A stretch of DNA of 64,000 nucleotides from NCBI GenBank assembly GCA_002711845.1, contig PASF01000009.1, forward strand, positions 186,001-250,000, written 5' to 3'. How positions within the stretch are numbered: the first letter of the stretch is position 1; each line of letters begins with the position of its first letter. A program made the translations under genes and the position numbers. The stretch comes from Gammaproteobacteria bacterium. Its GTDB lineage: Bacteria > Pseudomonadota > Gammaproteobacteria > Pseudomonadales > Pseudohongiellaceae. Under the pieces are notes generated by a model. That model saw nothing but the letters and a program-made list of their open reading frames with translations, ran no database searches and was not told the DNA's origin. Positions 1 to 64,000 of the stretch are shown piece after piece.

Positions 1-1416
1 GCAGGGGCATGGCCAGTGCCGGTCACCCGACAGCGGGTGCAATCTGTCGCCAGCCTGTCTTCGTTGCTGCAGGCAAGCGGTGCGGCAACGGTCGTTACCT
101 CTGACTCGCGGCGCACTCATCTGCCACCGTCACTGCTGCAAACAGGATTGCGTGTGTTGTCTGTGGATACACCGGATGAACACGGCCGCGCCTACCAGCG
201 CCCTGCACTGGCAGCCGAGGACACAGCGTTTATCCAGTATACGTCCGGGTCTACGTCATCGCCCAAAGGCGTGGTGATCAGTCATGGCAATGTCTTGCAC
301 AATGCCAGAGCCATTGCCCGCGCGTTCTCCTGCCGCCGCGATGATATTGGCGTGTCATGGTTGCCGTTTCATCATGACATGGGGCTGATCGGGCACGTCA
401 TCGAACCATTGTATGCAGGCCTGCATAACTACTTCCTGAACCCGGTAGATTTTGTAGCGAGGCCGGTGCGTTGGCTACAGGCGATAGCGAAAGTGGGTGG
501 TACCCTGAGTGGCGGTCCGGATTTCGCATTTGCGCTGGTGACACAAAAAACACCCGACACGCAGCAGCGCGAGCTGTCACTGGACACCTGGCGCCTCGCC
601 TATTGCGGCGCTGAGAAAATCAGGCCGCAGACCCTGTCCAGTTTTGTTGATCGTTTCTCGCCTTGCGGATTTCGCAAGTCATCCGTGTTCCCCTGCTATG
701 GTCTCGCAGAGGCCACGCTGTTTGTCAGCGGCCAGCACGGCGTCGCAACGCATGTGCCAGTCGAACCCGGGAGAGCCATGCCCGCGGTATGTCTTGGCAG
801 GCCTGCAGCGGACACGACAGTACGGATTATCAATCCCGATACCGGTTGCCAGGTTACCGAGGGTGGAAGTGGTGAAGTCTGTATTTCGTCGCCTTCCGTT
901 GCCAGCGGCTATTACCGTAACCTGGTGGCCAGCAACAATGTCTTTGGGCCGCTCGTTGAGGACAGACGGCACTATTGCCGTACCGGCGATCGGGGGTTTC
1001 TCCGCGAGCAGCGTCTGTATCTGCTGGGGCGTTTCAAAAATGTTATCAAACGGTATGGCTGCAGCTTTCATGCCGAAGACCTGGAGGCCACATTGAAGCG
1101 GGGCCTGGGCGCGCAGAACATAAGTCGCTGCGCCGCTTTCACGACGGGTGACCCGAGCGCCGACAAACTGGTCGTGTTGCTTGAGCGCGACCGCGACCAC
1201 AGGAAGGTGATGATCGCCGCGGACGGGCATCTGATTGAAAGGGCCGGGGCACTGGTGAGTGATGAGTTCGGGCTGGTCGTTGATGATGTCCGCATCATGC
1301 CCGCCAACTCCCTGCCGCTGACCAGCAGTGGCAAGATTCGCCGTGATGCATGCCCTGATTTGTATCAGCAACAGATCATTCAAGAGACGAGGATTGGCAA
1401 TGCAAGGCAGTCATGA
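1..1416 (+). CDS. Fatty acyl-AMP ligase (FAAL-like), N-terminus outside the window
   Basis: Adenylate-forming enzyme expected to activate a free fatty acid as acyl-AMP and pass it to a carrier protein. The frame is open from base 1 and the first residues (AGAWPVPV) fit the conserved AGA-VPV stretch about 100 residues into this family, so the GTG at 16 is not the real start. Visible motifs: P-loop YTSGSTSSPKG near visible residue 80, SWLPFHHDMGLIG, CYGLAEATLFVSG, YCRTGD, and a C-terminal SSGKIRR lysine motif. The HHDMGL and YGLAEAT signatures favour FAAL over acyl-CoA ligase. It overlaps the downstream carrier-protein gene by 17 bases, which supports direct transfer to that carrier. The substrate chain cannot be read from sequence. 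Confidence 0.85.
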   Translation, partial: AGAWPVPVTRQRVQSVASLSSLLQASGAATVVTSDSRRTHLPPSLLQTGLRVLSVDTPDEHGRAYQRPALAAEDTAFIQYTSGSTSSPKGVVISHGNVLHNARAIARAFSCRRDDIGVSWLPFHHDMGLIGHVIEPLYAGLHNYFLNPVDFVARPVRWLQAIAKVGGTLSGGPDFAFALVTQKTPDTQQRELSLDTWRLAYCGAEKIRPQTLSSFVDRFSPCGFRKSSVFPCYGLAEATLFVSGQHGVATHVPVEPGRAMPAVCLGRPAADTTVRIINPDTGCQVTEGGSGEVCISSPSVASGYYRNLVASNNVFGPLVEDRRHYCRTGDRGFLREQRLYLLGRFKNVIKRYGCSFHAEDLEATLKRGLGAQNISRCAAFTTGDPSADKLVVLLERDRDHRKVMIAADGHLIERAGALVSDEFGLVVDDVRIMPANSLPLTSSGKIRRDACPDLYQQQIIQETRIGNARQS

Positions 1417-1699
1417 CCAGGTATGGCGACAGGTATCACAGGAAATAGCAAGGGCCCAGGGCTACGCTGCTGCGGAGGCTTTGCAGCCGGAGCACACACC
1501 GTTGTCAGCGCTCGGGCTGGACTCGCTCAAACTGATAGAGATTGTGTACGAGCTGGAGACGTTCTACCAGCTTGACGTCGACGAGGAGCGCCTGGCAGAA
1601 CTCAACAGGGTTGGGGATCTGATAGATCTCATTGTCACTGCCCTGGCTGTAACCGATGATCCGTCACCCGCCGGAGGCACGCATGGCACACATCTTTGA
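1400..1699 (+). CDS. Acyl carrier protein
   Basis: A 99-residue carrier protein whose serine in the LGLDSLK motif should receive 4'-phosphopantetheine. The ATG at 1400 gives a normal carrier-protein length; an upstream in-frame start at 1328 would lie inside the ligase gene and add an unrelated, basic tail. The helix II sequence after the serine (IEIVYELE) and the acidic surface fit interaction with an adenylating enzyme or acyltransferase. It sits between the ligase and the acyltransferase, with overlaps on both sides, so a ligase to carrier to acyltransferase route is the natural reading. It is distinct from housekeeping AcpP in sequence and context. Confidence 0.88.
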   Translation: MQGSHDQVWRQVSQEIARAQGYAAAEALQPEHTPLSALGLDSLKLIEIVYELETFYQLDVDEERLAELNRVGDLIDLIVTALAVTDDPSPAGGTHGTHL

Positions 1700-2915
1700 C
1701 ACATTGGCCACTAACAGTCAGTGCCAGTCCGAGCGCGCGGGTGCCCGCGACAGCATTGATGCTGATTTGCACTCGCTATGCTCAAGATTTCAAAAGGTAA
1801 TTGCCTCGCGTAGTGAGGCGGTTATCAGCGAAGCCTTGAGGGCATTGCCGATACCGGTCAAGGGCCTGGGGATTGTGCGCTCGGAGTTCGGTGTGACGTT
1901 GCGTCTCAGCAGGATTGATGTCAGTCGTGAGCAATGCAAATGGCTCTTCGATTACATCAACATTCTTGAGGACAGCCTGCCAGCCCCGTCGCTGCCAGAA
2001 CGTCTTGAGGTTATTCTCCGGTGCTCTATGCAAGGCTGCATGTCGGCTACCATGCCGCTGCCGGTCAAGCGCAGAAAGCTCAGTATACTGGCGTCGCTGA
2101 TGTTGTGGTTCATGCAGCGGCAGGCACTACCGGCCGCCAGGTTGCGGCAGCAACAAGCGCTATTGTCCTGCCTGCTTCATGAACCGCAGAGCAATATACG
2201 ATCAATATGGCACGAGCATTTGGTGTGGTTTCACTTTAATTACGCCAGGCGTCTGATCCACCTGGAAAACCGACCGCAAAGTGCCAGTTATCTGAAAGCA
2301 TTTTTTTGGCGCGAAAAAACCGGGTATCAGCGAGCGATAGAAAAAAGCAGCGCATCCAGAGTGCTACTCAGCATTCATATGGGGGACTTTTTTGGCGGTT
2401 TCAGGGCATTGGCGATGTTGTCCGAGTCCGGACGTCAGGTTATTTCGCTGCGCAGGGATAAAGCGGGCAATCATGGCATGCAGCATTTCAACGCAGAACG
2501 TATTGCTCACCAGGTTTTTTATCATGGATACCAGAGACCCGCCGCAATCGTTGGCGCCTTGCGACGCGGGCATCACACTCTGGCGACACTGTTTGACCTG
2601 AAAGAAGACTTTGGCAGCACTGTTGTCGTCAATTTTTTTGGTCACCGAGCCCGGTTTGTCAAAGGACCCGCGCAACTTGCCATTCTGGGGAGGTGCCAGA
2701 TTTTCCCCTTTGTCTGCTTCGACCAGCAGGGACGACACTGCATCGAAATGGCGCCGGTGATAGACACCCGACTGCAACAGGACGAATCGCTGCATCAGGG
2801 TACTGTAAGAATTACCCAGGCTTTGGTGTCTTTGGCAGAAAGCTGGATCCGGCGCTGGCCGGCACAGTGGAAATATCTGCCGGTGTTACCCGCTTATTTT
2901 GAGGCAGCGCGCTGA
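1683..2915 (+). CDS. LpxL/HtrB-like acyltransferase
   Basis: A 410-residue protein resembling the lysophospholipid/lipid A acyltransferase superfamily. The central LLSIHMGDFFGG stretch takes the place of the usual His-containing catalytic motif, and a later VVVNFFGHRARFVKGPAQLAI segment looks like the downstream substrate-binding motif of LpxL/HtrB proteins. The HX4D/E spacing is not exact, so catalytic competence is uncertain. The start at 1683 is chosen because GGAGG lies 5 bases upstream; an in-frame ATG at 1656 lacks such a site. The gene begins inside the end of the carrier-protein gene. By context it probably uses acyl carrier protein as donor; the acceptor (lipid, sugar or peptide) is unknown. 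Confidence 0.6.
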   Translation: MAHIFDTLATNSQCQSERAGARDSIDADLHSLCSRFQKVIASRSEAVISEALRALPIPVKGLGIVRSEFGVTLRLSRIDVSREQCKWLFDYINILEDSLPAPSLPERLEVILRCSMQGCMSATMPLPVKRRKLSILASLMLWFMQRQALPAARLRQQQALLSCLLHEPQSNIRSIWHEHLVWFHFNYARRLIHLENRPQSASYLKAFFWREKTGYQRAIEKSSASRVLLSIHMGDFFGGFRALAMLSESGRQVISLRRDKAGNHGMQHFNAERIAHQVFYHGYQRPAAIVGALRRGHHTLATLFDLKEDFGSTVVVNFFGHRARFVKGPAQLAILGRCQIFPFVCFDQQGRHCIEMAPVIDTRLQQDESLHQGTVRITQALVSLAESWIRRWPAQWKYLPVLPAYFEAAR

Positions 2916-2916
2916 T

Positions 2917-4185
2917 ATGTTTAGTGCTTTGTTTCGCCAGGAGGTGCTGTCTGCACGGCATGAGTCGAGATTCGGTCAGGCAGTGTTCTTCCAGCCGCCA
3001 ACCGTCCGGTGGATGGTGTTTTTTCTGATCGTGGTCTTTGTCAGTTTCCTGATCTTTGCAGCCAACGCGGCGCTAAAACAGACAGTCAGGGTGCGCGGTT
3101 ACCTGACCCCCACAGGCGGGGAGGTGAAAGTATATGGTGGCAAATCGGGTGTGGTGACAGAGGTTTTTGTCGATGATGGCGATGTCGTTAAAGCGGGGGA
3201 TATTCTCGTGTCATTGGCAGATCCGCAGTATGACCATGAAGGGCGTGCAAAGGCGGGGCTTGTCTTGCAACAGATTGATGGTCAGCTGCAACAGCTGGCG
3301 CGTCGGCAGGCAGTTGTATCATCGCGCTTTGATGCGCAGGCCGGGCAACTTCGGCAGCAAATACAGGGTATGCAAATTACCCTGCAATTGCTTAAAGACG
3401 AGCAGCAGATCCGCCATCAACGCGTGGCGCTGTCCGGGCATGACCTGGATGCCACCCGCCGGTTGCGTACATCCAGAGCGATTTCCGAGCACGAATATCG
3501 TCAGGTAGCCTCTTCGTTGTTTTTACTGCAGCAGCAGGCCAAAGCCGGAGAACTGGCCATCGCAGCGCATCTGCAGGCCATGGCAGACGCCAGGCAGCAG
3601 CTCAAGGTGCTGCCGTTGCATGCAAAAGAGGAGAAGCTGCAGCTTGATTCGACCCTGTCGCAACTGCGGGCACGCCGGCACGAACTACGAAGTCAGCTCG
3701 GGTTCACGATCACCGCTCCTCGTGACGGTATCGTCAGCAACATGGTCACGCACAGGGGCGATATTATGGATACCCGCCAGCCGCTACTGACTCTCCTTGA
3801 GGCCGACAGCGAACTGGAAGCGTGGCTGTATCTGCCATCGCGAGCCCTTGCAGATATCGAAGCTGGCTCCCAGGTCATGATTTCCTATGATGCCTATCCC
3901 CATCAGACTTACGGTAGTTTCCCGGCACGGGTGTACAGTGTTGCGGATTCTGCAATGGATCCGCGAGAGTTCCTGTTTCCCGTGGACATCAGGGAGCCAG
4001 TGTATCTGGTCAGAGCGCATATTGACGATCAGGGGCTGGGTGAGGGTCTGGGTGAGGGTCTGGGTAAGAGCTCAGCGAACCGTTTCAGGCCCGGCATGCA
4101 GTTTACCGCCGACATCGTAACCGGCGAGCACACGATTCTGGACACGCTCACCTCACCGCTGAGTGGATTGCGGAGAAGGTTGTGA
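2917..4185 (+). CDS. HlyD/CvaA-family membrane fusion protein
   Basis: Periplasmic adaptor of a type I secretion system, 422 residues, with a short cytoplasmic N-terminus, one membrane helix around residues 30-50 (MVFFLIVVFVSFLIFA), a lipoyl/barrel half-motif (VVTEVFVDDGDVVKAGDIL), a long glutamine-rich coiled coil, and the matching second half (FTITAPRDGIVSNMVTHRGD). It should bridge the inner-membrane ABC exporter encoded next to an outer-membrane channel of the TolC type, which is not in the window. The ATG at 2917 is preferred over a TTG at 2899 because it begins just after the upstream stop. A triple 12-base repeat near the end encodes LGEG units. Confidence 0.87.
   Translation: MFSALFRQEVLSARHESRFGQAVFFQPPTVRWMVFFLIVVFVSFLIFAANAALKQTVRVRGYLTPTGGEVKVYGGKSGVVTEVFVDDGDVVKAGDILVSLADPQYDHEGRAKAGLVLQQIDGQLQQLARRQAVVSSRFDAQAGQLRQQIQGMQITLQLLKDEQQIRHQRVALSGHDLDATRRLRTSRAISEHEYRQVASSLFLLQQQAKAGELAIAAHLQAMADARQQLKVLPLHAKEEKLQLDSTLSQLRARRHELRSQLGFTITAPRDGIVSNMVTHRGDIMDTRQPLLTLLEADSELEAWLYLPSRALADIEAGSQVMISYDAYPHQTYGSFPARVYSVADSAMDPREFLFPVDIREPVYLVRAHIDDQGLGEGLGEGLGKSSANRFRPGMQFTADIVTGEHTILDTLTSPLSGLRRRL
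4036..4071 (+). repeat. Three tandem 12-base repeats inside the adaptor gene
   Basis: The unit ctgggtgagggt occurs twice exactly and a third time with changes, in frame, giving LGEGLGEGLGK near the C-terminus of the HlyD-family protein. The unit length is a multiple of three, so gain or loss of copies would keep the frame. Confidence 0.8.
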
Positions 4186-6290
4186 TCAGCGATCTGTTTG
4201 CGAGACATAACAAATTACCTGTCATCCTGCAGGCTGAGCGAACCGAGTGCGGTCTGGCGTGCATCGCCATGGTCGCTTCTTACTTTGGCCACAAAACGGA
4301 TCTGAATTATCTGCGGCGGGATACGCCGGTGTCGGATCGAGGTGCCAGCCTGGCAGATATCATGCAAACGGCGCAGAGCCTGCAGCTTAACCCGCGACCG
4401 GTAAAACTCGAACTGGATGACCTGGGCAAACTGCAACTGCCGGCAGTGCTGCATTGGGATCTGACGCATTTTGTGGTGCTCAAACGTGTCAACCGCTCGG
4501 GCATTGTTATCCATGATCCGGCCGTTGGCATGCGCCGGTATACTCTGGCAGAAACCAGCGGGCATTTTACCGGTGTGGCGCTGGAAATGACACCGGGGCT
4601 TGAGTTCAGCACACAAACGCTGACGCTCAGATCCAGGCTCACGGACCTGTTTCGCAAGGCACCGGGGTTCTATCTGGCGATCGGTCAGTTATTCGCGCTG
4701 TCGCTGTTCCTGCAACTGGCGTCAATCGGCAGTGCGTTTTACATGCAGCTGGTCATTGATGAAGGCCTCGCGAAACAGGATCGCGACATCATCAGCGTCC
4801 TGGCCATCGGGTTTTTTATGGTGGCACTCTGCAGTGTTGCCATGACGTATGCGCGCTCTACGGTGCAGTTGTACTTTTCCAATCAGCTTGGCTTTCAGAT
4901 GGCTGGCAATGTCTTTCAGCACCTGCTCAGTCTGCCGGTGGACTATTTTGGCAAACGGCATGTTGGGGATCTGGTGTCACGCTTTGGGTCGATACGAGAG
5001 ATTCGCCGTATTATTACCGAAGATCTGGTAACCGTCGTACTCGATGGCATTTTTGCGATGATTACCCTGGCAGTGATGTTTTACTTCAGTGTGACACTGG
5101 CGCTGGTTGTGCTCGTTTTTGTTTGCCTGGTGACGATACTTAAAGTGGTTTTGATTCCCAGAATCCAGACCCTGCAGGAGCAGATTATTGTTGCCGAGGC
5201 AAAGACCAGCACCAGCCTGATGGAAAACATGCGTGCCATAGAGGTCATAAAATTCTACTGTCGTGAGCTTCAGCGCCTGACCATGTGGCGCAATGCCTAT
5301 GCAGAGCAGATTAATACCCAGGTATCACTCAGCCGCTTTACCATCAATCTTGACGCCGCCTATTCGCTACTGTTTGCCATGGAGAATATCCTGGTCATTT
5401 ATCTGGCGGCGTTGCTGGTGCTGCGCGGTGACATTTCCCTGGGCTTTCTGACCGCGTTTATCGCCCTCAAAGGCAATTTTTCCGGCTCGATCCGTTCGTT
5501 TGTCGAGAAACTGGTGCAGATACGTCTGGTCAGGCTGCAGTTGGAAAGAGTGTCCGATATCACCTGTGCGGAACGTGAATTTGACACGTTGCAATTGCCG
5601 GTGGTGCGCAAGCCTCTGGGTGGTGATTTATGTCTGAGTCGCGTCAGTTATGCCTATCCAGGAGCCGATCGCGACGTTCTGTGTGACATCAGCGTTGATA
5701 TTCTGCCAGGCGAGCTGGTCGCCATTGCCGGGCCGTCCGGATGCGGCAAATCGACGCTGATGAAGCTGATGGCTGGCCTCTTGCCAGTCACCCGGGGCTG
5801 CGTGAGTGTCGAGGGCACTGATATCCGTCGCCTGGGATTGCGTCTGTTCCGGGACAGCTGTGCCGGTGTTCTGCAGGGAGATCAGTTGCTGTCCGGCACC
5901 ATTATCGACAATATAACCCTGTTTGACAGTGACGTTGATTACGAACGGCTGGACCGGGTTGCGGCGATGGCCGATATCGCTGATCTGGTCCGGCAATTGC
6001 CCATGGGATATAACAGCCTGATTGGCGACATGGGTGCCATTATGTCGGCCGGGCAGGGCCAGCGTATTCTGCTTGCCAGAGCGTTCTACAAGCAGCCGCG
6101 TTTTCTTTTTCTTGACGAGGCCACTGCGAATCTGGATCCTGACTCGGAAGCCAGGATACTCAGCCAGCTTCGACGCCTGGACGCGACGATTGTATTTGTC
6201 ACTCACCGGCAGGCGCCTCTGGAGATTGCCGACCGGGTCATCCGCCTGTCGGATGCCACCAACCCACCTGAGCCCCTGAAAGAGACATGA
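4182..6290 (+). CDS. C39 peptidase-containing ABC exporter (CvaB type)
   Basis: A 702-residue bacteriocin/microcin-type exporter that both cleaves and transports a peptide. The N-terminal C39 peptidase is complete: catalytic Cys23 in ECGLACIAM, His96 in THFVVL, Asp112 in HDPAVG. A six-helix ABC membrane domain follows (about 150-440), then an ATPase domain with Walker A GPSGCGKST, signature MSAGQ (a variant of LSGGQ), Walker B FLFLDEA and H-loop histidine VTHRQ. C39 exporters typically cut after a double-glycine leader. GTG start, overlapping the adaptor stop, with GAGAAGG upstream. No double-glycine peptide gene was found nearby; it may lie upstream of the window. Confidence 0.92.
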   Translation: MISDLFARHNKLPVILQAERTECGLACIAMVASYFGHKTDLNYLRRDTPVSDRGASLADIMQTAQSLQLNPRPVKLELDDLGKLQLPAVLHWDLTHFVVLKRVNRSGIVIHDPAVGMRRYTLAETSGHFTGVALEMTPGLEFSTQTLTLRSRLTDLFRKAPGFYLAIGQLFALSLFLQLASIGSAFYMQLVIDEGLAKQDRDIISVLAIGFFMVALCSVAMTYARSTVQLYFSNQLGFQMAGNVFQHLLSLPVDYFGKRHVGDLVSRFGSIREIRRIITEDLVTVVLDGIFAMITLAVMFYFSVTLALVVLVFVCLVTILKVVLIPRIQTLQEQIIVAEAKTSTSLMENMRAIEVIKFYCRELQRLTMWRNAYAEQINTQVSLSRFTINLDAAYSLLFAMENILVIYLAALLVLRGDISLGFLTAFIALKGNFSGSIRSFVEKLVQIRLVRLQLERVSDITCAEREFDTLQLPVVRKPLGGDLCLSRVSYAYPGADRDVLCDISVDILPGELVAIAGPSGCGKSTLMKLMAGLLPVTRGCVSVEGTDIRRLGLRLFRDSCAGVLQGDQLLSGTIIDNITLFDSDVDYERLDRVAAMADIADLVRQLPMGYNSLIGDMGAIMSAGQGQRILLARAFYKQPRFLFLDEATANLDPDSEARILSQLRRLDATIVFVTHRQAPLEIADRVIRLSDATNPPEPLKET

Positions 6291-6799
6291 CTGACGTGAA
6301 GACAATGAATGAGAAGCTTGTGATCCGGCCTGCGGCCATCAACGATGTACCGGTGATTTTGGCGTTTGTCCGGGAACTGGCCATTTACGAAAAGCTGTTG
6401 CATGAAGTGGTTGCCACAGAAGCGCTGTTTGCTGAGCATCTGTTTGGCGAACGTCCGGTTGCAGAGGTGATCATTGCCGAATGGGAGCACAAGCCTGTCG
6501 GTTTTGCCCTGTTTTTCCATAATTTTTCCACATTTCTGGGTGTGCCTGGCATTTATCTGGAAGACCTGTTTGTCCTGACCGACATGCGCGGCAAAGGTAT
6601 CGGCAAGGCACTGCTGACGCACCTGGCGGCCATCACCCGAGAGCGCAATTGTGGCCGGTTGGAGTGGTCGGTGCTGGACTGGAATGAGCCGGCCATTCAG
6701 TTCTATCGCTCGATCGGTGCAGTACCCATGGACGACTGGACAGTGCAGCGCCTGACCGGCGACGCGCTTGATGCGCTGGCGCAGCAGCAGCCTGCATGA
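6287..6799 (+). CDS. GNAT-family N-acetyltransferase (diamine/thialysine acetyltransferase-like)
   Basis: A 170-residue GNAT enzyme transferring an acyl group from acyl-CoA to an amine. The acetyl-CoA loop is MRGKGIGKALL, and IYLEDLFVLTDMRGKGIG plus LDWNEPAIQFYRSIGA match the spermidine/thialysine acetyltransferase branch. Its ATG overlaps the stop of the ABC exporter (ATGA), so it is translated with the export operon, although this subfamily is also common as a free-standing housekeeping gene. A second possible start is at 6305. Whether it acts on the exported product, on polyamines, or on lysine analogues cannot be decided here. Confidence 0.85.
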   Translation: MTDVKTMNEKLVIRPAAINDVPVILAFVRELAIYEKLLHEVVATEALFAEHLFGERPVAEVIIAEWEHKPVGFALFFHNFSTFLGVPGIYLEDLFVLTDMRGKGIGKALLTHLAAITRERNCGRLEWSVLDWNEPAIQFYRSIGAVPMDDWTVQRLTGDALDALAQQQPA

Positions 6800-6874
6800 T
6801 GGTAACTGGCTGGTGACTGAGCTACGATGTCGGTTCGCATTTTCCAATGGATACGGTACTGACGGAGTAAACAG

Positions 6875-7684
6875 ATGGATAACAAACGCAGACCCATGAA
6901 GTCATTATTACTGGCAGGCCTGCTGGGCCTTGGCGTGGCCGGAATTGCCGCGCTGACACCCGGCAGCCCGGCTGTGGCACAGAGTGCCGGCAGCGCTGGC
7001 GCCATGCCGATGCCTGAATTTACTATCTACCATCTGGAAGGTCGCCGCTCAGAGCGCCTGGTCTGGTTGATGGAAGAACTTGGGCTGCCGTATAACCTCG
7101 CTTTTGAACGCGGCAACCTGGGCGCGTCGATGGCCGCGATTCGTGCCATCAACCCCACCATGCCGGTGGCGCCCACCGTAACGTATGGAGACCAGGTACT
7201 GGTTGAGTCTGGTGCCATCATCGAGATGATTCTGGCTCGCCATGGCGAGGGCCGGCTGGTGCCGCCGCTGGATTCTCCCGACTTTGCCACTCACCTGTTG
7301 TGGATACATTACTCTGAAGGGTCTCTGGCGTCACGCGCGATCGCTGATTACCGGGTCTGGCAGATACAGCCTCCGACGCAGCGATCACCGTTAGTGGATT
7401 CACAGCAGGTGGTTCAGTACGCCGAGAATTTTCTGATGGAGAATCCCTGGTTTGGCGGCGCTGAGTTTTCCGCGGCTGACATCATGATGTTGTTCCCGCT
7501 GAATTTTGCATTGCAGCTCAATATTGTGGATGCTGATCTGTTTCCGCAGGTGGCTGCCTGGATGGAGAAGGTTCAGGCGCGACCGGCATATCAGCGCATG
7601 CTGGCCAAAGCGAGGCCTGATGGTATGGTCGGTTCCTTGCCGGCCTTGCCTGCTCATGCACCCTCCGGGCCCCGCAATCCCTGA
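6875..7684 (+). CDS. Glutathione S-transferase with a signal peptide
   Basis: A 269-residue protein: a Sec-type signal peptide (basic MDNKRRPMK, hydrophobic LLLAGLLGLGVAGIAAL, likely cut after AVA at about residue 35) followed by a complete glutathione transferase. The thioredoxin-like N-domain carries YHLEGRRSERLVWLMEELG, where the serine of RRSERL matches the active-site serine of Ure2/GTT1-like bacterial transferases, then VLVESGAIIEMIL for glutathione binding, and a helical C-domain. Most members of this family are cytosolic, so periplasmic location would be unusual. Preceded by ACGGAG; a free-standing gene convergent with nth. Confidence 0.85.
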   Translation: MDNKRRPMKSLLLAGLLGLGVAGIAALTPGSPAVAQSAGSAGAMPMPEFTIYHLEGRRSERLVWLMEELGLPYNLAFERGNLGASMAAIRAINPTMPVAPTVTYGDQVLVESGAIIEMILARHGEGRLVPPLDSPDFATHLLWIHYSEGSLASRAIADYRVWQIQPPTQRSPLVDSQQVVQYAENFLMENPWFGGAEFSAADIMMLFPLNFALQLNIVDADLFPQVAAWMEKVQARPAYQRMLAKARPDGMVGSLPALPAHAPSGPRNP

Positions 7685-7699
7685 TGGTCGGTGGCTGGC

Positions 7700-8338
7700 T
7701 TAATCGACAGGTGTCTTGTGTCGATACTCGCATAAATCGTAGATCACGCAAGCCGCGCAACGCGGCTTGCGTGCAATACAGATATACCTGCCGTGAAGAA
7801 TCAGCCAATGATGCGCATCCAGCAGGTATTCTGCGGGCACCAGCCTCATCAGTCGTTTCTCGACTTCCAGTACATTTTTGCCGGGCGCAATACCGGTGCG
7901 GTTCGATACCCTGAAAATATGTGTATCAACAGCCATGGCCGCCTGCCCGAATGCGGTATTGAGCACCACATTGGCCGTCTTGCGGCCGACGCCAGGCAAG
8001 GCCTCCAGTGCCTCCCGGGTATCCGGCACCACCGACCCATGCCGTTCCACCAGCGCGGCGCAGGTCTTGATCACATTCTCGGCCTTGGTGTTAAACAGGC
8101 CAATGGTTTTGATATACGACTTGAGTCCGTCCACGCCCAGCGCCAAAATCGCGTCCGGCGTGTTGGCAACCGGATAAAGCTTGCGTGTCGCCTTATTGAC
8201 GCCGACGTCAGTGGCCTGTGCAGACAGGATGACCGCGATCAGCAGTTCAAACGTTGAGTGATACTCCAGCTCTGTGGTCGGGTTCGGGTTTTCAGCGTGC
8301 AGACGCTGAAAGATTTGCCGACGTTTGTCCTTGTTCAT
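7700..8338 (-). CDS. nth: Endonuclease III
   Basis: DNA glycosylase/AP lyase that removes oxidised pyrimidines in base-excision repair; 212 residues, the usual length. Helix-hairpin-helix LPGVGRKTANVVL with the catalytic lysine, VDTHIFRVSNR with the catalytic aspartate, and a C-terminal [4Fe-4S] loop with cysteines spaced C-x6-C-x2-C-x5-C (CIARKPRCAACVIYDLC). It is the last gene of the Rnf-like operon, its ATG overlapping the stop of the 58-residue membrane protein. Linkage of nth to rnf/rsx genes is usual in gammaproteobacteria. Confidence 0.97.
   Translation of the reverse strand: MNKDKRRQIFQRLHAENPNPTTELEYHSTFELLIAVILSAQATDVGVNKATRKLYPVANTPDAILALGVDGLKSYIKTIGLFNTKAENVIKTCAALVERHGSVVPDTREALEALPGVGRKTANVVLNTAFGQAAMAVDTHIFRVSNRTGIAPGKNVLEVEKRLMRLVPAEYLLDAHHWLILHGRYICIARKPRCAACVIYDLCEYRHKTPVD
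7745..7773. repeat. Perfect 13-base inverted repeat inside the 3' end of nth
   Basis: cacgcaagccgcg, a 3-base loop caa, then cgcggcttgcgtg. It lies in the codons for the iron-sulfur loop of endonuclease III and about 60 bases beyond the stop of the convergent glutathione transferase gene. There is no U-run on either strand, so it is not a standard intrinsic terminator, but an RNA hairpin of this strength could mark the end of either transcript. Confidence 0.75.
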
Positions 8339-8511
8339 GAAATTTTCCCTGTTACCCGAACGCGTATGTCGGGATCAACATCAATTTGCCTGCCTGTGCC
8401 TGTGCCAGGTGCGGGTCGCCGGCAGGCACGGTAACCTGCGAGCAGCAGGCCGGACAACAAAAACACCAAGGGTGCCCAGCTACTCAGCACATCGATTAGC
8501 CAGGTGCTCAT
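8335..8511 (-). CDS. 58-residue single-span membrane protein in the Rnf-like operon
   Basis: Not recognised. The protein starts MSTWLIDVLSSWAPLVFLLS and has one hydrophobic span (about residues 12-27), a basic patch YRACRRP, and an acidic/polar cytoplasmic tail. Its ATG overlaps the rsxD stop and its TGA overlaps the nth ATG, both as ATGA, so it is translationally coupled on both sides and very likely a real gene. It occupies the place where rsxG and rsxE stand in a canonical operon but shows no sign of the RsxG flavin motif or the RsxE fold. It may be a small accessory subunit of the reduced complex. Confidence 0.75.
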   Translation of the reverse strand: MSTWLIDVLSSWAPLVFLLSGLLLAGYRACRRPAPGTGTGRQIDVDPDIRVRVTGKIS

Positions 8512-9338
8512 TGCCGATCCTCCCGGGGCAACCGCATGCTGCGGTCGTGCCGTATCAGCTGGTCGAGCGCAGGGGTGATGGCATTGCCGCACACAATCGC
8601 AGCGGCAGCCGACGCTGGATAGGACAGCCAGTGTGCCATGACCGCGCTCACCGCAGCGATCAGGCAACCATAGACGAGCCTGCCGGTCCGGGTCCCCGGG
8701 GAGGTGACCGGGTCAGTGGCTATGAACAGCGCCACCAGAACCATGATGCTGGCGTTGAGGGCCAGGTCGAAGCCGGTAAACAATAGCGTTGTTGTCAGCA
8801 GCATGGACAATGGGACGTGCCAGCCAATGATGCGCCTGTGCAGCAATATCAAGCCGCCGGAAAGCGTTGCCAGAATCATCACGCTGGCTACCCAGGGCTG
8901 GGTATCGGCCGTCAGGACACTGGTGGGTGCTGTCAGTGAGCCAGGCACCAGGGTCATGAGTCCCAGGTAGCCGACTGCCACCGGATTGAACAGATTCTGG
9001 CCCAGGCCACCAAAAATGTGTTTGCCGACAATCACGGCGATCGCGACGCCCGCAGCCGACTGCCACCAGGGCAATGCTGTCGGCAACATCAGCAACAGCA
9101 ACATGGCGGTCACCAGCACACTGCCATCCTGGTGTTTTAGCGCCACACCGCGGCCGCGGAGTCGCAGCGCCAGTGCTTCAAGCACCAGCGCCAGCGAGCC
9201 CATCGCCAGCAATCGCAGCGCCCAGTCCGTCCCGGCAAACCAGGTGGTCACCGCAATCGCCGGTAGCAGGGCGAGTAGCACGGTCAGCATAATGCCCGGA
9301 GTGGTCAACGGGGGTCCTGACAGGGCATCGTTGTTCAT
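8508..9338 (-). CDS. rsxD: Shortened RnfD/RsxD-like membrane subunit
   Basis: Homologue of the membrane subunit RnfD, 276 residues where about 350 is usual. Recognisable blocks: LLALLPAIAVTTWF, DGSVLVTAMLLLLMLP, GKHIFGGLGQNLFNPVAVGY, and near the C-terminus ATDPVTSPGTRTGRL. The stretch between the NPxxxGY block and the next helix is missing about 75 residues. That stretch holds the ATPLDT-type loop with the threonine that carries covalent FMN in canonical RnfD; no such motif is visible here. The frame is intact and the gene overlaps both neighbours by ATGA. Multi-pass inner-membrane protein; role in this reduced complex unknown. Confidence 0.82.
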   Translation of the reverse strand: MNNDALSGPPLTTPGIMLTVLLALLPAIAVTTWFAGTDWALRLLAMGSLALVLEALALRLRGRGVALKHQDGSVLVTAMLLLLMLPTALPWWQSAAGVAIAVIVGKHIFGGLGQNLFNPVAVGYLGLMTLVPGSLTAPTSVLTADTQPWVASVMILATLSGGLILLHRRIIGWHVPLSMLLTTTLLFTGFDLALNASIMVLVALFIATDPVTSPGTRTGRLVYGCLIAAVSAVMAHWLSYPASAAAAIVCGNAITPALDQLIRHDRSMRLPREDRQ

Positions 9339-9859
9339 GATTTTTGCGTTCCCGACTTGTCGTTCTGCAGGGCAGCTTTGCGGGCCCGGGTTCGCTCAAC
9401 CGCGGCGGCAATTTCCGCCTGGATCTGGGCCGGACTCTTGGCGGCAATTGGGGTTTCTGTGTTCGCGCTGACTGGTCGGGAGACGGGTTTGCCCTCGGCC
9501 AGCGCTTGGGTCTTGGCTTGCAGCTTTCTCAGTTTGCGTTCCTGCTGTGCCAGTGCATCGTGAGTTTGGCGCGCCTGATGGCGCTCAAACCGCTGTTGCC
9601 AGTGCGCCGCTTCAGCGTCGGCCTGTTGTTGCGCCTGCAGTGCCAGTTTCTCGTCGTGAAAGATGGCGACCAGCGGTAATCTGCTGGGACAGGCCGCTTC
9701 ACAGGCGCCGCACTCCGTGCACTGTGCCAGGTCAAAGCGCCGTGCCTGGTCATGTTGCTGAAAACGGCTGAATGCGTAGAGCTGCTGCGGCTGCAGTGCT
9801 TCAGGGCATACCGGTACACAGAAATCACAGCGGATGCAGGGCTGACCGTTGTCGCTCAC
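9335..9859 (-). CDS. rsxC: RnfC/RsxC-like protein reduced to its ferredoxin part
   Basis: A 174-residue protein matching only the C-terminal part of RnfC: two [4Fe-4S] motifs, [11 protein letters not shown] and [11 protein letters not shown], with PQQLYAF and SRLPLVAIF typical of RnfC, then an alanine/glutamine-rich helical tail. The N-terminal 300 or so residues of RnfC (NADH- and FMN-binding and SLBB domains) are absent. They are not lost through a nearby frameshift, since the start overlaps the rsxB stop directly and leaves no room. The protein should still pass electrons through two clusters but cannot take them from NADH itself. Confidence 0.82.
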
Positions 9860-10428
9860 GATGACCTCCCTGTCGGCGTCCCGGTGCCAGCAGTGCCTGC
9901 CGCAGGCCGGACCGGCAACATGTCAATGCAGTCGACAGGGCAGGGTGATACGCACAGGTCGCAGCCCGTGCAATCGCGTGCGATGACCGTGTGCATACGT
10001 TTGGGCGCACCGGCGATGGCATCGACCGGGCAGGCCTGAATGCATTTGGTACAGCCAATACATTCGGCTTCACGTATGAATGCCACCTTGCGCACGGATT
10101 CAACGCCGTGCCGCGGATCCAGCGGCAGCTCGGGGCGGTCCAGCAGCCCGGCGAGGCGGGTAATGGTAGCAGCCCCCCCGGGTGGGCAGCGGTTGATGGC
10201 GACCCCCGACTGAATCGCTTCGGCGTAGGGGCGGCAGCCGGGATAACCACACTGACCGCACTGGGTTTGTGGCAACATGGCATTGATGCGGTCGACCAGC
10301 AGGTGCTCGCGGTGGCGGTCAGCAGCCGCGCGGCGTGGTGATGACCTCAGCTGCCTGCGCACGACAAGACAGATCGTTGCCAGCACCGATACATACCCCC
10401 ACACCAGCAATGCGGCTGCCCAGGTCAT
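9856..10428 (-). CDS. rsxB: Electron transport complex subunit RnfB/RsxB
   Basis: A 190-residue iron-sulfur subunit close to normal length. An N-terminal membrane anchor ([19 protein letters not shown]) is followed by the RnfB-specific cluster motif [10 protein letters not shown] ending in NRCPPGG, then two ferredoxin motifs [12 protein letters not shown] and [12 protein letters not shown]. So it can hold three [4Fe-4S] clusters and is the best preserved member of the operon. The ATG at 10428, overlapping the rsxA stop, is chosen because the longer reading frame upstream runs through rsxA. The tail is glycine/threonine-rich. Confidence 0.92.
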
Positions 10429-11015
10429 GACAGGCCTCCGGTCGGGCTCAACAATGCCAGTGCCAGAATACCGGCGGTCGCCAGCTCCAGAGGCAGATCG
10501 CGCCAGGCGTCGGGACACTCGCTGACACGCAGGCGCAGGCGCAGGTCGGCAAAAATCACAATCGTAACCAGCAGTGCGCATCCGGCACAGATTGCCCAGA
10601 ACACGGCCCACAAGAGCATCGTCCAGGGCTGCAGACCGGCATGTGCCAGACACAGCAAGCTGGTAAGAATGGCCACATCAGTGCCGGCCATGGCCAGCAG
10701 ACAGCGGCGGTGGGCGCGGGGCAGCGTGATGCCTTGCTCAAGCCAGGCTGACAACGGCAACAGCAGCAGGCCGGCGGTCACGGTGCTAAGCAACCCGGCC
10801 AGCCACATAGCCGGTACGCGGCCCGAGACCTGCTCGGTGACAATCAGCATGGTGATTGTCAGCAGGGAATTGACTGTCAGCAGCAGCGCGGTGCCGACGG
10901 CAAACAGCATGCCGGTACCCGGGCGGGCCGAGCTGGCACCGGGCCCGGTAAGGCGGCCGAGGATGAGGCAATTGAGCAGGGCTACGATCACCAGTACTAC
11001 ATAAAATGCTTTCAC
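10425..11015 (-). CDS. rsxA: Divergent RnfA/RsxA-like membrane subunit lacking the cluster cysteines
   Basis: A 196-residue, six-helix membrane protein. The end ([18 protein letters not shown] then [13 protein letters not shown]) aligns well with the end of RnfA (FAAIRERL...ITAGLMSLAF), and length and operon position fit. The two cysteines of canonical RnfA, in GLCPF and TTNCAVLG, are replaced: the matching positions read TGPGA and GTDVAIL. Those cysteines, with the pair in RnfE, hold the membrane [2Fe-2S] cluster, and no rnfE is present, so that cluster is probably gone. First gene of the operon; a rubredoxin gene diverges from it. Confidence 0.72.
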
Positions 11016-11166
11016 GCGCAGATCGCTTTGAGTCGTGTTACCGAGGAGAGACGAAGTTTAGCATGGACAGCGCTTTTGCCCATAACGGCTCTGATCAAGT
11101 ATCATCTGCAGCCCGATATCCCATCGTGGCCGTTTTCGGCCCGACTAGCAGAAATGGTTTGGCAAC

Positions 11167-11334
11167 ATGAAGAAGTGGCAGTGTATTGTGTGTGGCTTGA
11201 TTTACGACGAGGCCGAGGGCTGGCCGGATGACGGCATTGCGCCCGGCACGGTCTGGGCGGATGTGCCTGATGACTGGATGTGTCCCGAATGCGGTGTAGG
11301 AAAAGAAGACTTCGAGATGGTTGAACTGGCGTGA
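11167..11334 (+). CDS. Rubredoxin
   Basis: A 55-residue one-iron electron carrier. Two cysteine pairs bind iron: CIVCG (Cys6, Cys9) and CPECG (Cys39, Cys42); [16 protein letters not shown] and the aromatic residues around the iron fit the family. Single-domain type, such as those that serve rubredoxin reductases, alkane hydroxylases or haem-assembly oxidases. No reductase gene is nearby. It diverges from the Rnf-like operon across about 150 bases and is followed 39 bases later by metG. Confidence 0.95.
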
Positions 11335-11373
11335 TGCTAAACAGCCCTGGCTTTGATAAAAGGAAACAACTCA

Positions 11374-13440
11374 GTGTCAAAACGTAAAATTCTGGTCACC
11401 AGCGCCTTGCCCTATGCCAACGGCCCCATTCACCTTGGCCATGTACTGGAAGCCGTGCAGACTGACATCTGGGTGCGTTTTCAGCGCCTGCGCGGTGCAG
11501 ATTGCGTCTACGTCTGTGCCGACGACGCACATGGTACGGCGATCATGCTGCGGGCCGAAGGCGAAGGTATTACACCGGAACAGTTGATCGACCGGGTACG
11601 TTCTGAGCACAAGGCTGACTATGATGGCTTTCTGATTGGTTTCGATAACTACCATTCGACGCACTCGCCGGAGAATCGTCACTATTCGGAAAGCATCTAC
11701 AAAGCCCTGCGCGACAACAACAGGATCAATGTGCGCACCATCAAGCAACTGTTCGACCCGGAGAAACAGCTGTTTCTGGCCGACCGTTTTGTCAAGGGCA
11801 GCTGCCCCAAGTGCCGAACGCCGGACCAGTACGGAGACAACTGCGAAGCCTGTGGTGCCACCTACAGTCCTGCAGACCTGATTGATCCGCGTTCCACGCT
11901 GTCCGGTGCGACGCCAGTGGAGCGTGAGTCCGAGCACTATTTTTTCCGGTTGCCGGAATTCACGGATATGCTGAAAACCTGGACCCGAAGCGGTACTTTG
12001 CAGGCACAGGTTGCCAACAAGCTCAGTGAGTGGCTTGATGCCGGTCTGCAGGAGTGGGATATCAGCCGCGATGCACCGTATTTCGGCTTTGAAATACCCG
12101 ATGCACCGGGCAAATACTTTTACGTCTGGCTGGATGCACCCATAGGCTACATGGCCAGTTTTCAGAATCTGTGTGATCGCAGTGATTACCGGTTTGATGA
12201 CTACTGGAAGCCGGGCAGTGATACCGAGCTTTATCATTTTATCGGCAAAGACATTATCAATTTCCACGCGCTGTTCTGGCCTGCCATGCTCAGTGATGCG
12301 GGGTATCGCACGCCAACCGCCGTATACGCGCATGGTTTCATGACCGTCAATGGCAAGAAGATGTCCAAATCGCGTGGCACCTTTATCAATGCCGGCACCT
12401 ATCTGGCGCATCTGGACCCCGAGTATCTGCGCTATTTCCTGGCGTCCCGTCTGGGCGCGGGTGTTGATGACCTGGATCTTAGTTTTGATGAGTTCAGCCA
12501 CAAGGTGAATGCCGACCTGGTTGGCAAGGTGGTCAATATCGCCAGTCGGTGTGCCGGGTTTATTGCGCGCGGCTTCGACGGACAACTGGCTGCACAGCCA
12601 TCCAACCCGGCGTTACTTGCGGATTGCCAGGAAGCTGAGGCCGAGATCGCCAGGGCATTTGAGCAACGCGAATACCATAAAGCCATTCGTCAGATTATGG
12701 CGCTGGCAGACAAAGGTAATCAGTACATCGCCGAACAGCAACCCTGGGTATTGGCTAAACAGAACCCCCAGGACCCGCTGGTTCAGTCAGTATGTACAAC
12801 CGGCATCAATGTGTTCCGGTTGTTGATGGTGTACCTCAAGCCGGTATTACCAGCAATGGCGGCAAAGGCAGAGGCGTTCCTCAATGTGACGCCGCTGACC
12901 TGGGCAGATGCAGGCAGTCTGTTGATAGCTCACCGCATCAATGCGTTTACGCCGTTGATCACCCGCGTCGATCCGGCCAGCATCGACGCGCTGCTGGCTG
13001 CCAGCCGTGCCGAGGTCAGTGACAGTGCTAACAGCCCTGAGCCCATCAACAGCCCTGAGCGCACCAGCAGCCCGGTTGCCAAGGACCCCATCGCCGAAGA
13101 GATTGACTTTAACGACTTCGTCAAAGTCGACCTGCGCATTGCCCGTATCGTGTCAGCATCCTACGTCGATGGTGCCGATAAACTTCTGCAATTGTCTCTG
13201 GATCTGGGCCTGGGCGCTGATGGTCAGCCAATACGACGCAACGTCTTTTCCGGTATCCGTTCCGCCTATCGTCCGGAAGATCTGCAGGGACGGCTCACCG
13301 TGCTGGCAGCCAACCTGAAACCGCGCAAGATGAAGTTTGGTCTGTCGGAAGGCATGGTGCTGGCGGCGGGGCCGGGCGGCTCGGAGATCTGGTTACTCAG
13401 CCCCGACCAGGGTGCCGAACCGGGTATGCGTATTTTGTAA
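11374..13440 (+). CDS. metG: Methionyl-tRNA synthetase
   Basis: Class I synthetase charging tRNA-Met, 688 residues, full length with the C-terminal dimer/tRNA-binding domain. HIGH-like [11 protein letters not shown] near the N-terminus, zinc knuckle cysteines ([17 protein letters not shown]), KMSKS loop KKMSKSRG, and a C-terminal EMAP/Trbp111 fold beginning [19 protein letters not shown] at 11374 is chosen over a TTG at 11353: AAAAGGA lies 9 bases before it and the protein then starts in the usual place. The linker before the C-domain repeats INSPE/NSPEP units. Confidence 0.97.
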
Positions 13441-13523
13441 AAGCATTTGACGAAGGAGCGATTTTTCAGGTTTACTCGGTCTTCTGTCCAATCAATAACA
13501 CGAAGTAGACAAGGGGACACTTG

Positions 13524-15062
13524 ATGGTTGCAGCAGGCTCTGCCGTTGTTGTGCGACGGTACTTATTGGCTGCTGCGCTGGTATTTTCGGCATTGCTGAT
13601 GTTCAGCACGGCTGCCAGTGCACAGATGACTGAAGAAATCCGGGAAATCGAAAGCTCTATTGTCAAAATATACACGACATCCGCTGCGCCCGACTATTTC
13701 ACGCCCTGGCGATTGATGACGCCTGGTCAAAGCAGCGGCTCCGGTGCCGTCATTGACGGAAACCGTATCCTCACCAATGCCCATGTTGTGGCCAATGCCA
13801 GTTATATCCAGGTGCAGAAACACAATGACCCGGAGCGTTATCTGGCACGCGTGCACTTCGTTTCCCATGCCTCTGACCTGGCGCTGCTGGCAGTCGAGGA
13901 TCCGGCGTTTTTCGACGATACCCCGGCGCTGACCATTGGCGATCTGCCCGAACCGAATACCGAGGTGTTTGTCTTCGGATATCCAGTCGGCGGCAGGACA
14001 TTGAGCGTCACCAAAGGCATTTTGTCGCGCGTAGAGCAGCAGGTCTATGCCCATTCGGGCGAATATCTGCTTGCCGGCCAGATCGATGCAGCCATCAATC
14101 CGGGCAACAGCGGCGGCCCCGTGATCGTGGATGGCAAGATTGCCGGCGTTGTCATGCAGTCGGCCGCAGGCGGTCGCACCGAAGCCCTGGGTTATTTTGT
14201 GCCCCCGGATATCCTGCGTCACATGCTGACGGATGCCAGCGATGGCAGCTACGATGGCTTTCCGGACCTGGGGTTCCGCAGTCAGGACCTGGAAAGTCCT
14301 GCCGCCAAGGCGGCTTACGGATTGCAGGAAGACCAGAGTGGTGTGCTGGTGATCAAGGTGTTCGATAATTCGCCGGCTGACGGTATCGTGCAGGAAAACG
14401 ATGTCGTGCTGAGTATTGATGGCGTACCCATTGCCGGAGACAGCACCATCAGCCTCAGCCGCACGCTGCAGACCAACTACAAACACGCGATTGATCTGAA
14501 GCAGATCGGCGACGCTGTGGATCTGGTGTTGTCCCGCCACGGCGAGGTGCGCACAGTGACGCTGACGGCTCAGCGTCGCCAGGAAAACTATAGCCTGGTG
14601 CGCGGCGAAGAGTTTGATGCCATCCCGGAATACTATATTTACGGGGGCATTCTGTTTGTGCCGCTTAACATGAACCTCATCAAACGCTGGGGCAATGACT
14701 GGGGCCGCAGCGCCCCTGTCAACCTGTTGCACGCCCGCAGCCAGTGGAGTTCGCCCGAACGCCGTGAAATGGTGGTGGCCTTGCAGGTGCTGGCGGCCGA
14801 CGTCAATCTGGGCTATCACGATATTCGCAATCTGATTGTGGAAACGGTCAACGATGAACCGGTGCGCGATTTTTACGATTTCGTCCGGCAGCTGCGCGAC
14901 AACAATGATGAATTTGTCGTGTTCCGCAGTGACTCTGGCTTCCAGCTGGTGGTTGATCACCATGAAGCGTTGGCCAGTGAAGCTGAGATACTGCAACAAT
15001 ACCGGATTCCGGCGGGTTATTCGGACGGTCTTTTCGAGCAGCCCCGGCTGGTCGCACAATAG
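13524..15062 (+). CDS. Periplasmic DegP-like trypsin-family serine protease with PDZ domain
   Basis: A 512-residue exported protease. Signal peptide cut near ASA at about residue 31. The catalytic triad is complete: His87 in TNAHVV, Asp118 in SDLALL, Ser196 in GNSGGPV. A PDZ domain follows (GVLVIKVFDNSPADG, then DVVLSIDGVPI), then a longer C-terminal region with an YYIYGGILFVPL block typical of the group near plant Deg9-type proteases rather than of short DegS/DegQ. Probably protein quality control in the periplasm. The ATG at 13524 has AAGGGG 7 bases upstream. Monocistronic, ending in a clear terminator. Confidence 0.9.
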   Translation: MVAAGSAVVVRRYLLAAALVFSALLMFSTAASAQMTEEIREIESSIVKIYTTSAAPDYFTPWRLMTPGQSSGSGAVIDGNRILTNAHVVANASYIQVQKHNDPERYLARVHFVSHASDLALLAVEDPAFFDDTPALTIGDLPEPNTEVFVFGYPVGGRTLSVTKGILSRVEQQVYAHSGEYLLAGQIDAAINPGNSGGPVIVDGKIAGVVMQSAAGGRTEALGYFVPPDILRHMLTDASDGSYDGFPDLGFRSQDLESPAAKAAYGLQEDQSGVLVIKVFDNSPADGIVQENDVVLSIDGVPIAGDSTISLSRTLQTNYKHAIDLKQIGDAVDLVLSRHGEVRTVTLTAQRRQENYSLVRGEEFDAIPEYYIYGGILFVPLNMNLIKRWGNDWGRSAPVNLLHARSQWSSPERREMVVALQVLAADVNLGYHDIRNLIVETVNDEPVRDFYDFVRQLRDNNDEFVVFRSDSGFQLVVDHHEALASEAEILQQYRIPAGYSDGLFEQPRLVAQ

Positions 15063-15086
15063 CGAGCGATCGGCCGCGACTAGTGA

Positions 15087-15129
15087 ACTGAAGCGCAATC
15101 CATCGTATGATGCGCGCTTCAGTTTTTTT
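15087..15129 (+). terminator. Rho-independent terminator after the DegP-like protease
   Basis: Ten-base stem actgaagcgc / gcgcttcagt with a 17-base loop, followed by seven T residues. Confidence 0.85.
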
Positions 15130-15211
15130 ATGGTTTTTCATAACGTCCTGCGACGTCTGACGGAGTTCCGGCTGGCGGGCAGGGCGCAGGCAGGTGGAGA
15201 CAGCACATAAG

Positions 15212-15781
15212 ATGAGTATCAAGTCTGACAGATGGATTCGTGAAATGGCACAAAAGCACGGCATGATCGAGCCGTTTGAGCCAGGACAGGTACGCTACGT
15301 GGATGGCAGCAAGGTGATCTCCTATGGCACGTCAAGCTACGGCTACGATGTCCGCTGTGCATCAGAATTCAAGATCTTCACCAATGTGCATACCACCAGT
15401 GTGGTCGACCCCAAGAACTTCGATGAAAGCAGTTTTGTCAGTATTGATGAACCCTACTGCATTATCCCGCCAAACTCGTTCGCGCTGGCGCGCACGGTTG
15501 AGTATTTCCGTATTCCCAGCGATGTGCTGACGGTCTGCCTGGGCAAATCTACTTACGCCCGCTGTGGCATCATCGTCAATGTCACGCCGCTGGAGCCGGA
15601 ATGGGAAGGCCATGTCACTTTGGAGTTTTCCAATACCACGACACTGCCAGCGAAGATCTATGCCCACGAAGGTGTTGCGCAGATGCTGTTTTACCAGTCC
15701 GATGAGCAGTGCGAAATGACTTACAAACAGCGTGGGGGCAAGTACATGGGACAGACCGGTGTCACCACACCCCGGGTCTGA
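15212..15781 (+). CDS. dcd: dCTP deaminase
   Basis: Converts dCTP to dUTP for thymidylate synthesis. The 189-residue protein starts [13 protein letters not shown], the standard Dcd N-terminus, which fixes the start at 15212 rather than the GTG at 15194. Conserved blocks: [19 protein letters not shown], and [15 protein letters not shown] with the catalytic glutamate, and a C-terminal [16 protein letters not shown] closing the active site. The gene stands alone between the protease terminator and the flagellar regulators. Confidence 0.97.
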
Positions 15782-15892
15782 TCTGCCGACGGGCGTCAAC
15801 GAACCGTCCAGCCCTGCGGGAGCGCGGTCAAATAATTGACCTTGATGCCTCTCTGAATTCGTAAGTTGTTGTAATTGAAATAAATAAATAAG

Positions 15893-15908
15893 TGGCATAG
15901 ACATTGCT
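15893..15908 (+). promoter_or_regulatory. Sigma-54 promoter for flrBC
   Basis: tggcatagacattgct: GG at -24 and GC at -12 lie 12 bases apart, as sigma-54 needs, 50 bases before the flrB start. In Pseudomonas/Vibrio this step is driven by FleQ/FlrA, whose gene is not in the window. Confidence 0.85.
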
Positions 15909-15957
15909 TTCCTCAGCCTGATACCCGATTAATCATAATCAACAGGATCAGGCAGCC

Positions 15958-17226
15958 ATGGCGCTCTCTCAATTACAATCCGTTCAGCAGATCTCTGGTG
16001 CCCGCCGCGAGAAGGACGGAGCCAAGGCGCTGGAGCTTGCCTTCAAGGCATTCAATGAGATCTCCGGTGAATTGTCGCACAGCTACCAGGTGCTGGAAGA
16101 CCGGGTCCACGACTTGACCCGTGAGCTGGAAGCCGCGAATGTCCAGCGTTTGCGTGAACTGTCGGAAAAAGAGCGCATTGCCCGCCGTCTGCAGAAGCTT
16201 TTGCAGTTATTGCCCGGTGGTGTGCTGGTTCTGAATGGCAAAGGCGTGGTCTCCGAATGTAACGAGGCTGCCATTATGCTGCTGGGTGAGCCGCTCACCG
16301 GTCTGCCTTGGGTCAATATCATTCGTGATCGTTTTGCGCCGCGCAGTGACGATGGCCATGAAATCTCCCTGAGTAACGGCAAGCGTGTCAGCCTGCTGTC
16401 GCGGTCGCTTGAAGAAGAGCCCGGCCAGATCATTCTGATCACTGACCAGACCGAAACCCGTCGTCTGCAACAGCATCTCAGTCGCCACCAGCGCCTGCTG
16501 GAAATGGGCAAGATGGTGTCCTCACTGGCTCATCAGATTCGTACACCGCTGTCAGCCGCCATGTTATACGCCGGTAATCTGTCAACGTCTCTGGAAGGCG
16601 ACCAGAGCCGCAACATCCGTACCCACGAGCGTCTGATGTCCCGACTGCACAACATGGAGCGCCAGGTGCGCGACATGCTGATTTTCGCCCGCGGCGAAGC
16701 CGTGCTGGATGAAACGCTGCCGGTGCATCAGATCCTGGACGAAGCCCGGGTCGCGGCAGATGTCATGTTATGTCCGAATTCCCGTCAGGACGCATTGAGC
16801 TGCGAGTGGATCAATACCCTCATCGACTGCCAGCTGTCATGTAACAAGGAATCGCTGATCGGCGCGTTGCTGAACCTGCTGGAGAATGCCATCCAGAATG
16901 CCGGATCATCGGTCGAGTTGCAGGTGCGTGCAGACAGAGCCACGGACGAGGGGCTGATCCGGCTTTATGTGCAAGACAACGGCCCGGGCATCGATCCCGC
17001 CGTGATTGACCAGGTGACAGAGGCTTTTTATACCACGCGGGCGCAAGGCACCGGATTGGGTCTCGCCGTCGCCCAGGTCGTGGCGCGTGCCCATGGCGGC
17101 CGCTTTTTCATAGAGAACATCGCGGACAACCAGGCCGGTACCAACCCGTCTGGCGTGCGGGCGGGGTTCATCCTGCCCTGTGTTCACCAACGTCCCCACA
17201 CCACAGCAACAGGGAGCAGCAAATGA
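15958..17226 (+). CDS. flrB: Flagellar sensor histidine kinase FlrB/FleS
   Basis: Cytoplasmic kinase that phosphorylates FlrC to switch on middle (class III) flagellar genes. 422 residues: an N-terminal coiled coil (HSYQVLEDRVHDLTRELE), a PAS domain from about residue 80, His192 in the phospho-acceptor motif SSLAHQIRTPLSAA, and an ATPase domain with N-box LLNLLENAIQNA and G-boxes DNGPGID and GTGLGLAV. No membrane spans, as expected for FleS/FlrB. Starts 50 bases after a sigma-54 promoter and overlaps flrC by four bases. Confidence 0.95.
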   Translation: MALSQLQSVQQISGARREKDGAKALELAFKAFNEISGELSHSYQVLEDRVHDLTRELEAANVQRLRELSEKERIARRLQKLLQLLPGGVLVLNGKGVVSECNEAAIMLLGEPLTGLPWVNIIRDRFAPRSDDGHEISLSNGKRVSLLSRSLEEEPGQIILITDQTETRRLQQHLSRHQRLLEMGKMVSSLAHQIRTPLSAAMLYAGNLSTSLEGDQSRNIRTHERLMSRLHNMERQVRDMLIFARGEAVLDETLPVHQILDEARVAADVMLCPNSRQDALSCEWINTLIDCQLSCNKESLIGALLNLLENAIQNAGSSVELQVRADRATDEGLIRLYVQDNGPGIDPAVIDQVTEAFYTTRAQGTGLGLAVAQVVARAHGGRFFIENIADNQAGTNPSGVRAGFILPCVHQRPHTTATGSSK

Positions 17227-18629
17227 GCAAGGCGAGTATTCTGGTCGTTGAAGATAACTGGGAATTGCGCGAAGCGCTGTGCGATACACTGGAGTATGCC
17301 GGTTATCAGGTGCAGGCCACCGAGTCCGGAGAAGCCGCCTTGCAATTGCTGACACAGTCGCGTGTTGACATGGTGATATCGGACATCAATATGGATGGCA
17401 TGGACGGTCATGAGTTGTTGCAGCAGCTGCGGGCCCGGTTTCCGGTGATGCCAGTGGTGCTGATCACCGCGTTTGGCAGTATCGGCAGTTCGGTTCGTGC
17501 CATGCGCGAAGGGGCTGTCGATTACCTGCTGAAACCATTCAAGCCCGAGCAATTGCTGGCCACCGTGGAAAAATATCTGACCCAGAAAGTCACGGGCTCC
17601 TCACAGCCGGTGGCAATCGAACCATCCAGTCAACAACTGCTGGGGCTGGCGCAGAAAGTGGCACAGTCAGATGCCACGGTACTGATCTCAGGTGAGAGCG
17701 GCACCGGCAAGGAAGTATTGGCGCAATACATACACCAGCAGTCCAAACGCGCCAATGGACCTTTCGTGGCAATCAATTGTGCCGCGATTCCGGAGAACAT
17801 GCTGGAGGCCACACTGTTTGGTCACGAGAAAGGCTCGTTTACCGGCGCCTATCAGAGCAGCCCGGGCAAGTTCGAGCAGGCCGAGGGTGGCACGATTTTG
17901 CTGGACGAAATTTCGGAAATGGATATCGGCCTGCAGGCCAAAATTCTGCGTGTATTGCAGGAGCGGGAAGTTGAGCGCCTGGGTAGCCGCAAGACGTTGC
18001 AGCTTGATGTCCGTGTGATTGCCACCACCAACCGGGATTTACGTGCCTGTGTTCGCGAGGGGCGTTTTCGTGAAGACCTGTTCTACCGCCTCAGCGTGTT
18101 TCCACTGGCGTGGCAGCCTTTGCGCCACCGGCGACAGGATATTGTGCCGCTGGCCGAGCGACTGCTGCAGCAGCATGCAGCGCGAATGGGGCGGGGCGTG
18201 ACCACACTTGATGCACGCGCCCGGCAGGAACTGATCAGTCATGACTGGCCCGGCAATGTTCGCGAGTTGGACAATGTGCTGCAACGGGCGCTGATTATTC
18301 AGGATGGCAATGTGATCTCTGCGGCGAGCCTGGCGCTGGTGTCAGACACACATCATGATGCGCCCGTGCTGGTCGACACCACAGCGGCCGATACCTGGCA
18401 GGCACCGGCAAGCGCCGCGAGCCAGAACAGCAGCGACGCTGATACCCAGGTGCTGGGCAATGACCTCAAGCAGCGCGAATTTGAAATCATTCTGCAGACC
18501 TTGAAGAAACAGCGCGGTCGCCGCAAGGAAACCGCAGAAGCATTGGGTGTCAGTGCGAGAACGTTACGTTACAAGCTGGCTCGCATGCGAGACCTGGGTA
18601 TTAATATTGATTCGCTGGTAAGCGCATAA
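17223..18629 (+). CDS. flrC: Sigma-54-dependent flagellar response regulator FlrC/FleR
   Basis: Activator of middle flagellar operons, 468 residues. Receiver domain with phospho-acceptor aspartate in VISDINMDGMDG; AAA+ domain with Walker A GESGTGKE, Walker B GTILLDEISEM and the sigma-54 contact loop GSFTGA in place of the common GAFTGA; Fis-type helix-turn-helix at the end (RGRRKETAEALGVSARTLRYKL). Partner of FlrB. Likely targets here include the sigma-54 promoter before fliL. The Ala-to-Ser change in the contact loop occurs in some natural activators and is probably functional. Confidence 0.96.
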   Translation: MSKASILVVEDNWELREALCDTLEYAGYQVQATESGEAALQLLTQSRVDMVISDINMDGMDGHELLQQLRARFPVMPVVLITAFGSIGSSVRAMREGAVDYLLKPFKPEQLLATVEKYLTQKVTGSSQPVAIEPSSQQLLGLAQKVAQSDATVLISGESGTGKEVLAQYIHQQSKRANGPFVAINCAAIPENMLEATLFGHEKGSFTGAYQSSPGKFEQAEGGTILLDEISEMDIGLQAKILRVLQEREVERLGSRKTLQLDVRVIATTNRDLRACVREGRFREDLFYRLSVFPLAWQPLRHRRQDIVPLAERLLQQHAARMGRGVTTLDARARQELISHDWPGNVRELDNVLQRALIIQDGNVISAASLALVSDTHHDAPVLVDTTAADTWQAPASAASQNSSDADTQVLGNDLKQREFEIILQTLKKQRGRRKETAEALGVSARTLRYKLARMRDLGINIDSLVSA

Positions 18630-18645
18630 ACACGGAGAATAGCGG

Positions 18646-19023
18646 ATGAATGGTGTAACAGATCGGGTAGATATCAATCAGTTGCTGACTCAGATGCGGG
18701 ATATCCGCGGGCAGATGCAGGCGCCCAGTATACAGGCGCCAGATCTTGCAGGCGCGGTCGGCGAGGGCCGTGGTGTCGATGGCACCCAGTCATCCGAGCG
18801 CGTCGGATTTGCTGACATGCTCAAGAACGCAGTGAATTCTGTCAATGATACGCAGATGCAGTCCAGCGCACTGCAGCGCGCGTTTGAGATGGGTGACCCG
18901 GAAGTGGATATCACCCAGGTGATGATACAGATGCAGAAAGCAAGCGTGTCGTTTGAAGCCATGACACAGGTTCGCAACCGCCTGGTCAGTGCATACCAGG
19001 ACATCATGAACATGCCGATCTGA
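18646..19023 (+). CDS. fliE: Flagellar hook-basal body protein FliE
   Basis: Small rod/MS-ring junction protein, 125 residues. The C-terminal two-thirds is the conserved part: VGFADMLKNAVNSVNDTQ, QRAFEMGDPEVDITQVMI and FEAMTQVRNRLVSAYQDIMNMPI, the expected FliE ending. It lies 16 bases after flrC, with GGAGAA upstream, and begins the basal body and export genes. Confidence 0.96.
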   Translation: MNGVTDRVDINQLLTQMRDIRGQMQAPSIQAPDLAGAVGEGRGVDGTQSSERVGFADMLKNAVNSVNDTQMQSSALQRAFEMGDPEVDITQVMIQMQKASVSFEAMTQVRNRLVSAYQDIMNMPI

Positions 19024-19062
19024 CCTTCATCAGCGGACAGATTTCACTAGCAGGGTAACAAC

Positions 19063-20760
19063 ATGGCAACAGCAGAGACGGCACAAACGCAGAACGCACT
19101 GGTCCCCGCCGCGGGCGGTGAAGGTTCCGCGTATAACAGTAATTTCATGAAGGGCTTTAATCGGCTGAATCTGGTGCGCCAGGCAGGCCTGATGATTGCG
19201 CTGGCAGCCAGTATCGCGCTGGGTTTCTCGGTGGTGCTGTGGTCACAAAATGAAAGTTATCAACCGTTGTATCCCAGCATGCAGGGTTTTGATACCGCCG
19301 AACTGGTGCAGGTTATGGATACCGCCAACATACCTTACCGGATTGACCCGGCCTCGGGTGTGCTGCTGGTGCCCTCAGATGCTGTTGATGCCGTGCGCCT
19401 GCAGGTAGCCAGCGCCGGTGTTACCCGGGACAACGGGTACGGCTATGAGTTCCTGGATCAGGAGCAAAGCCTGGGCACCAGTCAGTTCATGGAGGCCAAT
19501 CGTTACAAGCGCAGCATGGAAGGTGAGCTGCAGCGTACCATTACCAGTTTTCGCCACGTTCAGTCGGCGCGCGTTCACCTGGCTACGCCTGAACGTTCGG
19601 TGTTCGTCCGCAATAGTCGCAAGCCAACCGCATCGGTATTCCTGGCCCTGCATTCCGGCCGGCAGCTGACCGACAATCAGGTTCAGGCAATCGCCAACCT
19701 GGTCGCTTCCAGTGTGCCGGAGATGCTTCCTGAGGATGTCACGGTTGTGGATCAGCAGGGTAATCTGCTGTCCCGAACCGGCGAAAATACCGAGATGATG
19801 ATGGCGTCAGAGCAGTTTGCCTATGTTCGACGTTATGAGGAAACGCTGGTTGGCCGCGTCAACCGGATTCTGCATCCACTGCTGGGGGCGGGGAAATTCA
19901 CTGCGGAAGTGGCGGCGGATGTGGATTTCACCCGCACTGAACAGGCTGCGGAGGTCTATAACCCGGACGGCAGCTCGGTACGCAGCGAGCAGTCAATGAA
20001 CGAAAGGCGCTCTGCGGGGGATGTGATCGCAGGTATTCCAGGTGCCCTGTCCAACCAGCCCCCGAGTGCCGCCACCGCGCCGGAAACACTTGAGGGTGCC
20101 AATAACCCGGCGGCCGCAGCGGAGCAGGCCAATGTTCGGACTCAGGAGACGCGTAACTATGAGCTCGACCGGACCATCAGCTACACCAACTACGACCCGG
20201 TCTCGGTTCGACGACTTTCTGTCGCCGTGGTGATCGATGAGCCTGTCGGCGAAGGCGTGCAGGGCTGGAGCGCGGAAGATATGGAGCGTATCAGTGCGCT
20301 GGTCCGGGATGCAGTCGGCTACAACGCCGAGCGCGGCGATAGTGTGACCGTCATCAACAAGGCTTTCGCCCAGGTTGAAGATATGGCGTCCGACGCCCTG
20401 CCTTTCTGGCAGGCCTCCTGGTTCGCGCCTGCGCTGCGACAGGCGGCAGCAGCCCTGTTTGTGCTGATTCTGGTGTTTGGTGTGCTGATGCCGTCGTTAA
20501 AACGCTTGACGGCAGCCGGCAGTGCGGGTCGTGCCGGCGCCGGTGCCGGTGATGCGTCAACAGAAGTCGGCTACGCCGACATCAAGGCAGAGCAGAAAAT
20601 GCAGGAAGACTCGGTGACCCTTAGCGGAGGCGATGATATTCTGCTGGCGGGCCCTGCTGAGAGTTATGAACGGCAATTGGGTGCGATCAAAGGCCTGGTT
20701 GCAGAAGACCCGGCGCGTGCGGCGCAGGTCGTGAAAAACTGGATTTCTAACGATGGCTGA
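19063..20760 (+). CDS. fliF: Flagellar MS-ring protein FliF
   Basis: Inner-membrane ring protein, 565 residues, the normal length. Two membrane helices (about residues 44-64, AGLMIALAASIALGFSVVLW, and about 455-475, AALFVLILVFGVLMPSL) flank a large periplasmic region with ring-building domains; ATPERSVFVRNSRKPTASVFL is a hallmark. The cytoplasmic tail that binds FliG ends in DPARAAQVVKNWI, the usual FliG-binding helix. Its end overlaps fliG by eight bases. Confidence 0.97.
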   Translation: MATAETAQTQNALVPAAGGEGSAYNSNFMKGFNRLNLVRQAGLMIALAASIALGFSVVLWSQNESYQPLYPSMQGFDTAELVQVMDTANIPYRIDPASGVLLVPSDAVDAVRLQVASAGVTRDNGYGYEFLDQEQSLGTSQFMEANRYKRSMEGELQRTITSFRHVQSARVHLATPERSVFVRNSRKPTASVFLALHSGRQLTDNQVQAIANLVASSVPEMLPEDVTVVDQQGNLLSRTGENTEMMMASEQFAYVRRYEETLVGRVNRILHPLLGAGKFTAEVAADVDFTRTEQAAEVYNPDGSSVRSEQSMNERRSAGDVIAGIPGALSNQPPSAATAPETLEGANNPAAAAEQANVRTQETRNYELDRTISYTNYDPVSVRRLSVAVVIDEPVGEGVQGWSAEDMERISALVRDAVGYNAERGDSVTVINKAFAQVEDMASDALPFWQASWFAPALRQAAAALFVLILVFGVLMPSLKRLTAAGSAGRAGAGAGDASTEVGYADIKAEQKMQEDSVTLSGGDDILLAGPAESYERQLGAIKGLVAEDPARAAQVVKNWISNDG

Positions 20761-21778
20761 GAACAAATCGATGGAGAACACGGCTCGCAACATCAGCTCA
20801 CTTGAGCGCGCAGCCATCCTGCTAATGAGCATGGGTGAAAAGGATGCTGCCGAAATTCTCAAGCAGATGGGACCCAAGGAAGTGCAAAAGGTCGGTGCGG
20901 CCATGTCAGCTTTGAAGTCGGTGTCCCAGGACACTGTATCGTCGGTGCTGAATTCCTTTCTGGGCGAATGCGGCGCGCAGAGCGGCCTTGGGGTTGGCTC
21001 GGAGAACTATATCCGCAATATGCTCACTGAAGCGCTGGGCGAGGAACGTGCACGCGGTTTTCTTGACCGCATTTTGTTGGGCGGCTCCAGCTCCGGCATC
21101 AACAGTCTGAAATGGATGGACCCGCGCTCGGTGGCAGATGTCATCCGCCAGGAGCATCCGCAGATTCAGGCAGTTGTGCTGAGTTATCTGGAGCCGGACC
21201 AGTCCGCCAGTATTCTCGGTAATTTCCCGGAAAAAGTGCGGCTTGAAATCATGATGCGTATCGCCTCACTGGAAAGTGTGCAACCGGAAGCGCTGAAAGA
21301 ACTCAACCTGATTCTCGAGAAGCAGTTTTCCGGCAAGGGATCAAATCCATCGACGTCAATCGGCGGCAGAAAAACCGCTGCCGAAATCATGAACAACCTC
21401 GATGGCGCCGTTGAGCAGGAGTTGATGCAGTCCATCAAGGATGTCGATGAAGACCTGGGCAACCAGATCCAGGATCTGATGTTTGTCTTTGACAATCTCC
21501 GTGAAGTGGAAGATCGGGGTATACAGGCGTTGTTACGCGAAGTCTCCTCGGAAGTGCTTATCCTGGCATTGAAGGGCGCCGACGATTTCCTGAAAGAGAA
21601 ATTTTTCGCCAATATGTCGAAGCGTGCGGCGGAACTGTTGCGTGATGATCTTGAGGCCAAAGGTCCGGTTCGTATCGTTGAAGTTGAAGCAGCGCAGAAA
21701 GAGATTCTGGTCGTCGCCCGGCGAATGGCTGACGCTGGCGAAATCCAGCTCGGTGGCGGCGGTGAGGCGATGATCTGA
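20753..21778 (+). CDS. fliG: Flagellar motor switch protein FliG
   Basis: Rotor protein that links the MS-ring to the C-ring and takes torque from the stator, 341 residues. The N-terminal domain has LERAAILLMSMGEKDAAEIL, the middle domain an HPQ block (RQEHPQIQAVVLSYLEPDQSA; EHPQ motif), and the C-terminal domain the charged torque helix (REVSSEVLILALKGADDFLKEK) with conserved Arg and Asp/Glu residues. Start overlaps fliF, fitting a 1:1 complex. Confidence 0.97.
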   Translation: MAENKSMENTARNISSLERAAILLMSMGEKDAAEILKQMGPKEVQKVGAAMSALKSVSQDTVSSVLNSFLGECGAQSGLGVGSENYIRNMLTEALGEERARGFLDRILLGGSSSGINSLKWMDPRSVADVIRQEHPQIQAVVLSYLEPDQSASILGNFPEKVRLEIMMRIASLESVQPEALKELNLILEKQFSGKGSNPSTSIGGRKTAAEIMNNLDGAVEQELMQSIKDVDEDLGNQIQDLMFVFDNLREVEDRGIQALLREVSSEVLILALKGADDFLKEKFFANMSKRAAELLRDDLEAKGPVRIVEVEAAQKEILVVARRMADAGEIQLGGGGEAMI

Positions 21779-21788
21779 TGGGGATAAT

Positions 21789-22835
21789 ATGATGCAGCGG
21801 CATGTGTTTGATGGCACCACGCGTGTCAGTCAGAGAACTCTGGAAGAGCTTCCGGTCATGCGCTGGATGCCGCCGACCATTGGTGCCGGCGGCAAACTGA
21901 TTCAGGCTGAGCCCCGTGCCGAATCGACACTGCGCCAGGCTGTTGAACAGAATAGCGGCCGTCAGGATGACGCCGGTGGTCAGTTTCAGCCCAGATCTGC
22001 CCCCGTCCCGGCGGCCGATAGCATGCAGTCATATGATCAGGCGCGGGAAGAAGGCCTGTTGTCAGGGCGTCAGGAAGGACTGGAAAAAGGTCTCGAGGAA
22101 GGGCGCCGTCAAGGCCATGAAAGGGGCCTGCAGCAGGGGCTGGAAGAAGGCAGAACACAGGGTCTTGAGCAGGGTTACAAGGAAGGCCTGCAACAGGCCG
22201 ATACCGAACTCAGGCAAACCCTGAAGACCCTTAACAGCGTGATGACACAACTCAGTCATGCCATTAACGAGCAGGATTATCAGCTCGAGAAAGCGCTGCT
22301 GGATCTCAGCCGCGAGATTGCCCGCCAGGTAGTGCAGCGCGAGTTGATGATCGACAGCAGTCATATCATGGCGATTGTCCGGCAGGCGCTGGCAACTTTG
22401 CCGCCAAGCCGGGACAACGTCCGTATTCTGGTCAACCCGGCTGACCAGCCGCTGGTGCAGCAGGCTGCCGAAGAAGGCGGTGAGAATTGGCGTGTGGTGG
22501 CCAATCAGCATGTGGCGCCGGGTGGTTGCCGGGTGGAGACAGATCAAAGCGCCGTTGACTTTACCACCAGCGAGCGATTTTCCCAGGTCATTGAACAGAT
22601 CGTTCAGCGGCAGTTTGCAGAACAGACGTCAGCTGACGGCGATGACGCCGAAGAAGCCTTTGAGGCAGCACCGGAACCGTTGGTGAAAAAGTCTCGCCAT
22701 GCACAGGCAGTGGCCAGCAAGCCGGGCCTGGCCGACCAGGCCGCCGCCCTGGCAGAGGACGATGCAGATAAAGCCGGCAGCGCCGGCGCTGAGGTGCTGC
22801 CGGCTTCGACAGATGCGCAGCAGGAGCAACCATGA
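21789..22835 (+). CDS. fliH: Flagellar export stator protein FliH
   Basis: Holds the FliI ATPase at the export gate and controls its activity. 348 residues, long for FliH because of an extended N-terminus and a C-terminal Ala/Glu-rich tail of about 70 residues. The middle has a run of glycine-spaced motifs ([30 protein letters not shown]), the GxxxG repeat helix typical of FliH, followed by the conserved domain ([20 protein letters not shown]). GGGGATA precedes the ATG at 21789; overlaps fliI by four bases. Confidence 0.93.
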
Positions 22836-24304
22836 AACCCAGACAGAGCCTGGCACAACGGCTACGGCGCTATCAGCCAGCCACTGACCTGACGGTCAGG
22901 CCGGTCATTGTCGGTAAACTGACCCGTGTGGTCGGGCTGACCCTGGAAGCTGTCGGTTGTAACGTGTCACTGGGCAGCCGGTGTCTGGTCAGTCACAGTC
23001 ATGGCAAGGAAATTGAAGCTGAGGTTGTCGGCTTTGACGGGCCGCGTATCTTTCTGATGCCGCTGTATAGCATTGAAGGCCTGCAGCCGGGCGCCCGTGT
23101 GGTGCCGGCACCTGCAGCCCGTCCGTTGTGGGTCGGCGACGGACTGCTGGGCAGGGTACTTGACGGGTTTGGCGAACCGATTGACGGCAAAGGTCCGATC
23201 GCAGTCCAGCATTGCCGTGAAGCGCAGCCGGTGCGATCGATCAACCCGCTTAAACGTCAGCCTATCCGTGAGACCCTGGATGTCGGCATCGCTGCCATCA
23301 ATGGTCTGCTGACGGTAGGGCGCGGCCAGCGTATTGGTCTGTTTGCCGGCAGTGGTGTGGGTAAGAGTGTGCTGCTGGGCATGATGACCCGGTTTACCGA
23401 AGCCGACGTCATTGTCGTCGGGCTGATCGGCGAACGAGGCCGGGAGGTGAAGGAGTTCATTGATGAAATTCTGGCTGAGGAAGGTCTGGCCAGATCCGTG
23501 GTGGTCGCCTCACCGGCGGATGATTCGCCACTGATGCGATTGCGCGCCGCCATGATTACCACCCGTATCGCCGAAGGTTTTCGTGATCAGGGTAAAGATG
23601 TGCTGATGCTGATGGACTCACTGACACGCTATGCCATGGCGCAGCGGGAAATAGCGCTGGCCATCGGCGAACCGCCGGCTACCAAGGGGTATCCGCCTTC
23701 AGTGTTTGCCCGTATTCCGCAACTGGTGGAACGCGCCGGCAATGCAGACAGCGGCGAGGGCACGATCACGGCATTTTATACCGTGCTCACCGAAGGTGAT
23801 GACCAGCAGGACCCGGTCGCCGATTCTGCGCGGGCCATTCTCGATGGTCACGTTGTGTTGTCGCGGATGCTGGCCGAACAGGGCCACTATCCGGCGATCG
23901 ACATTGAGGCGTCCATCAGCCGGGTTATGCCGGCTGTTGTTGGCGCCGATCACCTTGCCAAGGCCCAGTTGTTCAAGCGGGTATATTCGCGTTATCAGCA
24001 GAGCCGGGATCTGATCAGTGTCGGCGCCTATACCATGGGCTCTGACAAGGATATCGATTTTGCCATTGAAAGGATGCCGCATCTTCGCCAGTTCCTGCAG
24101 CAGGGCCTCACTGAAAAAGTCAGCCTGGCAGATGCCGCGCAGCGCCTGGGCAAAGCGATTTCGCCGGTATCCGGGCGCCCCATGCCGGGTGCTGCCGGCA
24201 GCGCCAGCAACCCTGGCAATGTCACGCAACTGCAGCCCAGGACCACGCTGGGCGGCAGTGAACGGGGTGGCCAGCCGGACAGGCAATCAGGTAGTGCTTC
24301 TTGA
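22832..24304 (+). CDS. fliI: Flagellum-specific ATPase FliI
   Basis: Export ATPase related to the F1 beta subunit, 490 residues. Walker [16 protein letters not shown], Walker [18 protein letters not shown], glutamate switch in [13 protein letters not shown] and the F/V-type block [21 protein letters not shown]. Works with FliH and FliJ at the base of the export apparatus. A 40-residue, Gly/Ser/Gln-rich extension follows the normal end. Shares 4 bases with fliH and with fliJ. Confidence 0.97.
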
Positions 24305-24747
24305 ACCGGGTAAAACGCATGCTCCCGGTACTGCGACTGGCAGAGCTGGAGGCGAACAAGGCCGGTCAGGCGCTGGCAATGATCCAGCAGCGTATTCAGG
24401 TCGAGGATAACAAACTCTCCCAGCTTCAATCATATCAGCAGGATTACCGGCAACAGATGCAGGTGTCGGGTCAGGCGGGCATGACGGTTGAACGGTTACG
24501 TCTTTTTGATGGTTTTCATCAGCAACTCGATCGGGCCATCAATCATCAGCGTGATCTTATTGTGCATATGCAAAAGGATCAGGAACGGGTGCGTGACCAT
24601 TGGCGCCAACTTGATATACGCCACAAAAGCCTGGAAAAAATGATCGAGCGGCTGCAGCGGGAAGCTGACGTACAACAGGCCCGCAACGAGCAGCGTAATC
24701 ACGATGAGTTTGCGCGCCGTCGTCCCGAGGGATCAAACTGGTCCTGA
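24301..24747 (+). CDS. fliJ: Flagellar export protein FliJ
   Basis: Small coiled-coil escort and ATPase central-stalk protein, 148 residues. Almost all heptad-like helix: [60 protein letters not shown]. The TTG start overlaps the fliI stop (ttga); no better ATG gives a full N-terminal helix. The end [11 protein letters not shown] is the usual FliJ tail. Confidence 0.9.
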
Positions 24748-24863
24748 CAGCATTTACACGGGTTCCTTCCTAACTGGCAGGTTTCTTGCTGAGTCTTCTG
24801 CAGAGTCAATATCCAGGGCCGCGGCGGTCTTGGGCAAAGGCGATCATACAGAGGATTCAGAAA

Positions 24864-26582
24864 ATGTTGCTCCCCGTCGATTTGATGTCTCTTGTCGGTG
24901 CTGGTACTGGTGTTGGTGTGGGTGCCGGTACCGGGGTCGGTTCATCATCAGGCAATACCCGGGAGGGAAATAATGGCGCTGACAGTCCGGGATCATCATG
25001 GCTGCTGACAGCCGATATGGACAGCTCGTCGGAATCAGGTAAGGAGCTGATAAACCAAATATTTCGATCCTATAACAATGATGGTGAGGCCAACCCGGTC
25101 GCGCGCTTCGCGGCGGATCTGCAGGCGTTGCTGCATACCCATGGCGTCTCGCTGACGGGAGCCAGTTCGCTGACGACTGACAGTTCGCTGACGCCGGAAA
25201 CAATCACCCTGGCCACAGGGCCGGACGGTGTTGAATCCGCAGGGGCGGCATGGAGTGTCGATGAACTGTTACAAATGTCGATGAACACCGTCGCAGGCGG
25301 AAACAGTTTGCCACTGGGCGACCAAACTTTGCCGGTTGTGTTGAGCAACTGGCTGGCCGCATTGACGAGCTCTGCTCCGGCTACGCCGGCGGATGCTGAC
25401 ACAAGTACGATGAACCCGGGTGCAAGCACGACCCTGGCTGCGAATCTGCTCGCTGACGCTATCAGCGCTGCCACCAAGCCGCCCTCCAGTAACGTGGTGG
25501 CCGGGGCAGTGACCCTGGCAGTGGCTGACGGTGAGCTGCAGTCCGTGCCTGTCGCGTCGGGCAGCACAGCCAAGGACGGCGTGAGTGGGGCCGCCCTGGC
25601 TGCAGTTGATGCGACCACCCTTGCAAACGTGCCGGCACAGACTGGCAGCGACGCTGACCCGCTGACAGCTGAGCTGCCACCCCGGATAGCCGTCAGCAGT
25701 AATCCGGGCTCTGATCAGGACATGGCGTTGCGCTCGGCCCTGATGGATGATGCCAATCGCCAGGCCGCCGAAGCCGGGCAGCTTAATCCTGGCCCTCACA
25801 AAGCCAGCGCTGATGCCGCCAATGTCAGTGCGTTCAGATCCATTCAGGTCAGTGCACAGGCTGCCGGCGAACTGACCGGTATGGCCAGCGACGGCCTGGG
25901 CAGTCAGCCAGAGCCAGGCAGAGCGGGGACATTGCAGGAGCGGACGCAGGGACTCAGTGGTCAATGGGCGGCAGCAGTGGCCGGCGCCAGCAGTGACACC
26001 GCGGCGTCGTCAAGTTCAGCCCAGCTGTTTAATTCGACAGATGGCAGTACTGCGGTGAATCGTGCCGATCAGCGCATGTTTGCGACCGAAGCCGCGCAGC
26101 AGGCGCAGTCACAGGCCGCCCAGCAAACGGCAACACGCACCACCGAGGGCTTGCCCAGGTTCGCCATGGACACCGGTTTTGGTCAACAGGGCTGGCCAGA
26201 CAGTCTGGGGCGACAGTTGCTGGTGATGAGCAGTCAGGGTATCTCTTCTGCGCAGATCCGGCTTGACCCGCCGGAGCTGGGAAGCCTGACGGTCAAGGTT
26301 CAGATATCCGCCGATCAGCAGGCCAGTGTCAGTTTTGTCAGCCAGCACGCGTTGGTCCGTGACGCTCTGGAACAGCAGCTCAATCGGCTCCAGGACCTGT
26401 TCAGGGATCAGGGGCTGAATCTTCAGGACGTGTCTGTCTCAGACCAGTCACCGCAGCAGCGCGAGGGGCAGGAGCAGGGGCAACAGGGCAGGGGTCGGGA
26501 CGCCGGCGCTGGTGAGCAGGACCCGACAGCTGCAGAACCGGTGTTGATGCGCTCCGAGTCGCTGATCGATTTCTACGCGTGA
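24864..26582 (+). CDS. fliK: Flagellar hook-length control protein FliK
   Basis: Molecular ruler that stops hook growth and switches export specificity. 572 residues with a long Ala/Ser/Thr/Gly-rich, low-complexity middle and a conserved C-terminal domain (about 450-545) containing IRLDPPELGSLTVKVQIS and VSQHALVRDALEQQLNRLQ. The start at 24864 is taken because GAGGA lies eight bases upstream; an in-frame start at 24786 has no such site. The repetitive middle is normal for FliK and was not predicted to hold other domains. Confidence 0.9.
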   Translation: MLLPVDLMSLVGAGTGVGVGAGTGVGSSSGNTREGNNGADSPGSSWLLTADMDSSSESGKELINQIFRSYNNDGEANPVARFAADLQALLHTHGVSLTGASSLTTDSSLTPETITLATGPDGVESAGAAWSVDELLQMSMNTVAGGNSLPLGDQTLPVVLSNWLAALTSSAPATPADADTSTMNPGASTTLAANLLADAISAATKPPSSNVVAGAVTLAVADGELQSVPVASGSTAKDGVSGAALAAVDATTLANVPAQTGSDADPLTAELPPRIAVSSNPGSDQDMALRSALMDDANRQAAEAGQLNPGPHKASADAANVSAFRSIQVSAQAAGELTGMASDGLGSQPEPGRAGTLQERTQGLSGQWAAAVAGASSDTAASSSSAQLFNSTDGSTAVNRADQRMFATEAAQQAQSQAAQQTATRTTEGLPRFAMDTGFGQQGWPDSLGRQLLVMSSQGISSAQIRLDPPELGSLTVKVQISADQQASVSFVSQHALVRDALEQQLNRLQDLFRDQGLNLQDVSVSDQSPQQREGQEQGQQGRGRDAGAGEQDPTAAEPVLMRSESLIDFYA

Positions 26583-26751
26583 TCAAGGCGCGGGCTGTCC
26601 GTGACGCTGACCTTTGTCTCTGGGGAAGCGTCAATCAGCCGTCTCACCGGGCAGCGCCGAGTGCTTGGCAGCGTCACTAAATTGGCGAATGCCCTGGGTC
26701 ACTGTTCTGTATATAATTGATTCCTAATAAGTTATAAACTTATTTTGAGAG

Positions 26752-26768
26752 TGGCACAAGCTTTGCTT
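26752..26768 (+). promoter_or_regulatory. Sigma-54 promoter for the fliL operon
   Basis: tggcacaagctttgctt, with GG and GC 12 bases apart, about 55 bases before fliL. The 170 bases between fliK and this site hold no gene that could be supported. FlrC/FleR is the probable activator. Confidence 0.88.
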
Positions 26769-26822
26769 CTGCCATAGTGACTTAAGAAACAACCAGCGTG
26801 GTTGGTGGCGGGAAAGATTGAT

Positions 26823-27314
26823 ATGGCTGATGAAGAAGGCGTACCGGTTGCGAGCGGTAAAAAAGGGTTGCTCATCGGCATTATCGCCGTGGTGGTGCTG
26901 GCGGCTGTGGGTGGTGCTGCCTGGTACTTCCTGATGGGCAGCGATGAGGAAGCGGCTGTCGATCCGGAGGCAGTGGCGGCGGCGCCCCCGGCCGCGCCGG
27001 TGCAATACCTGGAGTTGACGCCAGCGTTTATCGTCAACTTTCCGCATCAGGGGCGGCAACGCTTCATGCAGGCGACAGTCACGGTCATGAGCCGTGATGC
27101 GGAAGCACTGCAGGCGCTTACCCAGCACATGCCGGTAATCCGTCACAATCTGATCAACCTGATGAGCGCACAGTTGATCCTGGTGTTTGAAAATCCCGCC
27201 GGTATCGAGCAACTGCGACAGATGGCAACCGATGAAGTCAACCAGGTTCTGCGGCGCGAAATAGGCCGTGATGGTATCGAACAACTGTTGTTCACCAACT
27301 TTGTCATGCAGTAG
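26823..27314 (+). CDS. fliL: Flagellar basal body-associated protein FliL
   Basis: Single-span inner-membrane protein that surrounds the stator and supports torque. 163 residues: short cytoplasmic N-terminus, helix KGLLIGIIAVVVLAAVGGAA at about residues 14-33, Ala/Pro-rich linker and a periplasmic SPFH-like domain ending in NFVMQ, the common FliL end. The ATG at 26823 is preferred over a start at 26802, which would lie closer to the promoter and adds residues not usual in the family. Confidence 0.94.
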   Translation: MADEEGVPVASGKKGLLIGIIAVVVLAAVGGAAWYFLMGSDEEAAVDPEAVAAAPPAAPVQYLELTPAFIVNFPHQGRQRFMQATVTVMSRDAEALQALTQHMPVIRHNLINLMSAQLILVFENPAGIEQLRQMATDEVNQVLRREIGRDGIEQLLFTNFVMQ

Positions 27315-27332
27315 TCAATCGGGGACATACTG

Positions 27333-28301
27333 ATGCAGGATTTGTTATCACAAGACGAAATTGATGCGCTTTTGCATGGCGTTGATGACGGCGCTGTTGA
27401 CACTGACATGGATGATGATCCGTCGTCAGTTCGCTCCTACGACCTGACCAGTCAGGACCGTATTGTCCGTGGTCGCATGCCGACCCTGGAGATGATCAAC
27501 GAACGTTTTGCGCGTTACACCCGCATCAGCCTGTTCAATTTGCTGCGCCGAACCGCCGATGTGTCATTGGGCGGCGTGCAGATTACCAAGTTCGGTGAAT
27601 ACCTGCATACACTCTATGTCCCTACCAGCCTTAATCTGGTCAAGTTTCGTCCGCTGCGTGGCACGGCACTGATCGTGCTTGACGCCAAACTGGTTTTTAA
27701 ACTGGTTGACAACTATTTTGGCGGTGATGGACGTCATGCAAAAATTGAAGGCCGGGAGTTTACGCCGACCGAGTTACGTGTCGTGCAGATGGTACTGAAC
27801 CAGATATTCACGGACCTGGGAGAGGCGTGGCGAAACGTCTACAAATTGGAGTTTGATCATCTGCGCTCAGAAGTGAATCCGTCAATGGCGAATATCGTCA
27901 GTCCCAGCGAAGTCGTGGTGGTCAGCAGCTTTCATATTGAGCTGGACGGTGGCGGCGGTGATATACACATCACCCAGCCATACTCGATGATCGAGCCAAT
28001 CCGCGATCTGCTGGATGCTGGCATGCAAAGCGATGTGGATGAACACGACGAACGTTGGGGCAAAGCACTCAAGGAGCAGATCAAGGATGCAACTGTCGAG
28101 TTCAGCTGTAATCTGTTTGACAGAAAAATAACCCTGCGCGACGTCGTCGATCTCGAGGCAGGCGATGTCATCCCGGTTGAAATGCCGGAAACGGTCGTGC
28201 TCAAGGCAAACGGTATTCCCATGTTCGAAACGCGGCTGGGTACATCGAACGGAAATCTGGCGTTGCGCATCGAAGGTGTGCATCGCGAACGCGAAGCGTA
28301 A
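27333..28301 (+). CDS. fliM: Flagellar motor switch protein FliM
   Basis: C-ring protein that binds phosphorylated CheY, 322 residues. N-terminal CheY-binding peptide LLSQDEIDALLHG, middle CheC-like domain (FARYTRISLFNLLRRTADVS, FKLVDNYFGGDGRH), and a C-terminal SpoA domain (EFSCNLFDRKITLRDVVDL) that pairs with FliN. 18 bases after fliL. Confidence 0.97.
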   Translation: MQDLLSQDEIDALLHGVDDGAVDTDMDDDPSSVRSYDLTSQDRIVRGRMPTLEMINERFARYTRISLFNLLRRTADVSLGGVQITKFGEYLHTLYVPTSLNLVKFRPLRGTALIVLDAKLVFKLVDNYFGGDGRHAKIEGREFTPTELRVVQMVLNQIFTDLGEAWRNVYKLEFDHLRSEVNPSMANIVSPSEVVVVSSFHIELDGGGGDIHITQPYSMIEPIRDLLDAGMQSDVDEHDERWGKALKEQIKDATVEFSCNLFDRKITLRDVVDLEAGDVIPVEMPETVVLKANGIPMFETRLGTSNGNLALRIEGVHREREA

Positions 28302-28342
28302 ATGAAGTTAACACACGAACAAAGCGTGCGGAGGGGAACAAG

Positions 28343-28714
28343 GTGAGTAAAGACGATCAGGCCATGGCTGATGAATGGGCAGCCGCAATGGAAGAAGACA
28401 AACAGCCGGGCAAGGACGTTGCGGACAGTGGCAAATCCGAAGGCAAAGCCGGATCACCGGACCTTGACGTTATTCTGGATATACCCGTGAGGATTTCCAT
28501 GGAGGTGGGCAGTACCGCCATCACCATCCGCAATCTGTTGCAACTCAATCAGGGATCCGTCATCGAACTGGACCGGCTGGCAGGTGAGCCCCTGGACGTG
28601 CTGGTCAACGGCACGCTCATCGCGCACGGCGAAGTCGTTGTCGTCAACGATAAATTCGGTATCCGCATGACCGACGTCATCAGCCCGTCAGAACGTATCA
28701 AAAAACTCCGCTGA
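28343..28714 (+). CDS. fliN: Flagellar motor switch protein FliN
   Basis: C-ring component, 123 residues. The C-terminal SpoA domain is clear: LDVILDIPVRISMEVGSTAI, LLQLNQGSVIELDRLAGEPL, VNGTLIAHGEVVVVNDKFGI. The N-terminal 40 residues are acidic/lysine-rich, a common linker. GTG start with GAGGGGAA 5-10 bases upstream. Confidence 0.96.
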   Translation: MSKDDQAMADEWAAAMEEDKQPGKDVADSGKSEGKAGSPDLDVILDIPVRISMEVGSTAITIRNLLQLNQGSVIELDRLAGEPLDVLVNGTLIAHGEVVVVNDKFGIRMTDVISPSERIKKLR

Positions 28715-28794
28715 TTCCTTGCTCAGCATTCAGTCATTCCCGCTGGGATGCCTGCCACGGCACCCAGCACCCGTGAAACGCCCGGACATTACTC

Positions 28795-29247
28795 ATGGCA
28801 GAATCAGCTTCATTGGTTAACGCAGCCCGGCAGGGTGCGGAAGAAGGTGCCACACAGGGCGCGATGTTCGCCGGTGGCTCGGATGCCATCGTGCAGACAG
28901 CAATCTGGTTGCTGGTCATCGTCGGGCTCATTCTGCTACTGGCGTGGGGGGTGCGACGCTTCACCAATATCGGCCCCAAAAGCGCGGGTGCGATGCGCGT
29001 CCTGAGTGCGCTGCCGGTAGGCAATCGGGAACGCATTGCCCTGGTGCAGGTAGGTGACAAACAATTATTGATTGGTGTGGCGCCCGGTCACGTCAGTACC
29101 CTGCATGTTTTCGAAGACAATGTGGCGGTCCAGGCCACCGCCGCGCCGTATGCTCGGCCCGGTGAAACACCGGCTCGTGGTTTCGGCCAGGTGCTCCGAA
29201 ACACGCTGCGGTCAACCGGCAGTCCTGATGGCAGGGAATCACACTGA
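28795..29247 (+). CDS. fliO: Flagellar export protein FliO
   Basis: Helps assemble the FliPQR export gate. 150 residues with one membrane helix at about 41-58 ([18 protein letters not shown]) and a cytoplasmic domain with [21 protein letters not shown] and [14 protein letters not shown], the FliO signature. Ends one base into fliP (TGATG). Confidence 0.93.
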
Positions 29248-30059
29248 TGCAACGCTCACGCTTTTTTGTCCTGCTGGTGCTGTTGCTTCAACTCGGACTG
29301 GTCGCGCCGGTGACCGCCCAGCCAGACACCACGCAAACCACCACGCTGCAGGAAAGTCTGCTGGGGGGTGACAACCTGAGCAGTGGCATTCCGGCGTTGT
29401 CGGTCACCACTGACGCAGACGGCAACCAGCGTTACTCGGTGACTCTGCAGATTTTGGCGATCATGACGGCGCTGACGTTATTGCCGGCACTGGCCATGAT
29501 GATGACATCGTTCACGCGGATTATTGTTGTGTTTGCGATTCTGCGACAGGCGCTGGGGTTGCAACAGACACCCTCGAATCAGATTCTGCTGGGGCTGGCA
29601 CTGTTTCTGTCGATCTTCATCATGACGCCGGTGTTTCAGCAGGTTAATGAAAACGCATTACAGCCCTACATCAATGAAGAGATCAGTGTGCAGGAGGCTC
29701 TCGATCAGGCTGAAGGGCCGTTCCGTCAGTTCATGGCTGCGCAAACCCGCGAAACAGATCTTCAGCTGTTCCTGGATCTGGCCGACGCCGGTCCTGTCAA
29801 TGGCATCGACGAGGTACCGATGACGGTGCTGATACCGGCATTTGTAACCAGTGAGTTGAAAACAGCATTTCAGATAGGCTTTCTGTTGTTTATTCCGTTT
29901 CTGGTCATCGACCTGGTGGTGGCCAGTGTCTTGATGGCCATGGGTATGATGATGCTGTCCCCCATCATCATTTCGTTGCCATTCAAGATCATGTTGTTTG
30001 TTCTGGTGGATGGTTGGGCCATGATTATTGGCACACTCGCCATGAGTTTCGGAGTATGA
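29247..30059 (+). CDS. fliP: Flagellar export gate protein FliP
   Basis: Core of the export gate, 270 residues. Cleaved signal-like N-terminus ([17 protein letters not shown]), then four membrane helices with signature blocks [34 protein letters not shown] and a final [20 protein letters not shown]. Typical length for FliP with its signal peptide. Confidence 0.97.
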
Positions 30060-30063
30060 GTCG

Positions 30064-30333
30064 ATGACACCTGATGTTGCTGTCAATATCTGGCGCGAAG
30101 CCATGTGGCTGATTGTGTTGCTGGTGGCGGTTATCGTCATGCCCAGTTTGTTGGTCGGCCTGGTGATCAGTACTTTTCAGGCAGCGACGCAGATCAATGA
30201 GCAGACACTGAGCTTTTTGCCCAGGCTGCTGATCACACTGGTTGTCATCATTACTACCGGCCCGTGGTTGCTCCGGCGCATCATGGAGTTCACCGAACAA
30301 CTGGTACTCAGCATACCCATGTTGGTCGGGTAG
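30064..30333 (+). CDS. fliQ: Flagellar export gate protein FliQ
   Basis: Two-helix export-gate subunit, 89 residues, canonical length. LLVAVIVMPSLLVGLVISTFQAATQINEQTL and LPRLLITLVVIITTGPWLL carry the conserved AxTQIxEQTL loop. Four bases after fliP. Confidence 0.97.
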   Translation: MTPDVAVNIWREAMWLIVLLVAVIVMPSLLVGLVISTFQAATQINEQTLSFLPRLLITLVVIITTGPWLLRRIMEFTEQLVLSIPMLVG

Positions 30334-30338
30334 GGGCC

Positions 30339-31112
30339 GTGCTGGAGTTCACCGATGCGCAGATAGGCGGGCTGGTCGGCAGCTTCCTGTGGCCATTGTT
30401 TCGTATCATGGGTTTTTTTCTGGCGGCACCGGTCCTGGGGTCCAATTTTGTCCCCATTCGTGTGCGTCTGATTCTGGCGGTGGCGGTGTCCATTCTGGTG
30501 GCGCCAACATTGCCGCCAGTGCCCGCCTTCGAGGGCCTGTCGCTGACCGTGATGATCATTGTCATGCAGCAGCTCCTGATTGGTGTTGCGCTGGGGTTCT
30601 TCCTGCAAATGCTGTTTCAGATATTTGTGCTGCTGGGCCAGATGATTGCCATGCAAATGGGCCTGGGCTTTGCGTCGATGGTCGACCCGGCCAATGGTGT
30701 CAATGTTGCCATCGTCAGTACGTTTTATCTGATGTTCGTGACTGTTTTGTTCATCACCTTTGATGGGCACCTGGTCATGATCGAAGTGATCGCGGACAGT
30801 TTTGAGCAGGTGCCGATCGCGACCACAGGCCTGGATGTGGATGTCTATTACCAATTGATCAGCACTATCAGTTGGGTATTTTCCAGTGCCGTGCTATTGG
30901 CGCTGCCGGCGCTGACAGCCCTGCTGATCACCAATTTCGCCTTTGGCATCATGACCCGGGCGGCGCCGGAGATGAATATATTTGCCTTGGGTTTTCCCAT
31001 CGCATTGATGTTTGGTTTGTTTGTGATCTGGCTGAGCATGGGATTCTTCCTTGATGCAGCCGCCAGTATTTTTAATGAGATGTTCATCCGGTTACGTGAC
31101 CTGCTGAACTGA
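30339..31112 (+). CDS. fliR: Flagellar export gate protein FliR
   Basis: Export-gate subunit, 257 residues, six predicted helices. Conserved blocks LWPLFRIMGFFLAAPVLGS, QMGLGFASMVDPANG and MTRAAPEMNIFALGFP. The GTG at 30339 is chosen: it gives the standard start and follows the fliQ stop by five bases, whereas a start at 30264 would lie inside fliQ. Confidence 0.95.
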   Translation: MLEFTDAQIGGLVGSFLWPLFRIMGFFLAAPVLGSNFVPIRVRLILAVAVSILVAPTLPPVPAFEGLSLTVMIIVMQQLLIGVALGFFLQMLFQIFVLLGQMIAMQMGLGFASMVDPANGVNVAIVSTFYLMFVTVLFITFDGHLVMIEVIADSFEQVPIATTGLDVDVYYQLISTISWVFSSAVLLALPALTALLITNFAFGIMTRAAPEMNIFALGFPIALMFGLFVIWLSMGFFLDAAASIFNEMFIRLRDLLN

Positions 31113-31157
31113 CACGCCCCATCTTAAACTTCAGCTCACCAGTGGGCAGAGAGCGTC

Positions 31158-32291
31158 ATGGCAGAACAGGATTCTTCGGCGGAAAAAACCCAGGAACCCA
31201 CCCCCAAACGGCTTGAAAAAGCCCGTGAGGATGGTGATACCGTCCGTTCGAAAGAGCTGAATACCATGGCTATTCTGATGGCGGGCTCGGCCTCACTGTT
31301 AATGTTCGGCGGGTACATGATCCAGGCGCTTGTAGGCCTGATGAACCTCAATTTTGTGCTTGAGCGAGAACAGGTTTTTGATACCAGCGCCATGTTGAGC
31401 CACCTTTACGCATCGGCCATGCAGGGGCTGCGCTCCCTGATGCCTGTCTTTGGCGTGCTGCTGGTCGCCGCCATACTGGGGCCCATCGGCCTGGGTGGCT
31501 GGAACATGAGCATGAAAGCCGTGATGCCCAAGGCCAACCGCATGAATCCCATGTCAGGCCTGGGACGCATGTTCGGTCCGAAGGCGCTGATGGAGCTGGC
31601 GAAGGCAGCCGCCAAAGTGTTGGTCGTTGCCGCCATCGCTCTGATTATCCTGGCGGTCAGCTGGCAGCGTATATTAAGAATGATGGCGGAACCGGTGTTG
31701 CCTGCCATGGCAGATGCGTTGATTATTATCGGCTGGTCAGTGCTGGCCATGTCCTGCGCGATGATCCTGATCACTATTGTTGATATTCCGTTTCAGATTC
31801 ATTCCCATACCCAGAAGTTGCGCATGACCTTTCAGGAGGTCAAGGACGAGATGAAGGATACGGAGGGCAAGCCGGAGGTCAAACAGAAGATCCGGCAGCT
31901 GCAGTATCAGATGGCGCAAAACAAGATGCTGTCCGGTCTGCCCGAGGCCGACGTCATTGTCACCAACCCGCAACATTACGCGGTGGCGCTGAAATACCAG
32001 CAGGGCGCCAGCTCTGCGCCGGTGATGATCGGTAAAGGTATCGACTTTATGGCACTGCGCATTCGGGAAGTAGCCAGGGAACACGATATCCCCATCGTTG
32101 AATCGCCAGTCCTGGCTCGTGCCATCTATTACAACACCGACCTCGACCAGGAAATCCCGGAAGGACTGTACAAAGCTGTTGCTCAGGTTTTGGCGTATGT
32201 CTTCCAGTTACGTCAATACCGTCACCGGGGCGGCCGGCCGCCCGTGCTGGCCGATGATCTGCCGATCCCCGAGGACCTGCAGCACGATTGA
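31158..32291 (+). CDS. flhB: Flagellar export switch protein FlhB, with NPQH cleavage site
   Basis: Export-gate protein that switches from rod/hook to filament substrates, 377 residues. Four membrane helices, then a cytoplasmic domain that normally cleaves itself at NPTH. Here residues 270-273 read N-P-Q-H (in VTNPQHYAVALKY), so the scissile Asn-Pro and the histidine remain but Thr is Gln. The tail (GIDFMALRIREVAREHDIPI, ARAIYYNTDLDQEIPEGLY) is typical. N-terminal AEQDSSAEKTQEPTPKRL is the usual FlhB start. Confidence 0.96.
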   Translation: MAEQDSSAEKTQEPTPKRLEKAREDGDTVRSKELNTMAILMAGSASLLMFGGYMIQALVGLMNLNFVLEREQVFDTSAMLSHLYASAMQGLRSLMPVFGVLLVAAILGPIGLGGWNMSMKAVMPKANRMNPMSGLGRMFGPKALMELAKAAAKVLVVAAIALIILAVSWQRILRMMAEPVLPAMADALIIIGWSVLAMSCAMILITIVDIPFQIHSHTQKLRMTFQEVKDEMKDTEGKPEVKQKIRQLQYQMAQNKMLSGLPEADVIVTNPQHYAVALKYQQGASSAPVMIGKGIDFMALRIREVAREHDIPIVESPVLARAIYYNTDLDQEIPEGLYKAVAQVLAYVFQLRQYRHRGGRPPVLADDLPIPEDLQHD

Positions 32292-32504
32292 TGTGCGGTC
32301 AGACAAATAATCCGGCAATTTCTGCAGAATGTGCACGACTCTTGCAATACCTTCCCGGCAGGACAAAAAAGACCCAGACACGACTTGATGCGTCAATAAA
32401 GCGTCAGGATTTTGGACAAAGCGTCTGTTCGCTGACGGCATACCGTTGTCAGCGATGATGTCCTCACTGAATTTTGACTACCACACCGGATTGGTAAGCG
32501 ATCT

Positions 32505-34646
32505 ATGTTGAATTTAAGCGGCAATCTGAACAGAGCTACGCTGGCGACCAATGCCCGTAATCTGACAGAAGGTAATCTCGGGATTCCGATTTTGCTGCTG
32601 GTGATTCTGGCAATGATGACATTGCCCATCCCGCCGATTCTTCTCGATGTCTTTTTTACCTTCAATATCACCATCGCTCTGGTGGTGTTATGCGTGGCTG
32701 TCTATGCCATGCGGCCGCTGGATTTTGCGGTGTTCCCCACTATATTGCTGGTCTCAACCCTGCTGCGCCTGGCGCTTAACGTTGCCTCCACGCGGGTCGT
32801 GCTGCTGAATGGCCATGAGGGCGGCGCGGCTGCGGGCAAGGTTATTGAGTCATTTGGTGAAGTGGTGATCGGTGGCAACTACGCCGTGGGCCTGATTGTG
32901 TTCCTGATCCTGATCATCATCAACTTCGTTGTGGTGACCAAAGGTGCCGGTCGAATTGCCGAGGTCAGTGCCCGGTTCACCCTGGATGCGATGCCCGGAA
33001 AACAGATGGCGGTTGATGCCGACCTGAATGCCGGCATTATCGATCAGGAACAGGCGCGTGTGCGGCGTCAGGATATTACCCAGGAAGCCGACTTCTATGG
33101 GGCCATGGATGGTGCCAGTAAATTTGTTAAAGGGGATGCCATTGCCGGCATTCTGATCCTGGTCATCAACATGGTGGGCGGTCTGGCAATCGGCATGATG
33201 CAGCACAGTCTGGATTTTGCGACAGCGACTGAGCGCTATGCCCTGCTGACCATTGGTGACGGTCTGGTCGCCCAGATTCCCGCGCTGGTATTGTCCACGG
33301 CGGCCGCCATCATGGTCACCCGTAACAATAACGCTGAAATGATGGGCTCGCAGGTGATCAGCCAGATGTTTGCCACGCCCCGGTCGCTGGGCATTGCCGC
33401 CATGGTGCTGTTCGTCATGGGCATTGTGCCCGGCATGCCACACCTGGCATTTCTGTCACTGGCGCTGGCTGCCGCTGCCGGCTCCATGGCCATTTATCTG
33501 CGTCAGCAACGCGACGCCACCGCGGTTGACGATGCCGCGACCGCTGACAAAACCGCCCAGGAGGAAAAGACCGCCACCGAGCAACAGGAGCTGGGCTGGG
33601 GCGATGTGACGCCGGTGGATGTCGTTGGGCTTGAGGTCGGTTACCGACTGATTCCACTGGTAGACAAAAACCAGGGGGGGCAGTTACTTGCGCGCATCAA
33701 GGGGATCCGCAAAAAACTGTCGCAGGAACTCGGCTTTCTGGTGCCCTCTGTGCATATTCGCGACAACCTCGATCTGCAGCCCAATGAGTACCGGATCAAT
33801 CTGATGGGGGTCAATATCGGAGGCGCGGAGATATACCCCGAACGCGAAATGGCCATCAACCCGGGCCAGGTCTATGGCAAAGCGCAGGGCATCGCGACCA
33901 AGGATCCTGCGTTTGGCCTTGATGCACTCTGGATTGAACCGTCTCAGCGCGATCAGGTGCAGTCGCTGGGTTATACCGTGGTAGATGCCAGCACGGTGGT
34001 TGCGACACATATGAATACGCTGTTGCACAAGCACGCCCATGAATTGCTGGGACATGACGAAGTGCATGAACTGCTGCGGATTCTGGGCAAGTCGTCGAAA
34101 AAGCTGGCTGAGGAACTGCCCGCGCAGCTTAATGGCAATATTTTGCGCAAAGTCCTGCAGAACCTCCTGCATGAAGGTATCCCCGTCAAAGATATGCGCA
34201 GTATCGGCGAAGCATTGGCGTCTGCGGCTGGCAGGAGTCAAGATCCCGTCGCGTTGACCGCAGCGGTACGTGTCGCCCTGGCACGCGTCATCGTCCAGGG
34301 GATCTATGGTAACAAGGCTGAGTTGCCGGTTATCACGCTCGACCCAACACTGGAACAGATATTGCTTAAAGCTGTACAGCAAAGCGCACAGCATCAGAAG
34401 GACGGTTTCGTTGACGATAGCGTGGTGATTGAGCCGGGTATCGCCGAAAGGCTGCAGCAATCTCTGGTGCAGGCGGCACAGCGGCAGGAAATTGCCGGCA
34501 ATCCGGCAGTGCTGTTGGTGGGTGCGCCACTAAGGCCCCTGCTGAGCCGCTTTGTCAGATTCACCCTGTCAGGTGTCAAGGTGCTGTCCTACCAGGAAAT
34601 ACCGGACAACAAACAGATTACGATTGTGGCAACGATCGGACAGTAA
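32505..34646 (+). CDS. flhA: Flagellar export platform protein FlhA
   Basis: Proton-driven export engine, 713 residues. Eight membrane helices in the first half with the conserved FHIPEP region (here DFAVFPTILLVSTLLRLALNVASTR) and the GAGRIAEVSARFTLDAMPGKQMAVDAD loop; the second half is the nonameric cytoplasmic ring that binds chaperone-substrate pairs (TVVATHMNTLLHKHAHELLG). A 213-base gap precedes it; no clear sigma-54 or sigma-28 site was found there. Confidence 0.98.
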   Translation: MLNLSGNLNRATLATNARNLTEGNLGIPILLLVILAMMTLPIPPILLDVFFTFNITIALVVLCVAVYAMRPLDFAVFPTILLVSTLLRLALNVASTRVVLLNGHEGGAAAGKVIESFGEVVIGGNYAVGLIVFLILIIINFVVVTKGAGRIAEVSARFTLDAMPGKQMAVDADLNAGIIDQEQARVRRQDITQEADFYGAMDGASKFVKGDAIAGILILVINMVGGLAIGMMQHSLDFATATERYALLTIGDGLVAQIPALVLSTAAAIMVTRNNNAEMMGSQVISQMFATPRSLGIAAMVLFVMGIVPGMPHLAFLSLALAAAAGSMAIYLRQQRDATAVDDAATADKTAQEEKTATEQQELGWGDVTPVDVVGLEVGYRLIPLVDKNQGGQLLARIKGIRKKLSQELGFLVPSVHIRDNLDLQPNEYRINLMGVNIGGAEIYPEREMAINPGQVYGKAQGIATKDPAFGLDALWIEPSQRDQVQSLGYTVVDASTVVATHMNTLLHKHAHELLGHDEVHELLRILGKSSKKLAEELPAQLNGNILRKVLQNLLHEGIPVKDMRSIGEALASAAGRSQDPVALTAAVRVALARVIVQGIYGNKAELPVITLDPTLEQILLKAVQQSAQHQKDGFVDDSVVIEPGIAERLQQSLVQAAQRQEIAGNPAVLLVGAPLRPLLSRFVRFTLSGVKVLSYQEIPDNKQITIVATIGQ

Positions 34647-34693
34647 CGGTCGTTGGTCGGAACAACAGCAACAACGATAAATGAGGAGCAAAA

Positions 34694-35845
34694 ATGCAGC
34701 TTAAGAAGATCCTGGCCAAAGATATGCGCCACGCATTGTTACAGGTGCGCGAGGAACTCGGCGACGACGCTGCCATTTTATCGACGCGCAGCCTCGCGAC
34801 AGGCGGCGTTGAAGTTATTGCAACCCTGAGTCCGGCGCCGGCGGCCAAGAAGGAAGCCGTTGACGCGATGGTTGCGCAGCCCTCTGCCAGCAAAGCGGAA
34901 ATCGGCGCCATGCGTAATGAGTTGCACAGCATCCGCACGTTGCTCCAGCAGCGCCTCAATGGCCTGGCCTGGGAACAGTTCAGTAGCCAGTCACCCTTGC
35001 AGGCGGTGATCTGGGAACGCTTGTCTGCCATGGGTGTGCCAGGGTTCCTGAGCCGCCAATTGCTGGGGTCAGTCAAACCCGGCAAAACGCTGGATCAGGT
35101 CTGGAAACAGGTATTGAGTGGCATGGTCAGGGCACTGCCGGTCATGGGTCATGATCCGGTAGAGAAGGGCGGTGTCTTCGCGTTCCTGGGCCCAACCGGT
35201 GCCGGGAAAACCACCACCATCGCCAAGCTTGCCACGCGCTATGTGTTGCAGCATGGTCCGCAGGATGTTGCGCTGGTGACCACCGACAGCTTCCGCCTGG
35301 CGGCACACGAACAGCTGCGCACACTTGGCCGGATATTGGGCGTCAGCGTCAGAATTGTGGATAATCAGCATTCACTGGACGACACGCTGGACAGTCTCGG
35401 TCACAAGAAGCTGGTGCTCGTTGATACCGCGGGCCTGCCATCCCACCATCCAGAGCAGCAGCGTCAATTGACCCTGCTCCGCGAACAGCCGTATGTTCGC
35501 AAATGGCTTGTGTTGCCGGCCACAAGCCAGGCGCAGGTCTTGCGGGCAGCGTGGAAAACCTGTTCGACGGCAGATGTTTCTGCGTGTATTCTCACACACC
35601 TGGACGAGGCGTGTGTGCTGGGGGATGCGCTGGCGTTAACAATAGAATACGATTTGCCGGTGGTGTATGAAACATTCGGGCAGTCGATTCCGGATGACAT
35701 CGCCCTGGCGCAGGCACAGGCGCTGGTCAAGCGCGCCGTGGCACTGGGTCGCCGACAAGCGGCCGTGCCTGTGGAAAAAGAACGACTGATGACAGAATAC
35801 GGCAGTCAGTCGCCGATGGAACTGCGTGTCGCGGGCCTGAATTAG
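34694..35845 (+). CDS. flhF: Flagellar placement GTPase FlhF
   Basis: SRP-type GTPase that marks the pole for flagellar assembly, 383 residues. N-terminal basic segment (MQLKKILAKDMRHALLQVRE), then the NG domain: P-loop GPTGAGKTTTIAKLATRY, ALVTTDSFRLAAHEQL, VLVDTAGL (G3) and THLDEA in place of the usual TKxD guanine motif. Encoded with FlhG as in polar flagellates. Confidence 0.96.
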   Translation: MQLKKILAKDMRHALLQVREELGDDAAILSTRSLATGGVEVIATLSPAPAAKKEAVDAMVAQPSASKAEIGAMRNELHSIRTLLQQRLNGLAWEQFSSQSPLQAVIWERLSAMGVPGFLSRQLLGSVKPGKTLDQVWKQVLSGMVRALPVMGHDPVEKGGVFAFLGPTGAGKTTTIAKLATRYVLQHGPQDVALVTTDSFRLAAHEQLRTLGRILGVSVRIVDNQHSLDDTLDSLGHKKLVLVDTAGLPSHHPEQQRQLTLLREQPYVRKWLVLPATSQAQVLRAAWKTCSTADVSACILTHLDEACVLGDALALTIEYDLPVVYETFGQSIPDDIALAQAQALVKRAVALGRRQAAVPVEKERLMTEYGSQSPMELRVAGLN

Positions 35846-35893
35846 CAGGCTGGCACAGGCGGCCGGCATTAACAGTTGGGGAGAACACAGGGA

Positions 35894-36700
35894 ATGCATC
35901 CCATTCAAGTACTTGCGGTGACCGGTGGTAAAGGCGGCGTAGGTAAAACCAGTATTTCGGTTAATCTCAGCCTGGCCCTCGCGCAGCTGGACAAACGGGT
36001 CGTGCTGATGGATGCTGACCTTGGGCTGGCCAATGTTGATATTCTGTTGGGTATCAAGGCGCAGCGGACGATTGCTGACGTGCTGTCCGGGGAGTGCGGC
36101 CTGCGTGATATCATGGTGTCATCGCATGGTATTCAGGTCATTCCCGCGTCTTCCGGGGTGCAATCCCTGGTTACCATGGGGCCCAATCAGCATGCCGGCA
36201 TCGTTCATGCCTTCAGCGACCTTGCTGATGAACTGGATGTGCTGGTCATTGATACCGCTGCCGGTATTTCGGACTCGGTTGTCAGTTTTGTGCGCGCTGC
36301 CCAGGAAGTGCTGGTCGTGGTCTGCGATGAACCTTCGTCAATGACAGATGCCTATGCGCTGATCAAACTGCTGAATCGGGACTGTCATTTGCAGGACTTC
36401 CGGATCGTCGCCAATATGACAAGATCCGCTGATGAAGGGCGGAGTATGTTTAATCGCTTTGCGGGTGTCGCCGGTCGCTTTCTGGATGTCAACCTGCGTT
36501 ATGCTGGCGATATTCCCTACGATGAAACGCTGCGCAAAGCAGTCCAACGGCAAAGACCTACGCTGGACGCCTATCCCGGCAGCAAGGCGGCCGGTGCGTA
36601 CCGCAGGCTGGCAAAAGAAGTCAGTCAGTGGCCAGTGAGGACCCAGGCCAGTGGACAGATGGAGTTTTTTGTAGAAAGACTCGTGCAGGGCATGTCCTGA
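35894..36700 (+). CDS. flhG: Flagellar number regulator FlhG/FleN (MinD-like ATPase)
   Basis: Limits the number of flagella and restrains FlrA/FleQ and FlhF. 268 residues. Deviant Walker A GGKGGVGKTSISVNL, DADLGLANVDILLG, VIDTAAGISDSVVSF. C-terminal amphipathic membrane helix region is present. The ATG at 35894 has GGGGAG ten bases upstream; an in-frame TTG at 35876 is less likely. Follows flhF. Confidence 0.95.
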   Translation: MHPIQVLAVTGGKGGVGKTSISVNLSLALAQLDKRVVLMDADLGLANVDILLGIKAQRTIADVLSGECGLRDIMVSSHGIQVIPASSGVQSLVTMGPNQHAGIVHAFSDLADELDVLVIDTAAGISDSVVSFVRAAQEVLVVVCDEPSSMTDAYALIKLLNRDCHLQDFRIVANMTRSADEGRSMFNRFAGVAGRFLDVNLRYAGDIPYDETLRKAVQRQRPTLDAYPGSKAAGAYRRLAKEVSQWPVRTQASGQMEFFVERLVQGMS

Positions 36701-36722
36701 ACAGGACTCAACGGGATTGTTT

Positions 36723-37457
36723 ATGACATCAGCAACAGGTGCCTCAGTCTATCAGGACGTGCAAGCCACCAGCATGAATGAGCTGGTTGTGCAGCATGCG
36801 CCACTGGTCAAGCGGATTGCGCATCACCTGTTGATGCGTATGCCATCCAGCGTGCAACTTGATGATCTGATACAGTCCGGCATGATCGGTCTGCTTGAAG
36901 CGGCCAGTAAATACGATGTGTCCAAAGGCGCCAGCTTTGAAACCTATGCCGGCATCCGCATACGCGGTGCCATGCTCGACGAGATTCGTCGGGGGGACTG
37001 GGCGCCACGGTCAGTGCATCGCAAATCCCGTGAAGTTGCCGCGGCGGTAAAATCGGTGGAGATGCGCACCGGCAGCGATGCCAAGGATCACGAGGTAGCC
37101 GAAGAGCTCGGTATCGATCTGGAAACCTACTACACCATTTTGCAGGATGCCTCGGGCAGCCGCCTGTTCAGTTTCGATGATCTGACCGAGGGCGGTGATG
37201 ACTCTGCATTGGAAGCAGCTTCAGGAGAGATCTCCGGACCGGCCGATGAGCTTCAGGAAGAGGACTTCCGTTTACATCTGGCGGAGGCGATTGAGGGGCT
37301 GCCGGAACGTGAAAAACTGGTTCTGGCACTCTACTACGATGAAGAACTCAACCTGAAAGAGATCGGGGAGGTGCTCGGCGTCAGCGAGTCCCGCATCAGT
37401 CAGATACACAGTCAGGCCGCTCTGCGGCTGCGCGCCCGCCTGCAGGAGTGGCGTTGA
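36723..37457 (+). CDS. fliA: RNA polymerase sigma factor FliA (sigma-28)
   Basis: Late flagellar sigma factor, 244 residues. Region 2 with HLLMRMPSSVQLDDLIQSGMIGLLEA and FETYAGIRIRGAMLDEIRRGDWAPR, region 3, and region 4 with LNLKEIGEVLGVSESRISQIHSQA. Its likely targets in this window are the two sigma-28 type promoters before cheY and cheW. The ATG at 36723, with ACGGGA six bases upstream, is preferred to a TTG at 36717. Confidence 0.97.
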   Translation: MTSATGASVYQDVQATSMNELVVQHAPLVKRIAHHLLMRMPSSVQLDDLIQSGMIGLLEAASKYDVSKGASFETYAGIRIRGAMLDEIRRGDWAPRSVHRKSREVAAAVKSVEMRTGSDAKDHEVAEELGIDLETYYTILQDASGSRLFSFDDLTEGGDDSALEAASGEISGPADELQEEDFRLHLAEAIEGLPEREKLVLALYYDEELNLKEIGEVLGVSESRISQIHSQAALRLRARLQEWR

Positions 37458-37537
37458 ATCCGGTTGCTGCCGGGTTCCCCGAAGACATCGTCTCTGGGCT
37501 ATAATGCCCATCTTCTGAATTTATTTCCTGATAACGC

Positions 37538-37564
37538 TAAATTTTTTTACCTTTCAAGCGATAA
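37538..37564 (+). promoter_or_regulatory. Sigma-28 (FliA) promoter before cheY
   Basis: TAAA, 15 bases, AGCGATAA; the consensus is TAAAGTTT-N11-GCCGATAA. It lies just after fliA, about 55 bases before cheY, where a late-class promoter for the chemotaxis operon would be expected. Confidence 0.75.
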
Positions 37565-37619
37565 CCCTCTAGGGAGATACCGTGCCGGGTGGCGCCTATC
37601 CCCAGGTTGAGCTCATGAC

Positions 37620-38024
37620 GTGGAGGCGGTTTTGGACAAGAACATGAAAATACTCATTGTTGATGATTTCTCAACAATGCGTCGCATTATCAAGAACCTG
37701 TTGCGAGATCTGGGATTTACCAATACCGCCGAGGCAGATGACGGCAGTTCCGCCTTGCCGATGCTGGAAAATGGCCAGTTCGACTTTCTGATAACAGACT
37801 GGAACATGCCGGGGATGACCGGTATTGATCTGTTGAAGGCGTGCCGCGCCAGCGAAAAGCTGAAGACGCTGCCCATTCTGATGGTAACGGCTGAGGCCAA
37901 ACGCGATCAGATTATCGCGGCGGCCCAGGCCGGTGTGAATGGGTATGTCGTCAAGCCGTTTACGGCAGCGGCTCTGCAGGAGAAGATCGAGAAGATCTTT
38001 GAGCGCATCGACGCCAATCAGTGA
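37620..38024 (+). CDS. cheY: Chemotaxis response regulator CheY
   Basis: Single-domain receiver that binds FliM when phosphorylated, 134 residues. Acidic pocket VDDFSTMRR, phospho-acceptor Asp in [12 protein letters not shown], Thr/Ala switch [11 protein letters not shown] and lysine in [11 protein letters not shown]. The GTG start at 37620 gives the N-terminus [17 protein letters not shown], resembling polar-flagellate CheY proteins; a TTG at 37632 has a better spaced GGAGG and is the alternative. Confidence 0.96.
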
Positions 38025-38036
38025 AGGAAAGCGCAA

Positions 38037-38900
38037 ATGTCAGATAAAAACGACAATGCACTGGCAAAAGCAGGCAATGCCGCGCGGGACGCAGAGACAG
38101 CGGAACTGGCTGCGGCGGGTGCGAAAAGTTTTACCGATGCCTTGCTGGCACGCAAGCAGGTTTTGCTGGAAGCCCTGCAACGAGGCGACATGGGGGCAGT
38201 TGCCGATCATATCCATCAGATCAACCACGCCCGCGATGAAACACTGTACTTCGAAGTCGGCCGTTTGACGCGTGCGCTGCACAATGCCCTGCGCGACTTT
38301 CATCTGGAAATTGGCCTGCACAGCAATGCCGAAGTGAAACATGAGCTGTCGGAAATGGCGGATGCACGAAGCCGGCTCAGTTACGTTATTGCCATGACGG
38401 AAGATGCAGCCAACCAGACCATGGACCGTGTGGATGAAGCTGCACCCATGCTGCAGAAGCTGGTCGACGAAAGTGAGGCAATCCGCAAAGACTGGCAGGT
38501 GTTCCAGGCACAGAGCAGCGATTCGGGTGCGCAATCAAAGGCACTGATGGAGCGCGTACAGCAGTTTCTGCAGCGCATCAGCAGTGACGGGCAGGGTATC
38601 CACAGCCGGCTCACTGACATACTGATGGCTCAGGGGTATCAGGATCTCAGTGGCCAGGTGATCAAACGTGTCATAGAACTGGTCAGCGATGTCGAACAAA
38701 GTCTGGTGCGCCTGGTCAAACTGGCCAGCAATGTAGAAGAGGTTGCCGGTATCAAACGGCCGGCCAATGACACCAGGGCAGAGCGTGATGAAAAGCAACG
38801 TATTCAGGCTGAAGGTCCACAAATTAATCAGCAGAAAAATCAGGATGTGATGTCAGGCCAGGACGATGTCGATGACTTATTGTCCAGCCTTGGGTTTTGA
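38037..38900 (+). CDS. cheZ: CheY-phosphate phosphatase CheZ
   Basis: Removes phosphate from CheY-P, 287 residues, long helical hairpin. The catalytic stretch ILMAQGYQDLSGQVIKRV carries the key Asp/Gln, and the C-terminal tail QDDVDDLLSSLGF is the CheY-binding peptide. A variable 40-residue N-terminus and a linker before the tail are normal. 12 bases after cheY. Confidence 0.96.
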   Translation: MSDKNDNALAKAGNAARDAETAELAAAGAKSFTDALLARKQVLLEALQRGDMGAVADHIHQINHARDETLYFEVGRLTRALHNALRDFHLEIGLHSNAEVKHELSEMADARSRLSYVIAMTEDAANQTMDRVDEAAPMLQKLVDESEAIRKDWQVFQAQSSDSGAQSKALMERVQQFLQRISSDGQGIHSRLTDILMAQGYQDLSGQVIKRVIELVSDVEQSLVRLVKLASNVEEVAGIKRPANDTRAERDEKQRIQAEGPQINQQKNQDVMSGQDDVDDLLSSLGF

Positions 38901-38951
38901 CTCACGCAACAGCACGAGGCTGATGACGTTGAATCGCAGAGGAACAGCAAC

Positions 38952-41114
38952 ATGAGTTTTTTTGATGACGAAGAGATTCTGGAAGACTTCCTGGTTGAGG
39001 CCGGGGAGATTCTCGAACAGCTCTCTGAACAACTTGTGCAGCTGGAGAAACAGCCGGAAGACAAGAATCTTTTGAATGCAATTTTTCGTGGTTTCCACAC
39101 CGTAAAGGGTGGTGCCGGATTTTTGCAGCTGACGCCGATGGTGGATTGCTGCCATGTCACCGAAAACCTGTTTGACAACCTGCGCAACGGAAAGCGCCAG
39201 GTAACGCCGGAATTGATGGATATCGTCCTGCAGGCACTGGACGCGGTGAACAACATGTTTGCCCAGATCAAGGAGCGCATGCCGCCGGAGCCGGCCAGCG
39301 ATGAACTGCTGCAGGCATTGCAGGTTCTGGCCAATGGTGATGACCTGGCAGGCAAAGGCACACAGGCGCACGATTTGTCGGTGGCCTCGCGCGCGACTGC
39401 CAATGACGCTGTTGCTGCTGAAGCAGACAGCGGCAGCGACGACATGACTGATGAGGAATTCGATCAGCTGTTGGCAGCGCTGGATTCGGCGGATTTTGAA
39501 TCTGAAGCCGAGAATCGCGCCAGCGCACCGGTTGAGTCCGCTGCCGGCGCTGATGACGAAATCACCGACGATGAGTTCGAGGCACTGCTCGATCAGCTGC
39601 AGGGCGCGTCAGCGGATCAAGAGCCCTCAGCGGATCAAGAGCCCTCAGCGGGCAAAGAGCCCTCAGCGAATAAAGAGCCCTCAGCGGGCAAAGAGCCTTC
39701 AGCGGATAAAGAGCCCGCAGCAAAATCCAGTGACGACATTACCGAGGACGAGTTCGAGGCTCTGCTCGACCAACTACAAAGTGGTTCAAAAACGTCTCCT
39801 GAAAGCGCCGATGCTCCCCCGGACACGCCTAAGCCGGTACTGAAAGCAGAGTCTGACCCAGGTGCCACCCAGGCCCCCAATGCAGCGTCCAGCTCTACAC
39901 CCAATGCAGCACCCGGGCCCGCTGCCATCGACCAGGCGCCGGTGGCTGAGACGACTGTTCGGGTGGACACACGCCGGCTCGATGACATCATGAACATGGT
40001 TGGTGAGCTGGTTCTGGTCAGAAATCGGCTGGTCAGAATTGGTTCGACAGCAGCAGACGAAATGCTGTCCAAGGCCGTGGCAAACCTGGACGTGGTCACC
40101 GCCGACCTGCAGACATCGGTTATGAAAACCCGGATGCAGCCTATCAAGAAAGTATTCGGGCGTTTCCCCAGGGTCGTAAGAGACCTGGCGCGCAGCCTGA
40201 AGAAGGATGTTGTACTGGAGCTGCATGGCGAAGACACTGACCTTGACAAGAATCTTGTGGAGGCCCTGGCGGACCCGCTTGTTCACCTGGTCAGAAATGC
40301 GGTGGATCATGGTATTGAGACGCCGGACAAGCGCGAAGCCGGTGGCAAACCGCGGCAGGGTACTATTCTGCTCGCTGCGGAACAGGAAGGTGATCACATA
40401 TTATTGACCATCAGCGATGATGGCAATGGCATGGATCCGGACATGCTGCGCGGCAAGGCCGTCGAGAAAGGGCTGATGGACCGGGATGCCGCTGACCGGC
40501 TCAGCAACAGTGAATGTTTTGACCTGATTTTTGCGCCTGGCTTTTCCACCAAGACCGAAGTTTCGGATGTGTCAGGTCGAGGCGTGGGCATGGATGTGGT
40601 GAAAACCAAGATTACCCAGCTAAATGGCTCGGTGTTTATTGATTCCAAACCCGGCGAAGGCACTCGCATTGAAATCAAGGTACCCCTGACGCTTGCCATT
40701 ATGCCCACGCTGATGATTCTGGTCGGGGATCAGGCGTTTGCCTTGCCTTTGGCCAGCGTCAGTGAAATATTCAACCTGGATCTTAACGGAACACATGTCG
40801 TCGACGGTCAACAGGTCGTCACCGTCAGAGACAAGGCCCTGCCGCTGTTCCATTTGCGACGCTGGCTGACCAACAATGCACCCCATGGCAGCAGCGAACA
40901 GGGGACGGAGGCCAATGTTGTGATTGTCAGTGTCGGTGCGCAGCGGGTTGGTTTCGTGGTGGATACCCTGATCGGCCAGGAGGAGGTGGTGATCAAACCG
41001 CTGGGCCGGATGTTACACGGCACACCCGGCATGGCGGGCGCAACAATAACGGGCGATGGTCGTATTGCTGTCATCCTGGATGTGCCGGGCTTGCTTAAAC
41101 GGTACGCTGCCTGA
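38952..41114 (+). CDS. cheA: Chemotaxis histidine kinase CheA
   Basis: Core kinase of the chemosensory array, 720 residues. P1 domain with phospho-acceptor His in FRGFHTVKGGAGF; P3 dimer helices (VDTRRLDDIMNMVGELVLVRNRL); P4 ATPase with HLVRNAVDHGIE, DDGNGMD and GRGVGMDVV; P5 CheW-like domain at the end. Between P1 and P3 the linker (about 160-330) has no obvious P2 domain. It carries instead three short helix-like motifs at about residues 167, 207 and 266 (DEEFDQLL, DDEFEALL, EDEFEALL) and a six-copy hexapeptide repeat. Confidence 0.96.
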   Translation: MSFFDDEEILEDFLVEAGEILEQLSEQLVQLEKQPEDKNLLNAIFRGFHTVKGGAGFLQLTPMVDCCHVTENLFDNLRNGKRQVTPELMDIVLQALDAVNNMFAQIKERMPPEPASDELLQALQVLANGDDLAGKGTQAHDLSVASRATANDAVAAEADSGSDDMTDEEFDQLLAALDSADFESEAENRASAPVESAAGADDEITDDEFEALLDQLQGASADQEPSADQEPSAGKEPSANKEPSAGKEPSADKEPAAKSSDDITEDEFEALLDQLQSGSKTSPESADAPPDTPKPVLKAESDPGATQAPNAASSSTPNAAPGPAAIDQAPVAETTVRVDTRRLDDIMNMVGELVLVRNRLVRIGSTAADEMLSKAVANLDVVTADLQTSVMKTRMQPIKKVFGRFPRVVRDLARSLKKDVVLELHGEDTDLDKNLVEALADPLVHLVRNAVDHGIETPDKREAGGKPRQGTILLAAEQEGDHILLTISDDGNGMDPDMLRGKAVEKGLMDRDAADRLSNSECFDLIFAPGFSTKTEVSDVSGRGVGMDVVKTKITQLNGSVFIDSKPGEGTRIEIKVPLTLAIMPTLMILVGDQAFALPLASVSEIFNLDLNGTHVVDGQQVVTVRDKALPLFHLRRWLTNNAPHGSSEQGTEANVVIVSVGAQRVGFVVDTLIGQEEVVIKPLGRMLHGTPGMAGATITGDGRIAVILDVPGLLKRYAA
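39609..39716 (+). repeat. Six tandem 18-base repeats in the cheA linker
   Basis: Six copies of a unit like tcagcggatcaagagccc, with one to three differences between copies, encode SADQEP/SAGKEP hexapeptides. In frame and a multiple of three, so copy changes would alter only linker length between the second and third DEFEALL motifs. Confidence 0.92.
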
Positions 41115-41188
41115 GTGCAGTCATGCCAACCATTGAAAACTCAGTCCGGCTTTACAAGCGCCCGTGGCGCAGACAGGTACGTTAGATA

Positions 41189-42238
41189 ATGACAATCAAG
41201 GTATTGGTGGTTGATGACTCCGGGTTTTTCCGACGGCGGCTGACAGAGTTGATTAACGCGGATGCCCGGCTGCAGGTGGTAGGCACTGCCAGCAATGGCC
41301 AGGAAGCGATTGATGAGGCGACACGCCTGCGGCCGGATGTCATCACCATGGATTACGAAATGCCAGTGATGGATGGCATCACCTCGTTGCGGGAGATCCA
41401 TCGCAAGCTGGGCATTCCGGTGTTGATGTTCTCATCATTGACCTACGAGGGAGCCAGGGTCACGCTAGATGCGCTGGAGGCAGGTGCGGTTGACTACTTG
41501 CCGAAGAATTTTGAGGAGATTTCACGGCACTCGGATGAAATACAGAAGGTACTGTGCGACCGCATTGTCATGGTGTCGAGCAGCCGCAGCGGTTTGCGGC
41601 AGTCGTCTGCTGCGACCGCATCGACAAAGGCAGCAGACGTGGCAACGCCAGTACGGCGGCCCAATTATCGCGCAACCCAGTTGATTGTGATCGGGGCCTC
41701 AACCGGGGGGCCGATGGCGCTGCAGGAGGTCCTTACGCACTTGCCCGCCAATTTCAGGTTGCCCATTTTGCTGGTGCAACATATGCCGGGAACGTTCACC
41801 AAAGCGTTCGCCGAGAGACTGGACCGGATATGCCAGATCAACGTCAGCGAGGCGAGGGACGGCGATGTCTTGCGGCCTGGCCATGCCTACCTGGCGCCCG
41901 GTGGCAGACAGATGCTGCTCGATGGCCGCATGCCGCTGCGCATCCGGGTTATCGAGGGTGATGAGCGTCTGAACTACAAGCCGTCACTGGACGTCACCTT
42001 TGGCTCGGTGGCCCGGGATCTGGGCGGTAAAGTCCTGGGTATAGTACTGACCGGTATGGGCGCCGATGGACGCGACGGCGCACGTCTACTGAAAGCCGAG
42101 GGTGCCACGATCTGGGCACAGGACGAGGCCAGTTGTGTTATTTACGGCATGCCGATGGCAGTCGCCAAGGCAGGCCTGGTCGATGAGGTGCTGGATTTGC
42201 GGCGAGTGGCGCCGCGCCTGTGCGAAGAAATCAACTGA
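41189..42238 (+). CDS. cheB: Chemoreceptor glutamate methylesterase CheB
   Basis: Removes methyl groups from receptors when phosphorylated by CheA, 349 residues. Receiver domain with VDDSGFFRRRL, Asp in ITMDYEMPVMDG and lysine in YLPKNF; catalytic domain with Ser in IGASTGGP, His in LVQHMPGTFT and Asp in TGMGADGRDGA. The usual CheB length. It is followed at once by parC; the motCD stator genes that stand here in Pseudomonas are missing. Confidence 0.97.
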   Translation: MTIKVLVVDDSGFFRRRLTELINADARLQVVGTASNGQEAIDEATRLRPDVITMDYEMPVMDGITSLREIHRKLGIPVLMFSSLTYEGARVTLDALEAGAVDYLPKNFEEISRHSDEIQKVLCDRIVMVSSSRSGLRQSSAATASTKAADVATPVRRPNYRATQLIVIGASTGGPMALQEVLTHLPANFRLPILLVQHMPGTFTKAFAERLDRICQINVSEARDGDVLRPGHAYLAPGGRQMLLDGRMPLRIRVIEGDERLNYKPSLDVTFGSVARDLGGKVLGIVLTGMGADGRDGARLLKAEGATIWAQDEASCVIYGMPMAVAKAGLVDEVLDLRRVAPRLCEEIN

Positions 42239-42272
42239 TAGCGAGCTTGCGCAAGCAGCGAGGCCTGGTGAC

Positions 42273-43082
42273 ATGAGAGTCTGGTCAGTAGCCAATCAAA
42301 AAGGGGGTGTTGGTAAAACCACAACAACAGTTGCCCTTGGCTGTCTGTTGGCCGCTCAGGGCAAACGGGTATTGATGCTCGACCTGGATCCGCAGGGATC
42401 ATTGGGAAGCTATTTCGGCCATTCACCGGAAGTGACGACGCGCAGAAGCTTCGACTGGTTTGCGCCGTCAGGCAAGCTGGATGACTCGCAGCTGGATGCC
42501 AGTATCCACGACACCGATACCGCACAGCTGTATCTTGTGCCTGGCACAACTGCACTGGCGACGTTGGAGCGCAGTGCCGTGTCGCAGGACGGCATGGGGC
42601 TGGCGGTGTCCCGGGCTCTGGCGCGTCTGTGGGATCGTTTCGATTATGTCATCATTGATAGCCCGCCGACCCTGGGGGTGCTGCTGGTCAACGCGCTGGC
42701 AGCATCGGAGCAGGTTGTTGTGCCCGTGCAAACCGAGTTTCTGGCGATAAAAGGGGTAGAGCGGATGCTCAATACCCTGCAGATGATCAACCGTTCCAGG
42801 CGCCAGCCGTTGCCATATCTGCTGGTGCCTACCTTGTTTGACCGGCGCACGCAGGCCAGTGTCAGCAGTTTCAGGTACTTGCGCAAAACCTGGCCCGATC
42901 ATGTCTGGAACTCGGCGATTCCGGTGGATACCCGTTTGCGGGATGCCAGTTCACGCGGCGTCACCCCTCTGGCGCTGGACCCCACCAGCCGCGGTATTCA
43001 GGCCTATGCGTCATTATTGAAGACGCTGTTGAAAACGACACCAGAGGTCGCCCCGGCGACAGGAGCAGTGGCGCATGGCTAG
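42273..43082 (+). CDS. parC: Chemotaxis ParA-family ATPase ParC
   Basis: MinD/ParA ATPase that positions chemosensory arrays at the pole, 269 residues. Walker A QKGGVGKTTTTVALG, DLDPQGSLGSYFG, IDSPPTLGVLLVNAL. The ATG at 42273 (protein MRVWSVANQKGGVGK) is used; the longer frame upstream overlaps cheB. Neighbours cheB and parP match the polar-array parC-parP cassette. The symbol parC is also used for topoisomerase IV, which this is not. Confidence 0.9.
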   Translation: MRVWSVANQKGGVGKTTTTVALGCLLAAQGKRVLMLDLDPQGSLGSYFGHSPEVTTRRSFDWFAPSGKLDDSQLDASIHDTDTAQLYLVPGTTALATLERSAVSQDGMGLAVSRALARLWDRFDYVIIDSPPTLGVLLVNALAASEQVVVPVQTEFLAIKGVERMLNTLQMINRSRRQPLPYLLVPTLFDRRTQASVSSFRYLRKTWPDHVWNSAIPVDTRLRDASSRGVTPLALDPTSRGIQAYASLLKTLLKTTPEVAPATGAVAHG

Positions 43083-43824
43083 CGGATACACGTCAACACA
43101 GACAACCCGGACGACTGCCGCACCGGGAATTGTTCAGGATTATCTGGATGCTCTGTTGCGCACTGTGTTGCCGGAAGACATACCGGCGCCAGAGCTGGAG
43201 CAGGCGTCAGCAGTTCAGGAAGATTGGCCGCCGGCGCTGCTTGCTGAGACGCCTGCCACACAGGTTGCGGCAAGTTCGCCGATAACTGTCGATGCAGTGA
43301 CCCGTGCCGGTGAACTGACACCACAACTACCCGGTCGCGCTGCCAGGCCGTGGGCCGACAAACCGTTTGCCAGCCTGTTATTCGATGTCATGGGGTTGAA
43401 GCTGGCAGCACCGCTGCACGAGCTGGGCGGCATCATGCCATTGGCGGACAAGGTGCAGCCGATGGCGGCGCAGGCGGACTGGTTTATGGGGCTGATTCGC
43501 TGGAATGGCCGGACCCTTCGTGTCGTGGACACGGCACGTTTTGTCATGCCGGAAAGGGTCACGTCGGAGCAGGCGCTTGAGTACCAGAGCGTGGTCGTGC
43601 TCGGCGACAGTCATTGGGCGCTGGCCGTGAACAATGCCGATCAGTCGGTGCATCTGCAGCCATCCGATATTCGCTGGCGGGAGACGCTGGGCAAACGCCC
43701 ATGGCTGGCGGGGACCGTTCTGGAGCGATTATGTGCGCTGCTGGATGTGGATGTGCTGGTTGCCATGCTGGATGCCAGCGATACCGCTAAACAGGTCAAG
43801 GCAGACCTGGCCAAGAACCGCTGA
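43075..43824 (+). CDS. parP: CheW-domain coupling protein ParP
   Basis: A 249-residue protein with a proline/alanine-rich N-terminus (about 100 residues) and a C-terminal CheW-like domain (FDVMGLKLAAPLHELGGIMPL, WFMGLIRWNGRTLRVVDTARF). ParP links ParC to CheA at the array in polar flagellates. Overlaps parC by eight bases. Confidence 0.85.
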   Translation: MASGYTSTQTTRTTAAPGIVQDYLDALLRTVLPEDIPAPELEQASAVQEDWPPALLAETPATQVAASSPITVDAVTRAGELTPQLPGRAARPWADKPFASLLFDVMGLKLAAPLHELGGIMPLADKVQPMAAQADWFMGLIRWNGRTLRVVDTARFVMPERVTSEQALEYQSVVVLGDSHWALAVNNADQSVHLQPSDIRWRETLGKRPWLAGTVLERLCALLDVDVLVAMLDASDTAKQVKADLAKNR

Positions 43825-43900
43825 ATCTGCCATCTGGTGTGATGGCACAGAACCTGCATCTATTTCGTGCAGGTTCGTGCAGGTGTCTGCTGGGTCCGTT

Positions 43901-43927
43901 TAAGCGCTGGAAAATTGACGCTGATAA
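43901..43927 (+). promoter_or_regulatory. Sigma-28 (FliA) promoter before cheW
   Basis: TAAGCGCT, 11 bases, GCTGATAA: one mismatch in each core compared with TAAA and GCCGATAA, with exact spacing, 27 bases before cheW. Just upstream (43851-43875) is an 8-base hairpin aacctgca/tgcaggtt. Confidence 0.75.
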
Positions 43928-43954
43928 AATTGACAGGAATAGACGAGGAAGCCC

Positions 43955-44428
43955 ATGGCTGACGTAAAAAAACAGGAAAATGACCAGGTTCTGCAATGGG
44001 TAACATTCCAGCTGGAAAATGAAACCTACGGTGTTGACGTGATGGTGGTCAAGGAAGTCCTGAAGTTTCAGGACATTGCTCCCGTTCCCGGTGCGCCCGG
44101 TTATGTCATGGGCATTATCAATATCCGTGGCACGGTAATCTCGGTGATCAATACACGCTGCCGGTTTGGTCTGCCGGATCGCGAGCCGGACGACAATACC
44201 CGCATTGTCATCATAGAAATTGGCCAGCACATCATCGGCATCGTGGTCGACAGCGTGGCTGAAGTGGTGTACCTGAAGCGCTCGGAAATCGAAACCCCGC
44301 CGCAGGTGAACAAGGACGATTCGGCCCGTTTCATTCAGGGCGTCTGTCACCGCGATGATCAATTGCTGATTCTGGTAGAACTCGACAAATTGCTGAGCGA
44401 GGAAGAATTGTCCGAGCTTGACCATTGA
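43955..44428 (+). CDS. cheW: Chemotaxis coupling protein CheW
   Basis: Couples receptors to CheA, 157 residues. WVTFQLENETYGVDVMVVKEVL, GAPGYVMGIINIRGTVISVI and VDSVAEVVYL are the standard CheW blocks. It has its own sigma-28 type promoter, apart from the cheY operon. Confidence 0.97.
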   Translation: MADVKKQENDQVLQWVTFQLENETYGVDVMVVKEVLKFQDIAPVPGAPGYVMGIINIRGTVISVINTRCRFGLPDREPDDNTRIVIIEIGQHIIGIVVDSVAEVVYLKRSEIETPPQVNKDDSARFIQGVCHRDDQLLILVELDKLLSEEELSELDH

Positions 44429-44456
44429 TTGTATATCCTGACGGGAGACTGATGAC

Positions 44457-44858
44457 ATGTTGACGACAATGAGCTTGACGCTGGTACTGGTACTTCTCGC
44501 CGGTCTCAGTCTGGGGCTGGGCGTCATGCAGATCGCCAGTATGCGCAAAATCAGTCAGTTGCATCAGGCCTTGACCGATGTTTCCAGCCGCCAGGAGTCC
44601 CTGTTGCACGCAAACAGTGGCGCCATCATCAAGTTGGGTGGCAGTCTGCAGGCGCTCGAGCAGCGCGTGACGCTGACTGCTCGCCGGCAGCAGGAACTGG
44701 AGAACAAGGATGCCGGCAGCCTGACCTATGACCAGGCCAGCAAGCTGATTCAGATGGGTGCTGCCCCTGAGGATCTCGTGAAAACCTGCGGCCTGTCCCA
44801 GGCTGAAGCCAAACTGGTGTCCCTGATGGCCGCACGCGGTGTCGGCAAACCTGCCTGA
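44457..44858 (+). CDS. DUF2802 family protein
   Basis: A 133-residue protein of unknown function that usually follows cheW in Pseudomonas-type loci. One N-terminal membrane helix (MSLTLVLVLLAGLSLGLGVMQ), a coiled-coil middle and a C-terminal helical motif (YDQASKLIQMGAAPEDLVKTCGLSQAEAKLVSLM), the conserved DUF2802 part that resembles a small helix-turn-helix. Confidence 0.85.
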   Translation: MLTTMSLTLVLVLLAGLSLGLGVMQIASMRKISQLHQALTDVSSRQESLLHANSGAIIKLGGSLQALEQRVTLTARRQQELENKDAGSLTYDQASKLIQMGAAPEDLVKTCGLSQAEAKLVSLMAARGVGKPA

Positions 44859-44897
44859 TACCGTCCCGGGCAAGAGGATTTCCTGTCAAAATGTGGT

Positions 44898-44903
44898 TAT
44901 AAT
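44898..44903 (+). promoter_or_regulatory. Possible -10 element (tataat) before ccmA
   Basis: A perfect tataat about 50 bases before the ccmA start. No good -35 match is seen at 17 bases, so this is a weak call. Confidence 0.35.
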
Positions 44904-44951
44904 CGGCGCTCATTTTTGCATGCTGCGCCTTGTCGCCCTGTAACCAGCCTT

Positions 44952-45638
44952 ATGATGCCTGATACCGACCCACTGCTGCCGGACACACCGCCTGCGGCGC
45001 ACGCTGAACCCTTGCTGAAGGTGCAGTCGCTGTTCTGTGAGCGCGACGAGCGCGTCCTGTTTTCCGATCTGAGCTTTTCAGTCGGAAGCGGGCAGCTAAT
45101 GCAGGTGCTGGGCAGTAACGGCAGTGGCAAGACAACGCTTTTGCGCATCATCTGCGGACTCAATGACAGCTACGAAGGCACTATTCTGTGGCGTGGTATG
45201 CCGGTCACGGATCAGCGCGAAACCTTCCTGGCATCGCTTTTGTATATCGGCCACCGTGTCGGCGTAAACCGGATTCTGACGCCCCGGGAGAACCTGCGCT
45301 GGAGTGCTTCCCTGCACACACCGGTTGATGACCTTCGTATCGCCGATGCGTTGGCGCGGGTAGGGCTGAAAGCGTTTGAGGATGTGCCGTGCCGCAACCT
45401 GTCCGCCGGTCAGAATCAACGGGTGTCACTGGCCCGGCTGCTGATCAGTCCGGCGACCCTGTGGATTCTCGATGAGCCGTTTACCACCCTGGATGTCTAC
45501 GGCGTTCGCGAACTGGAGCGGTTGCTGGCTGAACATATCGACAACGGTGGTTCGGCGCTGGTGACCACGCATCATCGTCTGAATGTGCCTTGTGCCGTCG
45601 AACGCCTGAATCTGGACGGCGTGGAGCAACCACTATGA
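44952..45638 (+). CDS. ccmA: Haem exporter ATPase CcmA
   Basis: ATPase of the CcmABCD complex that releases haem-charged CcmE, 228 residues. Walker A LGSNGSGKTTLLRIICGL, signature NLSAGQNQRVSLARLL, Walker B LWILDEPFTTLD. Starts MMPDTDP, ahead of the ABC domain; an earlier TTG at 44916 is less likely. First of nine ccm genes; ATGA overlap with ccmB. Confidence 0.96.
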   Translation: MMPDTDPLLPDTPPAAHAEPLLKVQSLFCERDERVLFSDLSFSVGSGQLMQVLGSNGSGKTTLLRIICGLNDSYEGTILWRGMPVTDQRETFLASLLYIGHRVGVNRILTPRENLRWSASLHTPVDDLRIADALARVGLKAFEDVPCRNLSAGQNQRVSLARLLISPATLWILDEPFTTLDVYGVRELERLLAEHIDNGGSALVTTHHRLNVPCAVERLNLDGVEQPL

Positions 45639-46333
45639 GCGCCGGCACCGTGCCTGAAGTCAGCACCTGGGGTGCCTTTGTTGCGACCTTGCGCCGGGAT
45701 CTGCTGGTGGCGTTCAAGCGCCGCAATGACCTGCTCAATCCCATCATGTTTTTCCTGATTGTCGTGACGCTGTTCCCGCTCGGCGTCAGCCCGGACCCAC
45801 TGGAACTGGCCGGTATTTCAGCCGGCGTGGTCTGGGTATCCGCCTTGCTGGCCTCCATGCTGTCACTGGACAATCTGTATCGGGCTGATTACGAAGATGG
45901 TTCGCTTGAGCAGTTGCTGTTGTCCCCGCAACCGCTGTTTTTCCTGGTGCTGGCCAAGAACATCGCGCACTGGCTGATCAGTGGACTGCCAGTGGTCGTG
46001 TTATCGCCACTGCTGGCCTACATGCTGTATCTGCCCGAAGGAGCCTACTGGACGCTGGTACTGACGTTGCTGATCGGCACACCGGTACTGAGCCTGTTTG
46101 GTTCGATCGGGGTCGCCCTGACGGTAGGTCTGGGCAGTCGTGGATTGATTCTGGCGGTGATTGTTTTGCCGTTGACCATGCCGGTGCTTATAATCGGCGC
46201 TAAAGCGGTTACTGATGTCATGTTTGGGCTGCCGGTAGGCAGCCATTTTGCATTGCTGGGCGCCATGCTGGCGGTGGCGCTTAGCATTGCGCCGCTGGCG
46301 TCGGCTGCGGCCCTGCGAATCAGTGTCAATTAA
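45635..46333 (+). CDS. ccmB: Haem exporter membrane protein CcmB
   Basis: Six-helix membrane partner of CcmA, 232 residues. FVATLRRDLLVAFKRRNDLLNP, DNLYRADYEDGSLEQLLLSP and GLGSRGLILAVIVLPLTMP are family blocks. Start at 45635 overlaps the ccmA stop. Confidence 0.96.
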   Translation: MSAGTVPEVSTWGAFVATLRRDLLVAFKRRNDLLNPIMFFLIVVTLFPLGVSPDPLELAGISAGVVWVSALLASMLSLDNLYRADYEDGSLEQLLLSPQPLFFLVLAKNIAHWLISGLPVVVLSPLLAYMLYLPEGAYWTLVLTLLIGTPVLSLFGSIGVALTVGLGSRGLILAVIVLPLTMPVLIIGAKAVTDVMFGLPVGSHFALLGAMLAVALSIAPLASAAALRISVN

Positions 46334-46488
46334 TGCAGCAGCCGGGGTGTCAGTCATGCGACAATGGTGTTACAAAGCGTAACAGGCGCGCTGTAAGCTG
46401 CATGTTATAGTCGGCCAATCAGACGCTTAGCGTTGGCCCGCGGCCTGTCTTCAGTCCCTAAACGTAACGATAAGAGAAACTGACAACT

Positions 46489-47235
46489 ATGTGGTTATGG
46501 TTTTCAAAACTGGGCTCGCCACGCTGGTTCTATGAACTGTCGGGCCGATGGTTGCCGTGGCTTTACGGCGCCATGGCGTTGCTGCTGCTGGTGGGACTGA
46601 CCTGGGCGCTGCTGTTTGTGCCCGAGGACTATCAGCAGGGACACACCATTCGTATCATGTACATTCATGTGCCGGTGGCCAGTATTTCCCTGGCCTGCTT
46701 TCCGCTGATGGCGATTGCTGGCGCGATCACGCTGGTGTGGAAGATGAAACTGGCGGACATGGTGGCCAAATGTGTGGCGCCCATTGGCTTGTGGTTTACT
46801 GGCCTGGCGCTGGCCACGGGCGCCATCTGGGGAGAACCGATCTGGGGCACCTGGTGGGCCTGGGATGCACGGCTGACATCCATGTTGATTCAGTTTTTCC
46901 TGTTTGTCGGCGTCATCGCTCTGCGGTCGGCCATTGAAAGCCCGGACGCTGCAGCCAGGGCCTGCGCGGTATTGGCAATAGTGGGTGCCATCAACGTGCC
47001 CATCATCAAGTATTCGGTAGAATGGTGGAATACACTGCATCAGCCTGCCAGCCGGATTTCCATGGATGCCATGTCGCCCAATCCGCCGGAAATCTGGGTG
47101 CCGCTGCTGATCATGATTTCAGCGGTGTACCTGCTGTTTGTCATTTCGTTACTTTTGCGGACCCGCAATGAAATTCTGGTCCGTGAACGCCGGTCGCAAT
47201 GGGTGACCGATTTGATCGCTCGAAGTCAGAGCTAA
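46489..47235 (+). CDS. ccmC: Haem-handling protein CcmC
   Basis: Six-helix haem handler that loads haem on CcmE, 248 residues. WWD motif WGTWWAWDARLTS and the two axial histidine regions (RIMYIHVPVA; WWNTLHQPAS). Follows ccmB after 155 bases, which hold no supported gene. Confidence 0.97.
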   Translation: MWLWFSKLGSPRWFYELSGRWLPWLYGAMALLLLVGLTWALLFVPEDYQQGHTIRIMYIHVPVASISLACFPLMAIAGAITLVWKMKLADMVAKCVAPIGLWFTGLALATGAIWGEPIWGTWWAWDARLTSMLIQFFLFVGVIALRSAIESPDAAARACAVLAIVGAINVPIIKYSVEWWNTLHQPASRISMDAMSPNPPEIWVPLLIMISAVYLLFVISLLLRTRNEILVRERRSQWVTDLIARSQS

Positions 47236-47262
47236 CGCTGTTTCCGGGGAGTCACCACTACG

Positions 47263-47496
47263 ATGCCGACACTACAGTTTTCCAGCGTCAGTGAATTTGT
47301 GCAGATGGGTACCTACAGCTTTCACGTGTGGGTGGTTTATCTGCTGTTTGCTGTGTTTCTTGGTTACCATCTGATACTGCCCGGACTGCAGCGCAAACAG
47401 TTCATACGCCTGCAAAAACGTCGCGCAGCGCGCGATGCAGAACTTGCCGCCCGGGCTGCCGGCCGTCATGGCCAAAGTGACAGGAGTGCACAATGA
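47263..47496 (+). CDS. ccmD: Haem exporter accessory protein CcmD
   Basis: Small single-span protein of the CcmABCD complex, 77 residues. MGTYSFHVWVVYLLFAVFLGYHLI is the usual CcmD head with FHVWxxY, and the tail is basic (RLQKRRAARDAEL). Overlaps ccmE by four bases. Confidence 0.93.
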   Translation: MPTLQFSSVSEFVQMGTYSFHVWVVYLLFAVFLGYHLILPGLQRKQFIRLQKRRAARDAELAARAAGRHGQSDRSAQ

Positions 47497-47969
47497 AACC
47501 GCATCGCAGAAAAACCTTGGGTATTATTCTTTTTATCACAGCGGGTCTGAGCCTGGCCATCGGCCTGTCGCTGTATGCACTGAGCTCGAATATTGACCTG
47601 TTCTTCACCCCGACGCAGATTGCGGCCGGCGAAGTGCAACCCGGTCAGCGCATACGCGTAGGCGGTATGGTCAAGGAAGGTTCGATCCGGCACAACGAAC
47701 AGCAGTTGCAGGTAAATTTCATCACCACCGATTATGCCCATGAAGTCGATGTTCAGTACAACGGCATCCTCCCGGATCTGTTTCGGGAGGGGCAAGGCAT
47801 CGTTGCCGAAGGCAGCGTCACCCCGGAAGGGCAGTTTGTGGCCTCGCGTGTATTGGCCAAACACGATGAAAACTATATGTCGGTGGAAGTCAAAGCGGCC
47901 ATGGATGCAGCCGAGCGTCAGCGCGTGATGGAACAGTCGCAGGCCCAGATGCAGGAAGGTTTTCAATGA
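47493..47969 (+). CDS. ccmE: Periplasmic haem chaperone CcmE
   Basis: Carries haem covalently to CcmF/H, 158 residues. N-terminal membrane anchor (LGIILFITAGLSLAIGLSLYAL), OB-fold barrel (VQPGQRIRVGGMVKEGSI, DVQYNGILPDLFREGQGIVAEG) and the haem-binding HDENY motif near the end. Confidence 0.97.
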   Translation: MKPHRRKTLGIILFITAGLSLAIGLSLYALSSNIDLFFTPTQIAAGEVQPGQRIRVGGMVKEGSIRHNEQQLQVNFITTDYAHEVDVQYNGILPDLFREGQGIVAEGSVTPEGQFVASRVLAKHDENYMSVEVKAAMDAAERQRVMEQSQAQMQEGFQ

Positions 47970-49990
47970 TTCCTGAACTGGGCAACTTTTCGCTGATCCT
48001 GGCATTCTGCCTGAGCATCCTGCTGAGTGTGATACCCATGGCAGGTGCCGCCCGCGACAACCTCCTGTGGATGAAGCTGGCGCGGCCGCTGACAGCCGGC
48101 ATTTTTGTATTTCTGAGCATCAGCCTGCTGATTCTCGGCTACAGCTTTGTCACCGATGACTTCTCGGTGGCGTTTGTCGCCAATCACTCCAACACAGCGC
48201 TGCCGATTCAATACAAAGTTACCGCCGTGTGGGGCGGACATGAAGGTTCCTTCCTGTTCTGGACGTGGATGTTGTCCGCCTGGATGCTGGCGGTGACGGT
48301 GTTCAGCAAGGCCATGCCAGATGACTTTGTTGCTCGCGTCCTGGCGATCATGGGGATGATCTGCGTCGGTTACACCTTGTTCATGCTGGCGACTTCGAAT
48401 CCGTTTGACCGGGTGCTGCCATTGCCGCCAGCCGATGGCGCTGACCTGAACGCGGCGTTGCAGGATTTTGCCTTTATCATCCACCCGCCATCGCTGTACA
48501 TGGGCTATGTCGGTTTTTCCGTGGTCTTCGCGTTCGCCATTGCCGCCCTGATCAGTGGTCGCCTGGATTCCGCGTGGGCGCGCTGGTGTCGCCCCTGGGC
48601 CAATGCTGCCTGGGCTATCCTGACCCTGGGGCTGTCGCTGGGGTCCTGGTGGGCCTATTATGAACTCGGCTGGGGTGGCTGGTGGGCCTGGGATCCGGTA
48701 GAAAACCCGCCACTGATTACCTGGCTGCTGGGCGCGGCCATGATTCATTCCCTGGCCGCCACGGAAAAGCGGGGCGTGTTCAAAAGCTGGACCGTGTTGC
48801 TGGCGATCATGGCGTTTGCGTCCAGTCTGCTGGGGACCTTTATCACCCGGTCCGGTCTGCTGACATCCGTGCATGCATTTGCCACCGACCCGACCCGCGG
48901 GGTCTATATCCTCGGCTTCCTGGGCCTGATCATTGGCGGTTCATTACTGCTGTATGCCATCAGGGCGCCGGCGCTGAAAAGCGAATTCGGCTTCGGGGCC
49001 TGGTCACGCGAAGTGTTCCTGCTGGCCAACAACATGATACTGGTGGTTGCCAGTGCCGCGATTTTGCTGGGGACGCTGTATCCCATGGTTTATCAGGCGA
49101 TGTCCGGTGGTGATCTGATTTCTGTGGGACCGCCATACTTCAACACCATTTTTGTGCCACTGATGGGCATACTGGCGGTTTTGATGGCCATTGGTCCGAT
49201 CAGTCGCTGGAAAAAGACGTCCGCAACCTATTTACGGCAGCAGCTGACCCGTTTGGCAATCGCCGCACTGGTGCTGGGTGTTGCGATCCCGGTGCTGCTG
49301 ACGCTGGAGGTGCCGCTGGCCACAATAGGCACTGCAGTGCTGGCGTTATGGGTGATCTTTGCCATGACCCGTGACCTGTGGACCAAGTCTGGCAACAAGG
49401 CAAGCCGGCTGGCGGGGCTGAAGGGGCTGTCGCTGAGCTACTGGGGTATGCAGCTGGCACATTTCGGCTTCGTGATGACCATGGCGGGGGCCTGCCTGAC
49501 CAGCATTTACAGCATTGAGCGCAGTGTTCTGTTGCAGCCCGGTCAGAGTGCCGAGTTGGGTAACTACACCTTTGTCTTTAATGGCACGGTGCCGGTTCAG
49601 GGGCCCAATTATATCGCTGATGAAGCGACCGTCAGAGTGATTCGTGGTGATACCCATATGCTGGATCTTTACCCTCAGAAGCAACTCTATACCGCCAGTG
49701 GCACACCGGCCACGAAAATGGGCATTGACGGCCGCTTCTTCCGGGACCTGTTTGTGTCGCTGGGTGACCCGCGCGCCAACGGTGCCTGGACCATGACACT
49801 GTACGTAAAGCCGTTTGTGCGCTGGATCTGGATCGGCACCCTGTTCATTGCGCTGGGTGGCATTCTGGCAGTGACCGATAAACGTTACCGTCGCTACAAA
49901 GTCAGGCGCGGGGAGGCTGTCAGTGTTAATCCGGAGTCCGACTCTGTTGCCTCTGCAGCACCCGTGACCAGAGCGGGGGTGACCTCATGA
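47966..49990 (+). CDS. ccmF: Cytochrome c haem lyase subunit CcmF
   Basis: Integral membrane haem lyase component, 674 residues, about 15 helices. WWD region WGGWWAWDPVENPPLITWL, KVTAVWGGHEGSFLFW, and conserved periplasmic histidine contexts. Four-base overlaps with ccmE and ccmG. Confidence 0.97.
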   Translation: MIPELGNFSLILAFCLSILLSVIPMAGAARDNLLWMKLARPLTAGIFVFLSISLLILGYSFVTDDFSVAFVANHSNTALPIQYKVTAVWGGHEGSFLFWTWMLSAWMLAVTVFSKAMPDDFVARVLAIMGMICVGYTLFMLATSNPFDRVLPLPPADGADLNAALQDFAFIIHPPSLYMGYVGFSVVFAFAIAALISGRLDSAWARWCRPWANAAWAILTLGLSLGSWWAYYELGWGGWWAWDPVENPPLITWLLGAAMIHSLAATEKRGVFKSWTVLLAIMAFASSLLGTFITRSGLLTSVHAFATDPTRGVYILGFLGLIIGGSLLLYAIRAPALKSEFGFGAWSREVFLLANNMILVVASAAILLGTLYPMVYQAMSGGDLISVGPPYFNTIFVPLMGILAVLMAIGPISRWKKTSATYLRQQLTRLAIAALVLGVAIPVLLTLEVPLATIGTAVLALWVIFAMTRDLWTKSGNKASRLAGLKGLSLSYWGMQLAHFGFVMTMAGACLTSIYSIERSVLLQPGQSAELGNYTFVFNGTVPVQGPNYIADEATVRVIRGDTHMLDLYPQKQLYTASGTPATKMGIDGRFFRDLFVSLGDPRANGAWTMTLYVKPFVRWIWIGTLFIALGGILAVTDKRYRRYKVRRGEAVSVNPESDSVASAAPVTRAGVTS

Positions 49991-50529
49991 AACGTCTGAA
50001 GCTGTACCTGCCGGTTGCCGGATTTGCAGTGCTGGCAATATTCATGTGGCGAGGTCTGTATCTTGATTCCCGGACCTTGCCATCGGTATTACTGGATCGT
50101 CCGCTGCCCGAGTTTGAACTGCGTACGCTTGAGGCCGGTGATCGACTGGTGACCCGCGAGGATTTGCCGGATGAACCCTTTATCCTCAATATCTGGGGCA
50201 GTTACTGCCTGCCCTGCCTGCAGGAGAATCCCATCTTCATGGCGGCCAGGGAGGCAAATGTCATTCCCATCATCGGTGTGAATTATAAGGACACCGACGA
50301 CGCCGCGCGTGAATGGCTGGATGACAATGGCAATCCGTTTACCATGAGCATCGTGGATGACACCGGGCGGTATGGTATTGATCTGGGTGTTTATGGCGCG
50401 CCGGAAACCTTCATCGTGGATGCGCAGGGCGTTATTCGTTACAAGCATATCGGCGTCATCGATTACCAGGTCTGGGATGATGAGATCATGCCCGTTGTAG
50501 CTGCCGTGCAGGCGGAGGCAAGGTCATGA
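49987..50529 (+). CDS. ccmG: Thiol-disulfide oxidoreductase CcmG (DsbE)
   Basis: Membrane-anchored thioredoxin that keeps the apocytochrome CxxCH thiols reduced, 180 residues. Anchor helix at the N-terminus (LPVAGFAVLAIFMW), active site GSYCLPC and cis-proline region YGAPETFIVD. The active-site text is CLPC rather than the more common CPTC/CVPC. Confidence 0.95.
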   Translation: MKRLKLYLPVAGFAVLAIFMWRGLYLDSRTLPSVLLDRPLPEFELRTLEAGDRLVTREDLPDEPFILNIWGSYCLPCLQENPIFMAAREANVIPIIGVNYKDTDDAAREWLDDNGNPFTMSIVDDTGRYGIDLGVYGAPETFIVDAQGVIRYKHIGVIDYQVWDDEIMPVVAAVQAEARS

Positions 50530-51053
50530 GGGCGACGCGTTTTTACAGTGCTTTTGGTTTGGCTTTTGTGTTGGCTTGGGTGCTGACAGCGGGTATCCCT
50601 GGGTTTACCGCCGAGGTCCACGCAGCCGTCGATGTCTTTGATTTCGAAACGGCAGAGCAGGAACAGCGTTTTCGCGAACTGTCGAACGAATTCCGCTGTC
50701 CGATGTGTCAAAACGCCAACCTCAGCAGTTCGCCAGGTGGGGTCGCAGCTGATCTGCGCCGGGAGATCTATCGCATGATCATGGAAGGACAAACCGATCA
50801 GCAGATCGAAGAGTTCATGCTGGCACGGTATGGTGACTTCATTCTGTATCGCCCCCGGCTGACGATGCAAACGGTGCTGCTGTGGTTCGGGCCCTTGCTG
50901 TTTCTGGTGATCGGCATCTGGGTGGCATATTCCATCATGCGGCGCAGCGGGCGCGAGTCGCCGGAAGCCACTTCCTCGCTCAGTGGTGATGAGGAAGCGC
51001 GACTGAAAGCGTTGCTCGCACAAAAAAAGAACGGCGCGTCAGACAAGGCCTGA
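50526..51053 (+). CDS. ccmH: Cytochrome c maturation protein CcmH
   Basis: Periplasmic reductant of the haem-attachment site, 175 residues. Signal peptide, active motif FRCPMCQNANLSSS (RCPxCQ), conserved DLRREIYRMIMEGQTDQQI and MLARYGDFILYRP, one membrane helix (VLLWFGPLLFLVIGIWVAY). Short type; the TPR part is in ccmI. Confidence 0.96.
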   Translation: MRATRFYSAFGLAFVLAWVLTAGIPGFTAEVHAAVDVFDFETAEQEQRFRELSNEFRCPMCQNANLSSSPGGVAADLRREIYRMIMEGQTDQQIEEFMLARYGDFILYRPRLTMQTVLLWFGPLLFLVIGIWVAYSIMRRSGRESPEATSSLSGDEEARLKALLAQKKNGASDKA

Positions 51054-51096
51054 CCTTGCAAGCCACACTCTCTCCAATCATTGAAAAGGTGATACT

Positions 51097-52350
51097 TTGT
51101 TCTGGATAGTCAGTCTACTGCTCATGATGCTTGCTGTGCTTTTTGTTGCAGTGCCGGTGGTTCTCTTCGCGCGGCGGCAACAGAATGCAGGCGGCGGCCA
51201 GTTTCATCGTGACTCTGCCAACCTGATGATCTTTGAAGAGCGGCAGGCTGAGCTTGACAGCGAGCTGGCAGAGGGGATTCTGGATGCTGAACAACATCAG
51301 GCATTGCAGGCCGAGTTACAGCGCTCGTTGCTGGCTGATGTCAGGGCTGACGACCCGCCCAGTGCCCAGCCGGCGAAAACATCCGCGTCGCTGTTACTGC
51401 CCTCGCGTATCGTGCCCATTGGCCTGGTCGTGTTGATGTTGCCACTGTCTTTTTATCTTTACGGACTTTGGGGGTTTTCGGAAGACCTGCAGATAGCCGA
51501 TGTGTTCGAGCGTAGTCGTGACAACCAGGGTAATCCGGAAGAGCTGCGTGACCTGATTTTCGAGCTGGGTGCGATTATTGAAGAAGATGGGGAAAACGGC
51601 TGGGCCTGGTACTACCTGGCACGCCATCTGGTCAGTCTGGGCCAGATCAACGAAGCCGCGCGCGCGTTTGAACGTGCCGCCGCGTTTGTCGAGAACGCGC
51701 AGGACCGTGCGATCATCCTCGGCCAGTATGCGCAGGCCGCCTATATTGCGGCCGGGCAACAGATTACTGCCGACGTTCAGACCATCATCGATCAGGCCCA
51801 GCGCCTTGATCCGGCAGAACAGTCAGTGTTGCAACTGCTGGGTGCCGATGCTTTTGTCAACGAGAATTACCAAAGCGCCGTGACCTACTGGCAGCAATTG
51901 CTGGGAATGCAGTTGCGGGCGGATGACCGTCAATTTCTGCAGCAAATGGTTGCCGAAGCACAACAGCGTATGAGCGTCAGTGGTGAGGTTGCAGGCGATA
52001 CGCCGGGTCCCCGGCTGGAAGTCAGCCTGTCTTTGGGGCCGGATTTGCAGTTTGCGCCGGATGTGCGCGTATTTGTGTCAGCGCGCAGCCTTCAGCAGGC
52101 TGGACCGCCGCTGGCTGCCAAAGTCATGACGGTGGCAGATCTGCCGGCCATTGTGACGCTGACTGATGGCGACGCTGTCGGACCCTTTAATCTCTCCTCC
52201 GCCGAGGAAGTCATCATTGTGGCCACGGTTTCACTCAGTGGCTCCGCCGATGTACAATCAGGGGACTTCCAGGTGCGCTCACCGACATTGCCGTTGAACG
52301 ACGAGGAACCTGTGCGTTTGCAAATGCAGATTACAGATCCCGTGCCTTAA
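51097..52350 (+). CDS. ccmI: Cytochrome c maturation protein CcmI
   Basis: Apocytochrome chaperone, 417 residues. Two membrane helices ([20 protein letters not shown] and a second near residue 105, [19 protein letters not shown]), a TPR region ([27 protein letters not shown]) and a periplasmic C-terminal domain. TTG start with AAAAGGTGA upstream. Ends the ccm operon. Confidence 0.92.
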
Positions 52351-52366
52351 TCCAAATCGAGTTACT

Positions 52367-53440
52367 ATGTCCCGATCCGATGCTATCGACAACAAGCCAG
52401 CGACTGCGCTGATCGACCGTTTTGGCCGACGTGTGGATTATGTGCGTCTGTCGGTCACCGATCGCTGTGATTTCCGCTGTGTGTACTGCATGACCGAGGA
52501 CATGACGTTTCTGCCCCGCCAGCAGGTGCTGTCGCTGGAGGAAATCTACCGGGTCGGCAGAGCCTTCACTGAGCTGGGTGTCAGCAAGCTCAGACTGACC
52601 GGAGGCGAACCGCTGGTACGCAGTAACGTGATGTCGCTGATTCAGGCTCTGGGCCGGCTACCTGGCCTGCAGGAGTTGTTACTGACCACGAACGGCGCCC
52701 AACTCGATAAACTTGCCGGGCCGTTGCGTGAGGCTGGTGTTAACCGCATCAATATCAGCATAGACAGCCTTGATGCCGAGCGTTTTCGGCGTATTACCCG
52801 GGTCGGCCGGCTGGACAAGGTGCTGGCCGGCATCGACGCGGCGCGTCGTGCTGGCTTTGACCGGATCCGCCTGAATGCAGTGGTCATGAAAGGTTATAAC
52901 GACGATGAAGTGCTGGCACTGACAGACTATGCTGTCACCCATGATATCGACATCGCCTTTATTGAAGAAATGCCGCTGGGCCAGGCATCTGACCATAGCC
53001 GTGAAGAGACAGTATGCAGCAATGACTGGGTTAGGCAGCAGATTGAATCGCGTTACTCGCTGGTCAACAGTGCCGCGACAACGGCAGGGCCATCCAAGTA
53101 TTTTCAGATTCCCGGCCGGAAAAGCCGTATCGGCTTCATCTCGCCCATGTCGCATAATTTTTGCGCCGACTGTAACCGGGTGCGGGTGACCGTAGAGGGA
53201 CGTCTGCTGTTGTGTCTGGGCAATGAACATTCTGCCGATCTGCGCGCGGTGCTGCGGCAGGGTCAGGATGCTGCGGTTCAGGACGAATTGGCCAGCCTGG
53301 AGCGAGCCAGTGATACGCCGATCAGCGACGCGCTCAAGCAGGCCATTATTGCGGCTATGGACCTGAAGCCCGAGCGCCATCACTTCTACGAACAGGACTA
53401 TGCACAGCCGGTGCGTCTGATGAACATGACAGGAGGCTGA
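52367..53440 (+). CDS. moaA: GTP 3',8-cyclase MoaA
   Basis: Radical SAM enzyme that starts molybdenum cofactor synthesis, 357 residues. N-terminal cluster CDFRCVYCM (C-x3-C-x2-C), C-terminal cluster [12 protein letters not shown] with later cysteine in LLCLG, and a C-terminal GG dipeptide needed for catalysis. Followed by moaB after ten bases. Confidence 0.97.
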
Positions 53441-53450
53441 CAGCCCATCA

Positions 53451-53972
53451 ATGACCAGTATTTCCATTCCGGTAAACGCTGTTGTGGTTACCGTATCCGA
53501 TACCCGCACCGAAGACACTGACAGCTCCGGCCGATACCTGGCCGAGCAGATGCAGGCCGCCGGTCATCAACTGCTCAAAAAAGTGATCATCAAGGATGAT
53601 ACCTACAAGTTGCGCGCCCTGGTTGCCACGCTGATTGCCGACGAGCAGGTGCAGGCGGTGTTGTTGACCGGCGGCACAGGATTTACAGCCCGCGACAATA
53701 CCGTCAGAGCGGTAACACCGTTGTTGGACATGCAGATTGACGGGTTTGGTGAAGTCTTTCGCTATCTTTCGCACGCTGAAATTGGCAGTTCGACCATTCA
53801 GTCCAGGGCGTTCGCGGGTATGAGCAATGGCACGATTGTGTTCTGCATGCCAGGTTCAACCGGCGCGTGTCGTACAGCGTGGGAGGGGCTGATAGCCCAG
53901 CAACTCGACAGTCGTCACAAGCCCTGTCATTTTGTGGACAAGTTAAAACAGGTGCACCAGCCCGACAACTGA
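53451..53972 (+). CDS. moaB: Molybdenum cofactor biosynthesis protein MoaB
   Basis: Molybdopterin adenylyltransferase-type protein (MogA/MoaB fold), 173 residues. VSDTRTEDTDSSGRYLAEQ, LTGGTGFTARDNTVRAV and MPGSTGACRTAWE are the family blocks. Probably acts with moaA in cofactor formation; the remaining moa genes are not in the window. Confidence 0.94.
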   Translation: MTSISIPVNAVVVTVSDTRTEDTDSSGRYLAEQMQAAGHQLLKKVIIKDDTYKLRALVATLIADEQVQAVLLTGGTGFTARDNTVRAVTPLLDMQIDGFGEVFRYLSHAEIGSSTIQSRAFAGMSNGTIVFCMPGSTGACRTAWEGLIAQQLDSRHKPCHFVDKLKQVHQPDN

Positions 53973-53994
53973 TCCGTTCAGTAAGTTGACAGGA

Positions 53995-54108
53995 TCACAG
54001 GGCTGATGCAGTAAAAACCGTCCAGGCGGGTAATGCTAAAAACAGAGTCACGGCCAGCGCGTTAAAGCTCAATACGCCTGTGGACTCGCGGTACATCTGA
54101 TCTATCAT
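53995..54108 (-). CDS. 37-residue hydrophobic peptide, second of a tandem pair
   Basis: Not recognised. A short polar head (MIDQMYREST) and one hydrophobic span from about residue 12 to the end (VLSFNALAVTLFLALPAW). AGGGAG lies six bases before the ATG. It follows the 33-residue peptide gene by 88 bases on the same strand. No homology can be named; by length and hydrophobicity it could be a small membrane-complex subunit, a toxin-type peptide or a peptide bacteriocin. Coding status rests on the ribosome site and the matched neighbour. Confidence 0.5.
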   Translation of the reverse strand: MIDQMYRESTGVLSFNALAVTLFLALPAWTVFTASAL

Positions 54109-54196
54109 AATAAGCTCCCTGTTCGGGTGGGCTGTCTGTGTGGCCCCCTGGAGATGTCGCGCTGACGAATATCAGGCCTGTCGCCAGGTGCTTATT

Positions 54197-54298
54197 TTAC
54201 TGTGCTGCCAGAATGGTCAGAACAGGTACAGCAACAGACGCGGTTACGATAGCGGCAGTGACTAATGCTGCTCGTGCGCTGATGATAAGTTCGCTCAT
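54197..54298 (-). CDS. 33-residue hydrophobic peptide, first of a tandem pair
   Basis: Not recognised. MSELIISARAALVTAAIVTA begins a peptide that is almost one continuous hydrophobic helix, with a single acidic and a single basic residue near the start and net charge close to zero. AAGGAG lies eight bases before the ATG, an ideal ribosome binding site. It opens the 487-base gap between moaB and the exonuclease III gene and reads away from the latter. Neutral charge argues against a typical cationic bacteriocin. Confidence 0.5.
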   Translation of the reverse strand: MSELIISARAALVTAAIVTASVAVPVLTILAAQ

Positions 54299-54343
54299 GA
54301 AGTCTTCTCCTTGTGGGTTATACGATCACGTTTTGGTTGTTTC

Positions 54344-54450
54344 GTTACCTTTGGCGTTGTGCACCTCAGTAACTGCGCGCATAGTAACATATATGCGTAA
54401 ATAAGTAACACTTTTATGGTGTGAAATTCACATTTCCGATAAAAGGTAAC
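54344..54450. promoter_or_regulatory. Repeat-rich divergent control region between the small peptides and the exonuclease III gene
   Basis: Copies of agtaac stand at 54368-54373, 54383-54388 and 54404-54409; gttacc at 54344-54349 and its complement ggtaac at 54445-54450 frame the region. A possible minus-strand promoter has -35 TTACTT (54408-54403) and -10 TACTAT (54386-54381) with a 16-base spacer, overlapping the second and third copies, as operators do. A 13-base palindrome tgtgaaattcaca lies at 54420-54432. Confidence 0.45.
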
Positions 54451-54459
54451 GTTTAGACG

Positions 54460-55245
54460 ATGAAAACCGGTAAACGGTTTACAATCACCACATTTAATTG
54501 CAACGGCGTGCGCTCGGCGGCGCGTAAAGGCTTCTTTAACTGGCTGGAGAGTCAGGCACCTGACGTGGTCTGTCTACAGGAAACCAAAGCTCAAGTGCAT
54601 CAATTACAGGAAGGGCCTTACTTTCCAGAGGGCTATCATTGCCACTACTGTGATGCAGAGAAGAAGGGCTACGCCGGGGTCGCGATTTACAGCCGGCAAC
54701 AGCCGGACCGCATCATCCGCGGCCTGGGTTGGGATATTGCTGACAGGGAAGGTCGTTACCTGCAGGCGGACTTCGGCAATCTCAGCGTGATTTCCCTGTA
54801 CATGCCATCAGGTTCCAGCGGTGACGTCCGACAGACCATCAAATTCCGTTTTCTTGAGGTGTTCATGGCGCATCTGCAGCAGATGCGGGTTGACGGCAGG
54901 GAGTACATCATCTGTGGCGACTGGAACATGTGCCACAAAGAAATCGACCTGAAAAACTGGCGAGCGAACCGCAAAAACCCCGGATTTCTGCCGGAGGAGC
55001 GGGCCTGGCTGGACCGTCTGTATGATGATATCGGTTTCGTGGATGCATTCCGGCTGGTGAACAAACAGTCTGGTCAGTACAGTTGGTGGTCAAATCGAGG
55101 TCAGGCGCGAGCCAACAATGTCGGCTGGCGACTGGATTATCATGTGATCACACCCGCGCTGGTGCCTGCAGTAAAGTCTGCATCCATATATACTGACGAT
55201 TATTTTTCGGATCACGCGCCGGTGACCCTGGAGCTGGTCCGTTAG
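54460..55245 (+). CDS. xthA: Exodeoxyribonuclease III family AP endonuclease
   Basis: EEP-family nuclease for base-excision repair, 261 residues. FNCNGVRSAARKGFFNWL, LQETKAQ (metal-binding Glu), GDWNMCHKEIDL, and a C-terminal SDHAPVTLEL with catalytic Asp-His. It resembles the ExoA/XthA2 group more than E. coli ExoIII. Shares its upstream region with two small hydrophobic peptide genes read the other way. Confidence 0.94.
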   Translation: MKTGKRFTITTFNCNGVRSAARKGFFNWLESQAPDVVCLQETKAQVHQLQEGPYFPEGYHCHYCDAEKKGYAGVAIYSRQQPDRIIRGLGWDIADREGRYLQADFGNLSVISLYMPSGSSGDVRQTIKFRFLEVFMAHLQQMRVDGREYIICGDWNMCHKEIDLKNWRANRKNPGFLPEERAWLDRLYDDIGFVDAFRLVNKQSGQYSWWSNRGQARANNVGWRLDYHVITPALVPAVKSASIYTDDYFSDHAPVTLELVR

Positions 55246-55270
55246 CGTCATGACAGCTAGAGGCTGCAAT

Positions 55271-55870
55271 ATGAAAGTAAACGTGGTTATGAAAGGCATG
55301 CTGTTGATTGCGGCGCTGGGCGCGCCGCTGAACAGCGCGCACGCGCAGGACCTGACGGCGGTGATGACCACCAGCAAGGGCGTCGTCGAGCTGGAGCTGA
55401 ATGCGCGCGCGGCACCCACGACGGTCGCCAATTTCATCAATCTGGCCAAGCGGGGCTTTTATGATGGCCTGACCTTTCACCGGGTAGAACCACTGTTCAT
55501 GATTCAGGGGGGCGACCCGCTGGGCACCGGTACCGGTAACCCGGGCTACCGCTTCAGTGGCGAGACGCATCTGCGCCACAATCGCCCCGGGATCATATCC
55601 ATGGCTAATTCGGGGCCCGGCACGGAAGGCAGTCAGTTTTTTATTACCCATGTGCGCACACCGCATCTGGATGGTCTGCACTCCGCGTTTGGCGGCGTCA
55701 CGCAGGGCATGGATGTGGTCAATCGCATCCGTCCAGGCGATGTGATTGAGCAGATCACCATAACCGGTGATATCAGCGCGCTGTGGGGACAGAAAGCGGA
55801 CGCGCTGGCGAGCTGGAATGCCACGCTTGACGAGAATTATCCGGATCTGCGGCCTGCGCCGGTGCCCTGA
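55271..55870 (+). CDS. ppiA: Periplasmic peptidyl-prolyl isomerase, cyclophilin type
   Basis: Protein-folding isomerase, 199 residues. Signal peptide cut near AHA-QD. Cyclophilin core GFYDGLTFHRVEPLFMIQGGDP, PGIISMANSGPGTEGSQFFI and HSAFGGVTQGMDVV. The ATG at 55271 gives a standard signal peptide and follows AGAGG; an ATG at 55250 would add seven residues before it. Ends tail to tail against yciI. Confidence 0.92.
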   Translation: MKVNVVMKGMLLIAALGAPLNSAHAQDLTAVMTTSKGVVELELNARAAPTTVANFINLAKRGFYDGLTFHRVEPLFMIQGGDPLGTGTGNPGYRFSGETHLRHNRPGIISMANSGPGTEGSQFFITHVRTPHLDGLHSAFGGVTQGMDVVNRIRPGDVIEQITITGDISALWGQKADALASWNATLDENYPDLRPAPVP

Positions 55871-56170
55871 TCAGGGCAGCACCTGCTTGAAGGGTTTAAC
55901 GGTGACTTTCCGGTAGACACCCGCGGCCACGTAAGGGTCGTCGGCTGCCCACGCTTCAGCGTCGGCCAGTGATTCAAAGCGGGCAATAATCAGGCTGCCG
56001 GAGAACCCGGCATCGCCAGGGTTTTCGTCATCAATGGCCGGGTGTGGTCCGGCAATAACCAGGCGGCCGTCGGCTTTCAGCGCCTCCACCCTCAGCAGAT
56101 GCGCGGGCCGTGCCTGCATCCGCAGTGGCAGGCTATTGTCGACGTCTTCACTGATAATCGCGTAATACAT
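55871..56170 (-). CDS. yciI: YciI family protein
   Basis: A 99-residue ferredoxin-fold protein of the YciI/YCII family. MYYAIISEDVDNSLPLR, ARPAHLLRVEALKADGRL with the family His, GSLIIARFESLADAEAWAADDPYV. GGAG precedes the start at good spacing. Its stop touches the stop of ppiA. The biological reaction of the family is not settled. Confidence 0.93.
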   Translation of the reverse strand: MYYAIISEDVDNSLPLRMQARPAHLLRVEALKADGRLVIAGPHPAIDDENPGDAGFSGSLIIARFESLADAEAWAADDPYVAAGVYRKVTVKPFKQVLP

Positions 56171-56397
56171 AAAGCTCCTCTTTGCAGGTGTCGGACCGGG
56201 TGTCCGGCTGCTTGTGTTGTGGTTGAAATCCAGTCATCGACTTTGGCAAAGCGGCCTGTTATTGTTGCCGGTTTGCAGCCACTGGCATAATAGAAAAACA
56301 CCGCCACAATGGCAATTCCGGCACGTCATGATCATTGCCGGCAGCCGGTGGTCAAGGCATTAAACCACTCAGGACAGGCAAGAGCACGCGGTTTGGC

Positions 56398-57018
56398 ATG
56401 GCACAATTATTGGAAATCCACCCGGTTAACCCAGAGCCCCGGCTGATCCGGCAGGCGGCTGATTTTCTGCAGCAGGGCGGCGTCATCGTTTACCCGACAG
56501 ACTCGACGTATGCGCTGGCCTGTCATATGGGTGACAAGGCCGCTCTGGAGCGGGTGCGACGGATACGCCAGCTGGGTGAAAAACATAACATGACCTTGAT
56601 GTGTGCGGACCTGTCGGCCATTGCGACCTACGCCAAGGTGAGCAACAGCGCCTATCGGTTGCTGAAAGCGTATACACCAGGGCCTTACACCTTCATTCTG
56701 GCAGCCACAGCCGAGGTACCACGTCGGCTGATGCATCCCAAGCGCAAAACCATCGGTTTGCGTATCCCCGAGCATCCGGTCGCGCAGGCGTTACTGGCGG
56801 CGGTGGGAGAACCCATCCTCAGTACCAGTCTGATCCTGCCGGATGATGATCGGCCGCTGTCAGAGATTTACGATATCGAGGAAAAACTGGGCAAACTGGT
56901 TGACCTGATTATTGAAAGCGGCGCCTGTGGTATTGAGCCGTCAACGGTGGTTGATCTGGTGGAGGGTGCGCCGGTTGTGGTCCGGGTGGGCAAGGGCGAT
57001 CCGGATCCGTTTGCCTGA
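56398..57018 (+). CDS. yciO: YciO-type Sua5/YrdC-family protein
   Basis: A 206-residue YrdC-fold protein. IHPVNPEPRLIRQAADFLQQ and GGVIVYPTDSTYALACHMG, then MCADLSAIATYAKVSNSAYRLLKAYTPGPYTFIL and KTIGLRIPEHP. Its closest match by motif is YciO rather than the shorter TsaC. The 227 bases between yciI and this gene hold no supported gene. Followed by trpS, as in Pseudomonas. Confidence 0.9.
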   Translation: MAQLLEIHPVNPEPRLIRQAADFLQQGGVIVYPTDSTYALACHMGDKAALERVRRIRQLGEKHNMTLMCADLSAIATYAKVSNSAYRLLKAYTPGPYTFILAATAEVPRRLMHPKRKTIGLRIPEHPVAQALLAAVGEPILSTSLILPDDDRPLSEIYDIEEKLGKLVDLIIESGACGIEPSTVVDLVEGAPVVVRVGKGDPDPFA

Positions 57019-57126
57019 TTGAGCCGCGGATGGCGGCACAGTGCTGCTGTGTCAGGCGCGTTTCGTGCCATAATGGTCATGCATAATCATTGAGTCGCTG
57101 TTCATCAGCGAGCAGAGGGAAGGGGT

Positions 57127-58341
57127 TTGTCTACAGTGGAATCGCAGAAACGGGTATTGTCTGGCATGCGCCCGACAGGACAGCTGCATTTGGGTCATTA
57201 CCATGGCGTGTTGAAGAACTGGGTAAAACTGCAACATGAGTACGAATGCTTCTTTTTTGTTGCCGATTGGCACGCATTAACAACGCATTACGCCACGCCG
57301 CAGGTCATCGGAGACAACACCCTCAGTATGGTCATTGACTGGCTTGCGGCCGGTGTCAATCCCGGCTCCGCCTCGATCTTTATCCAGTCGCGGGTCCCGG
57401 AACATGCCGAGTTGCATCTGTTGCTGTCCATGATGACCCCGCTGGGCTGGCTGGAGCGTGTCCCCAGTTACAAGGATCAGCAGGAAAAACTGCGTGATAG
57501 AGATCTGGAGACCTACGGGTTTCTGGGCTATCCGTTGCTGCAAAGTGCCGATATCCTGATTTATCGCGCCGGCCAGGTACCGGTGGGCGCCGACCAGGTT
57601 GCGCATGTGGAACTGACCCGCGAAGTGGCGCGCCGTTTTAATCACCTGTACGGACGCGAGCCGGGTTTTGAGGACAATGCCGAAGCGGCGGTGAAAAAGA
57701 TGGGCAAGAAGGCTGCCCGGCTTTATGACAATCTGCGCACTGCCTATCAGGAACAGGGTGATCATGATGCCCTCGAACGCGCCCAGGCACTGATCAAAGA
57801 GCAGCAGAATATCTCGCTTGGGGATCGCGAACGCCTGCTGGGTTATCTGGAGGGCAGTGGCAAAATGATTCTTGCTGAACCCCAGGCGCTGTTAACCCCA
57901 GCGGCAAAGATGCCCGGCCTGGACGGTCAGAAAATGTCCAAATCCTACGGCAATACCATTGCCCTGCGTGAGCCTATCGATGATGTCGCCAGGAAAATCA
58001 ATACCATGCCCACTGACCCGGCGCGGGTGCGACTCAAGGACCCCGGTGATCCGGACAAATGTCCGGTCTGGCAGTTGCATGAAGTGTATTCTGACGAAGA
58101 CACCAAGGCCTGGGTGCAGCAGGGTTGCCGCAGCGCCGGTATCGGTTGTCTGGCGTGCAAGAAGCCGGTCATCGATGCGGTCGCTGCCGAACTGGAACCG
58201 ATCCAGCAGCGCGCCCGCCAATATGAAAAGGATCCGGACATCGTGCGCACCATCATTGCCGATGGTTGCGAGCAGGCACGCGAGTCAGCGCGCGAAACCC
58301 TGCAGGATGTCAGGGAAGCCATGGGACTGTCGTACCGTTAG
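57127..58341 (+). CDS. trpS: Tryptophanyl-tRNA synthetase
   Basis: Class I synthetase for tRNA-Trp, 404 residues. TGQLHLGHYHGVLKNW holds the HIGH-like site and GQKMSKSYGN the KMSKS loop. An insert before the C-terminal helices has four cysteines (KCPVWQLH, GCRSAGIGCLACKK), seen in the longer TrpRS group. TTG start with AGAGGGAAGGGG upstream. Confidence 0.96.
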   Translation: MSTVESQKRVLSGMRPTGQLHLGHYHGVLKNWVKLQHEYECFFFVADWHALTTHYATPQVIGDNTLSMVIDWLAAGVNPGSASIFIQSRVPEHAELHLLLSMMTPLGWLERVPSYKDQQEKLRDRDLETYGFLGYPLLQSADILIYRAGQVPVGADQVAHVELTREVARRFNHLYGREPGFEDNAEAAVKKMGKKAARLYDNLRTAYQEQGDHDALERAQALIKEQQNISLGDRERLLGYLEGSGKMILAEPQALLTPAAKMPGLDGQKMSKSYGNTIALREPIDDVARKINTMPTDPARVRLKDPGDPDKCPVWQLHEVYSDEDTKAWVQQGCRSAGIGCLACKKPVIDAVAAELEPIQQRARQYEKDPDIVRTIIADGCEQARESARETLQDVREAMGLSYR

Positions 58342-58366
58342 CGCGGACGTAACTGGAAAACGTGTA

Positions 58367-59203
58367 ATGAGCGAGCAGGCAAAGACTTCCGATAGCAGCG
58401 GCATGCAGATCGTCGCGGCGCCGCCGCAGCACGAGATGCCATTTGCGTACGTGGCGGGCAAGGCGATTACCCAGCTGCCCCAGGATCTCTATATTCCACC
58501 CGATGCGCTGGAGGTGTTCCTGGAGGCCTTTGAGGGGCCGCTGGACTTGCTGCTGTATCTGATCAAACGTCAGAATATCGACATTCTTGATATCGACGTG
58601 GCGATGATCACGGAACAGTATATGGCCTATGTTGATCTGATGGAGGCGCATCAGTTTGAACTGGCGGCGGAGTACCTGGTCATGGCCGCCATGCTCGCCG
58701 AGATCAAGTCACGCATGCTGTTGCCGCGCAGCACCCAGGATGATGACGAGGAAGAGGATCCACGAGCCCAGTTGATTCGGCGCTTGCAGGAGTATGAGCG
58801 TTACAAGAAGGCCGCTGAGGATATTGATCAGTTGCCGAGGCTGGATCGCGACGTGTTTTTGGCGGGCGCTCAGGGCCCGCAACTGGAGCGTAACGCGCCG
58901 GATCCGGTGGTTGAATTGCAGGAAATCCTGATGGCGCTGTCGGGTGCACTCCGCCGGGCCGACATGTTTGAGCACCATCAGATTCAGCGTGAGACGCTGT
59001 CTACCCGGGAAAAGATGGCGGAAATTCTGGTACGCCTGTCGTCCGAGCGCTTTGTGCCGCTGGTGTCACTGTTGATGCGGGAAGAGGGGCGCCTGGGTGT
59101 GGTGGTGACGTTTCTGGCGGTGATGGAGCTGATCAAGGATTCGCTGGTAGACATTGTGCAGAGTGAACCTTTTGCCCCTATCCATATCAAGGCACGCAGC
59201 TGA
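58367..59203 (+). CDS. scpA: Segregation and condensation protein A
   Basis: Kleisin subunit of the SMC-ScpAB condensin, 278 residues. FLEAFEGPLDLLLYLIKRQNIDILDIDVAMIT is the N-terminal kleisin domain, and VSLLMREEGRLGVVVTFLAVMEL the C-terminal winged helix. The ATG at 58367 follows GAAAACG with no strong site; the frame runs back into trpS without a better start. Confidence 0.95.
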   Translation: MSEQAKTSDSSGMQIVAAPPQHEMPFAYVAGKAITQLPQDLYIPPDALEVFLEAFEGPLDLLLYLIKRQNIDILDIDVAMITEQYMAYVDLMEAHQFELAAEYLVMAAMLAEIKSRMLLPRSTQDDDEEEDPRAQLIRRLQEYERYKKAAEDIDQLPRLDRDVFLAGAQGPQLERNAPDPVVELQEILMALSGALRRADMFEHHQIQRETLSTREKMAEILVRLSSERFVPLVSLLMREEGRLGVVVTFLAVMELIKDSLVDIVQSEPFAPIHIKARS

Positions 59204-59251
59204 CGGATCAAACTCTCTATAACTGACCTACGACTGACCTATGATTGATCT

Positions 59252-60103
59252 ATGAATGATATAAAGAGCGAAGACATGAGCACAGGCAATGACGCCGATG
59301 ATGCATTCGAGGAAGCCTCGTATGCGGTGCAGGAAATAGATGCGCGGACGCTGCAGCAGATCATTGAAGGTTTGTTGCTCAGCGCCGGCAGGCCCTTGTC
59401 GGTGACTGCGCTGGCGGAACTGTTTCTGGACGCAGAACGGCCGACCCATGAGCAGATTCGCGATGCACTCAGCGCCATTGCACTGGATTGCGAGGACCGG
59501 GGATTCGAACTGAAGGAAGTAGCATCCGGGTTCAGGTTTCAGGTGCCACAGAAACTGAGCCCTTGGATTTCGCGGTTGTCCGAGGAAAAACCGCAACGCT
59601 ATACGCGGGCGTTACTGGAAACACTGGGGCTGATCGCCTATCGCCAGCCAATCACCCGTGGCGACATCGAGGAGATTCGGGGTGTTGCGGTCAGTTCCAC
59701 CATCATCAGGACATTGCTGGATCGCGAGTGGGTTCGAGTTGTTGGGCATCGTGATGTACCGGGGCGCCCGGCCATGTTTGCCACCACACGGCACTTTCTG
59801 GACTACTTCAATCTGAAAAACCTGCAGGAATTGCCACCCCTTGCGGAAATCCGCGATCTTGACCAATTGCATCCGGAACTGGATCTGAACGACGAAGAGG
59901 GGCGGGTACTGGTGTTGCCGGAGGAGCCGGACCAGAACGAGAGGGAAGACGAACACTCCAACGAAGCGGACCTGCTGGACGAGGAAGAAGCGATGGCGTT
60001 GGCCCGGCGACCGCTGGACGATATTTTGGGATACGGACGAAAGAAAGACGATGCGACAGAGGACACCGAGGTGTCAGGCTCTCAGGAAGAAAACAATGGT
60101 TGA
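59252..60103 (+). CDS. scpB: Segregation and condensation protein B
   Basis: Winged-helix partner of ScpA, 283 residues. LQQIIEGLLLSAGRPLSVTALAELF, ALLETLGLIAYRQPITRGDIEEIRGVAVSS and VVGHRDVPGRPAMFATT are the conserved blocks. A long acidic tail (EEPDQNEREDEHSNEADLL) is present. A second start at 59276 is possible. Overlaps rluB by eight bases. Confidence 0.95.
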   Translation: MNDIKSEDMSTGNDADDAFEEASYAVQEIDARTLQQIIEGLLLSAGRPLSVTALAELFLDAERPTHEQIRDALSAIALDCEDRGFELKEVASGFRFQVPQKLSPWISRLSEEKPQRYTRALLETLGLIAYRQPITRGDIEEIRGVAVSSTIIRTLLDREWVRVVGHRDVPGRPAMFATTRHFLDYFNLKNLQELPPLAEIRDLDQLHPELDLNDEEGRVLVLPEEPDQNEREDEHSNEADLLDEEEAMALARRPLDDILGYGRKKDDATEDTEVSGSQEENNG

Positions 60104-60914
60104 TGCTGTGCAAGATGAAAAGCTGCAAAAAGTGCTGGCGAGAGCCGGGTTTGGATCGCGTCGACAGATGGAGAGCTGGATCAGTCAGGGCCGTGTGCGT
60201 TTAAATGGCAATGTCGCAACACTGGGTGACCGTGCCGGCCCTGAGGACAAGATCGTTGTCGATGGGAAAAAGGTCTCAAACACGTCGCCGGACAATACAG
60301 AGCCACGTGTCCTTGTTTACAACAAGCCAGAGAATGAAATCTGTTCACGCCGCGATCCCGAGGGCCGAAAGTCTGTTTACGAACATTTGCCCATGATCAA
60401 ACATGGTCGCTGGGTGGCTGTCGGTCGACTGGATTTTAATACCAGTGGCCTGTTGCTGTTCACCACGGATGGTGAGCTGGCCAACCGGTTGATGCACCCG
60501 TCTGCCAATATTGATCGTGAGTATGCGGTTCGCGTCATGGGCGACGTCAGTGACGAGATGATTGCCAATTTGCAGAAAGGCGTGATGATTGAGGATCACC
60601 TGTGCCGTTTTACCGATGTGCAATTTTTTGCCGGGGAAGGGCGCAACCGCTGGTATCACGTGGTGATCATGGAAGGTCGCAACCGTGAAGTGCGTAAACT
60701 CTGGGAGTCCCAGGGGGTCAAGGTGAGCCGACTGAAACGCGTGCGGTATGGCCCGGTGTTTATTCCCAGTCGCGTCAAGAAAGGGCAGTTCTACGAGATG
60801 AAAGCAGCCGAGATTGCCGGCTTGTATGAGACCGTAGGGATGACGCCGCCCGTCAGCAGCAAGAAGCGTTCTTTGCCCCGTCGCCGCAAGGACAATCGCC
60901 CGGGCCGGGGCTAA
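60096..60914 (+). CDS. rluB: 23S rRNA pseudouridine synthase RluB
   Basis: Forms pseudouridine at position 2605 (E. coli numbering) of 23S rRNA. 272 residues: S4 domain (EKLQKVLARAGFGSRRQMESWI), catalytic GRLDFNTSGLLLFTTDGELA with the catalytic Asp, and a basic, KR-rich C-terminal tail. The start at 60096 overlaps the scpB stop; GGAAGA upstream. The scpA-scpB-rluB order is conserved. Confidence 0.96.
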   Translation: MVDAVQDEKLQKVLARAGFGSRRQMESWISQGRVRLNGNVATLGDRAGPEDKIVVDGKKVSNTSPDNTEPRVLVYNKPENEICSRRDPEGRKSVYEHLPMIKHGRWVAVGRLDFNTSGLLLFTTDGELANRLMHPSANIDREYAVRVMGDVSDEMIANLQKGVMIEDHLCRFTDVQFFAGEGRNRWYHVVIMEGRNREVRKLWESQGVKVSRLKRVRYGPVFIPSRVKKGQFYEMKAAEIAGLYETVGMTPPVSSKKRSLPRRRKDNRPGRG

Positions 60915-60949
60915 GCCGCCCCGGATATCATGATCTGCAACCGGTGCCG

Positions 60950-61384
60950 TCAGACGTCGATGCCGGCAGATTGTCTGGTGCGCAAACTGTTGCGCAATGG
61001 ATTGACCAGAGCCGGTATAAGCGCTTCAATCAGCTGGAGTTCCCGTTCGGTGAACTTTTTGTTGCGCTTGAAAACGATTTCTCCCAGGTACTCATCTGTA
61101 CACAGCAGCCGGTAACCACAGCTATGCGTTGACTGTTTGCCGATACGAATATCGACATCAAGGTCTTCATGGTGATAATGCAGCCCGTCCAGCGCTACGC
61201 CGCGGGCCATGCTTTGCAGCAGGCGCTGCTGCAAAGCCGACAACTCAAGTGTGCCACCCAGGTTTTCGGTCAGCAGCTGCCTGAGTTCCTGCTCGCGCTG
61301 TTTGCGCCTGACAGATGACTGAACGTCCTGCTTGGCAGGTTGTGACCCGGTTTCCGGTAGCAGGTTTTGCATGTAGGCTGTCAT
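60950..61384 (-). CDS. Stand-alone sensor-like protein paralogous to the sensor of the neighbouring GGDEF protein
   Basis: Not a named family. 144 residues matching the N-terminal sensor of the upstream GGDEF gene: THSCGYRLLCTDEYLGEIVFKRNKKFTERELQLIEALIPALVNPLRNSL compares with HSCSYRLITQRDNLGELVLY, RFSDADLDSLETLLSTLL and CPLRNAL there. So it is a GAF-like domain with no output domain. Its start overlaps the end of the GGDEF gene by four bases, so the two are probably made together. Confidence 0.72.
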   Translation of the reverse strand: MTAYMQNLLPETGSQPAKQDVQSSVRRKQREQELRQLLTENLGGTLELSALQQRLLQSMARGVALDGLHYHHEDLDVDIRIGKQSTHSCGYRLLCTDEYLGEIVFKRNKKFTERELQLIEALIPALVNPLRNSLRTRQSAGIDV

Positions 61385-62337
61385 CTATCATCCCTCTGGT
61401 TTCGCTCGGTAAAGGCAGACCCGTTGCCACCCTGGTTTTTGATCTTGTACATGGCCTTGTCCGCCCGGTTCAGGAGATCTTCGGTGCAATCGTTGTCAAG
61501 GTATGACGAGGCACCCACGCTGACCGTAATCTGGAGTGGCCCTGATTCAGCACAGATTCTCAGATCGGCAACGGCCTCGCGCAGTCTTTCCGCGATTACC
61601 ATGGCACCGTATTTGTCGGTTTTACTAAGAACCACAACAAACTCTTCGCCACCATAGCGATAACACAGGTCGGTATTGCGATTGACCTTGTTGATCAGGC
61701 GCACCATCTCCTGCAGCACGTTGTCGCCCGCCGAATGGCCTTCGGTATCGTTGATCTTCTTGAACTTGTCGATGTCTATGACCAGTACCGACAGCTCGTG
61801 GTGATAGCGTCTGGCCAGGTTCAGTTCGCGCTCGAGGTTGGTCATCATGGCCAGGCGATTGCCTGCGCCCGTCAATGGGTCGGTCATCGACGCATCGATG
61901 GCGGCACGGTATTGCAGGGCGTTGCGCAAAGGGCAAAGCAGGGTGCTCAACAGCGTTTCCAGTGAGTCCAGGTCTGCATCGCTGAACCGGGTGTTATGGT
62001 AAAGCACCAGCTCCCCCAGGTTATCTCGCTGGGTGATGAGCCGATAACTGCAACTATGCAACTCGACGCTGCCCACGGTTATCTGCAGGTTCTGTGATTC
62101 ATTGACGTAAACCAGACCGCAATGGGCGACCAGCTCACTGCTCTCCTCATGGAACAGTTCCAGTATCCGGTTCAGATCCAGCGTTGTCTGCAACCCGGTG
62201 AGCAGACGATAACGTGCCTGCGACAGCGGTTTGCTGCTGTCGGGCAGGTAGTCATTGGCGGCAGGGATCAGCGCGAGCTGTGAGCGGCCGTGTTTGGTGT
62301 CGTCTAATGCTGTGGCCGAGCTGAGTGGCATAGCCAT
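61381..62337 (-). CDS. Sensor-GGDEF diguanylate cyclase
   Basis: Makes cyclic di-GMP. 318 residues: a GAF-like N-terminal sensor (about 30-145) and a GGDEF domain with DPLTGAGNRLAM, VIDIDKFKKINDTEGHSAGD and an intact active site YRYGGEEF; an RxxD product-inhibition site (RNTD) lies five residues before GGEEF. No membrane span. An in-frame ATG at 62331 is a close alternative start; GGAG lies upstream. Confidence 0.92.
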   Translation of the reverse strand: MAMPLSSATALDDTKHGRSQLALIPAANDYLPDSSKPLSQARYRLLTGLQTTLDLNRILELFHEESSELVAHCGLVYVNESQNLQITVGSVELHSCSYRLITQRDNLGELVLYHNTRFSDADLDSLETLLSTLLCPLRNALQYRAAIDASMTDPLTGAGNRLAMMTNLERELNLARRYHHELSVLVIDIDKFKKINDTEGHSAGDNVLQEMVRLINKVNRNTDLCYRYGGEEFVVVLSKTDKYGAMVIAERLREAVADLRICAESGPLQITVSVGASSYLDNDCTEDLLNRADKAMYKIKNQGGNGSAFTERNQRDDR

Positions 62338-62405
62338 GTAAGTCTCCGGTGTAAGCGTCTACCGGGACTAAGCGATAATTGTGCCAATAATCAGAATGAT
62401 ATGTG

Positions 62406-62430
62406 TAAATCCTTTAGAAATAAGGATTTA
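62406..62430. repeat. 9-base dyad upstream of the GGDEF gene
   Basis: taaatcctt, seven bases, aaggattta: a perfect inverted repeat in the 244-base gap between the GGDEF and YciK genes, about 70 bases before the GGDEF start. No T-run follows, so an operator fits better than a terminator. The rest of the gap shows nothing clear. Confidence 0.6.
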
Positions 62431-62581
62431 AGGCTCGGCGGAGGGGATTTTGGAGGTAATTTTGCGCGCCCGGACAAGTGCTGGCAACTGACAGCGGCAA
62501 GAAATTGCCGGTTTACTGACACTTGCCGCCAGGCGGGTGTCAGATTGCCGGCATCTTGCGCCATAGTTGATGCTGTCGGTT

Positions 62582-63373
62582 CTAGAGTTCGGCCAGCAGG
62601 CTGCGGATATCGATTGCCTGACCGTGAATCGGCTGACTGACAGGCTGCATCAGATGCAGGTAGGCAGGCATCAATGAGCCCGCTGTAGGCAATGTCATGG
62701 GGTTTTCCGCTGGATAGGCAGCACGACGCATTTCTGTGCGAGTGGCACCCGGGTTGATACTGTTGACCCGAATGTTGCTGGTATCTGCCAGCTCGTCGGC
62801 AAGTACCTGCATCAGGCCTTCTGTCGCGAATTTGCTCACGGCATAGGCACCCCAGTAAGCGCGACCCTGGCGTCCGACGCTGGACGAGGTGAACAGAATG
62901 CGGGCGTCAGGCGATTGCAGCATCGCCGGCAGCAGCGCCCGGGTCAGCAGAAATGCGGCGTTGACATTAATCTGCATGAGTTTCATCCAGGCCTCCGGCG
63001 CATAATACTGGATGGGGCCCAGCGCGCCGAGCTCACTGGCGTTATGGAGCAGCCCGTCCAGCGCCGGAAACTGTTCCTGAATGGAGCGTCCGAGCAGGTC
63101 ATAATCGTCTGTACCGGCAATTGCCAGGTCCAGAGGATGGATGACCGCCTCAGGCAGGTTTTCGCTGGCAATAAGGTCATACACGGCTTCCAGTTTTTGC
63201 TGTGTGCGTCCCAACAGGATCACGGTGGCCCCGCTACGGGCATAAGTCAGAGCCGCGGCCTTGCCAATGCCATCCCCAGCGCCGGTTACCAGGATGGTTT
63301 TATCCTGCAGTGTGTCATTGACGGGTACGGTCAACTCGGGAGCTTCAGTGGCGTGGGCTGGTTCTATTTTCAT
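62582..63373 (-). CDS. yciK: YciK-type short-chain dehydrogenase
   Basis: NAD(P)-dependent oxidoreductase, 263 residues. Nucleotide motif LVTGAGDGIGKAAA, HNASELG, serine in FTSSSVGRQGRAYWGAYAVSK with Tyr and Lys of the YxxxK site, and the NPGATRTEMRR end typical of YciK. Reads in the same direction as mupP, 42 bases before it in coordinate order, as in Pseudomonas. Confidence 0.92.
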   Translation of the reverse strand: MKIEPAHATEAPELTVPVNDTLQDKTILVTGAGDGIGKAAALTYARSGATVILLGRTQQKLEAVYDLIASENLPEAVIHPLDLAIAGTDDYDLLGRSIQEQFPALDGLLHNASELGALGPIQYYAPEAWMKLMQINVNAAFLLTRALLPAMLQSPDARILFTSSSVGRQGRAYWGAYAVSKFATEGLMQVLADELADTSNIRVNSINPGATRTEMRRAAYPAENPMTLPTAGSLMPAYLHLMQPVSQPIHGQAIDIRSLLAEL

Positions 63374-63415
63374 GCGATATTCCTTGCGGTTGAAAGGGGG
63401 TTGCGAGTGATGACC

Positions 63416-64000
63416 TCACGGCTGCCCCGGATGGCTGCGGTCCAGGTATTGACGGATGTCCGCCACCGTCCCGGCGACATAGTCCGCGCCCCACTCTGCA
63501 ATGGGCGGGTGCGGAGGCAGATAACCATAGGCAGCCGCGATTGTGTGCATGTCTGCGGCATTGCCGGCCTCAATGTCACGTGGGTGATCGCCGACATAAA
63601 CTGCCCGCCCGGGAGGACAGCTCAGGCGCTCGCAGGCCAGCAGCAATGGCTCCGGGTGCGGTTTGGTCTGACTGACGTGGTCAGGACATATCAGCACGGT
63701 GCAGCGTTGCGTCAGGGACAGTTTATCCAGGAGCGGGACGCTGTATTGCTCGGGTTTGTTGGTCACCACACCCCAGGGAATGTTGCTTTGCTCCAGGTTG
63801 ACCAGAAAATCATCCATGTCAGGAAACAGGGCAGAGTGGGTATCCTGCAATTGTATGGCGTAGGCGTTGAGCAGCGTCTGTAGCAGCGTATCAAAGCCGT
63901 CAGCGCCGGGCGCAAGCCGGAAAGCCAGTTCCACCAGCGCGCGGGCGCCACTGGAAACTGTCGCCAGTATTGCACTGTCAGACGGCGGCGCTATGCCCTG
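63416..64000 (-). CDS. mupP: HAD-family phosphatase MupP, N-terminus outside the window
   Basis: Removes phosphate from N-acetylmuramic acid 6-phosphate in cell-wall recycling (role known for Pseudomonas MupP). The frame stays open to the edge; residues upstream of the GTG at 63934 (SSGARALVELAF) continue the HAD cap, so the real start is beyond base 64000. Visible motifs: WGVVTNKPE (motif II), KPHPEPLL (motif III lysine), VYVGDHPRDIEAG (motif IV). The DxDGTL motif I is outside. Identity rests on the yciK neighbour as well as on sequence. Confidence 0.82.
   Translation of the reverse strand, partial: QGIAPPSDSAILATVSSGARALVELAFRLAPGADGFDTLLQTLLNAYAIQLQDTHSALFPDMDDFLVNLEQSNIPWGVVTNKPEQYSVPLLDKLSLTQRCTVLICPDHVSQTKPHPEPLLLACERLSCPPGRAVYVGDHPRDIEAGNAADMHTIAAAYGYLPPHPPIAEWGADYVAGTVADIRQYLDRSHPGQP

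Follow-up and report, generated by a model that had tools for sequence, protein, structure and literature searches.

Organisation of the Locus

The window analysed here, a stretch of 64,000 nucleotides from a marine member of the Pseudohongiellaceae, contains a compact operon of six genes on its minus strand. As described in the initial annotation, all six frames are open and their order is A', rsxB, C', D', a 58-aa gene, and nth. The first gene, A' (10425..11015, GTG start), encodes a 196-aa membrane protein derived from RnfA/RsxA. It is followed by the gene for RsxB/RnfB (9856..10428), a 190-aa protein with an N-terminal hydrophobic anchor and three [4Fe-4S] motifs, and by C' (9335..9859, GTG start), whose 174-aa product comprises only the C-terminal dicluster ferredoxin and basic tail of RnfC. 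D' (8508..9338) encodes an RnfD-derived membrane protein of 276 aa, and the 58-aa protein (e'; 8335..8511) is a probable RnfE remnant, consisting of the last helix and the tail RVRVTGKIS. The last gene, nth (7700..8338), is a conserved neighbour that encodes endonuclease III (TIGR01083, 280 bits, above the cut-off). The genes overlap at every junction; the overlap is ATGA at four of these, as had been claimed for all of them, but GTGA between rsxB and C'. In total, five [4Fe-4S] motifs can be read from the sequence, three in RnfB and two in C', and Nth carries an iron-sulfur motif of its own (PF10576).

Retained and Missing Parts of Rnf

The A, B, C, and D genes are homologous to those of Rnf/Rsx and have the same order, and the Escherichia coli operon rsxABCDGE-nth has the same nth neighbour. 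The window operon differs from Rnf/Rsx in that it lacks RnfG, the NADH/FMN domain of RnfC, the FMN-threonine loop of RnfD, and the cluster cysteines of RnfA, and in that RnfE has shrunk to a probable tail. With regard to Na+-NQR, the NqrE and NqrB models match A' and D' weakly, no match to NqrA or NqrF was found among the six operon proteins (for RnfB and C', among the best 25 NCBIfam matches), and a separate nqr locus is located on contig C6 of the same genome.

A' gives no match in a Pfam search. It matches TIGR01943 through its C-terminal half only (E = 1.3e-6, 29 bits, far below the cut-off), and the RnfA structure 9eri_A in the PDB with E = 3.1e-5. Glycine and valine occupy both columns that hold cysteines in E. 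coli, which bears out the description of A' as lacking the cluster cysteines. The intramembrane [2Fe-2S] cysteines of both RnfA and RnfE are thus missing, as the operon contains no RnfE body. RnfB, on the other hand, retains all three iron-sulfur motifs, as had been stated; it matches TIGR01944 with 222 bits against a cut-off of 68.7, and its anchor (maximum KD 2.34) lies ahead of the first [4Fe-4S] motif. Given these motifs and the two in C', the view that the membrane [2Fe-2S] cluster is gone and the [4Fe-4S] carriers are kept holds.

C had been described as keeping only its ferredoxin part. Consistent with this, C' matches positions 361-434 of the 435 in TIGR01945, and its PDB match to RnfC (8ahx_C) spans residues 368-487; the NADH/FMN domain is missing. 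D' matches PF03116 (188 bits, above the cut-off) and TIGR01946 (166 bits, below the cut-off of 207). The reported loss of the flavin-attachment region from D is also correct: the FMN-threonine loop aligns to a gap, and the covalent FMN site is missing in all four genomes in which the reduced operon was found. The loss is coordinated, as initially proposed, but it does not extend to every flavin site. In the PDB alignment, Asn118 and Asp209 of D' align with N123 and D249, which contact riboflavin in RnfD of Acetobacterium woodii; a column tally finds the Asn in all four reduced genomes and the Asp in three (Glu in G022). With these residues, D' may still bind riboflavin. Structure prediction from three-sequence alignments yielded poor models for A' and D' (mean pLDDT 49.7 and 45.5, respectively).

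RnfG and RnfE had both been considered absent. RnfG is indeed missing, but RnfE probably survives in part as the 58-aa protein, a reading based on a match to an RnfE model and on the position of the gene before nth. When 623 ORFs were searched with a model of RnfE C-termini, the top five were the frames of the 58-aa protein and its four counterparts (E = 5.2e-8 to 0.018), with E = 0.0013 for the frame in the window (8335-8667). Removal of the RVTG tail drops the window frame to E = 1.3 and the G053 frame to E = 2.3.

Other Rnf and Nqr Genes

A search for a complete Rnf elsewhere in the genome found none, only Na+-NQR. Matches to RnfC_N, Rnf-Nqr, and FMN_bind are confined to the nqr locus on contig C6, apart from two FMN_bind frames of 679 and 708 aa. 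Within this locus, the sole RnfC_N match elsewhere in the genome is a 452-aa frame, and the 405-aa gene is NqrB. Neither a second rnfC (at 1e-10) nor rnfG (at 1e-14) was found in this genome (G000), and rnfG is above the cut-off in none of the 15 Pseudohongiella genomes.

On a first reading, Pseudohongiella genomes with the ABCDE form of the operon appeared to have lost RnfG. This was ruled out by a diverged RnfG-like gene outside the rnf operon (59-67.5 bits, below the 102-bit cut-off), which is present in all six ABCDE genomes of the genus and in none of the nine others. In G003, it adjoins transhydrogenase, ApbE, and nqr genes. The RnfG-like gene also occurs in four g4 genomes, and was not found at 1e-14 in G034, G050, and G006.

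Distribution and Selection

The reduced operon, with the same gene order, is present in four of the 15 Pseudohongiella genomes; at E = 1e-35 or better, these also account for every D' among the 137 genomes of the family. The four genomes form one clade with support of 100/99. A contig scan for A' using two short peptide patterns gave 65 pattern matches and two relatives; it missed G022, and may miss distant cases. The genus holds three states, namely the ABCDE form, the reduced form, and the lone-RnfB form, and in five of its genomes A and D are missing from this locus. Assignment of G006 to the ABCDE form was rejected, there being no space for RnfE between D and the nth fragment, and the tree still labels it as such. 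Across the Pseudohongiellaceae, Rnf has been dismantled to differing degrees, and RnfB is found in 58 of the 59 genomes sampled.

If the genes were decaying, their relatives might be expected to appear as pseudogenes. Instead, no broken frames and no dN/dS near 1 were found in the four relatives. Across six pairs, dN/dS is 0.02-0.05 for nth, 0.08-0.16 for B, 0.19-0.36 for D', and 0.30-0.43 for A', and it is 0.07-0.15 for C' in three pairs (three further pairs not being estimable), with the caveat that dS exceeds 1 in most pairs. The 58-aa gene is an exception, with a dN/dS of 0.69 in one pair. A' and D' evolve faster than B and C', and the ratios point to purifying selection on the operon, strong on the latter two and weaker on the former.

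An independent origin of a similar reduced set is probable in a second genus of the family (G004, G017, and G023), a case that depends on weak A-like and D-like matches. The gene set of this putative parallel lineage is intact, and the G017/G023 pair has dN/dS of 0.17-0.36 in the four genes other than nth. The motifs with the riboflavin residues are not visible by eye in its D-like protein.

Reduction has gone further in the lone-RnfB form. The membrane anchor segment is absent from RnfB in 18 of 18 such genomes, and in 16 of them RnfB carries an RnfC tail. RnfB also lacks the anchor in G004 and G093, although their operons have membrane partners. In Burkholderia and Xanthomonas, lone RsxB/RnfB genes presumably occur singly next to nth. 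The corresponding NCBIfam families (NF005415 and NF006446) have the RnfB iron-sulfur domain in common with the window operon, and NF005415 also matches residues 46-170 of C', which comprise the second ferredoxin motif and the tail. In contrast to these families, the window operon retains the B anchor, a separate C', A', and D', and its P0002 is below the cut-off of both. In lone-RnfB relatives the scaffold is gone and the RnfC tail is usually found on RnfB itself, which suggests that RnfB and the tail are the indispensable unit.

Possible Function of the Reduced Operon

On balance, we incline to the view that the operon descends, in reduced form, from an nth-linked rnfABCDGE and still functions as a membrane-tethered [4Fe-4S] relay, one that can neither oxidise NADH nor pump ions by the Rnf mechanism. 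A repurposed relay of this kind was proposed in the initial annotation, and is favoured here because the reduced operon has persisted in four species and has a probable parallel in another genus. The proposal requires some amendment: the relay may still involve a flavin, since D' keeps the riboflavin residues; an RnfE remnant is probable; and the suggested link to SoxR fails.

In such a relay, A', D', and the RnfE remnant would mainly provide B and C' with a scaffold in the membrane. Electrons would come from a low-potential soluble carrier, either ferredoxin or flavodoxin, for which the basic RnfC tail may be the docking site, and B and C' would hand them to a soluble acceptor. In published excerpts on Rnf, a C-terminal helix of RnfC binds RnfB, and a basic C-terminus of RnfB may hook ferredoxin. 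Direct electron transfer between B and C is not expected in A. woodii according to the same excerpts, the distance being over 30 Å; a B-C' circuit would therefore require an altered geometry.

The residues kept in D' might instead indicate a more active role for riboflavin, with electrons moving between the C' clusters, riboflavin bound to D', and the quinone pool, as in NqrB. The retention of N118 throughout the reduced genomes, and of D209 in three of the four, would fit such a path, as would the published excerpts in which the RnfC cofactors of A. woodii are aligned towards RnfD and ubiquinone receives its electrons from riboflavin in NqrB. We nevertheless regard this variant as unlikely, since the D-like protein of the putative parallel lineage does not visibly share the motifs and RnfD is described, in the portions available, as delivering electrons to RnfC rather than to quinone.

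It also seems improbable that the operon is in the course of decay, as a transient stage towards lone RnfB in which A' and D' are kept solely because their translation is coupled to that of nth. Such a course would be in keeping with the occurrence of all three forms within one genus, the lower constraint on A' and D', and the overlap at every junction. However, A', B, C', D', and nth all retain unbroken frames in four species that have diverged widely from one another at silent sites, and every estimable dN/dS for these genes is below 0.5; these species are one clade, so the reduced state has persisted, and the putative parallel set is likewise intact.

We attach very little probability to the idea that RnfB and the RnfC tail serve the iron-sulfur cluster of the neighbouring endonuclease III. 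Although nth lies near rnfB in 56 of the 60 classed genomes, window included, and Nth bears the PF10576 motif, this gene order is probably ancestral, as in E. coli, and nth is missing from the 11-kb stretch of G027 (three further stretches end too early to judge). A reduced SoxR-reducing system can practically be dismissed: for all the homology to Rsx, which a review credits with reducing SoxR in E. coli, the Rnf electron path lacks some of its stations and none of the four reduced genomes has a SoxR above the curated cut-off (53.4 bits at best in the window's own genome, against 116.9).

Returning to the relay, it is tempting to speculate that pump-less Rnf derivatives of this kind, lacking the NADH, FMN, and [2Fe-2S] stations, form a functional class of their own that has emerged on more than one occasion through parallel, stepwise reduction, with RnfB and the RnfC tail as the longest-lived core; we put this forward tentatively, from sequence comparison. 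The pattern suggests that RnfB and the tail have a separate role, independent of NADH, RnfG, the pump, and SoxR. Rnf is treated as a six-subunit pump, and the natural intermediates in this family separate its iron-sulfur, NADH, flavin, and membrane modules. Through these genomes, the role of RnfB and the RnfC tail, and also that of lone RnfB genes, becomes testable. In a literature search that covered mostly the beginnings of abstracts and a few passages, no description was recognised as the reduced operon.

A divergent rubredoxin gene (11167..11334, plus strand; NF045768, 86 bits against a cut-off of 90) is a neighbour of the operon. Rubredoxin as a specific partner is unsupported, since the gene adjoins the locus in all 14 other genomes of the genus, whatever their Rnf state.

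Gene content and cofactor sites of the reduced operon

The operon on the minus strand (11015-7700) reads, in order, A', rsxB, C', D', a 58-aa gene and nth, where A', C' and D' are reduced proteins derived from RnfA, RnfC and RnfD; all six frames are open. The initial annotation described every junction as an ATGA overlap, which is true of four, while the B/C' junction is GTGA. Domain searches bore out RnfB with its iron-sulfur motifs, the final portion of RnfC, a shortened RnfD and nth. The A' protein had no match in a Pfam search; a profile search gave a weak match to RnfA models in its C-terminal half only, and it matches RnfA in the PDB at 3.1e-5. A divergent rubredoxin gene (11167-11334) adjoins the operon, and lies beside the locus in 14 other genomes of the genus as well, whatever their Rnf state.

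The simplest reading is that the operon is a functional Rnf derivative that no longer oxidises NADH and has lost the pumping path, but retains a tethered chain of [4Fe-4S] carriers. Of the repurposed membrane-tethered relay proposed earlier, the loss of Rnf parts and the retained [4Fe-4S] motifs are evident at the sequence level; the electron flow, its partners and any role of riboflavin are inferred.

In the Acetobacterium woodii complex, as described in PMC11889175, the [2Fe-2S] cluster is held by RnfA C25/C113 and RnfE C25/C108, and RnfD carries FMN on T156 and contacts riboflavin through N123 and D249. The two cysteine columns of A' hold Gly and Val in the window and in G053, Ala and Val in G022, and Ala and Cys in G041, these being the other three Pseudohongiella genomes with the reduced operon. 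The FMN-Thr motif of RnfD falls in an alignment gap in all four, C' is missing the NADH/FMN domain, and RnfG model searches found no match at 1e-14 in the window's own genome and none above cut-off in the 15 genus genomes. The claim that every flavin site is gone nevertheless fails, since D' retains Asn118 and Asp209, aligned with N123 and D249. Among 36 RnfD sequences, these riboflavin-contact columns hold Asn in 35 and Asp in 34; G022 departs by having Glu at the Asp column, and G034 departs at both columns, with His and Glu.

RnfE had also been listed as absent. The operon indeed has no RnfE body, but the frames with the 58-aa protein, its counterparts in G053, G022 and G041, and an ORF of G093 (a genome from another family of the order) rank first to fifth among 623 ORFs against an RnfE C-terminus model (E 5.2e-8 to 0.018). 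Without the RVTG tail, E becomes 0.0048 (G093), 0.064 (G022), 0.18 (G041), 1.3 (window) and 2.3 (G053); identification as a probable RnfE remnant thus leans on tail and position. The 58-aa proteins and many of the family's RnfE proteins carry a K/R-R-V-R-V-T-G-like motif at the C-terminus, which E. coli RsxE lacks.

A complete rnfABCDGE was sought elsewhere in the same genome, and none was found: apart from two FMN_bind frames (679 and 708 aa), all matches to the RnfC_N, FMN_bind and Rnf-Nqr families fall in a single locus on contig C6. This locus is nqr, with a 405-aa gene that scores as NqrB above the curated cut-off. SoxR exceeds its cut-off in five of 15 genus genomes and in none of the four reduced ones; G003 has a partial match below it (112 bits against 116.9).

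Distribution and selection

The same gene set recurs among relatives: four of 15 Pseudohongiella genomes (G000, the window's own, with G053, G022 and G041) have the reduced operon, six have operonic A, B, C, D and E, and five have RnfB with no A, C, D or E within the stretch read. At 1e-35, D' finds matches in 4 of the 137 genomes of the family; a draw of 293 genomes from the order yields 3, with G093 as the third. Its gene content, taken from the locus, comprises a full RnfC, an A with the second cysteine only, a 304-aa RnfD in which no FMN-Thr motif was seen by eye, a 92-aa RnfE-tail ORF, and an RnfB whose start is near the first cluster motif, with no hydrophobic segment seen by eye.

Nei-Gojobori dN/dS over the six pairs of reduced genomes is 0.08-0.16 for B, 0.19-0.36 for D', 0.30-0.43 for A', 0.02-0.05 for nth, 0.07-0.15 for C' (three pairs with estimable dS) and 0.08-0.69 for the 58-aa gene (five estimable pairs), values that are rough because dS exceeds 1 in most pairs.

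Rnf states across the family

RnfB matches at 1e-10 or better occur in 58 of 59 sampled Pseudohongiellaceae genomes (the exception is G007); G055 has a fragment only. Classes were assigned for 60 genomes, namely 57 with the RnfB stretch read (window included) and three further genus genomes; A and E were classed from the stretches around RnfB, genome-wide searches for RnfA and RnfE covering the window's own genome. Full-length RnfC with operonic G is found in six (in G044, E is seen only within the G frame); counted with them are G048 and G056, where the stretch read contains just A, B and C. All four [2Fe-2S] cysteines, two in RnfA and two in RnfE, are present in two of these eight (G025 and G036). 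Loci L090, L095 and L096 (g8) have full RnfC and operonic RnfG, yet some of the four cysteines are replaced.

RnfB fused to the RnfC ferredoxin part, without the NADH/FMN head, occurs in 13 of 60 genomes, 12 with A, D, E and G (the G020 stretch shows only A and B); of those 12, which have both A and E, 11 keep the four cysteines and G052 has lost one. Such headless loci include L039, L094, L106, L115 and other g2, g3 and g8 loci. Twelve genomes have A, B, C, D and E without operonic G, and none of the four cysteines is present in any of them. Genomes of this form can carry a diverged RnfG-like gene away from the rnf locus (L133, 4592-5245; L134, 6775-7416); in G003 its neighbours are nqr and the genes for a transhydrogenase and ApbE. 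G006 has B, C, D and an nth fragment, and G012 a fused form with D and E that ends at the contig end. The window-type operon accounts for 4/60, B and C' plus one additional membrane gene for 3/60 (G004, G017, G023) and RnfB alone for 18/60. Genome-wide, RnfC is above cut-off in 18 of 59 genomes and RnfG in 20.

G004, G017 and G023 share the order RnfA-like protein, RnfB, C', membrane protein and nth. The membrane protein (329-403 aa) ends in RARVTG plus a few more residues. In ORF searches, the D model gave E 1.5e-5 (G017) and 6.6e-4 (G023) and the A model 0.0016 and 0.0082; in G004 neither reached 0.01, and its D-like protein scores 37 bits by BLAST. The A-like and D-like identities are thus tentative, being carried partly by order, length and tail. 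For the G017/G023 pair, dN/dS is 0.33 (A), 0.17 (B), 0.23 (C'), 0.36 (D-like) and 0.04 (nth). A tree of Nth and RnfB places the four reduced genomes in a single clade (100/99) and these three in a separate one (100/100) elsewhere, and a window-like reduction probably arose in parallel in their lineage; the number of origins is tentative, as RnfB may itself follow the trait and the deep forks are not settled.

RnfB anchor and RnfC tail

RnfB with membrane partners has a hydrophobic segment (maximum KD 1.89 or more) ahead of the first cluster motif, except in G004 (1.15) and G048 (1.22); G006 and G012 are truncated at contig ends. None of the 18 lone RnfB proteins reaches KD 1.5, or the stretch is too short for a segment. 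An RnfC tail, its basic C-terminal end, is fused to 16 of the 18 (E < 1e-4 in a small database) and has positive net charge in all 16; the same search found no tail match in G058 and G046. In A. woodii, the C-terminal helix of RnfC binds RnfB, and ferredoxin hooking is suggested for the basic RnfB C-terminus (PMC11889175); by analogy, the tail here may be the same binding or hooking part.

Literature searches recognised no published description of the reduced operon. Novelty is unlikely at the lone-RnfB end of the series, since annotation models NF005415 and NF006446, which we take to stand for lone RnfB genes, cover RnfB of this kind.

Other genes in the window

On the plus strand, 16-6290 carries a fatty-acyl-AMP-ligase-like gene, an HlyD-type adaptor and a peptidase-type ABC exporter, all below cut-offs; the exporter is nearest to NHLP bacteriocin exporters. 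The run presumably also includes an acyl carrier protein and an acyltransferase, and could possibly serve acylated-peptide export.
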